From Candidatus Mediterraneibacter vanvlietii (GTDB taxonomy: Bacteria; Bacillota; Clostridia; Lachnospirales; Lachnospiraceae): a stretch of 64,000 nucleotides of DNA. Made by a program: the position numbers and the translations under genes. Shown here in pieces: positions 1-64,000 of this stretch. Position 1 is the first letter of the stretch. The number at the start of each line of letters is the position of its first letter. Where the stretch lies: contig DXGZ01000127.1 in assembly GCA_019113645.1 (NCBI GenBank), positions 1 to 64,000 of the forward strand, written 5' to 3'. The notes beneath the pieces were generated by a model that saw nothing but the letters and a program-made list of their open reading frames with translations, was not told where the DNA came from and did not search any database.

Positions 1-189
1 TTGAGCGAATGCGAGTTGCTCACCGTCTGTCCCTGTTTTTAGTCCGTCCCCGGAACTCCTTAGTTTCTCTTAGCTCCTGGAGCGGAAGCCGAGCACACTC
101 TCCACCCTTGCAGAATACGTTTTAGAATGCCTCCCTGTTTTCCGAAATATCGTCTCAAAAGTCAGCGGACCTAAGCAACTAAATAGCGG
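1..189. repeat. Copy A (clipped by window edge) of a long inverted-repeat intergenic element
   Basis: gagcgaatgcgagttgctcaccgtctgtccctgtttttagtccgt.cccggaact matches copy B (~21750-21815) and copy C (~54820-54875); right arm only is in the window. Confidence 0.85.
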
Positions 190-285
190 AACATTTACTG
201 CGGATTTACAAAAAGAACTGGATTATGCTAAGATAAACAGGTAAGAAAACCGAGAAGAATACGCCGGGAGGAGGACATCAGAGAT

Positions 286-879
286 ATGAAACTTATGATA
301 GCGTCAGACATACATGGCTCAGCTTTCTACTGTGAGCAGATGCTGGAGGCATACCGGAGAGAGGAAGCGGAGAGACTGCTTCTTCTGGGGGATATTTTAT
401 ATCATGGACCCCGCAATGATCTGCCGGAGGGATACGCTCCGAAGGAGGTGATTGCCATGCTTAATCCGATGAAAGACGAGCTCCTCTGCGTGAGGGGGAA
501 TTGTGATACAGAAGTGGATCAGATGGTACTGCACTTTCCGATTATGGCAGATTACTGCTTCCTTGATCTGTGCGGCGGAAAGGGAACGGAGGCGGCCAGT
601 CTGACCGTGTTCGCCACCCACGGGCACATTTACAATCCGCATCATCTTCCGCCCATGCGGGAGGGAGATATTCTGCTGAACGGGCATACGCATGTTCCTG
701 CCTGCGATGAGATCTGCGGGGAAGGCGGAAAGAAGATTGTATATCTGAACCCGGGCTCGGTTTCGATTCCAAAGGAGGATTCGCCGCACAGCTATATGAT
801 CTGTGAGAATGGAGAGTTCCTGTGGAAGAATATGAAGGGGGAGGAGTACATGACATGGAAGAGAGATTCGCACTTCTGA
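286..879 (+). CDS. YfcE/MJ0936-type metallophosphoesterase
   Basis: MIASDIHGS, LLLGDILYHGP, VRGNCD, FATHGH, NGHTHVP, LNPGSVSIPK motifs. Confidence 0.9.
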   Translation: MKLMIASDIHGSAFYCEQMLEAYRREEAERLLLLGDILYHGPRNDLPEGYAPKEVIAMLNPMKDELLCVRGNCDTEVDQMVLHFPIMADYCFLDLCGGKGTEAASLTVFATHGHIYNPHHLPPMREGDILLNGHTHVPACDEICGEGGKKIVYLNPGSVSIPKEDSPHSYMICENGEFLWKNMKGEEYMTWKRDSHF

Positions 880-1823
880 TTGATGCGGACAATGTGTCGG
901 CAAAATATATTCAGCCGATTCTGGATGAGCTGTCCAAGTATGGAAATGTGACCTACAAAAGGATTTACGGAGACTGGACGAAAACAAACAACGCGAGCTG
1001 GAAGGAGGAACTGCTGCAGAATTCAATCACACCGATCCAGCAGTTCAGTTATACTCATGGCAAGAATGCCACGGATTCGGCCATGATTATTGATGCTATG
1101 GATATGCTCTATACAAGTGAGCTGGAGGGATTCTGTCTCGTATCCAGCGACAGTGATTTTACCAGACTTGCCAGCCGTCTGCGGGAAAGCGGAAAGACTG
1201 TGATCGGTATGGGAGAGGACAAGACCCCGCTGCCGTTTAGAAAGGCATGTGATATTTTTACAGAACTTGAGCTTCTTCTGGAAGACAGCACTATGGGCAA
1301 GGTTGACCGGGAGGAGAAAACTCCGGGGCATCACACGCATGGAAGGGAACAGAAAAAGAGCAATGCCGTGTCAAAAGAACAGATTGAAGAGGCGGTTGTC
1401 AAGATCATCACCGAGAATCAGAACGACGACCGGGAGACCGGACTTGGTGAAGTGGGAAGCCGTCTGGTCAAACTGTATCCGGACTTTGATGTGCGGCGGT
1501 ACGGCTACAGTCTGCTCTCGAAATTCCTGGAGACGCTTCCGAAACTGAAGCTGATTCAGGAGGGAACGAAAGTATCCGTAACCCTCTATGAAGATAAGAG
1601 CAGGAAAGAAAGACTGGAAGAATATATTCAGCAGCAGATTCAGAGCAGCGGACGGTATGGGATTGCGCTGAGCTCGCTGGGCAACCGGATCCGGATGCGG
1701 TTCGGCGATTTCAAAGTGAGGGACTACGGGTTCTCTCAGTTTAAGCAGTATATACAGAGCTTCCCGGATGTGGAGGTAATCGATGACGGAGAGCGTACGA
1801 GAGCGGTATATGTAAAAGAATGA
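855..1823 (+). CDS. NYN-domain (PIN-like) protein with two C-terminal OST-HTH/LOTUS-type domains
   Basis: FALLIDADNVSAKY, KNATDSAMIIDAMD, VSSDSDFTRLA NYN motifs; two ~65 aa repeats containing VRRYGYSLLSKFLE and VRDYGFSQFKQYIQ. ATG at 855 overlaps the upstream gene. Confidence 0.85.
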   Translation: MEERFALLIDADNVSAKYIQPILDELSKYGNVTYKRIYGDWTKTNNASWKEELLQNSITPIQQFSYTHGKNATDSAMIIDAMDMLYTSELEGFCLVSSDSDFTRLASRLRESGKTVIGMGEDKTPLPFRKACDIFTELELLLEDSTMGKVDREEKTPGHHTHGREQKKSNAVSKEQIEEAVVKIITENQNDDRETGLGEVGSRLVKLYPDFDVRRYGYSLLSKFLETLPKLKLIQEGTKVSVTLYEDKSRKERLEEYIQQQIQSSGRYGIALSSLGNRIRMRFGDFKVRDYGFSQFKQYIQSFPDVEVIDDGERTRAVYVKE

Positions 1824-1827
1824 TCAT

Positions 1828-1912
1828 AGAACACAGGCAGAGGCAGCGACCGGAGGATGCGGACTCCTTTATGGAGAAAACGTCTGACGGCCGCTGCCTC
1901 TGTCTGTGTTCT
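1828..1912. terminator. Long intergenic hairpin (about 25 bp near-perfect stem)
   Basis: AGAACACAGgCAGAGGCAGCGaCCG ... CGGcCGCTGCCTCTGtCTGTGTTCT. Confidence 0.6.
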
Positions 1913-2005
1913 GCGCGGAATCTGCGGCTTCGGGCAGTGTGAAGGCTGACAGAAGTGTAATTTTTAACGAAAGAAATTCCTCTTTTTGAAAAATATTTGT
2001 AAATT

Positions 2006-2042
2006 CATGTGTCTTGTCACATGTAAATGTCAGTGGTATACT
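2006..2042 (+). promoter_or_regulatory. Putative nadABC promoter overlapped by a NiaR-type operator
   Basis: CATGTG-TCTTGT-CACATG palindrome (2006-2023); -35 TTGTCA (2014-2019), 17 bp spacer, -10 TATACT (2037-2042). Confidence 0.65.
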
Positions 2043-2149
2043 ATGCGGGAGAAATAAAGCGGAGGATACATGGCGCAGATACAGGGTGCCGCGCGGCGGG
2101 ACGAAACGAATGTGTCATCCGGAAAACGGAATGAAAAAGGGGTATCTAT

Positions 2150-3055
2150 ATGACAGTCAGAGAAGAGATTGAGCAGCTGAAAAAAGAGAAGAACGCGGTG
2201 ATTCTGGCACACTATTACGTGAGACCGGAGGTGCAGGAGCTTGCGGATTACATCGGGGATTCTTTCTACCTGAGTAAAGTGGCGGTAGGACTGAAAGAGC
2301 AGACGATTGTTTTCTGCGGTGTATCGTTTATGGGAGAGAGCGCCAAGATCCTGAATCCGGAGAAGACGGTTCTCATGCCGGACGCGCATGCGGACTGCGC
2401 CATGGCGCATATGGCGGATGAGGAGACGATCAGGGAAATGCGGGAGAAGTATGAGGATCTGGCGGTTGTCTGTTACATTAACTCAACGGCGGAGCTGAAG
2501 CGCTGTTCAGATGTATGTGTGACATCGGCAAATGCGGTGAAGATCGTAAAGGCGCTTCCGAATAAAAACATTTTCTTTATACCGGACCGCAATCTGGCGC
2601 ATTATATCGCTGAGCTTGCGCCTGAGAAGCATTTTGTATACAACAGGGGATACTGTCCGGTTCATCAGCAGATGCGTCTGGAAGAGATCAGAAAAGCGAA
2701 AGAAGACCATCCGGAAGCGCTTGTGCTGACACATCCGGAGTGTCCGGGGGAAGTGCTGGAGCTGTCGGATTATATTGGAAGCACATCCGGAATTATAGAA
2801 TACGCGCAGAAAAGCAATGCTTCTGAATTCATAATCTGTACGGAAAACGGTGTGCGGTATGAACTTGAGAAACGATGTCCTGATAAGAAATTTTATTTTA
2901 CAGAGACAGAACCTGTCTGCGAGGATATGAAGACGATTACTCCGGAGAAGATTCTTCATGTCCTTCGTACCGGGGAAAATGAGGTACAGCTGAATGAGAC
3001 GGCGCGCGCAGAGGCGGAAGAGCCGCTGAAGAAAATGCTTGAGCTGGCGCGGTAG
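2150..3055 (+). CDS. nadA: Quinolinate synthase
   Basis: NAVILAHYYVRPEVQELADYIGDS, VVCYINSTAELK, HPECPGEV. Confidence 0.97.
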   Translation: MTVREEIEQLKKEKNAVILAHYYVRPEVQELADYIGDSFYLSKVAVGLKEQTIVFCGVSFMGESAKILNPEKTVLMPDAHADCAMAHMADEETIREMREKYEDLAVVCYINSTAELKRCSDVCVTSANAVKIVKALPNKNIFFIPDRNLAHYIAELAPEKHFVYNRGYCPVHQQMRLEEIRKAKEDHPEALVLTHPECPGEVLELSDYIGSTSGIIEYAQKSNASEFIICTENGVRYELEKRCPDKKFYFTETEPVCEDMKTITPEKILHVLRTGENEVQLNETARAEAEEPLKKMLELAR

Positions 3056-3077
3056 GGAAAGACAAAACAAGAGAGGG

Positions 3078-4340
3078 ATGGAACAGATGGACATGTATGC
3101 TGACACAGTGATTGTAGGGACAGGAGTATCAGGGCTGTTTTCCGCGCTGAATCTTCCGCGGGACAGGAAAATCATTATGATTACAAAATCAGACGTGGAA
3201 AGCAGCGATTCATTTCTGGCTCAGGGCGGTATCTGCGTTCTCAGAGATGAAGCGGATTATGAGAGTTATTTTGAGGATACGATGCACGCGGGACATTATG
3301 AGAACAGGAAGGAATCCGTGGATATCATGATACGGAGTTCCAGGGAGATCATTCAGGATCTGATCGGGTATGGCGTGAAGTTTGAACACCGCGGCGGCAG
3401 CAGTGAAGAGATGCGGAAAACAGGTGAGAATTCAGATTTCTTGGACGGATACGCGTTTACCAGGGAGGGAGCGCACTCCAGACCCCGAATCCTTTTTCAT
3501 GAGGATGTAACAGGAAAAGAGATCACCAGCAAACTGCTGGCGCAGGTGAAAAAGCTTGAGAATGTGAAAATTCTGGAGTATACTGCCATGACGGATATTG
3601 TGGAAGGAGAATCCGGCTGCGCGGGAATTCAGGTGAAAGACAAAGCCGGGAAGGAATTTTTCATCTACGCGGACGATACGATTCTGGCAAGCGGCGGGAT
3701 CGGAGGACTCTATAAGCACTCCACCAATTTTCCTCATCTTACAGGAGATGCGCTGGAAGTGGCGAAAAAGCACGGTATCCGTCTGGAACATCTGGATTAT
3801 GTACAGATTCATCCGACGACGCTGTACTCAAAGAAGCCGGGGAGGAGATTCCTGATTTCCGAATCCGTCCGCGGAGAGGGCGCGGTTCTTCTGAATAAGG
3901 ATGGAGAACGGTTTGTGGATGAACTTCAGCCCAGAGATGTAGTGACTCAGGCAATCCGGGAACAGATGAAGAAGGACGGTACGGATCACGTGTGGCTGTC
4001 CATGGAGAAAATCGACAAAGAGACCATACTGAACCATTTCCCCAATATTTACCATCATTGTCTGGGAGAGGGATATGATGTGACGAAGGAGCCGATCCCG
4101 GTTGTTCCGGCCCAGCATTATTTTATGGGCGGAATCTGGGTGGACAGGGACAGCCATACTTCCATGGCGCACCTGTACGCGGCAGGAGAGACAAGCTGCA
4201 ACGGCGTGCACGGCGCGAACCGTCTGGCAAGCAACTCGCTGCTGGAAAGCCTTGTATTTGCAAAGCGGGCCGCAAAGAAGATCGCGGCGGGAGAGCAGAA
4301 TGAGGATGAGGGGGCGGAAGCCTCCGAGCAGACGGCATAG
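3078..4340 (+). CDS. nadB: L-aspartate oxidase (short form)
   Basis: FAD-binding VIVGTGVSGLFSALNL, SDSFLAQGGI, QIHPTTLY, AGETSCNGVHGANRLASNSLLE. Confidence 0.94.
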   Translation: MEQMDMYADTVIVGTGVSGLFSALNLPRDRKIIMITKSDVESSDSFLAQGGICVLRDEADYESYFEDTMHAGHYENRKESVDIMIRSSREIIQDLIGYGVKFEHRGGSSEEMRKTGENSDFLDGYAFTREGAHSRPRILFHEDVTGKEITSKLLAQVKKLENVKILEYTAMTDIVEGESGCAGIQVKDKAGKEFFIYADDTILASGGIGGLYKHSTNFPHLTGDALEVAKKHGIRLEHLDYVQIHPTTLYSKKPGRRFLISESVRGEGAVLLNKDGERFVDELQPRDVVTQAIREQMKKDGTDHVWLSMEKIDKETILNHFPNIYHHCLGEGYDVTKEPIPVVPAQHYFMGGIWVDRDSHTSMAHLYAAGETSCNGVHGANRLASNSLLESLVFAKRAAKKIAAGEQNEDEGAEASEQTA

Positions 4341-4421
4341 GAAGCTGCACAGGAGCGGACAGAACAGGAACGGAAAAATAACAGATAGAAACAGAAAAAA
4401 CAGGAAGAGAGGATAACCGAT

Positions 4422-5276
4422 ATGAATAAGATAACGATGACACTTCAGGCAGATCATCTGATACTGGAGGCGTTGAAAGAAGATATATCCAGCGAGGATG
4501 TAAGCACAAATGCCGTGATGAAAGAGGCGGTTCCGGGAGAAGTCGATCTGATCTGCAAGCAGGACGGAATCATTGCGGGGCTGGATGTGTTCCGCAGAGT
4601 GTTTGAACTTCTTGATCCGGAGACAGAAGCGGAATTTTACTGTAAGGACGGGGATCAGGTGACAGCAGGAGAGCTTATGGGAAAAGTAAAAGGAGATATC
4701 CGGGTTCTTTTATCCGGCGAGCGTGTTGCCCTGAATTATCTCCAGAGGATGAGCGGTATTGCCACATATACACATTCTGTAGCGCGGCTGCTGGAAGGCA
4801 GCGGGACAAAGCTGCTGGATACGAGAAAGACAACGCCGAATATGCGGATTTTTGAAAAGTACGCGGTTCGTGTGGGCGGCGGATACAATCACAGATATAA
4901 CCTGTCGGACGGCGTGCTGTTAAAGGACAACCATATCGGCGCGGCGGGCAGCGTGACAGAAGCGGTGCGGATGGCAAGGGAATACGCGCCGTTCGTGCGG
5001 AAGATTGAAATCGAGGTGGAAAATCTGGATATGGTGAAGGAGGCTGTGGAAGCCGGCGCGGATATCATTATGCTGGACAATATGTCACCGGAGGATATGA
5101 AGGAAGCTGTGCGGATCATTGACGGGAGAGCAGAGACCGAGTGCTCCGGAAATGTGACAAAGGAGAACATCGCGCGCCTCACGGAGATCGGAGTGGACTA
5201 TATTTCAAGCGGAGCGCTGACACATTCTGCATCTATACTTGACATTTCGATGAAAAACCTTCATGCTGTAGAGTGA
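4422..5276 (+). CDS. nadC: Nicotinate-nucleotide pyrophosphorylase (carboxylating)
   Basis: LDTRKTTPNMRIFEKYAVRVGGGYNHRYNLSDGVLLKDNHI. Confidence 0.97.
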   Translation: MNKITMTLQADHLILEALKEDISSEDVSTNAVMKEAVPGEVDLICKQDGIIAGLDVFRRVFELLDPETEAEFYCKDGDQVTAGELMGKVKGDIRVLLSGERVALNYLQRMSGIATYTHSVARLLEGSGTKLLDTRKTTPNMRIFEKYAVRVGGGYNHRYNLSDGVLLKDNHIGAAGSVTEAVRMAREYAPFVRKIEIEVENLDMVKEAVEAGADIIMLDNMSPEDMKEAVRIIDGRAETECSGNVTKENIARLTEIGVDYISSGALTHSASILDISMKNLHAVE

Positions 5277-5288
5277 GGAGGCGACTGG

Positions 5289-5825
5289 ATGACTGGTTCA
5301 GACAGAAGAGACGCGATTGTAAAGAAGATTAAGAGCAGCAGTGTTCCCGTTCCGGGCAAACAGCTGGCGGCATCGTATGACGTGAGCCGGCAGGTGATTG
5401 TTCAGGATATTGCGCTGATCCGCGCGGCGGGATACAATATTATATCTACAAACAGAGGATATATTATAAATGATGCTGCCGTAACGGCGCGCAGAACATT
5501 TATGGTGCGCCATACGGATGAGCAGCTGGAAGAAGAGCTCAACGCAATTGTTGACCTGGGCGGAACAGTCTGCAATGTGATCGTGGATCATGCGGTTTAC
5601 GGAAAGCTGGAAGCGGAGCTTAACATTACCTCAAGGAGAAAAGTAAGCGAGTTTATCGGGGGAATCAAAAGCGGCAAATCCAGCCCGTTAAAAAACATTA
5701 CATCCGACTATCATTATCATGTCGTAGAAGCGGACAGTGAGGAAACGCTGGACATGATCGGGGATGTGCTGAGAAAAAAGGGGTTTCTTGTAGAAAACCC
5801 GGACAGCCGGCAGCCTGCTCAATAA
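5289..5825 (+). CDS. niaR: HTH + 3H-domain transcriptional repressor, NiaR/YrxA family
   Basis: HTH (LAASYDVSRQVIVQDIALIRAAG) plus 3H domain (HTDEQLEEELN.IVDLGG, VDHAVYG, HYHVVEA); downstream of nadABC. Confidence 0.88.
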   Translation: MTGSDRRDAIVKKIKSSSVPVPGKQLAASYDVSRQVIVQDIALIRAAGYNIISTNRGYIINDAAVTARRTFMVRHTDEQLEEELNAIVDLGGTVCNVIVDHAVYGKLEAELNITSRRKVSEFIGGIKSGKSSPLKNITSDYHYHVVEADSEETLDMIGDVLRKKGFLVENPDSRQPAQ

Positions 5826-5843
5826 ATAACGAATGGAGCTGCA

Positions 5844-7010
5844 ATGGAAGAAATATCGAAACTTCTCGTTGAAGTATTGAATAAAAAGTTTATCCGCGCG
5901 GTTGTGAGCGGCCCGCGGACGAAAGAAGGAATTATAAAGATAAAGATACGACCGCTGGAGATGAAGGGGGAGCTTTGTTTCCAGCTTGAGTCATTTACAG
6001 GGACACAGGCGTTCCATGAGAATCTGGACGCGGAAGGCACCCGGGAAAAACTGCTGGAATATATGAAAGATTTCCGGCAGATGCAGATTGACACGACAGA
6101 AGAATCGTGTTCCGTACTGGTGAGTAAAAAGGGAAAAGCGACAGTGAAGAGAAAGAAGCGAAAAACAAAAGTGCCGGAGGCGGACCGCACCCATAACCGT
6201 ACGAAACACTATATCCTGGAAGAAGGGCGTCCCGTACCGTTTCTGCAGGACCTTGGCGTGATGACAGAGGAGGGGAAGATTGTCCGGACGAAGACGGACA
6301 AGTTCCGGCAGATTAACCGTTTCCTTGAGTTTATCGAAGATATTCTGCCGGAGCTGGATAAAGACCGGGAGCTTACGATTCTTGATTTCGGCTGCGGAAA
6401 ATCTTACCTTACATTTGCCATGTATTATTATCTGCATGAAATGCAGGGATATGACATACGGATTATCGGGCTGGATCTGAAAGAAGATGTGATCCGCCAC
6501 TGCGGAAAACTGGCAGAAAAGTACGGATATACGAAGCTGAAGTTTCTGGTCGGGGATATTGCGGATTATGAGGGCGCGGATCAGGTGGACATGGTGGTCA
6601 CGCTCCATGCCTGCGATACGGCTACAGATTACGCGCTGGCAAAGGCGGCAGGATGGAACGCGAAGGTGATTCTATCTGTTCCGTGCTGTCAGCACGAGCT
6701 GAACGCATCGATGCATCGGGCGGACTGTCTGGCGCCGGTCATGGATTACGGGCTCCTGAAAGAGCGTTTCGCAGCGCTTGTGACAGACGGTCTGCGGGCA
6801 AAGTATCCGGAGAGAGAGGGATATGAGACTCAGGTGCTGGAATTCATCGATATGGAACATACACCGAAGAATATCCTCCTGCGGGCGGTCAGGAAAAATA
6901 AGGGGAATCAGAAGGCAGCGGAAGAGATCAGAAAATGTGAAGAATTTCTGCAGGCGGTGCCGACGCTGGGCAGACTGCTTGCGGACAAAGGGGAGAATCG
7001 CACAGAATGA
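5844..7010 (+). CDS. Class I SAM-dependent methyltransferase-like protein
   Basis: LTILDFGCGKSYLTFAMYYYL, VTLHACDTATDYALA, SVPCCQHELN. Confidence 0.8.
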   Translation: MEEISKLLVEVLNKKFIRAVVSGPRTKEGIIKIKIRPLEMKGELCFQLESFTGTQAFHENLDAEGTREKLLEYMKDFRQMQIDTTEESCSVLVSKKGKATVKRKKRKTKVPEADRTHNRTKHYILEEGRPVPFLQDLGVMTEEGKIVRTKTDKFRQINRFLEFIEDILPELDKDRELTILDFGCGKSYLTFAMYYYLHEMQGYDIRIIGLDLKEDVIRHCGKLAEKYGYTKLKFLVGDIADYEGADQVDMVVTLHACDTATDYALAKAAGWNAKVILSVPCCQHELNASMHRADCLAPVMDYGLLKERFAALVTDGLRAKYPEREGYETQVLEFIDMEHTPKNILLRAVRKNKGNQKAAEEIRKCEEFLQAVPTLGRLLADKGENRTE

Positions 7011-9451
7011 AAAGACGAATCATCAAAGCGGGCGTGCTGATCCTGATTTTTGTGGCGGCGCTTGTGATCAGCAGTCTTGTAATCAACAGGGGAACGGACG
7101 ACGAGATCGTGGATATGGGGGCGCCGACCCTGCCAAGAATCTCGTTTATGGTCAATGAAAATGAAGTAAACAATTTGTTCGGATATGTGGATGAAATGGA
7201 TATCACTGCCATGCGCGATACGATCATTCCTCTGCAGACAGATGGGACGCTCGTTATGAATTTGGAGACGGACGGCAGCCAGGTGAGCGGTATCCGGTAT
7301 GAAGTGTATTCTCTGGACGGCAGTGAGACTTACAAAGAAGGGGAAGCAGAACTTCCGGAAGAGGGATCTTCGGTACAGCTTCAGCTTGGGAACATTCTTT
7401 CAGATGACGCGCAGGAGGCGGTGCTGAAGGTGATCCTTACCATAGAAGACGGCGATGAGATCAGCTATTATACCCGCATTGTGCGGCCGGATGAGGTGTC
7501 AACATCGGAATGTCTATCGTTTGCGCAGGATTTCCATACGAAAGCACTGAACGGCGAGGCATCGGAGGAACTCAGCGCCTATCTGGAACCGGGCGAGGAG
7601 AGTGATAACACCACTTATCAGACGGTAAATATACATTCTGATATCACGCATATCCAGTGGGGAGAATTGAATCCGGAAGTGATGGGGGACGTGGAGTGGA
7701 GTATCAAGGAGAGTAATACGGTGTACACGTCCATCCTGGCGAAATATCAGGTGTCATGCACAGATGAAAACGGGGAAGCGTCAATTTATAACATTAAGGA
7801 ATTCTTCCGTGTACGCTATGTAGAAGGGACGATTTATCTGCTGGATTACAACAGGGATATGGAACGGCTCTTCCAGGGGACGGCGCAGGAATTCGATGAG
7901 GACGGCATCCTCTTCGGGATTGCTTCCGATGACATACAGTATACTGCCAACAGCGACGGCACAGTGGCAGCCTTCGTGCAGGAGAGAGAACTCTGGCTTT
8001 ACAACGGGGCAGGTGGAGAACTGACGAAAGTGTTCAGTTTCGCGGACCAGGAAGGTCAGGATGTGCGGAGCAGGAATGACCAGCACGCGGTCCGTATCAT
8101 CAGCATGGATGAGGACGGTAATCTTGCGTTTGCTGTCTACGGATATATGAACCGGGGCTTCCATGAGGGCGAAGTCGGTGTGGGAATCTATTATTTTGAC
8201 GTTGAGAGCAGTCTGGTGGAAGAAAAGGCGTTCATACCGAGCAGCAAATCATTTGCCATTGCAGAGGATGAGCTTGGGAAGATGGTGTACTATAACCACA
8301 GCCAGTCCATGCTCTATGTGCTTGCGGACGGCACGCTCTATCAGATCAATCTGGAAAACGACGAGCAGACTGTGCTTGCCGAGCAGCTGGAGGAAGGTCA
8401 GTACGCGGTGTCGGATGACGGGCATCTGATGGCGTACCAGACAAGCGGAACGATTGACACGGCTGCTCAGATACAGGTGATGGATCTGAGCAGCGGGGAT
8501 TCCTATACAGTGGATGCTTCAGACGGTGAAGCGGTGCGGCCGCTGGGATTTGTAAACGGTGACTTTATTTTCGGCAAGATTAATCCGGAGGATGCGGGAG
8601 TGACGGTTTCCGGGGAAGAGATCACGCCGATGTATGAGATCGAGATCCGGAATGCGGATAATGAGAAGGAAGCCGGATATTCATTTACAGATCAGAATAT
8701 ATATACCAGGGACATTGTGATAGAGAACAATATGATCACATTTAACAGAGTGGTAAAAGAAGACAGCGGTTATAATGCGGCTTCCCAGGAATATGTGACC
8801 AATAATCTGGAGCGAGGAGAATCCGCTGTGCAGCTGGAATCTTACAGCACGGAACTTCAGGGAGTCCAGCAGAGGCTGACATTTGCAGACGGCATTGACA
8901 ATGCCGGGCTAATACTCACGAAACCAGATCTGGCTGCGTCGAGAGAGCCGCTGACGATCACGCTGGGCGGAAGCGGAAACGAGCAGAAATTCTATGTGTA
9001 CGGCATGGGAGAACTGGTTGGTATCTATGACATGGCAGGAAATGCGGTTCAGCGGGCTGAACAGGTATCCGGCGTTGTGATCTCTTCGGATCAGGCGTAT
9101 GTGTGGGAGAAAGGAAACAGAGATCTCGTCTACTCGACGGATGCGGAGGCATTCTCGAAAGAAGACGGCGAGACATCCCTCGAAGCGTGTGAACGCTATA
9201 TGGAGCAGTACGGAGCTTCGCGAATAGACTTGACCGGATGTACGCTGGACCAGGTGCTCTACGTGATTAACCGGGGCTGTCCGGTGATTGCCATTACGGA
9301 TTCGAATCATGCAGTGCTGCTGACCGGCTACACGCTGACTGATATCACCTATATCGATCCGGATACAGGCGCAGAACATACGGTGGGAATCAACGAGATG
9401 GAAAGCATGGCGGAAGAGAACGGAAATACGTTTATCGGATATATCCGATGA
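7007..9451 (+). CDS. Membrane-anchored extracellular protein, possible C39-like domain at C-terminus
   Basis: N-terminal TM (AGVLILIFVAALVISSLVI); C-term GCPVIAITDSNHAVLLTGYTLTDITYIDPDTG resembles C39-like peptidase fold. Confidence 0.6.
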   Translation: MKRRIIKAGVLILIFVAALVISSLVINRGTDDEIVDMGAPTLPRISFMVNENEVNNLFGYVDEMDITAMRDTIIPLQTDGTLVMNLETDGSQVSGIRYEVYSLDGSETYKEGEAELPEEGSSVQLQLGNILSDDAQEAVLKVILTIEDGDEISYYTRIVRPDEVSTSECLSFAQDFHTKALNGEASEELSAYLEPGEESDNTTYQTVNIHSDITHIQWGELNPEVMGDVEWSIKESNTVYTSILAKYQVSCTDENGEASIYNIKEFFRVRYVEGTIYLLDYNRDMERLFQGTAQEFDEDGILFGIASDDIQYTANSDGTVAAFVQERELWLYNGAGGELTKVFSFADQEGQDVRSRNDQHAVRIISMDEDGNLAFAVYGYMNRGFHEGEVGVGIYYFDVESSLVEEKAFIPSSKSFAIAEDELGKMVYYNHSQSMLYVLADGTLYQINLENDEQTVLAEQLEEGQYAVSDDGHLMAYQTSGTIDTAAQIQVMDLSSGDSYTVDASDGEAVRPLGFVNGDFIFGKINPEDAGVTVSGEEITPMYEIEIRNADNEKEAGYSFTDQNIYTRDIVIENNMITFNRVVKEDSGYNAASQEYVTNNLERGESAVQLESYSTELQGVQQRLTFADGIDNAGLILTKPDLAASREPLTITLGGSGNEQKFYVYGMGELVGIYDMAGNAVQRAEQVSGVVISSDQAYVWEKGNRDLVYSTDAEAFSKEDGETSLEACERYMEQYGASRIDLTGCTLDQVLYVINRGCPVIAITDSNHAVLLTGYTLTDITYIDPDTGAEHTVGINEMESMAEENGNTFIGYIR

Positions 9452-9507
9452 ATCCCGCGATGGTGCAATATAGAACTGAACTGACAGAACTGCGGAACTG
9501 AAAAAAC

Positions 9508-9580
9508 GGCAGGAAAATAAGAAATCGGCAGGCGCTTCGATCGAAATGGTCGAGGCGCCTGCCAATTTTATTTTCCGGTA
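9508..9580. terminator. Bidirectional terminator-like hairpin between convergent genes
   Basis: GGAAAATAAgAAaTcGGCAGGCGC ... GGCGCCTGCCAATTTTATTTTCC. Confidence 0.75.
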
Positions 9581-9647
9581 TTTGCAGTGGCGCGGCCCGG
9601 GCAGGTATGGAACTGCCGCAGGCGTTGAAACCGTGCCTGTATGGAAA

Positions 9648-10145
9648 CTATGCTTTCTTCGGGAACAGGACTCCGCGGTATCTGTTCAGACCGGCATAGA
9701 CGATCAGTCCGATTACTCCGCAGGAAATCACTTCTCCGATTCCCACTGTCAGCATCATGAATGGAATCGGAAGAGGATCCATATATCCGTATTTGAGGAC
9801 AAACGGAACAATGATCGTGTTGGCAAGAATCGGCGGCAGCGGAGCCAGATATCTGCTTTTATCTCTGAGCATCCATGTAAAGACCGCTCCGATCAGTGTC
9901 GCCAGACTTCCGAAGATAATATCCGGAAGAATACAGCCGCCCAGAATATTGCTGAGCAGGCAGCCTAAGAATACGCCGGGGATTGCAGCCGGAGTAAACG
10001 CAGGCAGTATGGTAAGAGCCTCGGATAAACGGACCTGAACCGGACCATAAGCAAAAGATGCGCCGACAAGTGTCAGTACTACATAGATGGCAGCGATCAT
10101 CGCCGCCTGTGCCACGAAGAGCACGTTGAGTTTGGATGTTTTCAT
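9648..10145 (-). CDS. queT: QueT-family queuosine precursor ECF transporter S-component
   Basis: AAMIAAIYVVLTLVGASFAYGPVQVRLSEALTILP, PGVFLGCLLSNILGG. Confidence 0.9.
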   Translation of the reverse strand: MKTSKLNVLFVAQAAMIAAIYVVLTLVGASFAYGPVQVRLSEALTILPAFTPAAIPGVFLGCLLSNILGGCILPDIIFGSLATLIGAVFTWMLRDKSRYLAPLPPILANTIIVPFVLKYGYMDPLPIPFMMLTVGIGEVISCGVIGLIVYAGLNRYRGVLFPKKA

Positions 10146-10155
10146 TTTTCTGATC

Positions 10156-10197
10156 TCCTTTAGTTTTGTTTTACGAGTGGAAGGTCTCGAACACTCG
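10156..10197 (-). ncRNA. Candidate preQ1-I riboswitch aptamer
   Basis: Minus strand CGAGTG-TTCGAGACCTTC-CACTCG-TAAAACAAAACTAAAGG: small hairpin followed by an A-rich tail; loop CCTT can pair with tail AAGG at the RBS; immediately upstream of queT. Confidence 0.6.
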
Positions 10198-10311
10198 ATT
10201 CATTTAACGCCGGGAATCGGCGGCAAGCCCGATAGACCTTGGTTTTCGCCTTAGCGTGCAAAGCAGGCTGCCAGTGACAGCCTGCGTGTAGTGGGCTTTG
10301 CAACGTGGGAT

Positions 10312-10340
10312 AGTATAACACGGAGAGGACTGAAATTCAA
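10312..10340 (-). promoter_or_regulatory. Putative sigmaA promoter of queT
   Basis: Minus strand TTGAAT - 17 bp - TATACT. Confidence 0.65.
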
Positions 10341-10407
10341 GCCGTACCCACAATTTCTGCCGTACCCACAATTTAATGTATTCTGCGGAGACTGTATTCT
10401 GCAGAGA
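10341..10407. repeat. Two adjacent pairs of short direct repeats upstream of the queT promoter
   Basis: GCCGTACCCACAATTT at 10341 and 10359 (18 bp period); TGTATTCTGCRGAGA at 10377 and 10393 (16 bp period). Confidence 0.8.
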
Positions 10408-10657
10408 TGTTCCGATATTTGTTAGCATCTGGAATCACTGGAATTTCTGAAATTTTATACAACAAAAAGTATATGTTAATTAATCCAAAGTGGCTGAAGG
10501 AAACTGAAAAAAACAATCTGACTGTTTTTTGGGGAAATAGGATTGGCAATGTGAACAAAAATGAAAATGTATTTTTATTATAAACTAACAAAGTGTCGAA
10601 GAAATGAAAAAACAGGATTGCTTTTCTACAGATGTGGTGCTATCATAAAACCACAAG

Positions 10658-10671
10658 GTTAACCGATTAAC
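10658..10671. promoter_or_regulatory. Putative LacI-family operator 1
   Basis: GTTAACCGATTAAC, near-palindrome with central CG, upstream of the LacI-type gene. Confidence 0.75.
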
Positions 10672-10690
10672 TTAACCGAAGGAGGTGTGA

Positions 10691-11710
10691 ATGAGACGAG
10701 TAACGATCAATGACATTGCAAGGGAATGTCATACTTCAAAAGCGACAGTATCGTATGTGATCAATGAACGGTACAACAAAGTTTCCGAGGAAATGGTGGA
10801 AAAGGTACAGCGTGCGATTAAAGAGCTGGGATATGTGCCAAGCTTGAATGCCAAGTCACTGGCAGGACGGGGATCGAATCTGATCGGAGTGATCATACCC
10901 CAGATGGATGTGAGTGAGAAGCTGATCTTTGACAATCCTTTCTATAGTGAGTTCCTCTCGGGAATTGAGTACTATTTAAGAAAGGCGGGATATGGGGTTG
11001 TATTGAGTGTAGTCACGAGAGATAATCGCTTTGAGGAGCTGGTGAAGAAGTGGAATCTGGACGGAGCTGTCGTGTTCGGGATTGATAATGATACGATGCT
11101 CAAACGCTTGGGAGATTACAAATTTCCGGTATTGTTGATAGACTCCTACATTACCAGCCCGGATTACTACAGAATGAATATCCGTGACGAAGAAGCCTGT
11201 TATGAAGCTACCAGGTATCTGATTAGAAGTAAAGGGAAAACCGCTCTGGTCACGGGACAGATCAGTAAGAGTAAACTGCTTGAGCAGCGTGCGGCAGGAT
11301 ACAGAAGAGCCCTTGAAGAGGCAGGGGAAGAATTTGACGAGACATTGATCTTTCAGGGAGACATCACATTTGAATACGGACAGGCGGCTGCGGCACAGAT
11401 CTTGGAGCGCGGGGACGTCAGCCAGATTCTTGCTACGGCAGACATATTGGCGAGAGGAGTGATCAACTGCCTGCAGAGCAGCGGAAAGAACATTCCGGAG
11501 GAGTATTCGGTGATGGGATTTGATGATACATATCAGTCAAGAAATATGTATCCGAGACTGACAACTGTCGGACAAAATATTTCTGAGCGTGGCGAGATGG
11601 CAGGAAGGCTGATCCTGAAGATCATCAACAACGAACAGGTAGAAAAAGAAAACTACATGGACTGTCAGATCATTGAAGGTGATACGACAGAAAAGAACTG
11701 TATTGTATAA
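10691..11710 (+). CDS. LacI-family transcriptional regulator
   Basis: MRRVTINDIARECHTSKATVSYVINERYNKVSEEM HTH; periplasmic-binding-like effector domain. Confidence 0.95.
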   Translation: MRRVTINDIARECHTSKATVSYVINERYNKVSEEMVEKVQRAIKELGYVPSLNAKSLAGRGSNLIGVIIPQMDVSEKLIFDNPFYSEFLSGIEYYLRKAGYGVVLSVVTRDNRFEELVKKWNLDGAVVFGIDNDTMLKRLGDYKFPVLLIDSYITSPDYYRMNIRDEEACYEATRYLIRSKGKTALVTGQISKSKLLEQRAAGYRRALEEAGEEFDETLIFQGDITFEYGQAAAAQILERGDVSQILATADILARGVINCLQSSGKNIPEEYSVMGFDDTYQSRNMYPRLTTVGQNISERGEMAGRLILKIINNEQVEKENYMDCQIIEGDTTEKNCIV

Positions 11711-11769
11711 AAGCCGCTCCGGCGGAAAACCGATTCTGCTGAAAGGCTCTGCTGCATACAATACAGTTC
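11695..11769. promoter_or_regulatory. 14 bp perfect inverted repeat spanning the LacI-gene stop codon
   Basis: GAACTGTATTGTAT (11695-11708) / ATACAATACAGTTC (11756-11769). Confidence 0.7.
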
Positions 11770-11801
11770 GAGATGGAACAGTAAATTTTTTTTGCGGGTT
11801 A

Positions 11802-11815
11802 GTTAACCGATTAAC
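11802..11815. promoter_or_regulatory. Putative LacI-family operator 2
   Basis: GTTAACCGATTAAC identical to operator 1, just upstream of the ABC permease RBS. Confidence 0.78.
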
Positions 11816-11828
11816 CTGGGAGGGCGTT

Positions 11829-12701
11829 ATGTACAGATCAAAGAAAAAGATTATTATCACGTTTTTACTTCCCAGTCTGCTGGGACTGCTGATATTTAAA
11901 GTGGGAGCAATGGTGTATTCGCTTTATATCAGCTTTACGGAGTGGAACCTCTTCGGAGATCCGCAATTTGTGGGACTTCAGAACTACATCGAAATATTTC
12001 AGGATGACCGCTTTTATGAGGCGCTGAAAAATACGATCTTATTCATTGTGGGATATCTTCCGATCGTGGTTGTCCTGTCACTGGGGATCGCACTTCTTCT
12101 GAATTCAAAAGTGAAAGGAGTGAATGCCTTCAGGGGACTCTTCTTCCTCCCGGTCATCACTTCATGGGTTGCGGTTTCCATGATCTGGAAGGGACTGCTG
12201 AATCCGGAATTCGGAGTGATCAACTCGATCATTGAGGCCTTCGGGGGGACAGGGCCGGCATGGCTCCAGAATCCGGTGTTTGTGATTCCTGCAGTCATCA
12301 TGGTCAGTGTCTGGAAGGACGTTGGATTCTTGTCCATAATATTCCTCGGAGGACTGCAGGGAATCTCCCAGGAATATTATGAAGCGTCAAGGATCGACGG
12401 GGCGAACAAGTGGCATCAGTTTAAGAGCATTACGCTTCCGCTTTTGTCGCCGACGACTTTTTACGCACTGATCATTACGATCATCAATTCATTCCAGGTG
12501 TTTGACCAGATTTGGATCATGACGTCAGGAGAGCCAACAGCAGATCTTGTTCCGGTCATGGTAACGGAGATTTATAAGAACAGCTTCCAGTACCAGAAGA
12601 TGGGATATGCAACCGCACTGTCATGGATCCTGTTTTTGATCATCATCGCAGTGACCATATTCCAGAATATAATGCAGAAAAAATGGGTTCATTATGAATA
12701 G
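11829..12701 (+). CDS. Carbohydrate ABC transporter permease (MalF-type)
   Basis: EYYEASRIDGANKWHQFKSITLPLLSPT EAA loop; ATG 11829 with RBS gggagg. Confidence 0.93.
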   Translation: MYRSKKKIIITFLLPSLLGLLIFKVGAMVYSLYISFTEWNLFGDPQFVGLQNYIEIFQDDRFYEALKNTILFIVGYLPIVVVLSLGIALLLNSKVKGVNAFRGLFFLPVITSWVAVSMIWKGLLNPEFGVINSIIEAFGGTGPAWLQNPVFVIPAVIMVSVWKDVGFLSIIFLGGLQGISQEYYEASRIDGANKWHQFKSITLPLLSPTTFYALIITIINSFQVFDQIWIMTSGEPTADLVPVMVTEIYKNSFQYQKMGYATALSWILFLIIIAVTIFQNIMQKKWVHYE

Positions 12702-12716
12702 GAAGGAGGAAAAACA

Positions 12717-13535
12717 ATGAAGACGGGAAAGAAAAAATGGCTGATCTATCTTTTGCTGGTACTGGGCGCGATCGTGATGATCATACCGTTTGGCTGGATG
12801 GTCATCGTAGCTTTTACAAAACCGGATATCACGTATCAGATGACGATTGAAAATATCCTGAACTCACTGTCATTGAACAGTTTTAAAACGTTGTTTACGG
12901 AATATAGCATGGTCAGATATGCGCTTAACAGTATCATTGTATCTGTCATCTCTACAGCTGGTCAGATCCTGCTCTGCGCCATGTCCGGATTCGTGTTTGC
13001 AAGGATCGATTTCAAGCATAAGGAAAAGATATTTATCCTTTACCTTGCGACCATGATGATCCCGGTACAGGCAACGGTGATCCCTCAGTATATTCTGATC
13101 AATAAGATGGGGCTGGTCAACACATATGTAGGACTGTTCCTGCCTGGCATATTCAATGCTTTCGGAACGTTCCTGATGCGACAGTATTTCATGAGCATCC
13201 CGAAAGCGTTGGAAGAAGCGGCCTGCCTGGATGGGGCAGGATATATAAGGATCTTTTTCCAGATCATGCTTCCGCTTGCAAAGACAGGGCTTGCAGTGCT
13301 GGCGGTCACAAGCTTTATGGGAGCATGGAACGACTTCCTGTGGCCATTGCTGGTATCATCGGATGACCTGCATACGACGCTGCCGCTGTTTTTGTCCCAG
13401 CTTCAGGGCAGATGGTATGTGGACTGGAGCGTGCTGATGGCGGCAACACTCATCAGTGTGATCCCGATCTTGATCGTCTATTTGTTTGCACAGAAATATT
13501 TTATTGAAGGTGTACAGAATACAGGTATTAAATAA
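12717..13535 (+). CDS. Carbohydrate ABC transporter permease (MalG-type)
   Basis: EEAACLDGAGYIRIFFQIMLPLAKTGLAV EAA loop. Confidence 0.94.
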   Translation: MKTGKKKWLIYLLLVLGAIVMIIPFGWMVIVAFTKPDITYQMTIENILNSLSLNSFKTLFTEYSMVRYALNSIIVSVISTAGQILLCAMSGFVFARIDFKHKEKIFILYLATMMIPVQATVIPQYILINKMGLVNTYVGLFLPGIFNAFGTFLMRQYFMSIPKALEEAACLDGAGYIRIFFQIMLPLAKTGLAVLAVTSFMGAWNDFLWPLLVSSDDLHTTLPLFLSQLQGRWYVDWSVLMAATLISVIPILIVYLFAQKYFIEGVQNTGIK

Positions 13536-13548
13536 GGAGGAAAAAACT

Positions 13549-14802
13549 ATGAAGAAAAAATTAATCGCAGGTATTCTCGGAGTTACAATGATAGCAGGAA
13601 TGATCACCGGATGTGGAGGCGGATCCGGTGAGTCGTCGGACGGAACAACAACGATCAAATACGCTACGTATTCTGCCGGACCGGATCATCTGGAGGATAT
13701 GGACGCCATGATTGCGGAATTTGAAAAACAGAATCCGGACATCAAAGTTGAGGTGGAAGTGATCGGATATGATGATTACTTTACAAAGCTCCAGACACAG
13801 GCGTCTTCCAATACACTTCCGGATGTATTTGAGATGAACTATGAGAACTTCAATACTTATGCGGGAAACGGAGTGCTTCTCGATCTGACGGAGATGGCTG
13901 AGAGTGACGAGGACTTTTCACCGGATATGCTGACAGGAAATACGTATGAATACTTCCAGAATGACGGAAAACTGTACGGGCTTACAGAGAAGGTGTCAGA
14001 TGTTGTGCTGTACTATAATAAGGATATGTTTGATGCGGCGGGACTGGAATATCCCCAGGCAGACTGGACATGGGATGACCTTCTTACTGCAGCTCAGGCG
14101 CTGACAAAAGATGGCGTATATGGATTCTATGCACCGGTAACATATAATGAACTGTACAAGGTAGTGGCACAGAACGGAGGCGCGCTCTTCGATGAGGACG
14201 GCAATCCGACGATCGATTCCGCAGAGAATGTGGAGGCTCTGCAGTGGATGCTGGACAAGATGCTTGAGTATCATATCCAGCCTACATCAGAGGAGATGAG
14301 CGGAAAGACACCGGAAGATATGTTCAAAAACAGCGAGATCGCAATGGAAGTTACAGGAAGCTGGATGGTGACCACGTTTGCGGACGCTCCGTTTGAGTGG
14401 GACATCGCCCTTGAGCCGGGAAATACTGATCAGGTACACCACGTTTTCGCAGACGGTATTGTGGCAAGCGCAAATACAAAGAACGCGGAAGCAGCTTGGA
14501 AACTGATCAAATTCCTCTCAACAGATGCTACCGCTGCAAAGATCCGTCTGGATTCCAGCTGGGATCTGCCGGCGACCAATGATGAGTCTGTCCAGGAACA
14601 GTATACTTCACAGGAGAAACCGGAGCACAGAGAAGTGATCTTTGAAGCAATGGAATCAGGAATCATGCCTCCGATGGTAGATCACTATGCAGAGGTACAG
14701 AACGCGATCAATGAAGAACTGAACCGTGCAGTGATCGGGCAGCAGTCAGCAGAGGAAGCACTGAAAGCAGCACAGGAAGAAGTTACAAATATTTTGAAAT
14801 AA
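13549..14802 (+). CDS. Extracellular sugar-binding lipoprotein (ABC SBP)
   Basis: Lipobox ITGC; SBP_bac motifs (VFEMNYENF, ITGSW-like VTGSWMV). Confidence 0.93.
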   Translation: MKKKLIAGILGVTMIAGMITGCGGGSGESSDGTTTIKYATYSAGPDHLEDMDAMIAEFEKQNPDIKVEVEVIGYDDYFTKLQTQASSNTLPDVFEMNYENFNTYAGNGVLLDLTEMAESDEDFSPDMLTGNTYEYFQNDGKLYGLTEKVSDVVLYYNKDMFDAAGLEYPQADWTWDDLLTAAQALTKDGVYGFYAPVTYNELYKVVAQNGGALFDEDGNPTIDSAENVEALQWMLDKMLEYHIQPTSEEMSGKTPEDMFKNSEIAMEVTGSWMVTTFADAPFEWDIALEPGNTDQVHHVFADGIVASANTKNAEAAWKLIKFLSTDATAAKIRLDSSWDLPATNDESVQEQYTSQEKPEHREVIFEAMESGIMPPMVDHYAEVQNAINEELNRAVIGQQSAEEALKAAQEEVTNILK

Positions 14803-14809
14803 TCGGTAC

Positions 14810-14851
14810 AATGCCGCAAGCCGCCTTTTGAACAGACTTGCGGCATTTTTA
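14810..14851 (+). terminator. Intercistronic terminator/attenuator
   Basis: ATGCCGCAAG ... CTTGCGGCAT followed by TTTT. Confidence 0.75.
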
Positions 14852-14876
14852 AAAAACAGACAGGTGGTAACAGGAA

Positions 14877-16745
14877 ATGCAGACAGGAAATTATACAGGG
14901 ATCGGACTGATCGGAAATGAGGATATCGCAGCGATCTATGCGGTAAATAATGGAATTGTGGACATCAACGGGACAGGGATCTATCATCTGTTCTATAAGG
15001 ATTATTCCCATGACCTGCTGCAGTCGGCGGTCACAATGATCAAAGCAGGAGACGGGATCTATTATGGGAATAAGATATGGCACGAATACACACATCCTCA
15101 TCACATCAGACCGCGGAAGACTTATGTAGAAGAACATTACCGTTATTGTGACGAATTCGATCTGGAAGAGATCGGGCTGAAACGAAAAGACACAGTGTAT
15201 GCTTACGGAAAGAACCGTCTGGTGTTTGAGACGGAAATTGAGAATATCAGCAAAGAGACATGTGAGATTAGCTGCTATGGGTATGCGGCGGTCAGGAACA
15301 CAAGAGAGATCGCGGTAGAAGGACTTCCGGGCGGTAAAACAGCAGTACATACGGGAAACGTCTATATGGGGATGGATACGCCGGTCAGCGAAGAGGTCTA
15401 TATTACCGAGGATTCTCCTACGGACTTTGCCTACCAGACTTTTCTGGATGTGCTGGAAGGGCGGCAGGACAGAAGCACCCGCATCACCGGCTGCAGGCTG
15501 GGATATGTTCAGGGAGGCAGGATGGTGGTTGCTCCCGGAGAGAAGAAAAAGATGGTCTGGGCACTGGTATTTGCGGACAGTGCACAGGAGCTGGCGGAAG
15601 AGCTGCAGATATCAGCCGGGGAAGACAAAAGAGGAGCAGCAGACAGATACTGGGATGCGTGGTTCCGCGAGGGAAAGATCCCGGCATCGGGAGAGGAGTT
15701 CGCGGATCTGGCGCTCACGAATCTGGCTGCGCTCAAGGCGGTATGCGTGGGAGGATACATTCCGGCAGACCTGACCGGTCACTATTTCTGCGACAAGATG
15801 CCCTGTTACTATGCGAGAGACTCTATTATGATTGCCAGAGCGTTCCTTGCGGCAGGACATACGCGAGAGTGCAGGGATATCCTGGGATACCTGATGGGAC
15901 GGAAGAGAAAGGAAAACGGGGAATTTTTCCAGAGGTACGATGGTCACGGAGAACCCAATGAAGGGGCGAACAATGATGTGTTCCATCAGATCGACTCCAT
16001 CGGATATTTCCTGAGGATCCTCTATGAATATATGGAACAGACCGGAGACCTGCTGGCAGATGAGACGCTGCTGAGAGAACTTACTGACGTGATCGATCAG
16101 GCGGAGTCAAAATACGGAATGGTCGGTCCGGAGGGCGGAGTAAATGAAGGCGTCTTCGGAGGGGCATTTATCACTTCATCCAACATGTTTATCTATGGAG
16201 GGATCCGGGCGGCAGGAAAGATCTTCGCGAAGCTGGAAAATGAGGAATATGAACAGAAATGTGGAGAGATCTGCAGACGGCTTTATGCAGGGATCCAGAC
16301 CACATTTAATGAGAAACTGGGAAGATACGATTACGGGTATGTACAGTATCATGACCATACAGTGAGAAAATACGATACGCCCCAGTATTTCGGACCACTC
16401 TACGGATATCCGGATGATGAGAACATGAAAGCGACGCATCGGTATTTTCTGAAATATGCTTCATTTTTTGAGGATGGGATCGGATATTCCGAGCAGGAAT
16501 ATCACCACGGTCCGTGGCTCTTCAATACGCTTGCATGCGCGGAATACTGCAAGAGATCGGGAGATATGGAAGAATACCGGAAAAAGATGGGCTGGGCGGC
16601 ACGGCACAGCAACGCTTACGGTATTTTTCCGGAGGCAGTGGACGCAGATGACGAGAATGTATGCGTGATCAATCCGCTGAGCTGGGCATGTGCAGAGTTT
16701 ACGGCGGCTTATTTTGGCGAAGGAGGATTCGACAGTGAAGAATAA
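14877..16745 (+). CDS. Six-hairpin (GH15-like) glycosidase, predicted
   Basis: N-terminal supersandwich-like region then alpha-helical repeats; YYARDSIMIARAFLAAGH, GPWLFNTLACAEY; sits in alpha-glucoside operon. Confidence 0.6.
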   Translation: MQTGNYTGIGLIGNEDIAAIYAVNNGIVDINGTGIYHLFYKDYSHDLLQSAVTMIKAGDGIYYGNKIWHEYTHPHHIRPRKTYVEEHYRYCDEFDLEEIGLKRKDTVYAYGKNRLVFETEIENISKETCEISCYGYAAVRNTREIAVEGLPGGKTAVHTGNVYMGMDTPVSEEVYITEDSPTDFAYQTFLDVLEGRQDRSTRITGCRLGYVQGGRMVVAPGEKKKMVWALVFADSAQELAEELQISAGEDKRGAADRYWDAWFREGKIPASGEEFADLALTNLAALKAVCVGGYIPADLTGHYFCDKMPCYYARDSIMIARAFLAAGHTRECRDILGYLMGRKRKENGEFFQRYDGHGEPNEGANNDVFHQIDSIGYFLRILYEYMEQTGDLLADETLLRELTDVIDQAESKYGMVGPEGGVNEGVFGGAFITSSNMFIYGGIRAAGKIFAKLENEEYEQKCGEICRRLYAGIQTTFNEKLGRYDYGYVQYHDHTVRKYDTPQYFGPLYGYPDDENMKATHRYFLKYASFFEDGIGYSEQEYHHGPWLFNTLACAEYCKRSGDMEEYRKKMGWAARHSNAYGIFPEAVDADDENVCVINPLSWACAEFTAAYFGEGGFDSEE

Positions 16746-19700
16746 TGAACGCAAAGTCAGACTGATAAATATGATAAGATCCTGCATCAGGGAAGAGGCA
16801 GAACTGATATTCCATGACCTCAAAGCGCTTCTTGAAACGGATGGTCTTGATTATCATGAGATGTGCATGGCGCTTTTCCTAACGGGAGAGTACACCAGGA
16901 TCAGCGGAGATATGAGTCTTTTTGAACAGAATGCTGACAGGATCGCATATCTGCAGGATAAGACAGAAGAGGAGGCTTACAAACCTCACTCACGGATGCT
17001 GGAAGAAACAGAGGAAGACAGAAAAGAAGGGCTCTACGGAGAAAATTACGGGATGGCATACGGCGCTCTGTATAACAGCAATCTCTTCGCGAAGAGAGAG
17101 AAGACGGCAAAAGCGCTGCATCAGATGAAAAATTATGCCTATGAACACTATACCTGTGCCGGGAAGCTGGTGGATGAAGAGCATGGGGACAGGGCGACCG
17201 CGCAGCTTCTGTGGATCTGCGTTCCATTCGGTCTGTTTACTCCGGAGGATCTGGTGCTGGTGGCGGCGCTGGACGAGATCTGTGATACCGAAAGGCAGGA
17301 GGATTTTGCCATGCTCGGGTGGTACTTTGCAGAGAAGGCAGATTACCGCAGGGCGAGAAGTTATCTGGCGCGGCTTGACAGTGAGGACGGGTTCATCCAG
17401 GCAGTAAAGGGGATCATTGAGGAGAAATTAAGGCTTTCGGGGATGCTCAGCGAAGCGCCGCTGATGCACGTGCCCTGCGGCAATTTCAACCGGTATTCTC
17501 ACCAGAATTACGAGAGGGATCCCTGGTTCCCGAAAGAGGGAGAAGAAGTGTTCCTCAATGTAGCGGCGTGGCCGGTCCGCCTGGAATGTATAGTGGAAGC
17601 GTACTGGGAAAGCTCAGCCGGAGAGCGGGGAGCTGCGGAAGGTGTTTACCAGCCGGAGTATGAGAACTACAGGTTCTCCATCGGGACATTTTCCGGCGGG
17701 GAAGAGATCACATATTACTTCCGTGCCGGGGAGTACTGCTCTGAGAAGTTTTCTTTTACGGTACTTGCAAAAGAGACGGTGACGGAAGCCGGAAGTATGT
17801 TTGAGAACGATTCGGAAAAAACACTGGAACTGCGGACTGACAGAGGAAAATGCTTCCTATGGATAGAGAAGAGAGAGAAAGGGCAGACCCGGTATTCGGT
17901 AACAGAGATTGGATCCGGAGAGTGCTCTACCCGGGAGGGAGAGTGGAGAGAATTTATTTTACACCGGGAGATCCCCGGATGGAGTGAGAGGATCCCAGTC
18001 AGGGAGATCGGTTTCTGGCGCGAGGGAGAGCGGATCTTCTCTTCTTTCATGAGCGCGGACGCGGACGCTGAAGAACGGTTCTATGGATTCGGGGAGCGGT
18101 ATAACCAGATCGACCAGCGGGGCAATGTGGTAGATGTGTATGTGTATAACCAGTATAAAGACCAGGGAATCCGGACCTATATTCCCATGCCGTATTTCTT
18201 AAGCTCCGGTGGGTACGGAGTCTGGCTGGATACGGAACGTTACACAGAGTTTGATATGTGTAGCGGAGGCAGGACATACTGGCAGGTGGAAGTACAGGCG
18301 GAGGGGCTGTCCTGGTACTGCTTCGGCGGAACGCCGAAAGAGATGATCAGTCAGCTCACTGTGGTTTCCGGAAGACCGGCGATGCTGCCGGAGTGGGCGT
18401 TTGGTCCCTGGATGTCCAGCAACAACTGGGACAGTGAAGCGGAAGTGAGAAAGCAGGTAGAACTGACGAAGAAGTATGATATCCCGTCAACGGTTCTCGT
18501 GATCGAAGCCTGGAGTGATGAGGCCACGTATTATATCTTTAATGATGCAGTGTATGAGGAAAACAGCGGAGAAAAAGGATTCTCTTATGACGAATTCCGT
18601 TTCCCTGAGTGGGGAAGATGGCCGGATCCGAAGGGTATGGTGGAATATCTTCACGAAAACGGGCTGAAATGCATTCTGTGGCAGATCCCAATCGTCAAGT
18701 ATATCAATTCTCTGCACCATCTTCAGCAAGACCGGGACGAGGAGTATGCGCTGGAACATGGATTCTGTGCGAAGAAGAAAGACGGGACGCCCTACCGTAT
18801 GCCGGAGGGATGGTTCACGGACAGCCTTCTCGTGGATTTTACGGACAGGGATGCAACGGACTGGTACATGGACAAGCGGAAATACCTGGTGGACGATGTG
18901 AAGATCGACGGGTTCAAGACAGATGGAGGAGAGTTTGTCTTCGGGGATGACGTACAGTTTTCAGATGGACGTACCGGCAGAGAGATGCGCAACGCGTATC
19001 CGAATCTTTATATTGGAGAGCATTACCGTTATATCCATGAGAAGAGGGAGGGGATTGTGTTCAGTCGTGCCGGACATACCGGAGCAGCAACCATGCCAGC
19101 ACATTGGGCAGGAGACGAGAGATCCACATTCTCGGCATTTCAGAGAAATCTGTGTGCGGGGCTGAACGCAGGAATCTCCGGGATTCCCTTCTGGGGATGG
19201 GATCTTGCCGGATTCAGCGGTGAGATCCCCAGCGCGGAACTGTATGCAAGGTCAGCTTCCATGGCGGCATTCTGCCCGATCATGCAGTACCATGCGGAGA
19301 GTAAGGCAGAGTTCAATCAGGACAGGACGCCGTGGAATATTGCAGAAAGAAGAAACGCTCCCTGGGTGATCGACGTGTATCGGTATTACGCGAAACTCCG
19401 CATGGCGATGCTCCCGTATATTACGGAACAGGCAGAGAAATGTGTGGAGACCGGCGTTCCTATGATGCGCGCCCTCTGGGTGGAATTCCCGGAGGACAGA
19501 CAGGCGGGAGCGATCTTTGACCAGTATATGTTCGGCGACGATCTGATGGCGGCGCCTATCGTAGAAAAAGGCAGGACAGAGCGTGAAGTCTATGTTCCAG
19601 AGGGAGAGTGGAGAAATATTTTTACAGGAGAAGTCTTCTGCGGAGGGAAAACTTATACGATGAAGGCGGCTGTGGATGAGATTATTGTATTGCAGAGGAG

Positions 19701-19767
19701 CGGATCTGTCTGGAAGATTAGGACAAAAGGAGAGTTCCTCTTTGAGAAGACAGTTGAGAGTGTATAG
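16735..19767 (+). CDS. GH31 alpha-glucosidase/alpha-xylosidase-like enzyme with ~230 aa helical N-terminal extension
   Basis: GFKTDGGEFVFGDD nucleophile region, AHWAGDERSTF acid/base, FWGWDLAGFSG; GTG 16735 with RBS aaggagg. Confidence 0.88.
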   Translation: MKNNERKVRLINMIRSCIREEAELIFHDLKALLETDGLDYHEMCMALFLTGEYTRISGDMSLFEQNADRIAYLQDKTEEEAYKPHSRMLEETEEDRKEGLYGENYGMAYGALYNSNLFAKREKTAKALHQMKNYAYEHYTCAGKLVDEEHGDRATAQLLWICVPFGLFTPEDLVLVAALDEICDTERQEDFAMLGWYFAEKADYRRARSYLARLDSEDGFIQAVKGIIEEKLRLSGMLSEAPLMHVPCGNFNRYSHQNYERDPWFPKEGEEVFLNVAAWPVRLECIVEAYWESSAGERGAAEGVYQPEYENYRFSIGTFSGGEEITYYFRAGEYCSEKFSFTVLAKETVTEAGSMFENDSEKTLELRTDRGKCFLWIEKREKGQTRYSVTEIGSGECSTREGEWREFILHREIPGWSERIPVREIGFWREGERIFSSFMSADADAEERFYGFGERYNQIDQRGNVVDVYVYNQYKDQGIRTYIPMPYFLSSGGYGVWLDTERYTEFDMCSGGRTYWQVEVQAEGLSWYCFGGTPKEMISQLTVVSGRPAMLPEWAFGPWMSSNNWDSEAEVRKQVELTKKYDIPSTVLVIEAWSDEATYYIFNDAVYEENSGEKGFSYDEFRFPEWGRWPDPKGMVEYLHENGLKCILWQIPIVKYINSLHHLQQDRDEEYALEHGFCAKKKDGTPYRMPEGWFTDSLLVDFTDRDATDWYMDKRKYLVDDVKIDGFKTDGGEFVFGDDVQFSDGRTGREMRNAYPNLYIGEHYRYIHEKREGIVFSRAGHTGAATMPAHWAGDERSTFSAFQRNLCAGLNAGISGIPFWGWDLAGFSGEIPSAELYARSASMAAFCPIMQYHAESKAEFNQDRTPWNIAERRNAPWVIDVYRYYAKLRMAMLPYITEQAEKCVETGVPMMRALWVEFPEDRQAGAIFDQYMFGDDLMAAPIVEKGRTEREVYVPEGEWRNIFTGEVFCGGKTYTMKAAVDEIIVLQRSGSVWKIRTKGEFLFEKTVESV

Positions 19768-19853
19768 AGAAATCTGTTTTGCAGGTGAAGAGGAACGGGC
19801 AGAAAGCCCTGGTTCAGAAAAGAAAAAGCCAGTGAGATAAGGAGGAGATACAG

Positions 19854-21470
19854 ATGGAATGGTGGAAAAAAGCGGTCGTTTACCAGATCTATCCGATGAG
19901 CTTTAAGGACAGCAACCATGATGGGATGGGCGATCTGGGCGGGATCCTGGAGAAAGTGGATTACTTGAAAGAGCTTGGCGTTGACATTGTGTGGATGACG
20001 CCGGTCTATGAGTCGCCAATGGACGACAATGGATATGATATCAGTGATTATTATAAGATCAATCCTCTGTTTGGAACTATGGAGCAGTTTGACGAACTCC
20101 TGGAAGCACTTCACCAGAGAGGAATCCGGCTGATCATGGATCTGGTGGTCAACCATACCAGCGATGAACATGAGTGGTTCAGGCAGGCGAGAAAAGATAG
20201 AAACAGCAAATATCATGACTTCTATATCTGGAAAGATAAGCCGATCACGGATCAGCAGTCCATATTTAGCGGATCCGTCTGGGAGTACAATGAGGAGACA
20301 GACGAATATTATTACCATCTGTTCAGTCGCAGACAGCCGGATCTGAACTGGGACAATCCGGAGGTACGAAAGGAAGTATACCGCCTGATCAACTGGTGGC
20401 TGGACAAAGGGATAGATGGATTCCGAATGGATGTGATCGACCTGATCGGAAAGATTCCGGAGGAGTGTATCCTGACCAGTGAAAAGAGCCATAAATATCT
20501 GCAGGAGATGTATCGGGAGTGCTTTGAGGGAAGGGAAGTCTTTACGGTAGGAGAGACCTCTTATGCAACTCCGGTGAGCGCGCCTCTCTACTCCGCACCG
20601 GAACGAAAAGAGCTGACCATGGTGTTCGGATTTGAGCACCTGGGGTTGGAAGAGGTGAAAGGCAATGGAAAGTGGGATCTGAAGAAACTGGATGTCAACG
20701 AGCTGAAAAAGGTGTTTGCAGTCTGGCAGAATGCCCTTCATGAAAAAGGATGGAATAGCCTGTTCTGGTCTAACCACGACCAGCCCCGCATCGTTTCCAG
20801 AATGGGAGACGACGGGAAATACAGGAAAGAGAGCGCCAAGATGCTCGGCATGATCCTTCATGGGATGCAGGGAACGCCGTATATCTATCAGGGGGAAGAG
20901 ATCGGAATGACAAATGTGAAATTCCCTCTGGAGGACTACAAGGATGTTGAGACCATCAATATGGTGAAAGAGAAACAGGAAGCAGGCTGGTCCATGGATA
21001 AGATTATGCAGGGAATCTATGCGAAAGGGCGGGATAATGCCCGCACACCTATGCAGTGGTCTGCACAGGAATACGGCGGATTCTCAGACCATGAACCCTG
21101 GATCCGAATGAATCCGAATTACGAGATAGTCAATGTAGAGGAAGCCGAAGCAGATAACAATTCCATCTTCCATTTCTATCAGAAGCTGATCCATCTCCGC
21201 AAAGAGTGGGAGATCATCAGCACCGGAGATTTCACCCTGTTGTTCGAGGACGACAGAAACCTGTTTGCATATAAGAGGGAGGCGGATGGGGAACGCCTGA
21301 CCGTGATCGCTAACTTTACCGCCGGGGAGGTGCAGTGCGGGCTGCCGGATGAGATAAAGCCGGGAAGAGGACAGATACTTCTTTCAAATTATGACAGAGA
21401 TTCGGTGGGAAAGAAGATGACGCTCAGACCTTATGAGAGTTTTATGTATTATGAAGAGACAGAAAAGTGA
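19854..21470 (+). CDS. GH13 oligo-1,6-glucosidase / alpha-glucosidase
   Basis: VYQIYPMSFKDSNHDGMGDLGGI, DLVVNHTSDEH, GFRMDVIDLIGK, FWSNHDQPRI, NARTPMQWS. Confidence 0.95.
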   Translation: MEWWKKAVVYQIYPMSFKDSNHDGMGDLGGILEKVDYLKELGVDIVWMTPVYESPMDDNGYDISDYYKINPLFGTMEQFDELLEALHQRGIRLIMDLVVNHTSDEHEWFRQARKDRNSKYHDFYIWKDKPITDQQSIFSGSVWEYNEETDEYYYHLFSRRQPDLNWDNPEVRKEVYRLINWWLDKGIDGFRMDVIDLIGKIPEECILTSEKSHKYLQEMYRECFEGREVFTVGETSYATPVSAPLYSAPERKELTMVFGFEHLGLEEVKGNGKWDLKKLDVNELKKVFAVWQNALHEKGWNSLFWSNHDQPRIVSRMGDDGKYRKESAKMLGMILHGMQGTPYIYQGEEIGMTNVKFPLEDYKDVETINMVKEKQEAGWSMDKIMQGIYAKGRDNARTPMQWSAQEYGGFSDHEPWIRMNPNYEIVNVEEAEADNNSIFHFYQKLIHLRKEWEIISTGDFTLLFEDDRNLFAYKREADGERLTVIANFTAGEVQCGLPDEIKPGRGQILLSNYDRDSVGKKMTLRPYESFMYYEETEK

Positions 21471-21497
21471 TGACTGACGGGAAATAGATATCCCTAT

Positions 21498-21541
21498 ACA
21501 GGGGCCGATGTGATCTCATATGAAATTACATCGGCCCCTGT
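21498..21541. terminator. Terminator-like hairpin after the glucosidase operon
   Basis: ACAGGGGCCGATGT ... ACATCGGCCCCTGT, 14 bp perfect stem. Confidence 0.85.
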
Positions 21542-21585
21542 GTTTATTAACAGTTGCCACGTTCGCACACTTCTGAGGTTTTCTA

Positions 21586-21928
21586 CAGCTATATTGTTAT
21601 TAACTTCCCATTTGTATAAAATAGAAAACAGACTCTATTTCAAGAAACTTTTCTGCGGAGATGGAGGATGTGGGCGGGGTGACTTCGAAGGGAAAGTAGT
21701 GAAACTTGAAGTTCCGTGTACGGACGTTGGGGCAGACGGTGAGATTGTCTGAGCGAATGCGAGTTGCTCACCGTCTGTCCCTGTTTTTAGTCCGTGCCCG
21801 GAACTTTTTAGTTTCATTATTTCCCGGAGCGGAACTCCGAACATATCCTCCATCTCTGCAGAATATATCTTGAAAAACATCTCTGTTTTCGTACGTTCAG
21901 CCAATGAAGATAGGGAACAAAACAGCGG
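21586..21928. repeat. Copy B (complete) of the long inverted-repeat intergenic element
   Basis: Arms: GCGGAGATGGAGGATGTG/CATATCCTCCATCTCTGC; AAGTTCCG/CGGAACTT; GGCAGACGGTGAG/CTCACCGTCTGTCC. Confidence 0.88.
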
Positions 21929-22624
21929 TTATTTCTTCAGCAGCTCCTCGATCAGCCTGGACGCCTCACTCCGTGTAATGGCAGCCGGATCCCATTTGAT
22001 ATCAGCTCGTTTTTTCCGGATCAGATTATTCAGCAGGGCGATCTGTTTTATTGTGGCTGGCTGCGGTTTTTTCACCCTGTATGTAAGCTGGACCGGCTGA
22101 AAGAGTTTCGGATCATCCGCCTCAAAATAATGGGCAAGGGTCTGGTACAGCTTGGCGGTTGCCAGCGCGTCATGGTAGGCGCGGTGTGCGGCTCTGTTTT
22201 CAATATTATAATAAGCGCAGAGGCTGCCAAGACTTTTGGAATCAAGATCACTGTGCACCTTTTTGGCGATCTTAAGTGTATCGATGCCCAGTTTTTCAAA
22301 TGGAAGTCCGTCGGCAGCAGCGCTGCATTTCATAAAACTGTAGTCAAAAGAAACGTTGTGGCCGATGAGAATGTCATTCTCGCAGAAATCGAGAAAATCA
22401 GAGACCACTTCACATCTCGGCCGGGCGCCGGCAACCATTTCATTTGTGATTCCGGTAAGATTGGTGATCGCGGCTGATATCGGCGCTGCGGGATGGATAA
22501 ATTCCATAAAACGTTCCGCAACTTTTCCGTCCCGGACTTTCAGTGCGCCGATCTCTATGATTTCGTTTTCCATCGGGTTGAGCCCGGTGGTCTCCACGTC
22601 AAATGCAATGTATGATTTTAACAT
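21929..22624 (-). CDS. DnaQ-like 3'-5' exonuclease
   Basis: FDVETTGLNPMENEIIEIGALKV, GHNVSFDYSFM, HRAYHDALAT exonuclease motifs. Confidence 0.92.
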   Translation of the reverse strand: MLKSYIAFDVETTGLNPMENEIIEIGALKVRDGKVAERFMEFIHPAAPISAAITNLTGITNEMVAGARPRCEVVSDFLDFCENDILIGHNVSFDYSFMKCSAAADGLPFEKLGIDTLKIAKKVHSDLDSKSLGSLCAYYNIENRAAHRAYHDALATAKLYQTLAHYFEADDPKLFQPVQLTYRVKKPQPATIKQIALLNNLIRKKRADIKWDPAAITRSEASRLIEELLKK

Positions 22625-22835
22625 AATATTACAGCTCCTTTTCTTTCTGTTATTATAATGGATCAGCCTGGGAAAATCCATTGCTTTTAATCTTGATCTT
22701 TTTTAATCTCAAAAATATAATGAAAAAATAAAAAATATTAAAAAAATATAAAAATGCGTCATTTACAAGAGGAGGCTTCGCTGATATACTAAATTACAGC
22801 GTTAAAATTTTGCTAAGAAAAGGAGGGCAAAATCA

Positions 22836-24326
22836 ATGATTACATTTATTATTGGTCTCGTGATTCTTTTTGTGGGAGCAGCGCTCTACGGAAAGTTCTG
22901 CGAGAAAGTATTCGGTCCTGACGACAGGAAAACACCTGCATACACGAAACAGGACGGCGTAGATTATGTACCTATGAAAGGATGGAAGAACAGCCTGATC
23001 AACCTGCTGAATATCGCGGGTACAGGTCCGATCCTCGGACCGATTCAGGGAATCTTGTTTGGCCCGATCGCGTTTATCACGATTCCGATCGGAAATATTA
23101 TCGGCGGTGCGATGCACGATTATTTCTCCGGTATGATCTGCCTGCGTGACGGCGGAACCCAGATGCCAGACATGATCCGCAAGTACAGCAACAAGGGTGT
23201 TTATACGTTCTATCAGATCTTCTGCAGTCTTCTGCTTCTTCTGGTAGGTGCGGTGTTTATCTATACACCGGGCGATATCGCGGCGACTCAGGTGTTTGGA
23301 TTTGACGGAGCCGTGGATTCTGTATCCACATGGGTGATTTACGGAGTGATCTTTGTATATTATCTGATTGCGACAGTATTCCCGATTGATAAGATCATCG
23401 GAAGGATTTATCCGATCTTTGGTGCGATCCTTCTGTTCTCGGCAGTCGGAGTATTTATCGGTATCTTTGCATTCGGATTCCCGCTCACTGAGATCTGGGA
23501 GGACTGGAATGTAGGACTCGTTGCATATGGCAATTACTTCAGCGCTAACCACTTTATTCCGATCTTCTTCATTACAGTAGCGTGCGGTATTCTCTCAGGA
23601 TTCCACTCTACACAGACGGCGATTATCTCCCGTACAATGAAGAGTGAGAAAGAGGGACGGATGACATTCTACAATATGATGGTAATCGAAGGCTTCATCG
23701 CTATGGTATGGGCAGCAGGAGCAATGGGAGTTTACAACCTGGGGCTTCAGGCAGCGGACGCTTCTCTTGCGACAGCTACAATCGGCGTTGTATGTAAACA
23801 CATCCTCGGACCGGTGGGAGGAATTATCGCGCTTCTCGGTGTTATCGTACTGCCGATTACATCAGGTGATACAGCGCTTCGTGCTCTTCGTCTGGCAGTT
23901 GCGGACGGGCTTCATATTGATCAGAAGTCGACAAAGAAGCGACTTGGGCTTGCGGCAATTATTTTTATTCTTGTTGCTGTGATCCTCGTATTTGCAAAGA
24001 GCAATGCAGACGGATTTAATATCCTGTGGAGATACTTTGCGTGGTCCAACCAGAGCCTGTCCCTGTTTGCATTCCTTGCCATCACGGTATGGATGTTTGA
24101 GACGGGACGGAATAAATACGTATGGATGCCATTGATTCCGGGGGCATGGTATACATTTGTGACTGTTACATACATTGCCAATGCAAAGATCGGATTCAAT
24201 ATTCCGTGGTTCGGCGCTTATATCATCGGTGTTGCTGCAGCAGTGGCTTATGTGGGCGTGCTTCTCTGGTACGGAAAGAAACGCTCCGCAATGAAAGCCA
24301 AGAAAGCAGAAAAAAATAAAAAATAG
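22836..24326 (+). CDS. CstA-family carbon starvation / peptide-pyruvate transporter
   Basis: NIAGTGPILGPIQGILFGP, GGAMHDYFSG, ITSGDTALRALRL. Confidence 0.92.
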   Translation: MITFIIGLVILFVGAALYGKFCEKVFGPDDRKTPAYTKQDGVDYVPMKGWKNSLINLLNIAGTGPILGPIQGILFGPIAFITIPIGNIIGGAMHDYFSGMICLRDGGTQMPDMIRKYSNKGVYTFYQIFCSLLLLLVGAVFIYTPGDIAATQVFGFDGAVDSVSTWVIYGVIFVYYLIATVFPIDKIIGRIYPIFGAILLFSAVGVFIGIFAFGFPLTEIWEDWNVGLVAYGNYFSANHFIPIFFITVACGILSGFHSTQTAIISRTMKSEKEGRMTFYNMMVIEGFIAMVWAAGAMGVYNLGLQAADASLATATIGVVCKHILGPVGGIIALLGVIVLPITSGDTALRALRLAVADGLHIDQKSTKKRLGLAAIIFILVAVILVFAKSNADGFNILWRYFAWSNQSLSLFAFLAITVWMFETGRNKYVWMPLIPGAWYTFVTVTYIANAKIGFNIPWFGAYIIGVAAAVAYVGVLLWYGKKRSAMKAKKAEKNKK

Positions 24327-24370
24327 GACTGAGCCCTGAAAAAGGGCGGTATTTGACTGGGATGAGAGAG

Positions 24371-24420
24371 AAGAGGGAAGCCGTGCTGCCTGAAAATGAG
24401 GCAGTGCGGCTTCCCTCTTT
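24371..24420 (+). terminator. Rho-independent terminator
   Basis: GAGGGAAGCCGtgCTGCCT-gaaaatg-AGGCAGtgCGGCTTCCCTC-TTT. Confidence 0.85.
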
Positions 24421-24625
24421 GGTCAGCCGGGTATCCCCTGCCGGGAGTGGGAGTTGGGAGAAGTATTCTTTCAGGAGTTCAGCGGGCTGCTGAGACTTCG
24501 GAATTGATTTTTTCATTTGTATGCAATATAATGAACCCGAACCGGAGCAATCCCGACGTATTGCGGGATGTTCACACCTGATCGGATCACGGTTCGAAAT
24601 AATATCAGAAAGGGGAAACGAACCT

Positions 24626-25825
24626 ATGTTAAAAGGAAAGACCGTTCTGCTGGGAGTGTCAGGCAGCATCGCCGCGTATAAAACAGCATATCTGGCGAGC
24701 GCACTGAAGAAACTGAACGCAGACGTCCATGTCCTGATGACACGAAACGCGACGAATTTCATCAACCCGATTACGTTTGAAACACTGACAGGCAACAAAT
24801 GTCTGGTGGATACGTTTGACCGGAATTTTGAGTTCAGCGTAGAACATGTGTCTCTGGCAAAGCAGGCAGATGTGGTTATGATTGCGCCTGCCAGCGCGAA
24901 TGTAATCGGAAAGCTTGCGCACGGCATCGCGGATGATATGCTGACTACTACGGTAATGGCGTGCAAATGTCAGAAGATTATCGCGCCTGCGATGAACACG
25001 AACATGTTTGAAAATCCGGTTGTCCAGGATAATCTGCAGATCCTCCGGAACTACGGGTATGAAGTGATCAGCCCTGCAACAGGATATCTGGCATGCGGCG
25101 ACACGGGAGCCGGGAAGATGCCGGAGCCGGAACTTCTTCTGGAGTATATCCTGCAGGAGATTGCGTTTGAAAAAGATATGGACGGGCTGAAGGTTCTGGT
25201 GACCGCGGGGCCGACCCGGGAAGCTGTCGATCCGGTGCGCTATATCACGAATCATTCCACCGGAAAGATGGGCTATGCCATTGCCAGAACATGTGTGAGA
25301 CGCGGCGCGGACGTTACGCTTGTGAGCGGTCCGTCGGCACTGAAACCGCCGGAGTTTGTAAACGTGATTTCTGTCAAATCCGCAAAGGATATGTTTGATG
25401 CGGTTACAGGAATTGCGAAAGAGCAGGATATTATCATCAAGGCGGCTGCGGTGGCGGACTACCGGCCAAAACATGTCAGCGCTGAAAAGGTGAAGAAACA
25501 GGATGGCACTCTTACTCTTGAGATGGAACGGACAGATGATATTCTTGCGTATCTTGGAGAGCATAAGAGAGAAGGACAGTTTCTCTGTGGATTTGCCATG
25601 GAAACGGAAAATCTGCTGGAGAATTCCAGAAAGAAACTGGCGAAAAAACATCTGGATATGGTTGTGGCCAACAGCCTGAGAGTTCAGGGGGCCGGATTCG
25701 GCGGCGACACGAATGTGGTTACAATTATTACGGATAATGAGGAAGTTTCACTCGGAAAAATGTCAAAAGAGGAGACAGCCTCACACATACTGGATAAAAT
25801 CCTTGAGCTGAGAAGTGACATCTGA
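24626..25825 (+). CDS. coaBC: Bifunctional PPC decarboxylase / PPC synthetase
   Basis: GVSGSIAAYKTAYL, APAMNTNMFENPVVQ, TAGPTREAVDPVRYITNHSTGKMGYA. Confidence 0.96.
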   Translation: MLKGKTVLLGVSGSIAAYKTAYLASALKKLNADVHVLMTRNATNFINPITFETLTGNKCLVDTFDRNFEFSVEHVSLAKQADVVMIAPASANVIGKLAHGIADDMLTTTVMACKCQKIIAPAMNTNMFENPVVQDNLQILRNYGYEVISPATGYLACGDTGAGKMPEPELLLEYILQEIAFEKDMDGLKVLVTAGPTREAVDPVRYITNHSTGKMGYAIARTCVRRGADVTLVSGPSALKPPEFVNVISVKSAKDMFDAVTGIAKEQDIIIKAAAVADYRPKHVSAEKVKKQDGTLTLEMERTDDILAYLGEHKREGQFLCGFAMETENLLENSRKKLAKKHLDMVVANSLRVQGAGFGGDTNVVTIITDNEEVSLGKMSKEETASHILDKILELRSDI

Positions 25826-25971
25826 GATGGAGTCCGGCAGAGGAAGAAACTGAGATGGATTTATCCGGGAAAAATTTATCCAGGAGAAATCTTTGAAATG
25901 AAACTGCGGAAATATGATTTCCGCGCCAAAAGTATTGTATCCCGCAGGGGAATGATAACAAGGAGGCAATT

Positions 25972-26670
25972 ATGAACAATTCAACAGGAAACAACACAGC
26001 CGGGAGCAGACCGGCAGGAAGCAGATACAGTGTAAAGAGCATGGTTCAGGTGGCGATATTCGGTGCAATCATATGCATCCTGGCCTTTACCCCCTTTCTG
26101 GGCTATATCCCGCTTGGATTTACAAGGGCAACGATTATACATGTCCCCGTGATTATCGCTTCACTGCTGATGGGACCGAAGAAAGGAGGAGTTCTTGGAT
26201 TCCTCTTCGGTCTGACAAGTTTTATTAATAACACGATAAATCCAACGGTGACTTCGTTTGTATTTACACCTTTCTATAACCTGGGCGAGGTCAGCGGCGG
26301 AATCGGAAGTGTGATTATCTGTTTCGTCCCCCGCATCCTGGTTGGAATTGTACCGTTTTACGTATATAAGCTGGTAATGCGGTTTGTCAGTGAAGAGACG
26401 AAGAAAAAAGGAGTTTCCAGTATCGGTCTGATCCTGGCCGGAGTGACAGGTTCGCTGGTGAACACCCTTCTCGTGATGAATCTGATCTTTGTATTCTTCC
26501 GGGAGGCATATGCACAGGCGAATGAAGTGGCGGTATCAGCGGTATATACATTTATATTATCCGTTATCGGGATGAACGGTGTGCCGGAGGCGATTGTGGC
26601 TGGAGTGATTACTCTGTGTATCGGCAGAGCGCTTATGAAGAAAACTGTGAGGGAAAGGCTGGGATTTTAG
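25972..26670 (+). CDS. ECF transporter S-component, probably pantothenate
   Basis: Multi-TM S-component; flanked by coaBC and coaX. Confidence 0.8.
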   Translation: MNNSTGNNTAGSRPAGSRYSVKSMVQVAIFGAIICILAFTPFLGYIPLGFTRATIIHVPVIIASLLMGPKKGGVLGFLFGLTSFINNTINPTVTSFVFTPFYNLGEVSGGIGSVIICFVPRILVGIVPFYVYKLVMRFVSEETKKKGVSSIGLILAGVTGSLVNTLLVMNLIFVFFREAYAQANEVAVSAVYTFILSVIGMNGVPEAIVAGVITLCIGRALMKKTVRERLGF

Positions 26671-26672
26671 AG

Positions 26673-27440
26673 ATGATTTTGGCTGTTGATATCGGAAATA
26701 CGAACATAGTGATCGGGTGTATTGAAGGTTCCGAATGTGTTTTTGTGGAAAGGCTTTCCACAGTCCGGACAAAAACTGAACTGGAGTATGCCATTGACAT
26801 TAAAAATGTACTGGATATCTACCATATAAAGAAAGCGGATCTGGAAGGCGGGATTATTTCGTCCGTTGTCCCGCAGATTACAACCGTGGCAAAACTGGCG
26901 GTTGAAAAGATACTGAAAAAAGAGGTGCTGGTTGTAGGCGCCGGGATCAAGACCGGGCTCAACATACGTATAGACAATCCGGCGCAGCTTGGCAGTGATC
27001 TGGTGGTCGATTCCGTGGCAGCGCTTGCGGAATATCCGGTTCCGCTTCTCGTATTCGATATGGGTACAGCCAATACAGTGTGCGTGATCGACAGACACAA
27101 AAACTATATTGGCGGCATGATCTATCCGGGAATTGGCGTATCGCTTGATTCCCTGACTGAAAATGCGTCTCAGCTCGGCGGTATCAGCCTGGAAGCGCCG
27201 GAACATATTATCGGGAAAAATACGGTTGATTGTATGAAGAGCGGGGCGATCTACAGTTCCGCCGCCGCGATAGACGGAATTATCGACCGGTTGTCAGAAG
27301 AGCTGGAGGGAGAAGTCACTGTGATCGCCACCGGAGGGCTGGCGAAAAAGATCGTCCCCCACTGCAGAAGAAAAATTATTCTGGATGATAATCTGCTGCT
27401 GAAGGGACTGGCGGTGATATACAGGAAGAATCGGAGATGA
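26673..27440 (+). CDS. coaX: Type III pantothenate kinase
   Basis: MILAVDIGNTNIVIG, DMGTANTVCVID, GGMIYPGIGVSLDSL. Confidence 0.96.
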   Translation: MILAVDIGNTNIVIGCIEGSECVFVERLSTVRTKTELEYAIDIKNVLDIYHIKKADLEGGIISSVVPQITTVAKLAVEKILKKEVLVVGAGIKTGLNIRIDNPAQLGSDLVVDSVAALAEYPVPLLVFDMGTANTVCVIDRHKNYIGGMIYPGIGVSLDSLTENASQLGGISLEAPEHIIGKNTVDCMKSGAIYSSAAAIDGIIDRLSEELEGEVTVIATGGLAKKIVPHCRRKIILDDNLLLKGLAVIYRKNRR

Positions 27441-27441
27441 A

Positions 27442-27750
27442 TCTGAGTTTGTCGAGACGGGAACTGTGCGTCTACAGAACTTTTTTAACTAATCGGCAGA
27501 CGCCGGGAAAGAAGAGACTGTAACGCGATGCTGAGCCCGCTCCTTCAACTCTTCGAATGTATGTAACAAGAATCCCAAATGGTCGTGCAAAGGCACTCTC
27601 ATTTGGGATTCTTTAACATACAGAACGAAGGATTTTCATACGCTCCTGCTCTGAATGCATCGCTTATACAGTCTCTTCTTTCCCGGCTTCCCCCAATCGG
27701 TAAAAACAGCTCCGGTCAGATCGTTCCCGGCTCGACATACTCGCGATTCA
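27442..27750. repeat. Long imperfect inverted repeat (~300 bp)
   Basis: 21 bp perfect arm GCCGGGAAAGAAGAGACTGTA (27502-27522)/(27667-27687); inner 14 bp AAGAATCCCAAATG (27568-27581)/(27600-27613); outer TGTCGAG.CGGGAAC arms. Confidence 0.85.
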
Positions 27751-27794
27751 AGAACAAAAGAAGAAGTTGGAAGGTTATTGACTAAGATTTTTTC

Positions 27795-27985
27795 GAAATC
27801 TGAATTTGCTCTGACTCTTCTGATTTGAAGAACGCAGAGAACTGCGGAATATAAGTCTGGATCGCTTTTCAAAGGGAAGGAGCAAAAGACAATGCCCCTC
27901 CCCTTTGAATACGGCTTTACAAACTTTATTCCGCGGTTCTCGGACGATTCTCCTGCTCAGAAGAATCAGACAAACTCAGATCTTA
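27795..27985. repeat. Second long imperfect inverted repeat (~190 bp), likely also glgCD terminator
   Basis: TTCAAAGGGaAGGAG/CTCCCCTTTGAA core; GAGAACTGCGGAATATAA/TTTATTCCGCGGTTCTC; ATCTGAATTTG/CAAACTCAGAT outer. Confidence 0.82.
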
Positions 27986-29107
27986 CAATGCATCTCCTCG
28001 TTTGATGTATCCCGGAGTCTCCGGCGGAGCGATGATTCTCTTTCCGCGAATCAGACGGGCATGTTTATCAACCATCATGTTTTCTACATGTACGCCTTTT
28101 CCGATTACTACACCTGCAGAGATCACGCAGTTCTTTACAATAGCGCCCGGTTTGATGACACAGCCTCTTCCGATGATGGAATTCTCGATGCTTCCCTCGA
28201 TCAGGCATCCGTTGGACACAACAGAGGAGGTTACCTTGCTGCCGTCAAAATATTTTGTCGGGCAGGAGTCATTGGTGCGTGTATATACCGGCCAGTCTTT
28301 GTCAAACAGGTTCATTGCGTTCTTCAGATCGATCAGAGCCATATTTGCCTTGTAATAGCTCTTGAAATCTGTAACAGCTGCGAAAAATCCGCGGTGCGGT
28401 ACCGCACGGATATCAAGGTTTTCGCATTCTTCGTCGATGATGTCGGCAAATGTGTACATGGAAGACATCTTGTGTGCCTTGTTGACCAGGTCAAGGAAGA
28501 GCTCCTTGGTCATAACATAGGTATCCATGAAGATGTTTCTGTTTTTGGCGTTTCCACGGTTTGGCTCGATGGAGAGAACACCTTTCTGCTTGTTGATATT
28601 CAGGGTATCGCAGGTAAGGTATTCCTCTTTCGCGTTGTCCACTGCGTGGTACATCAGAGAGATGTCTGCTCCGGACTCAACATGTTCTTCAATAAATTCG
28701 CTGTAATCTGCTGTGTAGATCATATAGCTCGGCGCGATAACTACATACGGCTGAGTCATTCTCTCGATGCAGTCCATGTTTTCGATGTATGCGGCGATAT
28801 CTGTGTTGTAAATATCATTTACCTGATTAGACTCAGCATACATGATACTCAGGCTGCCGCGCTTGGAGTTGATGTTATAGTGACGTCCTGTTCCGAGGTG
28901 CTCGGTAAGGGAACGCGGTTTTCTGCGGACATAGACCTGAATGTTGTCGATTCCGCTGTTGCTCATATTAGAAATCGGGAAATCGATGATGCGGTATCTT
29001 CCAAGGAAGGAAAAAGCTCCTACAGGGCGGTATTCCTGGAGGCCGTCTACCTGAATGTGATTTCCGGCAAAATTAACAATTCCAAATGCCTTATTCATAT
29101 TATTCAT
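27983..29107 (-). CDS. glgD: Glucose-1-phosphate adenylyltransferase subunit GlgD
   Basis: [34 protein letters not shown]. Confidence 0.94.
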
Positions 29108-30239
29108 CCCCCTTTACACGTTTTGATACAAGTTCGATATTTGCGCTGTCAGCGCTTCCGACAACGGCGTTTTTACCGATCTTGACTCCGTCAGCTACGA
29201 GGGCGCGTGTTACAACGGCGCCTTCCGCTACTTCCGCGCCGGGCATCAGAACACTGTCGATGACTTTGGCGCCGGCAGCAACCTTGGAATTTGTGAACAG
29301 GACAGAATTCTTTACCTCGCCGTCCACTACACAGCCCTGGGTGATAAACGCGCGGTCAACGACAGCGTCAGCACCGATATACTGCGGCAGCGCGGATACG
29401 TCTTCGGTATAGATCTTCCATGTGGGATCGTTCAGGTCCAGTTCGTTGTTCTTGCTGAGCAGGTCCATATTTGCCTCCCAGAGAGAATCGATGGTTCCCA
29501 CGTCTTTCCAGTATCCTTTGTATTTATATGCAAAGAGGTTGTCTCCGTCATTTAACATGGCAGGGATGATATCTTTTCCGAAATCGTGATTGGAATCTGG
29601 ATCTTTCATATCTGCGATAAGCATTTTGCGAAGCATCTTCCAGTTGAAGATATAGATACCCATAGAAGCAAGGTTGCTCTTCGGATGTTCCGGTTTCTCT
29701 TCGAATTCAACGATCCGTCCGGTATCGTTTGTGTTCATGATACCGAAGCGGCTTGCCTCCTTCATCGGAACTTCGATTACAGCGATGGTCGCGTCAGCAT
29801 TGCATTCTTTGTGGTAAGCGAGCATCTTTGCGTAATTCATTTTGTAGATATGGTCTCCGGAGAGAATCAGAAGATATTCCGGAGAGTATGTATCGATGAA
29901 ATCGATATTCTGTGAGATGGCATCGGCGGTTCCTCTGTAGACATCAAGGTTTGCGTCCGCTTTCTCACGGGGCGGAAGTACATATACTCCGCTGTCTCTT
30001 GCGTCAAGACCCCAGCGGCGTCCAGCTGCAACGTAGCTGTTCAGAAGAACAGATTCATACTGAGTTAAAACACCTACTACGTCAATCCCACTATTGGCAC
30101 AGTTGCTGAGCGGAAAATCGATGATACGGTATTTCCCACCATATGAAACAGCCGGTTTTGCGACTTTTTTCGTCAATTCATGGAGACGAGATCCGCGGCC
30201 GCCAGCTAAAATCATAGCTAACATGTTATTTTGCTTCAT
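29100..30239 (-). CDS. glgC: Glucose-1-phosphate adenylyltransferase
   Basis: [48 protein letters not shown]. Confidence 0.97.
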
Positions 30240-30387
30240 AAATGAGCCCTCTCTTTCATTATTACTGGTTACTATTATACAATTTTCTGAGAAGATTTGC
30301 CACATTTTTGTGCGAAAAACTGAAAATAAAAAGAAAAATATAAGCTAAATTTATGAAAAAAACGGTATTTTTATAAAAGTGATCAAG

Positions 30388-30408
30388 TTGTTCGTAGGAT
30401 ACGAACAA
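30388..30408. promoter_or_regulatory. Putative MarR operator 1
   Basis: TTGTTCGTA-GGA-TACGAACAA, 9 bp perfect inverted repeat. Confidence 0.65.
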
Positions 30409-30465
30409 GTTAAACGGAGCTGAAACTAAGAGAAAAAGAAGAGGTTCTTTTGTGCATTTTGATGA

Positions 30466-30513
30466 TTGACAATAAAAATAAATCTCTTTACTATATTGTT
30501 AGTTACCGAACAA
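30466..30513 (+). promoter_or_regulatory. Promoter of marR-ABC operon with overlapping/downstream operator 2
   Basis: TTGACA (30466-30471) - 17 bp - TACTAT (30489-30494); TTGTTAGTTACCGAACAA (30496-30513). Confidence 0.7.
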
Positions 30514-30535
30514 AATTGCGAGGAGGGATGGAAAT

Positions 30536-31075
30536 ATGTGCGCTGGTGATCATGACGAGTGTGGTCATGATGTGGGAAGGCTGATTAATACACTGTCTCA
30601 TCAGCTGAAACGGCAGATGTGTGCGCATGAGTCGGAAGACAGCCTGACCAATATGCAGAGGCATGTTCTTCATTATATTCTGTTCCAGTCTCTGCAGCAT
30701 GACATTTACCAGAAAGACCTGGAAAAGGAGTTTCAGATCCGACGCTCAACAGCAAGCGGAACGCTTCAGCTTCTGGAGAAAAACGGATTCATCCGCAGGG
30801 AAGCGGTGGAGCGGGATGCGCGGCTGAAGAAGATAGTACCGACAGATAAAGCGCGGGGAGTCCGGGAACATATTCTGGGTAACATTCGATACATGGAATC
30901 GACACTTCGCCGGGGAATCCCGGAAGAAAAGCTGAAAGTATGCATGGAAGTGCTGGAACAAATGTCGGCTAATCTGACAGAGAATGAAAAGGCGCCGGGA
31001 CAGCCGGCGGCAGATTTGCAGGTAATGAATCAATTAACAGAAAAAAAAGAGGAGGAGAAAACAGACCATGAATAG
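30536..31075 (+). CDS. MarR-family transcriptional regulator
   Basis: QKDLEKEFQIRRSTASGTLQLLEKNGFIRREAVERDARLKKIVPTDKA. Confidence 0.93.
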   Translation: MCAGDHDECGHDVGRLINTLSHQLKRQMCAHESEDSLTNMQRHVLHYILFQSLQHDIYQKDLEKEFQIRRSTASGTLQLLEKNGFIRREAVERDARLKKIVPTDKARGVREHILGNIRYMESTLRRGIPEEKLKVCMEVLEQMSANLTENEKAPGQPAADLQVMNQLTEKKEEEKTDHE

Positions 31076-32801
31076 AATACTGCTTCGTTCCGTCCGGGAA
31101 TACAAAAAAGAATCATTCCTGACTCCGGTGCTGGTCTGCCTGGAGGTCCTGATGGAAGTCCTGATTCCGCTTTTGATGGCGAGGATTATCGATGTGGGAA
31201 TCATGGAAGGGAATATGGCTTACATTATAAAGATGGGACTTCTGCTCATCTTGATGGCGATGCTGGCCCTGGTATTCGGTGCAAAGGCCGGTCAGCTTGG
31301 CGCGATTGCTTCATCAGGTTACGCGAAGAATCTGCGTCATGACATTTTTTATAAAATTCAGGATTTTTCGTTTGGAAATATCGATCATTTCTCAACATCA
31401 AGCCTTGTGACAAGAATGACAACAGATATTACGAACGTTCAGATGGCTTACATGTTTACGATTCGTCTGCTGGCAAGGGCGCCGATCATGATTGTTCTGT
31501 CACTGATTATGACGATGACGATCAGCATGCCAATCGCCATTGTGATGCTGATTGTAGCGCCTGTTCTGGGCGTGAGCCTGATTTTCATAGCAAAGAAAGC
31601 GCATCCGCACTTTGTGCAGGTGTTTGACGAATATGATGTTCTTAACAATACCGTGCAGGAGAATGTGAATGCTGCCCGCGTGGTAAAGGCATATGTAAGA
31701 GGGGACTATGAAATTGAAAAATTCGGGAAAGTCTCTACGCTTGTGTTCAGGCTTTTTACCAAGGCTGAGAAAATTGTTGCCTGGAATGCGCCGATCATGC
31801 AGTTCGCCGTATATACGGTTGTAATTGTCATGGTGCTGATCGGCGGCGAGAGCATTATCAGCGGGTCCATGCAGACCGGAGAACTCACAAGCGTCATTGT
31901 GTATGCGCTTCAGATTCTTATGTCGCTGATGATGGTTACTTTCGTATTTACAATGATTATGATCGCGGAAGCTTCTACGGACCGTATCACAGAAGTTCTT
32001 ACGGAAGTTCCGGAGATGTCTGACAAAGCGGATGCGGTTACGGAAGTGAAAAACGGTGACATTGATTTTGAACATGTGAATTTCAGCTATGCGGGAGAGG
32101 GTGGAAATCTTTCCCTTAAAGATGTGGATCTTCATATTAAGAGCGGGCAGATTGTAGGTGTTATCGGCGGAACAGGAAGCGCCAAGTCTACACTGGTGCA
32201 GCTCATCCCGAGGCTTTATGATGTGACGGGCGGATGCGTAAAGGTAGGCGGCGTTGATGTTCGCGATTATAACCTGGAAGCACTTCGTGACCAGGTGTCC
32301 ATGGTGCTTCAGAAGAATGTCCTTTTTACCGGAAGCATTTATGAAAATGTGCGCTGGGGTGATGAAAACGCAAGTGACGAGGAAGTGCAGAGAGTCTGTA
32401 AACTGGCTCAGGCTGACAGTTTCATCCAGGAATTCCCGGGCAAATATAACACGATGATAGTAGAAGGCGGAAATAACGTGTCCGGAGGTCAGAAGCAGAG
32501 ACTGTGCATTGCCAGGGCGCTGCTCAAAAAGCCGAAAATTCTGATTCTGGATGACTCTACCAGCGCGGTAGATACAAGAACGGATGCGCTGATCCGTCAG
32601 GCATTCAGGGAAGAGATCCCGGATACGACAAAGATTATTATTGCGCAGAGAATCTCTTCGGTAGAAGATGCAGATGTAATTATTGTTATGGATAACGGTG
32701 AGATCAACGGCATCGGAACATCAGAAGAACTTCTGAAGAATAACGCAATTTACAGAGAAGTTTACGAATCACAGATGAAAGGAGGCGCGGATGATGAGTG
32801 A
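31068..32801 (+). CDS. ABC exporter half-transporter with degenerate nucleotide site
   Basis: TMD + NBD; Walker A GGTGSAKST, signature NVSGGQKQR, Walker B LILDDSTSAVD. Confidence 0.95.
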   Translation: MNRILLRSVREYKKESFLTPVLVCLEVLMEVLIPLLMARIIDVGIMEGNMAYIIKMGLLLILMAMLALVFGAKAGQLGAIASSGYAKNLRHDIFYKIQDFSFGNIDHFSTSSLVTRMTTDITNVQMAYMFTIRLLARAPIMIVLSLIMTMTISMPIAIVMLIVAPVLGVSLIFIAKKAHPHFVQVFDEYDVLNNTVQENVNAARVVKAYVRGDYEIEKFGKVSTLVFRLFTKAEKIVAWNAPIMQFAVYTVVIVMVLIGGESIISGSMQTGELTSVIVYALQILMSLMMVTFVFTMIMIAEASTDRITEVLTEVPEMSDKADAVTEVKNGDIDFEHVNFSYAGEGGNLSLKDVDLHIKSGQIVGVIGGTGSAKSTLVQLIPRLYDVTGGCVKVGGVDVRDYNLEALRDQVSMVLQKNVLFTGSIYENVRWGDENASDEEVQRVCKLAQADSFIQEFPGKYNTMIVEGGNNVSGGQKQRLCIARALLKKPKILILDDSTSAVDTRTDALIRQAFREEIPDTTKIIIAQRISSVEDADVIIVMDNGEINGIGTSEELLKNNAIYREVYESQMKGGADDE

Positions 32802-34707
32802 TCAGAATAAGGTAAAACAGAGACCGGGCGGCGGTCCGGCGGTCACAAAAGGGACGATAAAGACGGCAAAGCGCCTGCTTGCTTATGTAACAAGTACCTA
32901 TAAAGTGCAGTTTATCATCGTACTGTTTTGTATTCTGATGAGTTCTGTGGCATCGATTTCCGTATCCCTGTCACTGAAATTCCTTCTGGATGATTTCATT
33001 ATTCCGCTGATCGGGCAGCAGAACCCGGATTATACGGAGCTTTATATGGCGCTGGCTGTGCTGGGGACGATTTTTCTGCTGGGAGTAATCGCCACATTTA
33101 TATACAGCCGGATGATGGTTGTGATCGGACAGGGAGTTTTAAAACGTGTCCGTGATGAAATGTTTGAACATATGCAGAAGCTGCCGATCCGTTATTTTGA
33201 TCAGAATACGAACGGTTCAATCATGAGTCTTTATACCAATGATACGGATACTCTGCGGCAGATGATCAACCAGTCGATTCCGCAGGTGCTGATGTCTGTG
33301 TTCACAGTGGTTGTAACATTTGTTTCCATGCTTGTGCTGAGCCCGATCCTGACAATTATGGCGGTTCTGATGATTATTGTCATGACAGTCGTGTCAAAAG
33401 TCGTTGCGGGAAACAGCGGCAAGTATTTCATCCGGCAGCAGCTTGATCTTGCGGATATTACTGGTTTTGTAGAAGAGCGGATGAATGGACAGAGAGTTGT
33501 TAAAGTATTCAATCACGAGAAGATATCAGAGCGTGAATTTGACGAGCTGAATGAGAGACTGTTCACCAGCGCTTCACGCGCGCATACGTTTGCCAGCATG
33601 ATGGGACCGATCATCGGAAATCTCGGCAACCTGCAGTTCGTGCTGACAGCGGTATTCGGAGGATTTCTGTCTGTAGCGGGAATCGGAAACATTACGCTTG
33701 GCGTGATGGCTTCCTATCTGCAGTTTACGAAGAGCTTCACTCAGCCGTTTATGCAGATCGCTCAGCAGTTCAACTCAATTATCATGGCGCTTGCAGGTGC
33801 GGAACGTATCTTCAATATGATGGATGAAGAACCGGAAGTGGATGACGGATATGTTACGCTTGTCAATGCGAAACGAAATCCGGACGGAAGCCTGACAGAA
33901 TGTAAAGAGAGGACCGGTCTGTGGGCGTGGAAACATCCGCATAAGGCTGATGGTACAATTACGTATCAGGAGCTGAAAGGCGATGTGAGATTCTACGATA
34001 TGACCTTCGGATATACCCCGGATCATATGGTGCTGCATGATCTGACCCTGTATGCGAAACCGGGACAGAAACTGGCGTTTGTCGGATCAACAGGAGCCGG
34101 AAAAACAACGATTACCAACCTGATCAACCGGTTCTATGATGTGGCTGACGGAAAGATTCGATACGATGACATTAATATCAATAAAATTAAAAAAGCAGAT
34201 CTGCGTCATTCTCTCGGAATTGTACTGCAGGATACACATCTGTTTACAGGCACAATTAAGGAGAATATCCGTTACGGAAAGCTTGACGCAACGGATGAAG
34301 AAATCGTAAATGCAGCGAAACTGGCGCATGCGGACGGATTTATCCGTATGCTTCCGCAGGGTTATGACACCCATCTGAGCGGGGATGGGGAAGAACTTTC
34401 CCAGGGCCAGAGACAGCTTCTGGCTATTGCCAGAGCCGCTATTGCGGATCCGCCGGTTCTGATTCTCGACGAGGCTACCTCATCGATCGATACAAGAACC
34501 GAGCAGATTGTACAGCAGGGAATGGATAATCTGATGAAAGGGCGGACCGTATTTGTCATCGCCCACAGATTGTCAACCATTCGCAACAGCGATGCCATCA
34601 TGGTTCTGGAACACGGAAGAATTATAGAGAGGGGAACGCATGAGGACCTCATCAAGTTAAAGGGAACATACTATCAGTTATATACCGGGAAACTGGAACT
34701 TTCATAA
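32791..34707 (+). CDS. ABC exporter half-transporter (canonical NBD)
   Basis: GSTGAGKTT, ELSQGQRQ, LILDEATSSIDTRTE. Confidence 0.95.
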   Translation: MMSDQNKVKQRPGGGPAVTKGTIKTAKRLLAYVTSTYKVQFIIVLFCILMSSVASISVSLSLKFLLDDFIIPLIGQQNPDYTELYMALAVLGTIFLLGVIATFIYSRMMVVIGQGVLKRVRDEMFEHMQKLPIRYFDQNTNGSIMSLYTNDTDTLRQMINQSIPQVLMSVFTVVVTFVSMLVLSPILTIMAVLMIIVMTVVSKVVAGNSGKYFIRQQLDLADITGFVEERMNGQRVVKVFNHEKISEREFDELNERLFTSASRAHTFASMMGPIIGNLGNLQFVLTAVFGGFLSVAGIGNITLGVMASYLQFTKSFTQPFMQIAQQFNSIIMALAGAERIFNMMDEEPEVDDGYVTLVNAKRNPDGSLTECKERTGLWAWKHPHKADGTITYQELKGDVRFYDMTFGYTPDHMVLHDLTLYAKPGQKLAFVGSTGAGKTTITNLINRFYDVADGKIRYDDININKIKKADLRHSLGIVLQDTHLFTGTIKENIRYGKLDATDEEIVNAAKLAHADGFIRMLPQGYDTHLSGDGEELSQGQRQLLAIARAAIADPPVLILDEATSSIDTRTEQIVQQGMDNLMKGRTVFVIAHRLSTIRNSDAIMVLEHGRIIERGTHEDLIKLKGTYYQLYTGKLELS

Positions 34708-34712
34708 TATAG

Positions 34713-35078
34713 TTGGGGACGTAGTGAAATTCAATTTTGCTACGTCCCCAATTGCGTTTAAGGGTGTCCCTTTTTGCACATACCCCTGTCCCTTTTTGCG
34801 CTATAGTTTTGAGCTTAATAGTGAAAAAGATACTATTTTGCGCTGTTTTAGTGGATTTTTAACATGAGAATTTGGGTGATTTGTAATAAAGAATTGTTTG
34901 GAAAACAGTTACTCCGTTAAAAGAAAAGTGCAAAACCGCGAATTTATGCGGATTATGTGAAATGAGAGCAACATCGAAGAAAAAAATTGTCAAAAAGGGA
35001 CAGGGGTATCTGCAGAAAGGGACAGGGGGTAAATCATTTGGGGACGTAGTAAAGTTGAATTTTACTACGTCCCCAAAT
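34713..35078. mobile_element. Nested palindromic element without transposase (MITE/PATE-like)
   Basis: Terminal hairpins TTGGGGACGTAG..CTACGTCCCCAA (34713-34751) and ATTTGGGGACGTAGTAAA..TTTTACTACGTCCCCAAAT (35036-35078); inner 18 bp perfect IR TACCCCTGTCCCTTTTTG (34781-34798)/CAAAAAGGGACAGGGGTA (34991-35008). Confidence 0.75.
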
Positions 35079-36283
35079 TATATTTCCAGTTCATCCGCAT
35101 TCGGGATATAAACCTGTGTATACAGAATCACCAGATCGCCCTCCCTCAGAATCATATTTCCATTTGGAATCATGACCCGTTCTTTTCGTTTCACCAGAAC
35201 GATCACAGTATGTCTTGAGATATCCAGTTCCCGGATCCGGTGGCCGATCCATGGATGGTTCTTCTGCAGGGTGATTTCTTTGAGGCGGATGTGCTCTTTG
35301 TCCTGGAAGGACTCCGCGGCAAGGACCAGAACATCTCCGGCGTGCAGAACCAGATTTCCGCGGGGAACAAGGATCTTGTGATTGCGCTGAATGACAGCGA
35401 CAATGACACGCTCAGGCAGGTGGAGCTGGGAGATCTTTTTGTCAGTCCAGGTATCGCGTTCTGTGAGCTGAATTTTAATAAAATGTACATCTTCTTCCTG
35501 TCCGTACTCGCTCATCCGCTTGATCCGGGAATACTGATCTACGAACCCCGCGGAAATAATACCGGTCGGGATGGCGACCATGCCCACGCCGAGGAATGTG
35601 ATAAAGATGCCGAACAGCTTGCCCAGCGGCGTGATGGGATAGATGTCTCCGTATCCGACGGTCAGCAGAGTGGAAGCGGCCCACCAGATCCCTGAAAATG
35701 CATTTTCAAATATGTCAGGCTGCGCATCGTGCTCCAGGCTGTACATGCACAGGCTTGCCGCCAGCATAAGGATCAGAATGATGAACACCGAAGATAAGAG
35801 CTGCTGTTTCTTGCCGCGGATTACATCGGTAATCAGTTTGAACGAATCATAATAAGCGTTGATCCGGAACAGGCGGAATACCCGCATGATCCGGAGCATC
35901 CGGAAAGCGACTGCGCCCGAAGGAAAGAAGATGGGCAGGTAGTAGGGCAGGAAGGACAGCAGGTCCATAATTCCGGTAAAAGAACAGATATATTTCAGCG
36001 CTGCGCGGGGCGGGTTCATCTCAGGATACATATGTCTGGAAGTCCACAGCCTCAGCAGATAGTCAACAAGGAAGGAGGCTACCGTGATCTGTTCGATCAG
36101 AATCAGGGTATCCCCGTATCGTTCCCGGTAAGATTCGTAGGTAAAAAGAATGCTGACTGTAAGGTTGAGAATGATACAGAACATGTATATGGCGTCGTAG
36201 ATGCGTCCGGCGCGGTCGAAACCGGTTCTTACTTCTATGATCTCGTAAACGCGATAACGGAACTGCTCTCTTCTTCTGTTCAT
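35078..36283 (-). CDS. Voltage-gated-type K+ channel with C-terminal TrkA-C/RCK-C-like domains
   Basis: TLLTVGYGDIYPIT selectivity filter; FRMLRIMRVFRLFRI S4-like; two C-terminal repeats each with V.V..R....ipnGn..L..GD.lvl. Confidence 0.9.
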   Translation of the reverse strand: MNRRREQFRYRVYEIIEVRTGFDRAGRIYDAIYMFCIILNLTVSILFTYESYRERYGDTLILIEQITVASFLVDYLLRLWTSRHMYPEMNPPRAALKYICSFTGIMDLLSFLPYYLPIFFPSGAVAFRMLRIMRVFRLFRINAYYDSFKLITDVIRGKKQQLLSSVFIILILMLAASLCMYSLEHDAQPDIFENAFSGIWWAASTLLTVGYGDIYPITPLGKLFGIFITFLGVGMVAIPTGIISAGFVDQYSRIKRMSEYGQEEDVHFIKIQLTERDTWTDKKISQLHLPERVIVAVIQRNHKILVPRGNLVLHAGDVLVLAAESFQDKEHIRLKEITLQKNHPWIGHRIRELDISRHTVIVLVKRKERVMIPNGNMILREGDLVILYTQVYIPNADELEI

Positions 36284-36469
36284 TGCAATGCTTCCCCCTG
36301 CAGGTATTTTCCGTAATGTAACAGCTCAGCTCATGGAACTGTTACCATCATTGTACTATACATTCCCGAATTTATCTATTATAATAAAGCAGAGAAAAAG
36401 ATCACGGCTGCGGTCCGCGTGATATGCGTCAGGAACTGCGGCTGACCACAGAAACGGAGAGAAATACGT

Positions 36470-38008
36470 ATGATAACAGTAAAAGAATACAGAGGACACA
36501 TCCGAAACTGGGAAGAGCTTTGTGAGAGACTGGAGCTCCCCCTTGATTTATCCAGAGAAGAGAGAGAGGAGCGGATTCTGGTCCGTGCTTATGAGACGTG
36601 GGGGCACGAGATGGCGGACCACATGCACGGTATGTTCGCGTTTGCGCTGTGGGACGACGAGGAGAAAGAGCTGTTCTGCCTGCGCGATCAGTTCGGGACA
36701 AAGCCTTTCTATTACTATGAGACAGAGGACGGCGATCTGCTGTACGGCACCACGATCCGGCAGATTATGGAGCAGCCGGGATTTAAAAAGGAGCTGAACG
36801 AGGAGATGCTTCAGCTGTACCTGAGCCTGACCTATGTGCCGGGTGAAGATACATTTTTCAGAGGCGTAAAGAAACTGATGCCGGGCCGCTATCTGACATG
36901 GAAAGACGGACGGCTTAAGATTACACGTTACTGGACGCCGACGTTCCACCCGGATGAGACAAAATCACTGGAAGAGTGGGCGGATGAGATTCACAATACA
37001 TTAAAGGAAATCATGCCGGAGGTTAAGACGCCGGATGAGACTGCCGAGTCTTTCCTGTCAGGCGGTGTGGATTCCTCCTATGTGCTGGCAATGTCAGATG
37101 CGGAAGTGTCAGATTCCTGCGGTTACGAGGAAGAGCGTTTTGACGAGTCGGTTCTGGCGAAACAGACGGCAGATCTGCTGGGCAGAAAGAACAGCAGATG
37201 TCTGACTACACCGGAACAGTATTTCGAGATCGTGCCATATGTGATGTACAATATGGAACTGCCGCTGGGCGACGCGTCTGCAATTGTGTTTGCCATCGCG
37301 TGCCGTGAGACAGCCAAACACACGAAACTGTGCTACTCCGGCGAAGGAGCGGATGAGTTCTTTGGCGGATACAACATGTACCGCAATGCAGAGCGCTACG
37401 GGGAAAATCTGAAGAACTTCTATGTGGGCAATACCAATATCATGAAGGAAGATGAAAAGCAGCGCATCCTGAAGAAATATGATCCTGATGTACTGCCGAT
37501 CGAAGTCGCGCGCGGGATTTATGAGGAGACAGAAGGTCTTGATCCTCTTTCCATTATGTCTGATGTGGATATCCAGATCTGGCTGGAAGGCGATATCTAT
37601 CTGAATGTGGATAAAATGAGCCTGGCAGCGGGGCTCGAGATACGGATGCCGCTGACAGACCGAAGAATCTTTGATATCGCGTCAAGGCTTCCGTCCAGAT
37701 ATAAGGTGAATGAGGAACAGAATAAGGTGGCGTTCCGGACGGCGGCGGCGAAGGTCCTTCCGGAAGAGATTGCTTTCCGTAAGAAGCTGGGCTTCATCGT
37801 GCCGATTCGCATCTGGATGGCGGACGAACGTTACAACGGCGATGTGCGCAGGCTTTTTGCGAGTGATATCGCGGAGAAATTCTTCAAGACAGATGAGATC
37901 CAGGCGATCTTTGACGATTATGTGGGAGGCAATTCGGATAACTGGAGAAAAGTGTGGACAATCTATACCTTCCTTGTATGGTATGAAGAATATTTTGTAA
38001 AAAGATAG
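36470..38008 (+). CDS. Asparagine synthetase B-like protein lacking the N-terminal glutaminase nucleophile
   Basis: HGMFAFALWDDEEKELFCLRDQFGTKPFYY, FLSGGVDSSYVLA, YSGEGADEFFGGY; in-frame TGA just upstream of ATG excludes an MCG start. Confidence 0.88.
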   Translation: MITVKEYRGHIRNWEELCERLELPLDLSREEREERILVRAYETWGHEMADHMHGMFAFALWDDEEKELFCLRDQFGTKPFYYYETEDGDLLYGTTIRQIMEQPGFKKELNEEMLQLYLSLTYVPGEDTFFRGVKKLMPGRYLTWKDGRLKITRYWTPTFHPDETKSLEEWADEIHNTLKEIMPEVKTPDETAESFLSGGVDSSYVLAMSDAEVSDSCGYEEERFDESVLAKQTADLLGRKNSRCLTTPEQYFEIVPYVMYNMELPLGDASAIVFAIACRETAKHTKLCYSGEGADEFFGGYNMYRNAERYGENLKNFYVGNTNIMKEDEKQRILKKYDPDVLPIEVARGIYEETEGLDPLSIMSDVDIQIWLEGDIYLNVDKMSLAAGLEIRMPLTDRRIFDIASRLPSRYKVNEEQNKVAFRTAAAKVLPEEIAFRKKLGFIVPIRIWMADERYNGDVRRLFASDIAEKFFKTDEIQAIFDDYVGGNSDNWRKVWTIYTFLVWYEEYFVKR

Positions 38009-38027
38009 GCGGAACAGTTGAACAGAA

Positions 38028-38090
38028 GAAAAGGGCGCTTTCCCTCTCCCCGGCAGTCAGTGCCGCGGGATGGAAAGGCGCCCTTTTTAT
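38028..38090. terminator. Terminator hairpin between convergent asnB-like gene and purC
   Basis: AAAAGGGCGCTTTCC ... GGAAAGGCGCCCTTTTTA. Confidence 0.8.
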
Positions 38091-38125
38091 ATGTCGCAAG
38101 TCCGGTGCTGTGTGTCCGGTGAAAA

Positions 38126-38995
38126 TTACTGAAGTTTTTCGCCTGTCAGCATTTCATATCCCTGAAGGTATTTGTCGATTGTCTTCTGTACGATGTCTTC
38201 CGGAAGTGTCCAGTCATTGTCCGGGTTGGCTTTCAGCCAGTCGCGGGCAAACTGTTTGTCAAATGACGGCTGTCCGTGTCCCGGCTCGTATCCGTCTGCC
38301 GGCCAGAAACGGGAGCTGTCCGGTGTGAGCATCTCGTCTCCGAGAACGATGTTGCCGTTCTCATCCAGACCGAACTCGAATTTTGTATCTGCAATGATGA
38401 TACCGCGTGTCAGCGCGTAGTCAGCGCATTTTTTATAGAGAGCGATGGTGTAGTCGCGGAGTTTGGAGGCATATTCCTCGCCTTTGCCCGGGAATGCTTT
38501 CTCCAGGTGCTCGATGCTCTGCTCATAGGAAATATTCTCATCATGATCACCGATCTCGGCTTTGGTAGAAGGTGTGTAGATCGGCTCAGGCAGTTTGTCG
38601 GACTCTTTCAGCCCTTCCGGCAGTGTGATGCCGCATACTGTGCCGTCTTTCTGGTAGCTTGCCCAGCCGCTTCCTGTGATGTAGCCGCGTACGATACATT
38701 CGATCGGGAGCATCTCAAGTTTCTTGCACATCATACTGTTGCCGTCGAACTGCGGCTGACGGAAGAACTCAGGCATATCATTTACATCTGTTGATATCAT
38801 ATGGTTCGGCAGAATATCCTCAGTCATGTTAAACCAGAATTTGGACATCTGAGTAAGGACAGCGCCTTTCTTTGTGATCTTGTTTTTCAGAATAACGTCG
38901 AAACAGCTGATGCGGTCGGTTGCCACAAGGATCAGGCTGTCGCCATTGTCATAAATCTCACGGACTTTTCCTTCTTTGATTGGTTTCATCTTCAT
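38126..38995 (-). CDS. purC: SAICAR synthetase
   Basis: EGKVREIYDNGDSLILVATDRISCFDVIL, ECIVRGYITGSGW, DTKFEFGLDENG. Confidence 0.96.
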   Translation of the reverse strand: MKMKPIKEGKVREIYDNGDSLILVATDRISCFDVILKNKITKKGAVLTQMSKFWFNMTEDILPNHMISTDVNDMPEFFRQPQFDGNSMMCKKLEMLPIECIVRGYITGSGWASYQKDGTVCGITLPEGLKESDKLPEPIYTPSTKAEIGDHDENISYEQSIEHLEKAFPGKGEEYASKLRDYTIALYKKCADYALTRGIIIADTKFEFGLDENGNIVLGDEMLTPDSSRFWPADGYEPGHGQPSFDKQFARDWLKANPDNDWTLPEDIVQKTIDKYLQGYEMLTGEKLQ

Positions 38996-39199
38996 ACCTC
39001 ATCTCTTTCTAAGTATAAGTAGTTCCTATAATAGAATAGGCATAATTGAAAAAAAATACAATAGTTTTTTGGCTGTTCACTTCTATGGATTTCTTATAGA
39101 TATTTATAAATTCCTGCGGAGAAAATAAAGAGTGTGATATAATAACGGAAACGGTTTGAGAACCTGAAGTGACAGGCGTTGAGTCGGGAGGATGTTTTT

Positions 39200-40450
39200 A
39201 TGGAGCTGCTGCATACGGATACGCTGGAGGAAGCGAGGAGAAAACTGGAAGAACAAAGTCAGGGGCTGGCACCCGGCGTTGTGGAGATCGGGCGTGCGGA
39301 AGCGCTGGGATGTATCTGCGCGGAGGATGTTGTGTCGGAGGAAAATGTACCGCCGTTTCCGCGTTCTACGATGGATGGATACGCCATCAAAGCAGCGGAC
39401 AGCTATGGAACCGGTGAGTCGTCCCCGGGCTATTACCGGGTGATCGGACACGTGCATATTGAAGAAGAAGCGAAGATGACCGTGGAAGCCGGTGAAGCTG
39501 TGCGTGTTCAGACCGGCTCCATGATTCCCCGGGGCACGGACGCTGTGCTTATGAAGGAATACGCGGAAGAATATGTTCCGGGTAAGCTGGCAGGATACCG
39601 GGCGGTGAGCGAGGGAGAAAATATCATCCGCGCCGGGGAGGATATCCGGGCGGGCGGCTGTGTCATTTACCGGGGAAAGAAGATCGGACCTGCGGATATC
39701 GGTGTGATGGCAGCGCTTGGAATTCAGAAGATCCGCGTCTGCCGGGCGCCGATTGTGACTGTGATCTCTACAGGGGATGAACTGGCAGGAGCAGAGGAGA
39801 AGCTGATGGCGGGGAAGATCCGGGATATCAATACGGAGGTGCTGGCGGCGGAAGCGGAAGCCTGCGGGATGGCAGTGCGGAAGACATGCCGGGTTCCGGA
39901 TGACAGGGAAGAGATCAGAAATGCTGTGGAAGAGGCGCTTGACAAAAGCGACGTCATCCTTCTCTCCGGCGGAAGTTCCAAGGGGGAGAAAGATTATACG
40001 AAACAGGTTTTCGAGGAGATATCGCACAATGTGTTTACCCATGGAATTGCCATCAAGCCGGGGAAACCGACTCTGCTTGCTTTTGATCCGGCAAGCGGCA
40101 CGATACTGGCAGGGCTTCCGGGGCATCCCATGGCAGCGGCGCTGATTTTCCGGCTGGTGATCAGGGACTGGTATCTGAAGCGCTGCGGCGCGGCGCGCCC
40201 TCTGCCCTGCCCGGCGGTGATGGCGGAGAATGTGTCCAGCAATCACGGAAGAGTGAGCTGTCTGCCGGTGAAGCTGCGGATGGTTAAAAAAACGGAAGGA
40301 AGCGGCACAGTTACAGTAGAAGCAGTGCCGGTTCACGCAAAATCAGGGAGCATCTTCGCGCTGGCGTCCGCGGACGGATATGTGATGATTGACAGAAACA
40401 GAGAAGGACTGAAAAAGGGAGAACAGGTACTGGTAGAACGACTGGACTGA
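39200..40450 (+). CDS. moeA: Molybdopterin molybdenumtransferase (MoeA), first copy
   Basis: FPRSTMDGYAIKAADS, QTGSMIPRGTDAV, GDEL, LSGGSSKGEKDYTKQV, KPGKPTLLA, GLPGHPMAA. Confidence 0.95.
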   Translation: MELLHTDTLEEARRKLEEQSQGLAPGVVEIGRAEALGCICAEDVVSEENVPPFPRSTMDGYAIKAADSYGTGESSPGYYRVIGHVHIEEEAKMTVEAGEAVRVQTGSMIPRGTDAVLMKEYAEEYVPGKLAGYRAVSEGENIIRAGEDIRAGGCVIYRGKKIGPADIGVMAALGIQKIRVCRAPIVTVISTGDELAGAEEKLMAGKIRDINTEVLAAEAEACGMAVRKTCRVPDDREEIRNAVEEALDKSDVILLSGGSSKGEKDYTKQVFEEISHNVFTHGIAIKPGKPTLLAFDPASGTILAGLPGHPMAAALIFRLVIRDWYLKRCGAARPLPCPAVMAENVSSNHGRVSCLPVKLRMVKKTEGSGTVTVEAVPVHAKSGSIFALASADGYVMIDRNREGLKKGEQVLVERLD

Positions 40451-40451
40451 G

Positions 40452-42398
40452 GTGATGGAGATGAAGAGAAATCTGTATCTGAATATAAAGGAAAAAGAAG
40501 CGGCAAGGCAGGAGTATCTGGATGCATTTGCGGAAGTAAGGCCTTCGGCAGAGAAGATCGCTGTGTCGGAGAGCCTGGGGCGGACGACAGCGGAGGCAGT
40601 GTATGCCGTCTGTTCCAGCCCGGCTTATAATTCCTGTGCCATGGACGGGATCGCCGTGATCAGTTCCCATACGAAGGGGGCGTCGGAGGATCATCCTCTT
40701 ACGCTGGAAGCGGGGAAAGACTATGTTGAGGCGGATACAGGAGATATGCTTCCGGCGCCGTATGACGCGGTGATTATGGCGGAAGACCTGATAGAGACAG
40801 AAGCAGAAGGAAGCTACCGGATCATTGCGCCGACGCATCCTCTGGCACATGTCCGCCCGGCGGGGGAAGATATTGTGGCGGGAGAGATGGTGCTGCCATC
40901 CGGCCACAGGATCCGGGCTGTGGATCTCTCCGCGCTCCTTGCCGCCGGGGTAAGAGAGATTCCGGTGGTGAGAAAACCGATAGTCGGGATCATCCCCACC
41001 GGAGATGAGATGATGGACTGTTTCACGGCGGGAGATATCCCGGACGGCAGAATCCCGGAGACGAATTCCTGGATGTTTTTAAACCTGGTCAGAGAGAACG
41101 GGGGCGAAGGAAAGCGCTGGCCGATTGTACCGGATGACCCGAAACGTCTGGGTGATGCGGTGAAAGAGGCGCTGGCGCTGTGCGACATCGTAATTGTCAA
41201 TGCAGGGTCAAGCGCCGGGAGGGACGACTATACGGTTCATGTGCTGCGGGAACTGGGCGAGGTGCTTGTGCATGGCGTGGCAGTGAAACCGGGAAAACCG
41301 GTGATCCTCGGAAAGGCCGGCGGCAAGCCGGTGATCGGCCTGCCCGGCTATCCGGTATCTGCCTATCTGACATTTATGGAATTCGTGGTTCCGGTAATGA
41401 AACTGTTTCTGAAAAATGCCGGAAATGTCATTGCTCAGAGCACAAATCCAGCAGGCAAAGTGATCAGGGCAAAACTGTCAAAGACTCTGATGTCCAGCCT
41501 GAAGTACGAGGAGTATGTGCGGGTGAAGCTGGGAATGGTGGAAGGAGAGATGATTGCCTCGCCGCTTGAGCGGGGAGCAGGCGCCTCCATGTCTCTTGTG
41601 AAAGCGGACGGGTTCTGCGTTATCCCGCGCAGCAGTGAGGGGATTGCGGCTCACGAAGAGGTGGAGGTCCGCGCGCTCCGGCCTCTGGAACAGATCGAGA
41701 AGACTCTGGTTGTGATTGGAAGTCATGACATTATTCTTGATGTAATCAATGACATGATGCTGGAGCGGCAGACCGGGATGAGCCTGTCCTCTACCCATGT
41801 GGGCTCCCTGTCCGGTCTGATCGCGCTCCGGAAGCGGGAAGCTCATCTGGCGCCGTCCCACCTTCTCTGTGAGGAAGACGGAAGTTACAACACCGCAGTG
41901 GTTCGGGAAATGTTCCCGGAAGGCGAGATGGCCATTATCAAAGGAGTGCGCCGCCGTCAGGGCTTCCTTGTGAAAAAGGGAAATCCGAAAGGAATCCGTC
42001 AGATCACGGATATCACGCCGGATGTGAGGTATATCAACCGGCAGAAGGGAGCCGGAACCAGGGTGCTTTTTGACTATCTGCTGAGGAAGAACGGAATGAA
42101 GCCGGAGGAGATAACCGGCTATGAAAATGAGGCGGCGACTCACATGAGCGTGGCAGTCGCGGTGCAGAAGAACAATGCGGATACGGGAATGGGGATCTAT
42201 TCCTGCGCGAAAGTGCTCGGTCTTGATTTTGTGGATGTGTCTTTTGAGGAATACGATTTTGTTACATGGAAAACCTGTCTGGAACTTCCGTATATAAAGG
42301 AGTTCCTGAAGGTGATCAGAAGCAGTGAATTCCGCGCGAGACTGGAAGCGCTCGGCGGCTATACCTGCGAGGAGACAGGGGAGGTGCGCTTTGTTTGA
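40452..42398 (+). CDS. MoeA-like protein with C-terminal periplasmic-binding-protein-like domain, second copy
   Basis: NSCAMDGIAV, DTGDMLPAPYDAV, NAGSSAGRDDYTVHVL, KPGKPVILG, GLPGYPVSAYL; C-term SHDIILDVINDMM...GVRRRQGFLVKKGNPKGI. Confidence 0.94.
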   Translation: MMEMKRNLYLNIKEKEAARQEYLDAFAEVRPSAEKIAVSESLGRTTAEAVYAVCSSPAYNSCAMDGIAVISSHTKGASEDHPLTLEAGKDYVEADTGDMLPAPYDAVIMAEDLIETEAEGSYRIIAPTHPLAHVRPAGEDIVAGEMVLPSGHRIRAVDLSALLAAGVREIPVVRKPIVGIIPTGDEMMDCFTAGDIPDGRIPETNSWMFLNLVRENGGEGKRWPIVPDDPKRLGDAVKEALALCDIVIVNAGSSAGRDDYTVHVLRELGEVLVHGVAVKPGKPVILGKAGGKPVIGLPGYPVSAYLTFMEFVVPVMKLFLKNAGNVIAQSTNPAGKVIRAKLSKTLMSSLKYEEYVRVKLGMVEGEMIASPLERGAGASMSLVKADGFCVIPRSSEGIAAHEEVEVRALRPLEQIEKTLVVIGSHDIILDVINDMMLERQTGMSLSSTHVGSLSGLIALRKREAHLAPSHLLCEEDGSYNTAVVREMFPEGEMAIIKGVRRRQGFLVKKGNPKGIRQITDITPDVRYINRQKGAGTRVLFDYLLRKNGMKPEEITGYENEAATHMSVAVAVQKNNADTGMGIYSCAKVLGLDFVDVSFEEYDFVTWKTCLELPYIKEFLKVIRSSEFRARLEALGGYTCEETGEVRFV

Positions 42399-43080
42399 GA
42401 AAAATCTGGAATTTCTGACCCGGGAAGAAGCGGCGAAGATCCGGGGAACAAAAGCGGCGGTAATCGGGCTGGGAGCGCTGGGACAGATGGCCGCTCATCT
42501 TCTGGTGAGAAGCGGTTTCGAGCATCTGGTTCTGGCGGACGGAGACCGGATGTCTGCAAGTAATTTCAACCGGCAGCTCTATGCGGATATCCTGACCCTG
42601 TACCGCCCGAAGACCGAGGTAGTCTGTGAGCGTCTGGGGGATATCAGCCCCCGGCTGAAACTGGAAGCATATCCGGTATATCTCGACCGGACAAACGGAC
42701 CGGACATAGTCGGGGACGCAGATCTGATTCTGGACTGCGTGGATCAGATCAAAACAAAACTGTATCTGGAAGAACTGGCCGAGGAGAAAGGCATTCCGCT
42801 GATTCACGGCGCAGTCAACGGGTGGACGGGACAAGCTGCCGTGATCTTTCCCGGCGAGAGAGTCCTTTCTGCTGTGTACGCAAACAGCGCGGAACAAAAA
42901 GAGTCGGCACTGATGATTACGGTAAACGTTATAGCGTCCGTGCAGGCTGCGGAAGCGGTGAAATACGCCTGCGGGAGAACGAGCCGGCTTCGGGGAAGGC
43001 TGCTGTGTGTGGATCTTCTGAATGGAGAGGCGGATGATTTTGCGGTTAAAACGGATGAACTGTCGCTTCTGAAACGGTAA
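42391..43080 (+). CDS. HesA/MoeB/ThiF-family E1-like adenylyltransferase
   Basis: AAVIGLGALGQMAAHLLVRSGFEHLVLADGDRMSASNFNRQLYA; likely TTG start. Confidence 0.9.
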   Translation: MFEKNLEFLTREEAAKIRGTKAAVIGLGALGQMAAHLLVRSGFEHLVLADGDRMSASNFNRQLYADILTLYRPKTEVVCERLGDISPRLKLEAYPVYLDRTNGPDIVGDADLILDCVDQIKTKLYLEELAEEKGIPLIHGAVNGWTGQAAVIFPGERVLSAVYANSAEQKESALMITVNVIASVQAAEAVKYACGRTSRLRGRLLCVDLLNGEADDFAVKTDELSLLKR

Positions 43081-43168
43081 AATGGCGATTCTCCGCCCTT
43101 GTCCCCCTGGCCGCCTTCTGATATAATTTTCTGAAAGACAAAAGCAGGAGAAAAGGAGAAGAGAGATT

Positions 43169-44050
43169 ATGAAAAACTGGAAACTGATGTGCCTGATTCT
43201 GGGAGTCGGTCTGCTCTGCGGCTGCTCTTCGGGGGAGAACGCCAACGATGCCGGCGATTCGGCTGACGGGGCTTCCGGCGGGAAGGAAGATATTATTTTG
43301 GCTACAACCACAAGTACGCAGGACAGCGGGCTTCTGGATGTGATTCTGCCTGTTTTTGAAGAGGAGTCCGGATATACAGTCAGCGTGGTTTCCGTGGGGT
43401 CAGGAGAGGCAATGACCATGGGAGAGAACGGAGAGGCGGATGTCCTGCTGGTGCATTCTCCTGTAGCGGAAGAGAAATTTGTGGAGGAAGGACACGCGGA
43501 TGAGGACGGAAGGATGGATGTAATGTACAACGATTTCGTCCTGATCGGTCCGAAAGATGACCCGGCGGGAATCAGCGCGGAATACCCGGCGGACGCGGTT
43601 GCCGCGTTCCGGACGATTGCGGATACACAGACAGAGTTTATTTCCAGGAGTGACGAGTCCGGCACTCATAAGAAAGAACTGGAGATCTGGGACGCATGCG
43701 GCATTACACCGGAAGGCAGCTGGTATGTGGAAGCGGGAACAGGTATGGGCGCTGTGCTGGAGATGGCGAATGAAGAACTGGCATATACCCTTTCTGACCG
43801 GGCGACCTGGCTGAATCTGGAGCTGGATGAGGATCTGACAATCGTGTGCGAGAATGATGAGAGCGGCATCCTTTACAACCAGTATGGCGTGATTTGCGTT
43901 AATCCGGATAAGAATGAACAGATCAACCATGAGGGTGCGAAGGCGTTCCAGCAGTGGATTGTTTCCGACGAAGGACAGGAACTGATTGGCGAATACGGGG
44001 TGGAAGAGTACGGAAAGGCTCTGTTTACGCCCAATGCTTTGCAGGAATAA
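43169..44050 (+). CDS. tupA: Tungstate ABC transporter substrate-binding protein
   Basis: Lipobox LLCGC; ILATTTSTQDSGLLDVILPVFEEESGY, GSGEAMTMGENGEADVLLVHSP. Confidence 0.9.
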   Translation: MKNWKLMCLILGVGLLCGCSSGENANDAGDSADGASGGKEDIILATTTSTQDSGLLDVILPVFEEESGYTVSVVSVGSGEAMTMGENGEADVLLVHSPVAEEKFVEEGHADEDGRMDVMYNDFVLIGPKDDPAGISAEYPADAVAAFRTIADTQTEFISRSDESGTHKKELEIWDACGITPEGSWYVEAGTGMGAVLEMANEELAYTLSDRATWLNLELDEDLTIVCENDESGILYNQYGVICVNPDKNEQINHEGAKAFQQWIVSDEGQELIGEYGVEEYGKALFTPNALQE

Positions 44051-44056
44051 CGGATT

Positions 44057-44755
44057 ATGGATATTATTGTCGAGGGATTTTCCGAAGCACTCCGTTTGAT
44101 CATATCACTTGACAGTGAAGTGTTTGAAGTAGTGAGAACCTCTCTGTATGTGACTTTTGTTTCGCTGGTGATCGCAGGTGCGGCAGGGATTCCGGCAGGG
44201 CTTCTGACTGCAGGGCATGAGTTTCGGCTGAAAGGTCTTCTGACACGCGTGATTTATACTCTTATGGGGATGCCGCCGGTACTTTGCGGACTGGTAGTGT
44301 ATGTGGTGTTTATGCGCAGGGGGCTGCTGGGAAGTCTGAGCCTGAACTATACGACAACAGTGATGGTGATTGCTCAGATACTTTTGATTTTTCCGATTAT
44401 TATGGGGATTACAATCGGTGCAGCCAGAGAGCGGCAGGGAGATGTGCGTCGTCTGGCGCGGACGCTGGGGGCCGGAAAATGGCAGACTGGCGTCCTCCTG
44501 CTTTTTGAACTGAGAGCCGGGCTGGTGACAGCTGTTGTCTCAGGTTTTTCCAGAGGAATCTCGGAAGTCGGAGCAGTGATGATCGTGGGCGGAAACATCG
44601 AGGGGAGGACCCGCACCATGACGACTTACATCTCCCAGTTAAAGGGAATGGGCGAGTTTGAGCGGGCGGTGGCAGTCGGGATTATTCTGCTGATTCTCTC
44701 CTTCGCTGTGAACTCTGTACTCTATCATTTCCAGAAAACAGATGGAGTGTTTTGA
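44057..44755 (+). CDS. tupB: Tungstate ABC transporter permease
   Basis: Permease with GFSRGISEVGAVMIVGGNIEGRTRTMTTYI; in order after tupA. Confidence 0.9.
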   Translation: MDIIVEGFSEALRLIISLDSEVFEVVRTSLYVTFVSLVIAGAAGIPAGLLTAGHEFRLKGLLTRVIYTLMGMPPVLCGLVVYVVFMRRGLLGSLSLNYTTTVMVIAQILLIFPIIMGITIGAARERQGDVRRLARTLGAGKWQTGVLLLFELRAGLVTAVVSGFSRGISEVGAVMIVGGNIEGRTRTMTTYISQLKGMGEFERAVAVGIILLILSFAVNSVLYHFQKTDGVF

Positions 44756-44794
44756 CCAGAAAGCAGAAGAAAAATCGGAGGACAGCGTCAGCGT

Positions 44795-45496
44795 ATGAAA
44801 ATCGATATAACCGGGCTGAAAAAAACATATGGGAACAGAACTGTTCTGGAAATCGGAGCTCTGCACATTCCATCGGGAAAAATCACAGCTGTGGTGGGAC
44901 CAAACGGAGCAGGAAAGACAACGCTTCTCAATCTTGTGGCAGGGTTGGTGGAGAGCGACTGCGGTCATATTCTGTACAATGGAGAGAAAAACATACCATT
45001 TCAGCGGATGACCATGGTGTTTCAGAAGCCCTGCATGATCTCTTCTACAGTGAGGAAGAATATCGCATGGCCGCTGAAGATCAGAGGGGTCGCCAGGGCG
45101 GAAGCAGCGGCGGAAGTGGAGCGGCTTGCGGAGAAGCTGGGACTGACCTCATTTCTGGACAGAAGAGCGGACAGGCTGTCTGCCGGAGAGATGGAAAAGA
45201 CAGCGCTTGCACGCGCGTTATCTTTTGATCCGGATCTGCTGCTTCTGGATGAGCCGGGGGCGAATATGGATCCACATGCTCTGATCGAAATGGAAGCGAT
45301 GCTCCGGCGGCTGCCGGCGGCGCGGCAGAAGACGGTTCTGCTTGTCACCCACAACCTGGCACAGGCGGCGCGGCTGGCGGATGATGTTCTGTTTCTGAAT
45401 GAGGGACGGGCAGCGGAATACTGTGGGGTGAAAGAGTTTTTCGAATGCCCGGTCCGGGAAGAGACGAAACGGTTTTTGGAGATTGAGTGGAGGTGA
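44795..45496 (+). CDS. tupC: Tungstate ABC transporter ATP-binding protein
   Basis: VVGPNGAGKTTLLN, LSAGEMEKTALARAL, LLLDEPGANMD. Confidence 0.9.
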   Translation: MKIDITGLKKTYGNRTVLEIGALHIPSGKITAVVGPNGAGKTTLLNLVAGLVESDCGHILYNGEKNIPFQRMTMVFQKPCMISSTVRKNIAWPLKIRGVARAEAAAEVERLAEKLGLTSFLDRRADRLSAGEMEKTALARALSFDPDLLLLDEPGANMDPHALIEMEAMLRRLPAARQKTVLLVTHNLAQAARLADDVLFLNEGRAAEYCGVKEFFECPVREETKRFLEIEWR

Positions 45497-47454
45497 GGAG
45501 ATTGTCCAGCAAATACGGCGGTTACATGGGAAAAGTGTTAAAGATTAATCTGACCACGCAGGAGGCGTCGGAGTATCCTTTTTCCGATGAAGAAAGAGAA
45601 CTTTATATTGGCGGCAAGATGATGGCGGCGAAGATCCTCGGAGATCATCTGACCGGGGCGGAGAAAGCGTTTTCAGAGGAAAATCTCCTGGTCATTACAA
45701 CCGGACCGCTGACCGGTTCCGGCGCGCCCAGCTCCAGCCGGTTCAACATATCCACGCTGTCTCCGCAGACAGGATATATCACATCCTCCAATTGCGGAGG
45801 GCATTTCGGATATTACCTGAAAAAAGCGGGGCTGGATGCGCTGATTCTGACGGGGAGATGCGAAAAACCAAGCTGGATTGAGATTCAGAATGAGAAAGTG
45901 GTTTTTCATGACGCGGAGGATATCTGGGGCATGAAGACGTCTGAGACGCAGGCGGCTCTGGATGATAAGATGCGGATGAAGAACGGCAGAGTAAAGAAAA
46001 ACGGCAAGATCTGCATCGGACCGGCGGGGGAGAACCTGGTACTCTATTCCTGCATCGTTTCGAACGAGCGGGTTTCGGGCCGGGGAGGTACCGGAGCGGT
46101 TATGGGCTGGATGCGGCTTAAGGCGGTCTGCGCAGGCGGAAATAAGGAAGTACCGGTTTATGACAAAGAAAAGATGGTGAAGCATACGCAGAAATGGTTC
46201 CGCTATCTGAGAAATCACCCGCTGACCGGAAACCAGCTTCCGAAACTGGGGACAGCGGGGCTGGTCAGCGCCATGCAGATGAAACATATCCTGTCTACGA
46301 AGAATTACACATATGGTCAGTATGATGAGTTTGAGAAGGTAAGCGGCGAAGAGCTGGCGGAAAAGTACAATATCGTCAACAAAGGATGTCTCACCTGTCC
46401 GATCCGGTGCGCCCGTACGGTGGAAGTTGCCGGGCAGCAGGTAAAGGGGCCGGAGCTGGAGACGCTGGTGCTTCTGGGAGGAGGAATTCTGAATAACGAT
46501 CTTCCTTCCATATTAAAATGGAACTATGAGCTGGATGAACTGGGGATGGATACCATCTCCTGCGCCAATACGATTTCCTACGCAATGGAGGCGAACGAGA
46601 GAGGTCTGTGGGACAACGGGCTGCATTTTTCAGGCACGGAAGAACTGTCCGGGATCTTTGAGGATATCGCGTACCGCCGGGGCATCGGAGATGAGCTGGC
46701 GCTGGGGAGCAGACGGCTTTCCGAAAAATACGGGGGAAAGGAATTTGCCATTCACGCGAAAGGAATGGAACTGGCTGCCTATGAGCCGCGAAAGGCAGTA
46801 GGGCTTGGTCTTGGATACGCGACCAGCAACCGGGGCGGATGCCATCTGAATGGCGGTTATCTGGTGATTCTGGAAGGTCTGGGACTGTCCATCGATCAGA
46901 CGACGTACCATGGAAAAGCAGATCTGACCATGCTGTTTCAGGATCTGATGGAGATGATATCAGCTGCCGGCCAGTGTCTGTTCACAAGCTACGCGTTCTT
47001 CCCTACGCCGCTGATGAATCATCCGAACGCCTGGTATACGAAGATGATCAATAAAGTGCTGCCATACTGCGGGGCGGTGGTCCGCCTGATCAACAAATAC
47101 CCGGAGATCGCCCATATGCATCTGCCGGTATTCCATCACACGAAGGGATTCGAGTACACAACCGGGATGAAGATGAAGTTCGGCGATTATATCCGCTGCG
47201 GTGAGCGGGGATATAACCTGGAGCGTGAGATTAACCGCAGGTTCGGTGTGGATGCCAATAAGGATGCACTGCCGAAGAAACTGACGCAGACTCTGCAGGA
47301 TCCAAAGGATCCGGACTCCAGGGTACCGCTGGAGAAGCTGAAGAAAGTATACTATCATGCCAGGGGATGGGACAGGAACGGGCTTCCCACCGAGAAGACG
47401 CTGAGGAAGCTGAAGATTCTGGACGATACCCGGCGTACAGCAGACATGGGATAA
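45487..47454 (+). CDS. Aldehyde:ferredoxin oxidoreductase (tungsten AOR family)
   Basis: GGYMGKVLKINLTT, ITTGPLTGSGAPSSSRF, KGCLTCPIRCARTV, GLGLGYATSNRGGCHLNGGY. Confidence 0.95.
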   Translation: MEVRRLSSKYGGYMGKVLKINLTTQEASEYPFSDEERELYIGGKMMAAKILGDHLTGAEKAFSEENLLVITTGPLTGSGAPSSSRFNISTLSPQTGYITSSNCGGHFGYYLKKAGLDALILTGRCEKPSWIEIQNEKVVFHDAEDIWGMKTSETQAALDDKMRMKNGRVKKNGKICIGPAGENLVLYSCIVSNERVSGRGGTGAVMGWMRLKAVCAGGNKEVPVYDKEKMVKHTQKWFRYLRNHPLTGNQLPKLGTAGLVSAMQMKHILSTKNYTYGQYDEFEKVSGEELAEKYNIVNKGCLTCPIRCARTVEVAGQQVKGPELETLVLLGGGILNNDLPSILKWNYELDELGMDTISCANTISYAMEANERGLWDNGLHFSGTEELSGIFEDIAYRRGIGDELALGSRRLSEKYGGKEFAIHAKGMELAAYEPRKAVGLGLGYATSNRGGCHLNGGYLVILEGLGLSIDQTTYHGKADLTMLFQDLMEMISAAGQCLFTSYAFFPTPLMNHPNAWYTKMINKVLPYCGAVVRLINKYPEIAHMHLPVFHHTKGFEYTTGMKMKFGDYIRCGERGYNLEREINRRFGVDANKDALPKKLTQTLQDPKDPDSRVPLEKLKKVYYHARGWDRNGLPTEKTLRKLKILDDTRRTADMG

Positions 47455-47515
47455 AACCGGATGTAAGGATTAAGGACAATCCGGATGTGAGAAGACGCGG
47501 AATCGGAGGTGGATG

Positions 47516-47740
47516 ATGGTTCAGGTGAAAATATATGGCGTTGCGCGGCTGAAAGCAGGCGTGGGGACATTCGAGAGGGACGCCTCGACAGCGGATGAAC
47601 TGCTGGGGATGATTCCGAATATAACGAAAAAAGAAGCAAAAGATCTGGTTCTTCTGGTAAATGGAAAACCGGCAGGCAGACATACCCGGCTCAAAGACGG
47701 AGATGAGGTCGTTCTGCTGGCTCCGGCGGGAGGTGGCTGA
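47516..47740 (+). CDS. MoaD/ThiS-like sulfur-carrier protein
   Basis: beta-grasp-sized 74-75 aa protein ending DGDEVVLLAPAGGG. Confidence 0.9.
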   Translation: MVQVKIYGVARLKAGVGTFERDASTADELLGMIPNITKKEAKDLVLLVNGKPAGRHTRLKDGDEVVLLAPAGGG

Positions 47741-47742
47741 CA

Positions 47743-49209
47743 ATGAAAAAAGTAAAACAGGTACCGTATATAAATGAACAGACATGCGCGGGATGTTCGG
47801 TGTGTGTGGTGAACTGCCCGATGGACTGCATTCAGATCGAAGAACCGAAATATCACGGGGATATTCATACGATCGCAAAGGCAGACTGGACGAAATGCAT
47901 CGGATGCGGGATCTGCGCAGGAGTCTGTCCTGTTCGGGCGATCCGGATGAGCAGACTGGGGAAAGGGGAGAATGAATTGAAGACAAAATGGAATATAAAA
48001 AAAGTGTACTGCAGAGGATTTCAGTATGCAATGAAGGCAGGCATGTACGTGCTTCCGTGGAGGGTGCCGAAACTCATGCAGGGAGCCGGCGCGGTGAAAA
48101 AGCTTCCCGCCGCCGTGAAAAGACGCGGGTTCAGAAAAGTACTGGTAGTGACAGATTCAACTCTGATGGGGCTTCATCTTCCGGATGGGATGCTGGACGC
48201 CATGAAAGAAGAACAGCTGGATTATGTGATTTTTGACGGCGTGGGTCCGAATCCCACAGATGAAAATGTGGAGGAAGGAGTCCGGATCTTCCGGGAGAAC
48301 GGGTGCGACTGCATGATCGCCTTCGGCGGCGGATCTCCGATGGACTGTGCGAAAGCGATCGGCGCCAGAATCGCCAGGCCGGGGAAGAAGGTGCGTCAGC
48401 TTCAGGGGCTGTTCCATATCCTGAAGCCCATACCGATTATCTTCGCTGTTCCGACTACGGCGGGAACCGGATCGGAGACAACGATTGCGGCGGTTATTAC
48501 AGAGGCGGCGACCCACCACAAAGCGTCTATCAACGACCTGTGTCTGATGCCGAAGTTCGCGGTGCTGGATCCGGAACTGACAAAAGGACTTCCGCCGAAA
48601 GTGACGGCTACAACCGGAATGGACGCCCTCTGCCATGCAGTAGAGGCATATACAAACAATACATACAACAGCAGACTGGAGAAAGAAATGTGCCGGAAAG
48701 CGGTTCGGCTCATTCATGATAATCTCCTGAAAGTATATGAAAACGGGGATGATCTGGACGCGCGGCAGAAGATGCAGCAGGCGGCATTTTACGGCGGCCG
48801 GGCATTTACAAGAGGGTCGGTGGGGTATGTGCACGCGATCGGCCATACACTGGGCGGACTTTACGGTACGCCCCATGGGCTTGCCATGTCCATTCTGCTT
48901 CCCCATGTTCTGCGGGCGTTCGGAGAAGCTGCATGGGAGAAGCTTGCGGAATTAAGCGATGTCTGTTCTCTGACTAAGGCAGACGAACCTGTTCCGACAA
49001 AAGCGGAAGCATTTATCACATGGATAGAGGAACTCAAGGAGAAAATGAATATTCCCGAGTATCCGGACATGATCCGGGAGGAAGATATTGATCAGATCGT
49101 GGAGTGGGCGGAGAAAGAAGGAAATCCTCTCTATCCTGTCCCGGTAGTATGGAGCAGAAAAGAGCTGAAAGAATTCATCAGAACATTAAGACCGGAGGAA
49201 AATGAATGA
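47743..49209 (+). CDS. Fusion of 2[4Fe-4S] ferredoxin domain and iron-containing alcohol dehydrogenase
   Basis: CAGCSVCVVNCP and CIGCGICAGVCP clusters, then GGGSPMDCAKAIG, PTTAGTGSETT, HAIGHTLGGLYGTPHGLA. Confidence 0.94.
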   Translation: MKKVKQVPYINEQTCAGCSVCVVNCPMDCIQIEEPKYHGDIHTIAKADWTKCIGCGICAGVCPVRAIRMSRLGKGENELKTKWNIKKVYCRGFQYAMKAGMYVLPWRVPKLMQGAGAVKKLPAAVKRRGFRKVLVVTDSTLMGLHLPDGMLDAMKEEQLDYVIFDGVGPNPTDENVEEGVRIFRENGCDCMIAFGGGSPMDCAKAIGARIARPGKKVRQLQGLFHILKPIPIIFAVPTTAGTGSETTIAAVITEAATHHKASINDLCLMPKFAVLDPELTKGLPPKVTATTGMDALCHAVEAYTNNTYNSRLEKEMCRKAVRLIHDNLLKVYENGDDLDARQKMQQAAFYGGRAFTRGSVGYVHAIGHTLGGLYGTPHGLAMSILLPHVLRAFGEAAWEKLAELSDVCSLTKADEPVPTKAEAFITWIEELKEKMNIPEYPDMIREEDIDQIVEWAEKEGNPLYPVPVVWSRKELKEFIRTLRPEENE

Positions 49210-49967
49210 TTATAGATACGCACGCGCATTATGATGATGAGCAGTTTGACGGGGACAGAGAAGAACTGCTCGGCAGTATGGAGGCGGGTGGAGTCGGCCT
49301 GATTGTAAATGCGGGCTCCACCCTGGAATCCTGGAGCAGAATCGTGGAACTGACAGAGAAGTACCCGTTTCTCTATGGGGCCATCGGGATCCATCCGGAT
49401 GAAGCGGGCAGCTTAAGTGAAGAACGGATGCGGGAGATGGAAGAACTTCTCGACCGGGATAAGATCGTGGCAGTGGGAGAGATCGGGCTTGACTATTACT
49501 GGGATAAGGAGAATCACGACATCCAGAAAAAGTGGTTCATCCGTCAGCTTGAGACTGCCCGGAAGAAAGACATGCCGGTGATCATACACAGCCGGGAGGC
49601 CGCGGCAGATACCATGGAGATCATGAAAACGTACGCGGCCGGGATGCGGGCGGTCATCCACTGCTATTCCTATTCCCCTGAGATGGCGAAGGAATATGTG
49701 AAGATGGGGTATTATATCGGCGTGGGCGGCGTGGTCACATTTAAGAATGCAAAGAAACTCAAACAGGTCGTTGAGGAGCTTCCGCTGGAGTCCATTGTGC
49801 TGGAGACAGACTGCCCATATCTGGCGCCCGAGCCGTTCCGCGGAAAGAGGAACAGCTCTCTTTATCTTCCCTATGTGGCTGAAAAGATCGCGGAGATCAA
49901 AGGTCTGTCCGCGGAAGAGGTTGTGCGTCAGACTGAGGAAAACAGCAGGCAGCTGTATCGCCTTTGA
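49206..49967 (+). CDS. tatD: TatD-family DNase/hydrolase
   Basis: MIIDTHAHYDDEQFD, AVGEIGLDYYWD, ETDCPYLAPEPFRGKRN. Confidence 0.95.
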   Translation: MIIDTHAHYDDEQFDGDREELLGSMEAGGVGLIVNAGSTLESWSRIVELTEKYPFLYGAIGIHPDEAGSLSEERMREMEELLDRDKIVAVGEIGLDYYWDKENHDIQKKWFIRQLETARKKDMPVIIHSREAAADTMEIMKTYAAGMRAVIHCYSYSPEMAKEYVKMGYYIGVGGVVTFKNAKKLKQVVEELPLESIVLETDCPYLAPEPFRGKRNSSLYLPYVAEKIAEIKGLSAEEVVRQTEENSRQLYRL

Positions 49968-50011
49968 GAGGAGAATTATCTGAGACGAGACTTATTTGAG
50001 AGGAGACATAC

Positions 50012-50884
50012 ATGAAAGAACCTACACTTGGCAATCCGCAGAATACCATCGCGGTGCTTCAGAAATATCATTTTGTATTCCAGAAAAAGTTCGGCCAGAA
50101 CTTCCTGATCGATACGCATGTTCTGGATAAGATCATCCGCGCCGCGGAAATCGGAAGCGACGACTGTGTACTGGAGATCGGACCGGGAATCGGAACCATG
50201 ACACAGTACCTTGCCTGCGCGGCGAAGAAGGTCATTGCCGTAGAGATTGACCGCGCGCTGATCCCGATTCTTGAGGACACGCTGGACGGTTTTGACAACG
50301 TGCGCGTCATCAATGAAGATGTGCTGAAAGTGGACATCGCGGAACTGGCGGAGAAGGAAAACGGCGGAAAACCGATCAAAGTGGTTGCGAATCTCCCATA
50401 TTATATAACCACGCCGATTATCATGGGACTGTTCGAGAACCATGTGCCGCTGAAGAGCATTACGGTTATGGTGCAGAAAGAGGTGGCGGACCGGATGCAG
50501 GTCGGACCGGGAACAAAAGACTACGGCGCCCTCTCTCTGGCGGTGCAGTATTATGCCAAACCGTATATCGTGGCAAATGTGCCGCCGAACTGCTTTATGC
50601 CCCGGCCGAAGGTGGGATCCGCAGTGATCCGTCTGGAGCGTTACGAGGAGCCGCCGGTTGCGGTAAAGGATGAGAAACTGATGTTCCGGATTATCCGCGC
50701 TTCCTTCAATCAGAGGAGAAAAACACTGGTAAACGGGCTGAAAAACTCTCCGGAACTGGATTACACGAAGGAGGAGATCGAAGAAGCTGTCGAAAAACTG
50801 GGCAGGGGAATCAGTGTCCGCGGAGAGGCTCTGACCCTGAAAGAATTCGCAAAACTGGCCGATATTCTTCTCAAAATCAGATGA
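50012..50884 (+). CDS. rsmA: 16S rRNA (A1518/A1519) dimethyltransferase
   Basis: FQKKFGQNFLIDTHVLDKI, VLEIGPGIGTMTQYL, VANLPYYITTPIIM. Confidence 0.96.
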   Translation: MKEPTLGNPQNTIAVLQKYHFVFQKKFGQNFLIDTHVLDKIIRAAEIGSDDCVLEIGPGIGTMTQYLACAAKKVIAVEIDRALIPILEDTLDGFDNVRVINEDVLKVDIAELAEKENGGKPIKVVANLPYYITTPIIMGLFENHVPLKSITVMVQKEVADRMQVGPGTKDYGALSLAVQYYAKPYIVANVPPNCFMPRPKVGSAVIRLERYEEPPVAVKDEKLMFRIIRASFNQRRKTLVNGLKNSPELDYTKEEIEEAVEKLGRGISVRGEALTLKEFAKLADILLKIR

Positions 50885-50962
50885 TTTTATGCAATATTAA
50901 CATAAAACTGACATTGTGAGACGGTCAGTTCATAAATTTTTAATAGACAGTTAATTGTATAA

Positions 50963-51009
50963 AATCTCTATTTTTAGTATAATAAAAAGGTCATACAGAA
51001 ATAGAGATT
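50963..51009 (+). promoter_or_regulatory. Promoter region of citrate synthase gene within an 11 bp inverted repeat
   Basis: AATCTCTATTT (50963-50973) / AAATAGAGATT (50999-51009) flanking TAGTATAAT. Confidence 0.55.
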
Positions 51010-51035
51010 GAAGAAGAGAGAAGGAGGAGACGCTT

Positions 51036-52406
51036 ATGGCCAAGGACATTGACAGCATTTTTTTCGATATTACTCCACAGATTGAAGAACTAGCTCTCAA
51101 ATGTGAAACGAACAACGCGATTGACAAAGAACTGTATACAAAGTATGAGGTGAAGCGCGGTCTTCGCGATTTAAACGGAAAGGGAGTGCTTGCAGGACTG
51201 ACGAATGTTTCTGATGTCTGCGCTTCCAAGATTGTTGACGGAAAGTCAGTTCCGTGCGAAGGAAACCTTTATTACCGCGGTTATAATATCAAAGATCTTG
51301 TCAAAGGATTTCTGGATGCAAAACATCCCGGTTTTGAAGAAACGGCATATCTGTTGCTTTTCGGGGAACTTCCCAATAAAAAAGAATTAAAAGATTTTCA
51401 GAACATGCTCGCGGAACGCCGCATGCTCCCGCCTAATTTTACAAGGGACGTTATCATGAAGGCGCCCAGCCGCGATATGATGAACAGTATTACGAGAAGT
51501 ATCCTGCAGCTTTATTCTTATGATGCGAAAGCAGATGATACAAGCATTCCGAACGTGCTGCGCCAGTGCCTGAACCTGATCGCGCAGTTCCCGATGCTTA
51601 TGGTATACGGATATCATGCGTATAATTACAGGAGAGGCGAAGACCTCTATATCTACGCGCCGAAACCGGAGCTCTCAGCTGCGGAGAACATTCTCATGAT
51701 GCTCAGGGAAGACCGGCAGTATACAGATCTGGAGGCTAAGATCCTCGACATGGCGCTTGTGCTTCATATGGATCACGGCGGCGGAAACAACTCCACATTT
51801 ACCACGCACGTGGTTACATCTTCCGGAACAGATACATATTCTACAATCGCCGCTGCAATGGCTTCTCTGAAGGGACCGAAGCACGGCGGAGCGAACATCA
51901 AGGTAACCCAGATGTTTGATGATATGAAGAAGAATCTGACCGACTGGGAAGATGAAGATCAGATCCGGGCATACCTGGAAGCGCTTCTGGATAAGAAAGC
52001 CTTTGACAAAAAGGGCCTGATCTACGGAATGGGACATGCGGTATATTCCATTTCCGATCCGCGTGCGGATATTTTCAAGTCTTTTGTAAAACAGCTTGCA
52101 CATGAAAAAGGGCACGATGCGGAGTACGCGCTCTATGAGAAAGTAGAGCATATGGCTCCGGAGATCATCGGCGAGAAGCGCCGCATGTATAAGGGAGTTA
52201 ACGCCAATGTGGACTTCTACAGCGGCCTGGTGTACAGTATGCTGGATATTCCGTCATCACTGTATACGCCGATCTTCGCGGCTGCGCGTATTGTCGGATG
52301 GAGCGCCCACAGAATGGAAGAACTTCAAAATGTGGACAAGATCATACGTCCGGCCTACAAGCCGCTGGCACCGTATCGTGACTACATAAATTTGGATGAC
52401 AGGTAG
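51036..52406 (+). CDS. Citrate synthase
   Basis: YRGYNIKDLV, LHMDHGGGNNSTFTTHVVTSSGTDTYSTIAAAMASLKGPKHGGAN, GMGHAVYSISDPRA. Confidence 0.95.
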   Translation: MAKDIDSIFFDITPQIEELALKCETNNAIDKELYTKYEVKRGLRDLNGKGVLAGLTNVSDVCASKIVDGKSVPCEGNLYYRGYNIKDLVKGFLDAKHPGFEETAYLLLFGELPNKKELKDFQNMLAERRMLPPNFTRDVIMKAPSRDMMNSITRSILQLYSYDAKADDTSIPNVLRQCLNLIAQFPMLMVYGYHAYNYRRGEDLYIYAPKPELSAAENILMMLREDRQYTDLEAKILDMALVLHMDHGGGNNSTFTTHVVTSSGTDTYSTIAAAMASLKGPKHGGANIKVTQMFDDMKKNLTDWEDEDQIRAYLEALLDKKAFDKKGLIYGMGHAVYSISDPRADIFKSFVKQLAHEKGHDAEYALYEKVEHMAPEIIGEKRRMYKGVNANVDFYSGLVYSMLDIPSSLYTPIFAAARIVGWSAHRMEELQNVDKIIRPAYKPLAPYRDYINLDDR

Positions 52407-53350
52407 TGAGAAACATGAGAGATGAGTTTTATTTCCCGTCAAAGGATGGCAATACAGAGATTCATACAATCGAGTGGAAACCCGAGGGTGAAGTGAAGGC
52501 TGTCCTGCAGATCAGCCACGGAATGGTGGAATACATCGGACGATATGAGGAATTCGCGCAGTTTCTGTGCGGATACGGCTATTATGTCGTGGGGAATGAC
52601 CATCTCGGTCATGGCAAATCCATACAGTCCAGATCGGAATATGGATTTTTTAATGAGAAGTACGGAAATGCGTGCGTGCTGGGTGACATGCATACTCTGC
52701 GCCAGCGTATCCAGAAGAAATATCCCGATGTGCCCTACTTTATGCTGGGGCACAGCATGGGTTCCTCTCTGCTGAGGCAGTACATTCAGATGTATGGCCA
52801 CGGGCTGGACGGAGCTGTGCTGATGGGGACGGTGGCGGATCAGAGAAAAGCCCTTCTGCTGCTGGGAAAAAGACTCTGCCGGCTGATGGCGGCTGTGCGT
52901 GGGTGGCATTACCGGAGCAAACTGGTAGATCAGATGGCGATCGGAGGATACAATAAGAAATTCAAACCGGCCCATACACGGGCGGACTGGATCACCAGTG
53001 ACAGAACTCATCTGGAAGCTTATGTATCAGATCCGCTGTGCTCCTTTATGTTTACGGTGAACGCGTATTATAATATGTTCTCCGGCATGATCAGCATGCA
53101 GCGGAAAGAAAGCGTCTATATGATTCCAAAGGATCTGCCGATTCTGTTTGTGTCCGGAGCGGATGATCCTGTGGGAGAGTTCGGAAAAGGCGTCCGGAAG
53201 ATCTATGAGAAGTACAGGGCTGCGGGTATTCACGATGTGATGCTTCGCCTGTATACAGGCGACCGGCATGAGATACTCAATGAGACAGACCGGCAGCAGG
53301 TGTATGAAGATCTGCTGGAATGGTTTGAAGAACACAGGACGAAAAAATAA
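52406..53350 (+). CDS. Alpha/beta hydrolase (monoacylglycerol-lipase-like)
   Basis: QISHGMVEYIGRYEEFA, GNDHLGHGKS, MLGHSMGSSLLRQY. Confidence 0.9.
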   Translation: MRNMRDEFYFPSKDGNTEIHTIEWKPEGEVKAVLQISHGMVEYIGRYEEFAQFLCGYGYYVVGNDHLGHGKSIQSRSEYGFFNEKYGNACVLGDMHTLRQRIQKKYPDVPYFMLGHSMGSSLLRQYIQMYGHGLDGAVLMGTVADQRKALLLLGKRLCRLMAAVRGWHYRSKLVDQMAIGGYNKKFKPAHTRADWITSDRTHLEAYVSDPLCSFMFTVNAYYNMFSGMISMQRKESVYMIPKDLPILFVSGADDPVGEFGKGVRKIYEKYRAAGIHDVMLRLYTGDRHEILNETDRQQVYEDLLEWFEEHRTKK

Positions 53351-53370
53351 ATAAGAAATAAAAACAGACA

Positions 53371-53415
53371 ACGAAAACCCGCCAGCCTTTCGGCTGGCGG
53401 GTTTTCGTCGTTTTA
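53371..53415. terminator. Strong rho-independent terminator
   Basis: ACGAAAACCCGCCAGCC-tttc-GGCTGGCGGGTTTTCGT followed by cgTTTTatt, 17 bp perfect stem. Confidence 0.93.
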
Positions 53416-53619
53416 TTAGTTATCTAAAGGAATGAGAGTAAAGTGTGGCACCATCTCGGTACCTGAACTTTATGAGGGGGGAAAGATAGTTGTTATCGTT
53501 TATCAACTATCTGGTATTCAGTATAATGGGAAAATGTGACAAAAATATGAGTGAATTATGAAAGAACACGAAAAATTCTAAACTAACACTAAAATAAATA
53601 TAAAACAGAAAGAGTTCGG

Positions 53620-54035
53620 CTATTTATTTATTAGTTTCTCGTCCGAATTGCACCCAATCCACTCCTGAACATCTTCGATGCTGGCTTTTGCTCCCTTGGC
53701 GATTGTCTCAATCGATACATTCATTGCGTAAAGTCTTTTTGCAGTTTCTTTTGCTTCGGCGGCACGGCCCTCCTCAATTCCGGCGGTACGGCCCTCCTCG
53801 ATTCCGGCGGCGCGGCCCTCCTCAATTCCGGCGGCGCGGCCCTCCTCAATTCCGGCGGTACGGCCCTCCTCAATTCCAGCGGCATGGCCGTCTTCCCAGG
53901 CGGCTTCCCGTTCCTGCCGCATATGCTTTTCCTGATCGTATTCAAAAATACTCATTTCCTTCGCCTCCGCTTTATGTTTCTTCAGAAATTGGATTTAAAG
54001 GTCCGGTTTACAGTTACAGTGGATTCGTTTGCCAT
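53620..54035 (-). pseudogene. Internally deleted Rpn-family (PD-(D/E)XK recombination-promoting nuclease) remnant
   Basis: Minus strand: RBS + MANESTVTVNRTFKSNF* (54035-53982) then, in another frame, FLKKHKAEAKEMSIFEYDQEKHMRQEREAAWEDG + six GIEEGR heptads. Confidence 0.7.
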
Positions 54036-54288
54036 AGAAAAGCCTCCTTTTTAATTGTGGTGCAAAGAGGCTGTTTCATCCGATGCTTTTCCACTTAGCC
54101 ATTGCCTGTCCGCATCTGAAAAACCTCTCTGCTTTTGTTGATTGGGAATAAAAGCATTGAGATTTTCCTGAATGTGATTAGAACTTTTGATGGGCTAATT
54201 GCCTTTTGAGAATAAAAACATGCTGGAAATGATTAATGCTTTACGAGTATCTTAGCACAAAAAGGGCTGTAATACCAGAAAAATATGC

Positions 54289-54461
54289 AGCTATTTAGTT
54301 AATCAGGTTCGCTGACTTTTAGAGGCAATATTTCCGAAAACAGGAGAGCATTTTAAGACGTATTCTGCGGAGCCGGAGGGTATGTTCAGGGCTCCGCTCC
54401 AGGGCCTAAGTGAATCTAAAAAGTTCCGGGCATGGACTAAATGCAAGGACAGCCGGCGCTC
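54289..54461. repeat. Copy D: half element in opposite orientation
   Basis: CTATTTAGTT..TCAGGTTCGCTGACTTTT...ATATTTCCGAAAACAGG..GCATTTTAAGACGTATTCTGC matches the reverse complement of copy A right arm. Confidence 0.82.
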
Positions 54462-54577
54462 ATTATACTTCACAAAAACGAGGAATCAAGGTCGGGTAGT
54501 ATTTCCTTCGGAAATCTCCACCCTTCCCCTGACTCCTCATTTTTGTTCTGAGACGCTTTCAATAATGCTCCGGGAAT
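54452..54577. repeat. Additional imperfect inverted repeat adjoining copy D
   Basis: CCGGCGCTCATTATACTTCACAAAAACGAGGAATCAAGG vs right arm CTGACTCCTCATTTTTGTTCTGAGACGC..CAATAATGCTCCGG. Confidence 0.65.
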
Positions 54578-54660
54578 AAATACACATTGCCCGTGCAAAA
54601 CGGCGCGTCTTGAAGACCTTATTATTTGTAAAACCTTCCGGCCGCGCCTTTGTTTTCTTC

Positions 54661-55000
54661 AGGCTGTTTATTCATTAACTTCCCCTCTGAAGCGACCAGA
54701 AAACAGCCCCATTTCAAAATACTTTCTGCGGGGAGGGAGACTGTGGACGGTTGACTTCGGAGGGGGATTAGGCAAACTTGGAGTTCCGGGGAGGGACGTT
54801 GAGGCAGGCGGTGAGATTGTTTGAGCGTAGCGAGTTGCTCACCGACTGTCTCTGCTTTTAGTCCGTCCCCGGAACTCCTTAGTTTCCCTTATCCCCTGGA
54901 GCGGAAGCCGCCCACAATCCCCCTCCCAGCAGAATACGTCTTGTAAATCCACTCTGTTTTCGTCCGATTTGAAACCGGTAATTATTGATCTAAACAGCGG
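54661..55000. repeat. Copy C (complete) of the long inverted-repeat intergenic element
   Basis: CTGCGGGGAGGGAG...CTCCCAGCAG; AAACTTGGAGTTCCGGGG.../CCCCGGAACTCCTTAGTTT; GGCAGGCGGTGAG/CTCACCGACTGTC. Confidence 0.88.
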
Positions 55001-55199
55001 GACTGTTACATACTTTGCAACCGGCTATGGATTGTGTTATTCTATAAGAGTGTCAACAGGAGTATTTTCTTAAAGAGAGAAGAAGTCAACCGTTCAGCCA
55101 CGGATCTGTTCACTGGAAAAATCATGCGGCTATGATGTGTTGTTTCCGGGACAGTCATTTGTCTGAACTGTTACAGAAAAATAAGCAGGAGGAGTCAGT

Positions 55200-56669
55200 G
55201 TGAGATTAGATAAATTACTGGAACGTCTGGAGTATAAAGTGGCACAGGGGAGCGACGAGATGGAGGTAACAACCCTTGTCAATGATTCCAGAAAAGTGGA
55301 GAAGGGATCTGTTTTTGTCTGCATCAGCGGTGCGGTATCGGACGGACATAAGTACATCCCGGATGTTGTGGAAAAAGGAGCGGCTGCGGTTATTGTGGAG
55401 CAGGATGTATCCGTGCCGGAGCATGTGACAGTGATCCGCGTGGAGGATACAAGATATGCGCTTGCTCTTATGTCAGCAGCGTACTTCGGATATCCGGCAG
55501 AGAAACTGAAGATTATCGGAATCACCGGGACGAAAGGAAAGACAACTACGACCTATATGATCAAATCGATTCTTGACAGTGTGGGACACAAAGTCGGACT
55601 GATCGGAACCATCGAAGCGATTATCGGAGATGAGAAGATCCCGGCAGCGAATACTACGCCTGAGTCATTCACCATTCACCAGTATTTTGCAAAGATGGTG
55701 GAAGCAGGATGCGACTGTGTTGTGATGGAAGTGTCTTCCCAGGGGCTGATGCTTCACAGGACAGCGGGAATCCCCTTTGAGATCGGTATATTTACGAATC
55801 TGGGGCGTGATCATATCGGTCCGAATGAACACAAGGATTTCGATGATTATAAACGGTGCAAGGGACTTCTGTTCAAACAGTGCCGTCTCGGGATTGCAAA
55901 TGTGGATGACCAGTATTTCCACGATGTATTTCAGGGGGCAACGTGTAAGGTGGAGACCTTCGGATTCTCAGAGGAAGCGGATCTCAGAGCTCAGGATGTG
56001 AAACTGGTATCCAGACCGGGCTATCTTGGAGTTGCCTATCATGTGACTGGACTGATGGATTTCGATGTGGAGATCGATATCCCGGGAACATTCAGCGTCT
56101 ACAACTCGCTTACCGCAATCTCGGTATGCCGTCATTTCGGCGTGCCGGTTGAGAAGATCCAGGACGCTCTGAAGAAGGCAAAGGTAAAAGGGCGTATCGA
56201 GATGATCAAGGTATCTGACGAGTTTACGCTGATGATTGATTATGCGCACAATGCAATGAGTCTTGAAAGTCTGCTGACAACGCTGAAGGAATATCAGCCC
56301 AAAAGACTTGTGTGCCTGTTCGGCTGCGGCGGAAACCGTTCAAAGGAGCGGCGCTATGAGATGGGCGAGGTGTCCGGAAGACTTGCTGACCTTACGATTA
56401 TCACTTCCGATAACCCGCGGTTCGAGGAGCCTCAGGCGATTATCGATGATATCAAAGTCGGAATCGGAAAGACAGATGGAAAATACGTGGAGATCTGCGA
56501 CCGGAAAGAAGCGATCAAATACGCGATTGGTCACGGACAGCCGGGAGATGTTATCGTACTGGCGGGAAAAGGCCATGAGGATTATCAGGAGATCAGAGGC
56601 GTGAAGCATCCGATGGATGAGCGGGTGCTGATCGCGGAAGTGTTAGAGGAGTTAAAAGAAGGAAAATAA
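55200..56669 (+). CDS. murE: UDP-N-acetylmuramyl-tripeptide synthetase
   Basis: GITGTKGKTTTTYMIKSIL, VMEVSSQGLMLHRTAG, IDYAHNAMSLESLL; GTG start at 55200. Confidence 0.94.
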   Translation: MRLDKLLERLEYKVAQGSDEMEVTTLVNDSRKVEKGSVFVCISGAVSDGHKYIPDVVEKGAAAVIVEQDVSVPEHVTVIRVEDTRYALALMSAAYFGYPAEKLKIIGITGTKGKTTTTYMIKSILDSVGHKVGLIGTIEAIIGDEKIPAANTTPESFTIHQYFAKMVEAGCDCVVMEVSSQGLMLHRTAGIPFEIGIFTNLGRDHIGPNEHKDFDDYKRCKGLLFKQCRLGIANVDDQYFHDVFQGATCKVETFGFSEEADLRAQDVKLVSRPGYLGVAYHVTGLMDFDVEIDIPGTFSVYNSLTAISVCRHFGVPVEKIQDALKKAKVKGRIEMIKVSDEFTLMIDYAHNAMSLESLLTTLKEYQPKRLVCLFGCGGNRSKERRYEMGEVSGRLADLTIITSDNPRFEEPQAIIDDIKVGIGKTDGKYVEICDRKEAIKYAIGHGQPGDVIVLAGKGHEDYQEIRGVKHPMDERVLIAEVLEELKEGK

Positions 56670-56673
56670 TCTG

Positions 56674-58893
56674 GTGTTTGCAGACGTTATTATAGACATT
56701 CAAAACGAAAAACTGGACAGAATCTTTCAGTACCGGATTCCGCAGGAGATTGAGAACCGGCTGGAGGCGGGAATGGAAGTGATCGTGCCGTTCGGAAAAG
56801 GAAACCGTCAGATGAAAGGCTATGTGACGGGGATATCGGAAACCTGCGATTATGACCTGTCGAAAGTAAAAGACATTATCGCTATCTCTGAGAAAGGCGT
56901 GGAGATCGAGGCGAAACTGATCGCTTTGGCTGCCTGGATGAAAGAGAATTACGGCGGTACGATGATCCAGGCGCTTAAAACCGTGCTCCCGATCAGGCAG
57001 AAAGAGAACGCGAAGATGAAAAAGCGTCTCCGCCTGCTGCTTGATAAGGAGACGGGAACCCGGCAGCTCCATTATTATCTGGAGAAGAGTCAGAAAGCGC
57101 GTGCGAGACTGATGGCAGCCCTTTTAGATGACGAGATACTGGAGTATGAGCTTGTCACGAAGAAGCTGAATATCACGCTGCCGGTGATTCGCGCGCTGGA
57201 GGAGCAGGGCGTGCTTGCCATTGAATCAGAGCAGGTGTTCCGAAATCCTGTGAAACAGGAAGAACAGAAGGAGCATTCGATCGAGTACACGCCGGAACAG
57301 AGCCGTGTGATTGAAAGCTTCCGGAAAGATTATGCGGAAGGAATCCGGCGGACCTATCTGATTCATGGTGTGACGGGAAGCGGAAAAACAGAAGTCTATA
57401 TGGAGATGATCCGACAGGCGGTGGATGAAGGGAAACAGGCGATCGTGCTGATCCCGGAAATTGCCCTGACCTATCAGACTGTGATGCGGTTTTACCGCCG
57501 TTTCGGGGACCGGGTGTCGATTATGAATTCCCGGCTCTCCGCGGGGGAGAGGTATGACCAGATGATGCGTGCGCGGGCGGGGAAGGTCGATGTGATGATC
57601 GGTCCCAGATCCGCGCTGTTTACACCGTTTCCGGATCTGGGGCTGATCGTGATCGATGAGGAGCATGAGCCGACTTATAAAAGCGAGCAGACGCCCCGTT
57701 ACCATGCCAGGGAGACGGCAATCCGCAGGGCGCAGATGGAGAATGCCAGCGTGGTACTGGGGAGCGCGACCCCTTCCATGGAAGCCATGTACCGTGCGAG
57801 GAGGGGAGAATATGTTCTCTTTGAGATGAAGAACCGCTCCCGGATGCAGAGTATGGCGGAAGTATATACGGCAGATATGCGGGAAGAATTAAAGAGTGGC
57901 AACCGTTCGATCTTAAGCCGGAAACTGCAGGAACTGATGCAGGAGAGACTGGAGAAAAAAGAACAGACCATGCTGTTTCTGAACCGGCGAGGTTACTCCG
58001 GGTTTGTCTCCTGCAGGGAATGCGGTCATGTGATTAAGTGCCCGCACTGCAGTGTGTCCCTGTCCGTACACAGGGACGGGAAGATGCGGTGCCATTACTG
58101 CGGGTATGAGCAGCCCAGAGTGGATGCGTGTCCGGAGTGCGGGTCACGGCATATCGGCGAGTTCCGGGCAGGAACCCAGCAGATCGAGGAGATTGTCAGG
58201 ACAACATTCCCCGGGGCGCGGGTGCTCAGAATGGACATGGATACGACCCGGCAGAAGGACGCCCACGAGAAGATCCTGTCCGCATTTGCCAATGAGGAGG
58301 CGGACATCCTTGTGGGAACGCAGATGATCGTAAAGGGGCATGATTTTCCGAACGTGACCCTGGTCGGAGTTCTCGCCGCAGATCTGTCCCTCTATACGGA
58401 TGATTACCGGTCCGGAGAGCGGACATTTCAGCTGCTGACCCAGGCGGTGGGACGCGCGGGAAGAGGCGAGCGCCGCGGCGAGGCGGTGATCCAGACTTAC
58501 AGCCCGGATCACTACGCGATTCAGGCGTCGGCGGCTCAGGACTATGAGTCATTCTATCAGGAGGAGATCCGTTACCGGGAGCTGATGGGATATCCGCCGG
58601 CAGAAGAACTGCTGGCAGTTCATGTGTCATGCGAGGACGAGGAACTTCTGGAGAGAGGATGCCACTATCTGAAAGAATACATTCTTATGGCGAAAGGCAG
58701 ACTTGAGGTTCGCGTGATCGGACCGGCGAGCCCGGGCATTGACAAGATTAAAGATGTCTATCGAAGAGTCATATATATGAAAGCTCCGCAATACGATGTT
58801 TTAATAAAGATGAAAGACAGGCTGGAGCAGTACATTGAGATTAATTCGGGATTTGACAAGATGAGAATACAGTTTGACTTCAATCCCATGTAG
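56674..58893 (+). CDS. priA: Primosomal protein N' (replication restart helicase)
   Basis: IHGVTGSGKTEVYMEMI, VIDEEHEPTYKSEQTPRYHARE, zinc motifs CRECGHVIKCPHCSVSL. Confidence 0.97.
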   Translation: MFADVIIDIQNEKLDRIFQYRIPQEIENRLEAGMEVIVPFGKGNRQMKGYVTGISETCDYDLSKVKDIIAISEKGVEIEAKLIALAAWMKENYGGTMIQALKTVLPIRQKENAKMKKRLRLLLDKETGTRQLHYYLEKSQKARARLMAALLDDEILEYELVTKKLNITLPVIRALEEQGVLAIESEQVFRNPVKQEEQKEHSIEYTPEQSRVIESFRKDYAEGIRRTYLIHGVTGSGKTEVYMEMIRQAVDEGKQAIVLIPEIALTYQTVMRFYRRFGDRVSIMNSRLSAGERYDQMMRARAGKVDVMIGPRSALFTPFPDLGLIVIDEEHEPTYKSEQTPRYHARETAIRRAQMENASVVLGSATPSMEAMYRARRGEYVLFEMKNRSRMQSMAEVYTADMREELKSGNRSILSRKLQELMQERLEKKEQTMLFLNRRGYSGFVSCRECGHVIKCPHCSVSLSVHRDGKMRCHYCGYEQPRVDACPECGSRHIGEFRAGTQQIEEIVRTTFPGARVLRMDMDTTRQKDAHEKILSAFANEEADILVGTQMIVKGHDFPNVTLVGVLAADLSLYTDDYRSGERTFQLLTQAVGRAGRGERRGEAVIQTYSPDHYAIQASAAQDYESFYQEEIRYRELMGYPPAEELLAVHVSCEDEELLERGCHYLKEYILMAKGRLEVRVIGPASPGIDKIKDVYRRVIYMKAPQYDVLIKMKDRLEQYIEINSGFDKMRIQFDFNPM

Positions 58894-58962
58894 AGCAGAC
58901 GAAGAAGACAAGGCTGCTTAAAGAAAAAATGACAAAACACAAAAGTGAAAAAGGAGGAAATT

Positions 58963-59463
58963 ATGGCAATCAGAGAAATCAGAGAGATTGGTGACGACAT
59001 ATTGACAAAACAGTGCAAGGATGTTCCGAAGATGACGCTTCGGACAAAGATCCTGATCGGGGATATGCTGGAGACAATGTATGACAAATGCGGAGTCGGC
59101 CTTGCGGCGCCTCAGGTTGGAGTGCTCAAGAAGATCGTTGTAATCGATGTGGGTGAAGGCCCGATCGTGCTGATCAACCCGGAGATTATCGGTACAGAAG
59201 GCGAGCAGACCGGGGAGGAAGGATGCTTAAGCGTTCCCGGAAAATGGGGAATTGTGACCCGTCCGGAGAAGGTGAAAGTCCGCGCGTACAATCAGGAGAT
59301 GGAACTCTTTGAGATGGAAGGGGAAGGGCTTCTCGCCCGCGCGTTCTGCCATGAGATCGACCATCTTCACGGAGAACTGTATGTAGATAAAACCCAGGAC
59401 GGACTCCACGATGTGACTTATGATGATCCAGCGGAGGACGAAGAGGAAGAAACGGAAGAGTAA
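58963..59463 (+). CDS. def: Peptide deformylase
   Basis: GVGLAAPQVGV, GEEGCLSVPG, CHEIDHLHGELYVD. Confidence 0.96.
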   Translation: MAIREIREIGDDILTKQCKDVPKMTLRTKILIGDMLETMYDKCGVGLAAPQVGVLKKIVVIDVGEGPIVLINPEIIGTEGEQTGEEGCLSVPGKWGIVTRPEKVKVRAYNQEMELFEMEGEGLLARAFCHEIDHLHGELYVDKTQDGLHDVTYDDPAEDEEEETEE

Positions 59464-59481
59464 GAACAGGAGGCGAAGCCG

Positions 59482-60420
59482 ATGAGAGTAATATTTATGG
59501 GAACACCGGATTTTTCCGTGGGAACGCTCGAAGCGCTGGTGGAGGCAGGACATGACGTGTGTCTCGCTGTCACACAGCCGGACAAACCAAAGGGCAGAGG
59601 GAAAGAGATGCAGTTTACGCCGGTTAAGGAAACAGCGGTCCGGCATAACATTCCGGTGTATCAGCCGAAGAAGATCCGGGATCCCCAGTGCGTGGAAGAA
59701 CTGGAGAAGTACCATGCGGATGTTATGGTTGTTGTTGCTTTCGGTCAGATCCTTCCGAAATCCATTCTGGAGATGACGCCTTACGGGTGCATTAATGTCC
59801 ATGCGTCCCTGCTCCCGAAATACCGCGGCGCCGCGCCGATCCAGTGGTCGATCATCGAAGGCGAGACGGTCACGGGAGTGACCACCATGCAGATGGATGA
59901 GGGACTCGATACAGGCGATATGATTATGAAAAAAGAAGTGCCCATCACAGAGGATGAGACCGGCGAGTCGCTCCATGACAAGCTGGCGGAAGCAGGGGCG
60001 AAGCTCTGTGTGGAGACACTGGCAGCATTGGAGAATAAGACCGCGAAGTTTGAAAAACAGGGAGAGAGCCCGACGGCCTACGCGAAGATGCTGACTAAGG
60101 ATCTGGGGAACATTAACTGGAACGAGCCGGCAGTGCGGATCGAACGGCTTGTGCGGGGACTGAACTCCTGGCCGAGCGCGTATACGCACTGGAATGGTAA
60201 GGTGCTGAAGATCTGGAAAGCGAAAGCGGAAGGAAACGGATCAGGAGAGGCAGCGCCGGGAACGGTGACAGCGGTCGGGAAGACCGATCTTACGGTACAG
60301 ACCGGGGACGGCGTTCTTCGCGTACTGGAAGTTCAGCTTCCGGGGAAAAAGAGGATGGATACAGGAGCTTTCCTGAGGGGGAACAAGGTGGAGCCCGGCG
60401 TCCTGTTTACAGAGGGATAG
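59482..60420 (+). CDS. fmt: Methionyl-tRNA formyltransferase
   Basis: MRVIFMGTPDFSVGTLEALV, INVHASLLPKYRGAAPIQWSIIEGE. Confidence 0.97.
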   Translation: MRVIFMGTPDFSVGTLEALVEAGHDVCLAVTQPDKPKGRGKEMQFTPVKETAVRHNIPVYQPKKIRDPQCVEELEKYHADVMVVVAFGQILPKSILEMTPYGCINVHASLLPKYRGAAPIQWSIIEGETVTGVTTMQMDEGLDTGDMIMKKEVPITEDETGESLHDKLAEAGAKLCVETLAALENKTAKFEKQGESPTAYAKMLTKDLGNINWNEPAVRIERLVRGLNSWPSAYTHWNGKVLKIWKAKAEGNGSGEAAPGTVTAVGKTDLTVQTGDGVLRVLEVQLPGKKRMDTGAFLRGNKVEPGVLFTEG

Positions 60421-60464
60421 CAGGACGGATAAGACGGGCCGCCTGATTTCAGGAGGTTGATATC

Positions 60465-61166
60465 ATGTTTTATTACTATTATGACCGGACGTATATTCTT
60501 GTGCTGATCGGAGTTCTGATCTGCGTGGCTGCATCAGCCCGCGTGAATCGGACCTTTGACAGGTTCTCCCGGGTGCGGAGCTATTCAGGCATGACAGGAA
60601 AAGAGGCTGCGGAGAGAATCCTGAGGAGCAGCGGAATCTATGATGTGCAGGTGATTCATATACCGGGCAATCTGACGGATCACTATAATCCGGGGAAAAA
60701 GACACTGGGACTGTCAGATACTGTGTATAACTCTGCGTCCGTGGCAGCCATCGGGGTGGCAGCCCATGAATGCGGGCATGCGGTGCAGCATGCGACAGGA
60801 TACGCGCCGCTTAAGATCAGGGGCGCTCTTGTTCCGGCGGCGAATTTCGGGTCAATGGCAGCATGGCCGCTGATTCTGATCGGTCTTCTTATGAATGGAG
60901 ATACGGCGATCCTGTTTATTAATCTGGGGATACTGGTGTTTTCGGCAGCGGTATTGTTTCAGATTGTCACGCTCCCGGTGGAATTCAACGCGTCCAGACG
61001 GGCAGTGCGGGTGCTGGAATCATCGGGGATGCTCTATCCTGATGAGGTGGATTCCGTGAAGAAGGTGCTCAGCGCAGCTGCGCTGACCTATGTTGCCAGT
61101 GCGGCGTCCATGATTCTGCAGCTTCTGCGTCTCATTATTATAGGAGGAAGAAAAAGGAATGACTAA
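60465..61166 (+). CDS. YugP-family zinc metallopeptidase
   Basis: GVAAHECGHAVQHATGYAPL (HExxH-like HECGH). Confidence 0.93.
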   Translation: MFYYYYDRTYILVLIGVLICVAASARVNRTFDRFSRVRSYSGMTGKEAAERILRSSGIYDVQVIHIPGNLTDHYNPGKKTLGLSDTVYNSASVAAIGVAAHECGHAVQHATGYAPLKIRGALVPAANFGSMAAWPLILIGLLMNGDTAILFINLGILVFSAAVLFQIVTLPVEFNASRRAVRVLESSGMLYPDEVDSVKKVLSAAALTYVASAASMILQLLRLIIIGGRKRND

Positions 61167-62604
61167 AGCGGTGAACGAACGGGAAATCGTGCTTGCCATT
61201 CTTATGGAAGTGACGGAGAACGGGCAGTACAGCCATATTGTACTGCGGGATGTTCTCTCGAAATATCAGTATCTGGAGAAACGGGAGAGAGCGTTTATCA
61301 CCAGAGTGACGGAAGGCACGCTGGAGCATATGATTGAGATCGACTATATCCTGAATCAGTTTTCCAAAGTAAAGGTAAAGAAGATGAAGCCGGTGATACG
61401 GAATATTCTGCGGAGTGCAGTCTATCAGATCCGTTACATGGACCGGATTCCGGACAGGGCGGTCTGCAGCGAGTCGGTGAAACTGGCGGTGCGCAGAGGT
61501 TTTTCAGGACTGAAAGGATATGTAAACGGAGTGCTGCGCAGTATTATCAGAGAAATGGATGACATCAGCTATCCGGAAGAACCCCTCGAATATCTGAGCG
61601 TGCGCTATTCCTGTCCCCGGTGGATCATTGATCTGTGGGCTCAGACTTACAGTTACGATGTGATCGAGACGGTGCTGAAAGATTTCCAGGAAGAGAAGCA
61701 GGTTACCATCCGCTGCTGTCTGAACCGGATTGAACCGGAGAAGTTAAAAGAACGGCTGGAGCAGGAGGGAGTGACCGTGGAGCGGCATCCGTATCTGCCG
61801 TACGCGTTTTGGATCTCCGGATATGATTATCTGGAGGGACTGGAGTCGTTTAGGGAAGGGCTCTTTACTGTCCAGGATATCAGTTCCATGATGGTCGGAG
61901 AGATTGCGGATCCGAAGGCGGGAGATTATGTGATCGATGTCTGTGCCGCTCCGGGCGGCAAGGCGCTCCATGCAGCGGAGAAACTGCTGATGGCGGAAAA
62001 AGCACTGAAGGCAGAGCCGCAGCCGGAAGTGGAAAACACGCTGGTGGAAGAGAAAGAGACCGGGGCGGAGAAGCAGAGCGGACAGCATGCGGGGCATGTG
62101 GAAGCGCGTGATCTGACGGAATCAAAGGTGGCTCTGATCAGGGAAAACATCGAGCGCACCGGTCTTACGAATATTACGGCAGTCTGCCGGGACGCCTCTG
62201 TTCCGGATGAGGCGTCTGCCGGACAGGCGGATGTTGTGATTGCAGACCTGCCCTGTTCCGGGCTGGGTGTGTTCGGGAAGAAACCGGATCTGAAATACAA
62301 GGCTTCGCCGGAAGGCATCGAAAGCCTGGTGAAACTTCAGCGGCAGATCCTGAGCTGTGCCCGGGCGTATGTGAAGCCGGGCGGAGCTCTCGTATACAGC
62401 ACATGTACGATCAGCCCGGAGGAAAATGAAGGGAATGTCAGATGGTTTCTGGAGAACTGCCCGGAATTTTCCGTGGATGATATCAGAGAAAAACTTGCTC
62501 CTCAGCTGCAGGACAGTGTGGGAGCGGATGGAAGCATCCAGTTCCTGCCGGGGGTACATAGGAGCGATGGATTTTTTATTGCCCGGTTTGTCAGACGGAA
62601 ATGA
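61159..62604 (+). CDS. rsmB: 16S rRNA (C967-C5) methyltransferase
   Basis: NusB-like N-term; VIDVCAAPGGKALHAAEKL, ADLPCSGLGVFGKKPDLKYK, YSTCTISPEENE. Confidence 0.94.
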   Translation: MTKAVNEREIVLAILMEVTENGQYSHIVLRDVLSKYQYLEKRERAFITRVTEGTLEHMIEIDYILNQFSKVKVKKMKPVIRNILRSAVYQIRYMDRIPDRAVCSESVKLAVRRGFSGLKGYVNGVLRSIIREMDDISYPEEPLEYLSVRYSCPRWIIDLWAQTYSYDVIETVLKDFQEEKQVTIRCCLNRIEPEKLKERLEQEGVTVERHPYLPYAFWISGYDYLEGLESFREGLFTVQDISSMMVGEIADPKAGDYVIDVCAAPGGKALHAAEKLLMAEKALKAEPQPEVENTLVEEKETGAEKQSGQHAGHVEARDLTESKVALIRENIERTGLTNITAVCRDASVPDEASAGQADVVIADLPCSGLGVFGKKPDLKYKASPEGIESLVKLQRQILSCARAYVKPGGALVYSTCTISPEENEGNVRWFLENCPEFSVDDIREKLAPQLQDSVGADGSIQFLPGVHRSDGFFIARFVRRK

Positions 62605-62654
62605 CGGCGGCATCTGCGGATGCAAAAAGAGAAAAAGAGAGGAAAGGCAGACAG

Positions 62655-63707
62655 ATGAAGAAAGATATCCGTTCCTATGGATACAATGAACTGAAGAAAG
62701 AGATGGAAGGGATTGGCGAAAAGCCTTTCCGCGCCGGCCAGATCTATGACTGGCTGCACGTGAAGCTGGCGGATCACTTTGACGAGATGACGAATCTCTC
62801 GTTGAGACTGCGGCAGAAACTGGATCAGGAGTATGAAATATCTCCTGTTGTGATGGTGGAACGGCAGATTTCCAAAATCGACGGTACGAACAAATTTCTT
62901 TTTCGTCTGCATGACGGAAATATGGTGGAAAGCGTGTTGATGAGGTATAAACACGGGAATTCCGTATGTATTTCATCCCAGGTCGGATGCCGGATGGGGT
63001 GTGCGTTCTGCGCTTCCACCATCGGCGGGCTTCAGAGGAATCTGGCGCCGTCTGAGATGCTCGGCCAGATCTACCAGATCCAGAAGATCACGCAGGAGCG
63101 TGTGTCGAATGTTGTGATTATGGGAACCGGAGAGCCGCTTGACAACTACGAGAATTTTGTGAAATTCATCCGGATCCTGACCGATGAGCATGGACTCAAC
63201 ATCAGTCAGCGTAATGTGACAGTCTCGACCTGCGGGATTGTTCCGCGGATGAGAGAGCTGGCGGAAGAGAAATTACAGATTACACTTGCCCTTTCCCTTC
63301 ATGGTTCCACTCAGGAAAAGAGGAGGAAACTGATGCCGGTGGCGAATAAATACGATCTGTCGGAAGTGCTTTCCGCCTGTGATTATTATTTTGAAAAGAC
63401 GGGCAGGAGAGTGACGTTTGAGTACAGTCTTGTGCACGGTGTAAACGATACGGATGAGGATGCCGGAGAGCTTGCGGGGATCTTGAAGCCGAGAAACTGC
63501 CATTTAAACCTGATTCCGGTGAACCCGGTAAAAGAACGTGATTTTGTGCGGCCGAGCAGGAAAAATGCCCTTAATTTCAAAAATAAACTTGAAAAAAGCG
63601 GAATAAATGTTACTATAAGAAGGGAAATGGGCTCTGATATAGACGGAGCCTGCGGACAGCTCAGACGCCGGTATGCGGAGGAAGAGAAAACAACGGGTGA
63701 GACATAA
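62655..63707 (+). CDS. rlmN: 23S rRNA (A2503-C2) / tRNA (A37-C2) radical SAM methyltransferase
   Basis: CISSQVGCRMGCAFCASTIGGLQRNL, VIMGTGEPLDNYENF. Confidence 0.97.
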   Translation: MKKDIRSYGYNELKKEMEGIGEKPFRAGQIYDWLHVKLADHFDEMTNLSLRLRQKLDQEYEISPVVMVERQISKIDGTNKFLFRLHDGNMVESVLMRYKHGNSVCISSQVGCRMGCAFCASTIGGLQRNLAPSEMLGQIYQIQKITQERVSNVVIMGTGEPLDNYENFVKFIRILTDEHGLNISQRNVTVSTCGIVPRMRELAEEKLQITLALSLHGSTQEKRRKLMPVANKYDLSEVLSACDYYFEKTGRRVTFEYSLVHGVNDTDEDAGELAGILKPRNCHLNLIPVNPVKERDFVRPSRKNALNFKNKLEKSGINVTIRREMGSDIDGACGQLRRRYAEEEKTTGET

Positions 63708-63717
63708 GGAGATGGAT

Positions 63718-64000
63718 ATGAGGACTTTTTCAATAACAGACGTAGGAATGGTACGACAGGTGAATCAGGATTATGTCTATGCCACGGACCAGCCTCTGGG
63801 TATTCTCCAGAATCTCTTCGTCGTGGCGGACGGCATGGGCGGTCATCAGGCGGGAGATTACGCGTCGAAATACACGGTGGAAGTTCTGAAGAGAGAACTG
63901 GACTTAAGCGATGGCGAGGATGTGGAAAAATGCCTTGTCAGCGCGATCAAGACCGCGAACCGTGAGATTATAAAAGAAGCGTCCCGCGACGAGCACCTGA
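63718..64000 (+). CDS. PP2C-type Ser/Thr phosphatase (3' end outside window)
   Basis: MRTFSITDVGMVRQVNQDYVYA...LFVVADGMGGHQAGDYAS, the motif order expected at a PP2C N-terminus. Confidence 0.9.
   Translation, partial: MRTFSITDVGMVRQVNQDYVYATDQPLGILQNLFVVADGMGGHQAGDYASKYTVEVLKRELDLSDGEDVEKCLVSAIKTANREIIKEASRDEHL

Follow-up and report, generated by a model that had tools for sequence, protein, structure and literature searches.

Hairpin elements in the window and their anatomy

The window, the whole 64,000-nt stretch of DNA that was analyzed, corresponds to bases 1-64000 of a contig labelled C134 in our report. Between convergent amylase and exonuclease genes lies copy B (21586..21928, plus strand), a complete, lone right-hand unit of 343 bp with the ends CAGCTATATTG...CAAAACAGCGG. 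As an alignment with 30 copies shows, B lacks both the upstream GGCGCGGC hairpin and the left hairpin. Its conserved core (21705..21810, plus strand), supported by covariation and by a match to our R1 covariance model (113.6 bits), consists of two stems, one about 16 bp and the other about 15 bp long, together with conserved bulges. It includes the apex TGTCTGAGCGAATGCGAGTT (21746..21765, plus strand), whose columns are the most strongly conserved ones when 31 sequences from many genera are aligned. The apex loop types of the copies were tallied. A strong, separate hairpin (21499-21550; ACAGGGGCCGATGT...ACATCGGCCCCTGT followed by GTTTATT) is located after the amylase gene and just before B, and by its sequence looks like the amylase gene's own terminator.

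A second, composite element of 713 bp is found at 54288..55000 (plus strand), as judged from its ends and from alignment with full-length copies. Its left end is CAGCTATTTAGTT and its right end the related CTAAACAGCGG. The left part, copy D (54288..54461, minus strand), is an inverted left half-hairpin without the apex, identified by alignment and by a minus-strand BLAST match (54335-54456), and the right part, copy C (54660..55000, plus strand), is a right hairpin unit with a core match at 54777-54881 (102.3 bits with R1). A preliminary description of this DNA had listed C and D as two separate copies; both are indeed repeats, but they belong to one composite in which D is inverted. The middle of the composite is rearranged relative to full-length copies. 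It contains a GC-rich, terminator-like hairpin, GGCGCGTCTTGAAG...CCTTCCGGCCGCGCC followed by TTTGTTTTC (54602..54648, plus strand), which recurs in full-length copies, has a related form in genome G012, and may represent an intrinsic terminator carried by the element. Copy A (1..189, plus strand) is the right part of an element, with an R1 match at 1-62 that is cut on its 5' side and a right end at 177-187. It had correctly been described as clipped, and the cause is that base 1 of the contig lies inside the element.

The full-length copies L024, L026 and L027 are 776-779 bp long and are arranged as terminal repeat, inverted left hairpin, middle GGCGCGGC...GCCGCGCC hairpin, right hairpin and terminal repeat. 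Their left hairpin is a paralogue of the right one that has diverged and lies in inverted orientation, and shorter forms with the same ends (196-341 bp) are also present. The right end AACWAAATAGC and the left end GCTATWTWGTT together occur 107 times in the genome that contains the window (G000), as compared with 4 occurrences for a reversed control. With this end pattern in G000 and GTWACNGTTC ends in genome G119, the elements carry terminal inverted repeats as MITEs do. The ends found here are CAGC..GCGG rather than TTTAT, and in some copies the right end reads GCGTC.

The preliminary description had counted four copies, A to D. The family stands, but the count does not: the element core gives 117 covariance-model matches in the own Mediterraneibacter genome (3.2 Mb in 144 contigs), and BLAST with copy B as the query finds 51 places there. 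About 38 of the 117 model matches begin within roughly 440 bp of the first base of a contig, and thus the repeat probably fragments the draft assembly of its own genome, with copy A as an example; the family appears to break draft assemblies.

Conservation of the fold

As had been proposed, B and C each fold end to end as one imperfect hairpin, B with −161.6 kcal/mol (z −12.5) and C with −155.1 kcal/mol (z −8.0), and no dinucleotide shuffle folds as well as either of them. The compensatory arm differences between copies noted earlier are present and hold over many copies: in a 16-sequence alignment, 32 of 35 pairs show compensatory changes on both sides, and 94.8% of cells are paired, as compared with 65.9% after shuffling. 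No shuffle reaches any of these measures, and sliding the partner by 1-3 columns brings pairing down to 38-48%. The sequences were aligned plainly with MAFFT, without fitting to the fold, but as RNAalifold obtained the structure from this same alignment, the slide control is biased in its favor.

Left hairpins, right hairpins and the hairpins of other Mediterraneibacter species have the apex GATTGTCTGAGCGAANGCGAGTTGC and the bulges CTTA/TTAG and GTTA/TTTGCNTTTAG in common, and their stems are almost wholly different. An apex pattern TGTYTGA-GCGNAGC-GAGTT recurs together with the same bulges in all relatives, and the arms pair in all of them. Shape rather than sequence is thus what relatives preserve. 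The covariation, which lies far above the shuffled and slid controls and extends across paralogues and across genera with fully replaced stems, supports the earlier suggestion that the fold may be maintained by selection.

In a pattern scan, close relatives of the element were found in uncultured Mediterraneibacter. Relatives with wholly different stems are present in other Mediterraneibacter species, other Lachnospiraceae and a few other Bacillota. Model matches are present in 33 of 299 Lachnospiraceae genomes, and nine of the matched genomes, when searched again with more candidates scored, contain 2-24 matches each. At the level of the order, 26 of 392 genomes contain the exact apex pattern, and at that of the phylum 14 of 399 do; none of the genomes with this pattern contains a match to its reversal. 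One copy of the element in genome G326 has a short, almost perfect palindrome (AAGGCATTTTAGTAAAGCGTCAAGGCATTTTCGAAAATGCC...) nearby, at L116:1-64. Viral contigs with the 19-nt apex were considered as carriers, but only a minority of them contain the full hairpin; many come from a few phages, are nearly identical to one another and lack it, and a bare 19-mer can therefore not be counted as an element. In viral contigs L242, L256, L268, L270 and L275, the apex is found without the hairpin and closes a conserved stretch, GCGCCAGTG..., beyond which the contigs differ from one another; an unrelated phage gene may have a coding or recombination boundary here. A phage or plasmid origin was discarded, as blastn returned no match.

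Traces of mobility

Flanking direct repeats of 7-10 bp are present at six of six copies in G119 (e.g. CTGACGGG, AGCGGAGC and ATACACTC), where randomly paired flanks reach a repeat score of at most 6. Such repeats are absent outside G119 except for one 7-bp case. Target duplications are thus essentially restricted to G119, and one mobilization mechanism does not cover all lineages. Direct duplications combined with inverted ends are the mark of DDE-type transposition as known from insertion sequences, and for the G119 copies they indicate this type of transposition. In the genome of a sibling species (G046), the amylase (93.7% amino acid identity) and exonuclease (85.3%) genes are 79 nt apart rather than 465 nt as here, and the B locus is empty. 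The joined flanks, CTA followed by TTAT, match without a duplication, in a join that rests on few bases. A second empty site was sought for the D and C composite, whose left gene is not syntenic in the relatives read.

No transposase partner with the same ends was seen in the stretches read; draft contigs break at the element. IS66, suggested as a partner by 8-bp duplications and GTAA ends, was rejected because its ends do not match. The L119 region of G119 (L204, L205, L206) contains three near-identical IS-like elements of about 1.9 kb with the ends TGGTAGTGTCAAA...TTTGACACTATC, which are unrelated to the hairpin family.

A non-autonomous element had been among the options of the preliminary description, and it is supported by the G119 duplications, the empty B site and the terminal inverted repeats. 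Together with more than 100 dispersed copies, and with compensated stems that surround fixed loops and a fixed apex, these findings lead us to regard the hairpins as probably, though by no means certainly, palindromic mobile elements of a non-autonomous kind that depend on their folded form to spread or persist. One strand, the one bearing TGTYTGAGCGNAGCGAGTT, would be the folded molecule, either as a transcript or as single-stranded DNA, and its apex and bulges may be bound by a putative protein without which the element could not move or the hairpin would not be tolerated. Well-folded sources would give rise to new copies and old copies would decay through single-arm changes, and the mobilizing enzyme may differ between lineages. 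A wider proposal, which we put forward tentatively and consider rather doubtful, is that of a Bacillota-wide class of mobile elements recognized by shape: long imperfect hairpins with a fixed code of bulges and apex, for which a dedicated enzyme would use the folded single strand as the template, leaving the stems free to drift and passing on the fold.

Alternative explanations and known repeat families

Compensation could also arise without selection, if template switching in replication copied one arm onto the other and thereby corrected the palindrome. The outer arms would suit such a process: in genomes G586 and G119 the outer stem is specific to each copy and near-perfectly paired with its own partner, with a mean within-copy complementarity (conserved loops scored as mismatches) of 0.885 and 0.837, respectively, as compared with cross-copy medians of 0.63 and 0.64. 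Correction should however erase conserved mismatches and asymmetric bulges, both of which persist across genera. Young pairs of copies in G000 (<6% divergence) moreover differ by 188 one-sided and only 6 two-sided changes, and the latter are not in excess of the 4.7 expected by chance. We thus find palindrome correction quite improbable as the source of the compensation; the one-sided changes fit a decay of inserted copies combined with selection on source copies. A bidirectional transcription terminator family, another earlier suggestion, would account for the position of B between convergent genes, and the middle GGCGCGGC module, followed by TTTGTTTTC, may on its own qualify as an intrinsic terminator. 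Yet the T-run expected of an intrinsic terminator does not follow the main hairpins inspected, termination does not need conserved internal loops, and copies are found inside operons such as accC-accDA and hypF-hypD. Neighbors of copies include genes for tyrosyl-tRNA synthetase, HypF/HypD, acetyl-CoA carboxylase, polyphosphate kinase, GerA, glycosidases, a chaperonin and Mur ligase. This diversity, together with the intra-operon copies, speaks against a terminator, which we consider very improbable, and equally against a gene-specific switch; a gene-specific riboregulator was dropped because the neighboring genes have no common function. The first 20 loci strongly suggested that copies have a fixed orientation at the 3' ends of genes, but the bias weakened to 33 versus 19 when more loci were added.

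The selected role of the fold could lie in a host function rather than in mobility. Hairpins in untranslated regions and operon spacers might serve as host-beneficial, cis-acting RNAs that alter mRNA processing or stability, in which case their spread would be incidental. The copies do adjoin gene ends and also lie within operons, and Bacillus cereus is known to have MITE-like bcr repeats that are transcribed (PMC3446304). Isolated helix mismatches are more often G.T (107) than A.C (50), in a scoring that does not favor wobble pairs and on copies that are related. Equal counts would be expected if both strands mattered equally, and the excess thus suggests that one strand matters, as RNA or as single-stranded DNA; as the copies are related, this is a lead rather than proof. 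Against a cis-acting role stand the lack of a common function among neighboring genes and a copy number that ranges from 2 to >100 between genomes, with many genomes having none, and we judge it unlikely. As one form of the mobile-element reading, a recombinase or HUH-type enzyme could read a bulged single-stranded DNA hairpin, much as integron integrases do with attC sites. In attC sites, the fold and the extrahelical bases are conserved and the stem sequence is free, and the same is true for our hairpins, which are however much longer and were not seen in a cassette array or an integron context. The G.T share in mid and outer stems is low (2-4%), and a GC-GNA-GC mini-hairpin is observed at the apex, although the pattern used to retrieve the loci of G586, G402 and G891 already contains it; both features would suit DNA, neither being decisive. 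The empty B site without a duplication also agrees with single-stranded propagation. The 7-10-bp duplications in G119, in contrast, suit a double-strand DDE mechanism, and no fixed insertion target was seen, so that propagation through a single-stranded DNA hairpin appears distinctly unlikely to us.

The preliminary description did not recognize a named family, and no Rfam family was matched: in the window and 13 related loci, no curated gathering threshold was passed except by an unrelated tRNA, and below threshold only generic microRNA hairpins appeared. The apex sequence was not found in the literature searched, which consisted mostly of non-subscription papers, and an earlier description elsewhere is possible; the same literature yielded nothing on the motif or on such repeats in Lachnospiraceae. 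Our best reading is thus a structure-dependent, non-autonomous palindromic element that behaves like MITE, ERIC or bcr1 repeats and was not found in the resources searched. It would represent a gut repeat family of Lachnospiraceae, absent from Rfam and from the papers searched, whose relationship across genera shows only in the fold. Should it be the fold that is mobilized, the copies would form a natural data set for covariation in mobile hairpins and offer a clear route to the enzyme reading them.

We compared the elements to other structured bacterial repeats. The bcr1-bcr3 repeats, of which bcr1 reaches up to 130 copies per genome in the Bacillus cereus group, are likewise intergenic, high in copy number, mobile, structured and without coding capacity (PMC6542083). 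By description they are set apart by their association with TTTAT motifs and their restriction to one species group, whereas the element described here is longer and conserved across genera by fold, not by sequence. ERIC, RUP, NEMIS and EFAR repeats share with it the lack of coding sequence, terminal inverted repeats, a location beside genes and strong folds. The length of such bacterial MITEs is given as 70-300 bp (PMC3733652), whereas here units of about 340 bp and composites of about 777 bp are found, with two inverted hairpins and copy-specific arms. REP/BIME sequences with GTAG or CGTC tags are also palindromic, intergenic and often paired in opposite orientation, and the GCGTC right ends mentioned above resemble them. 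REPs are however palindromes of 20-40 bp with stems of 5-13 bp and an unpaired tag at one end, whereas our units measure about 220-340 bp and show GCGTC in some copies only, at the right end.
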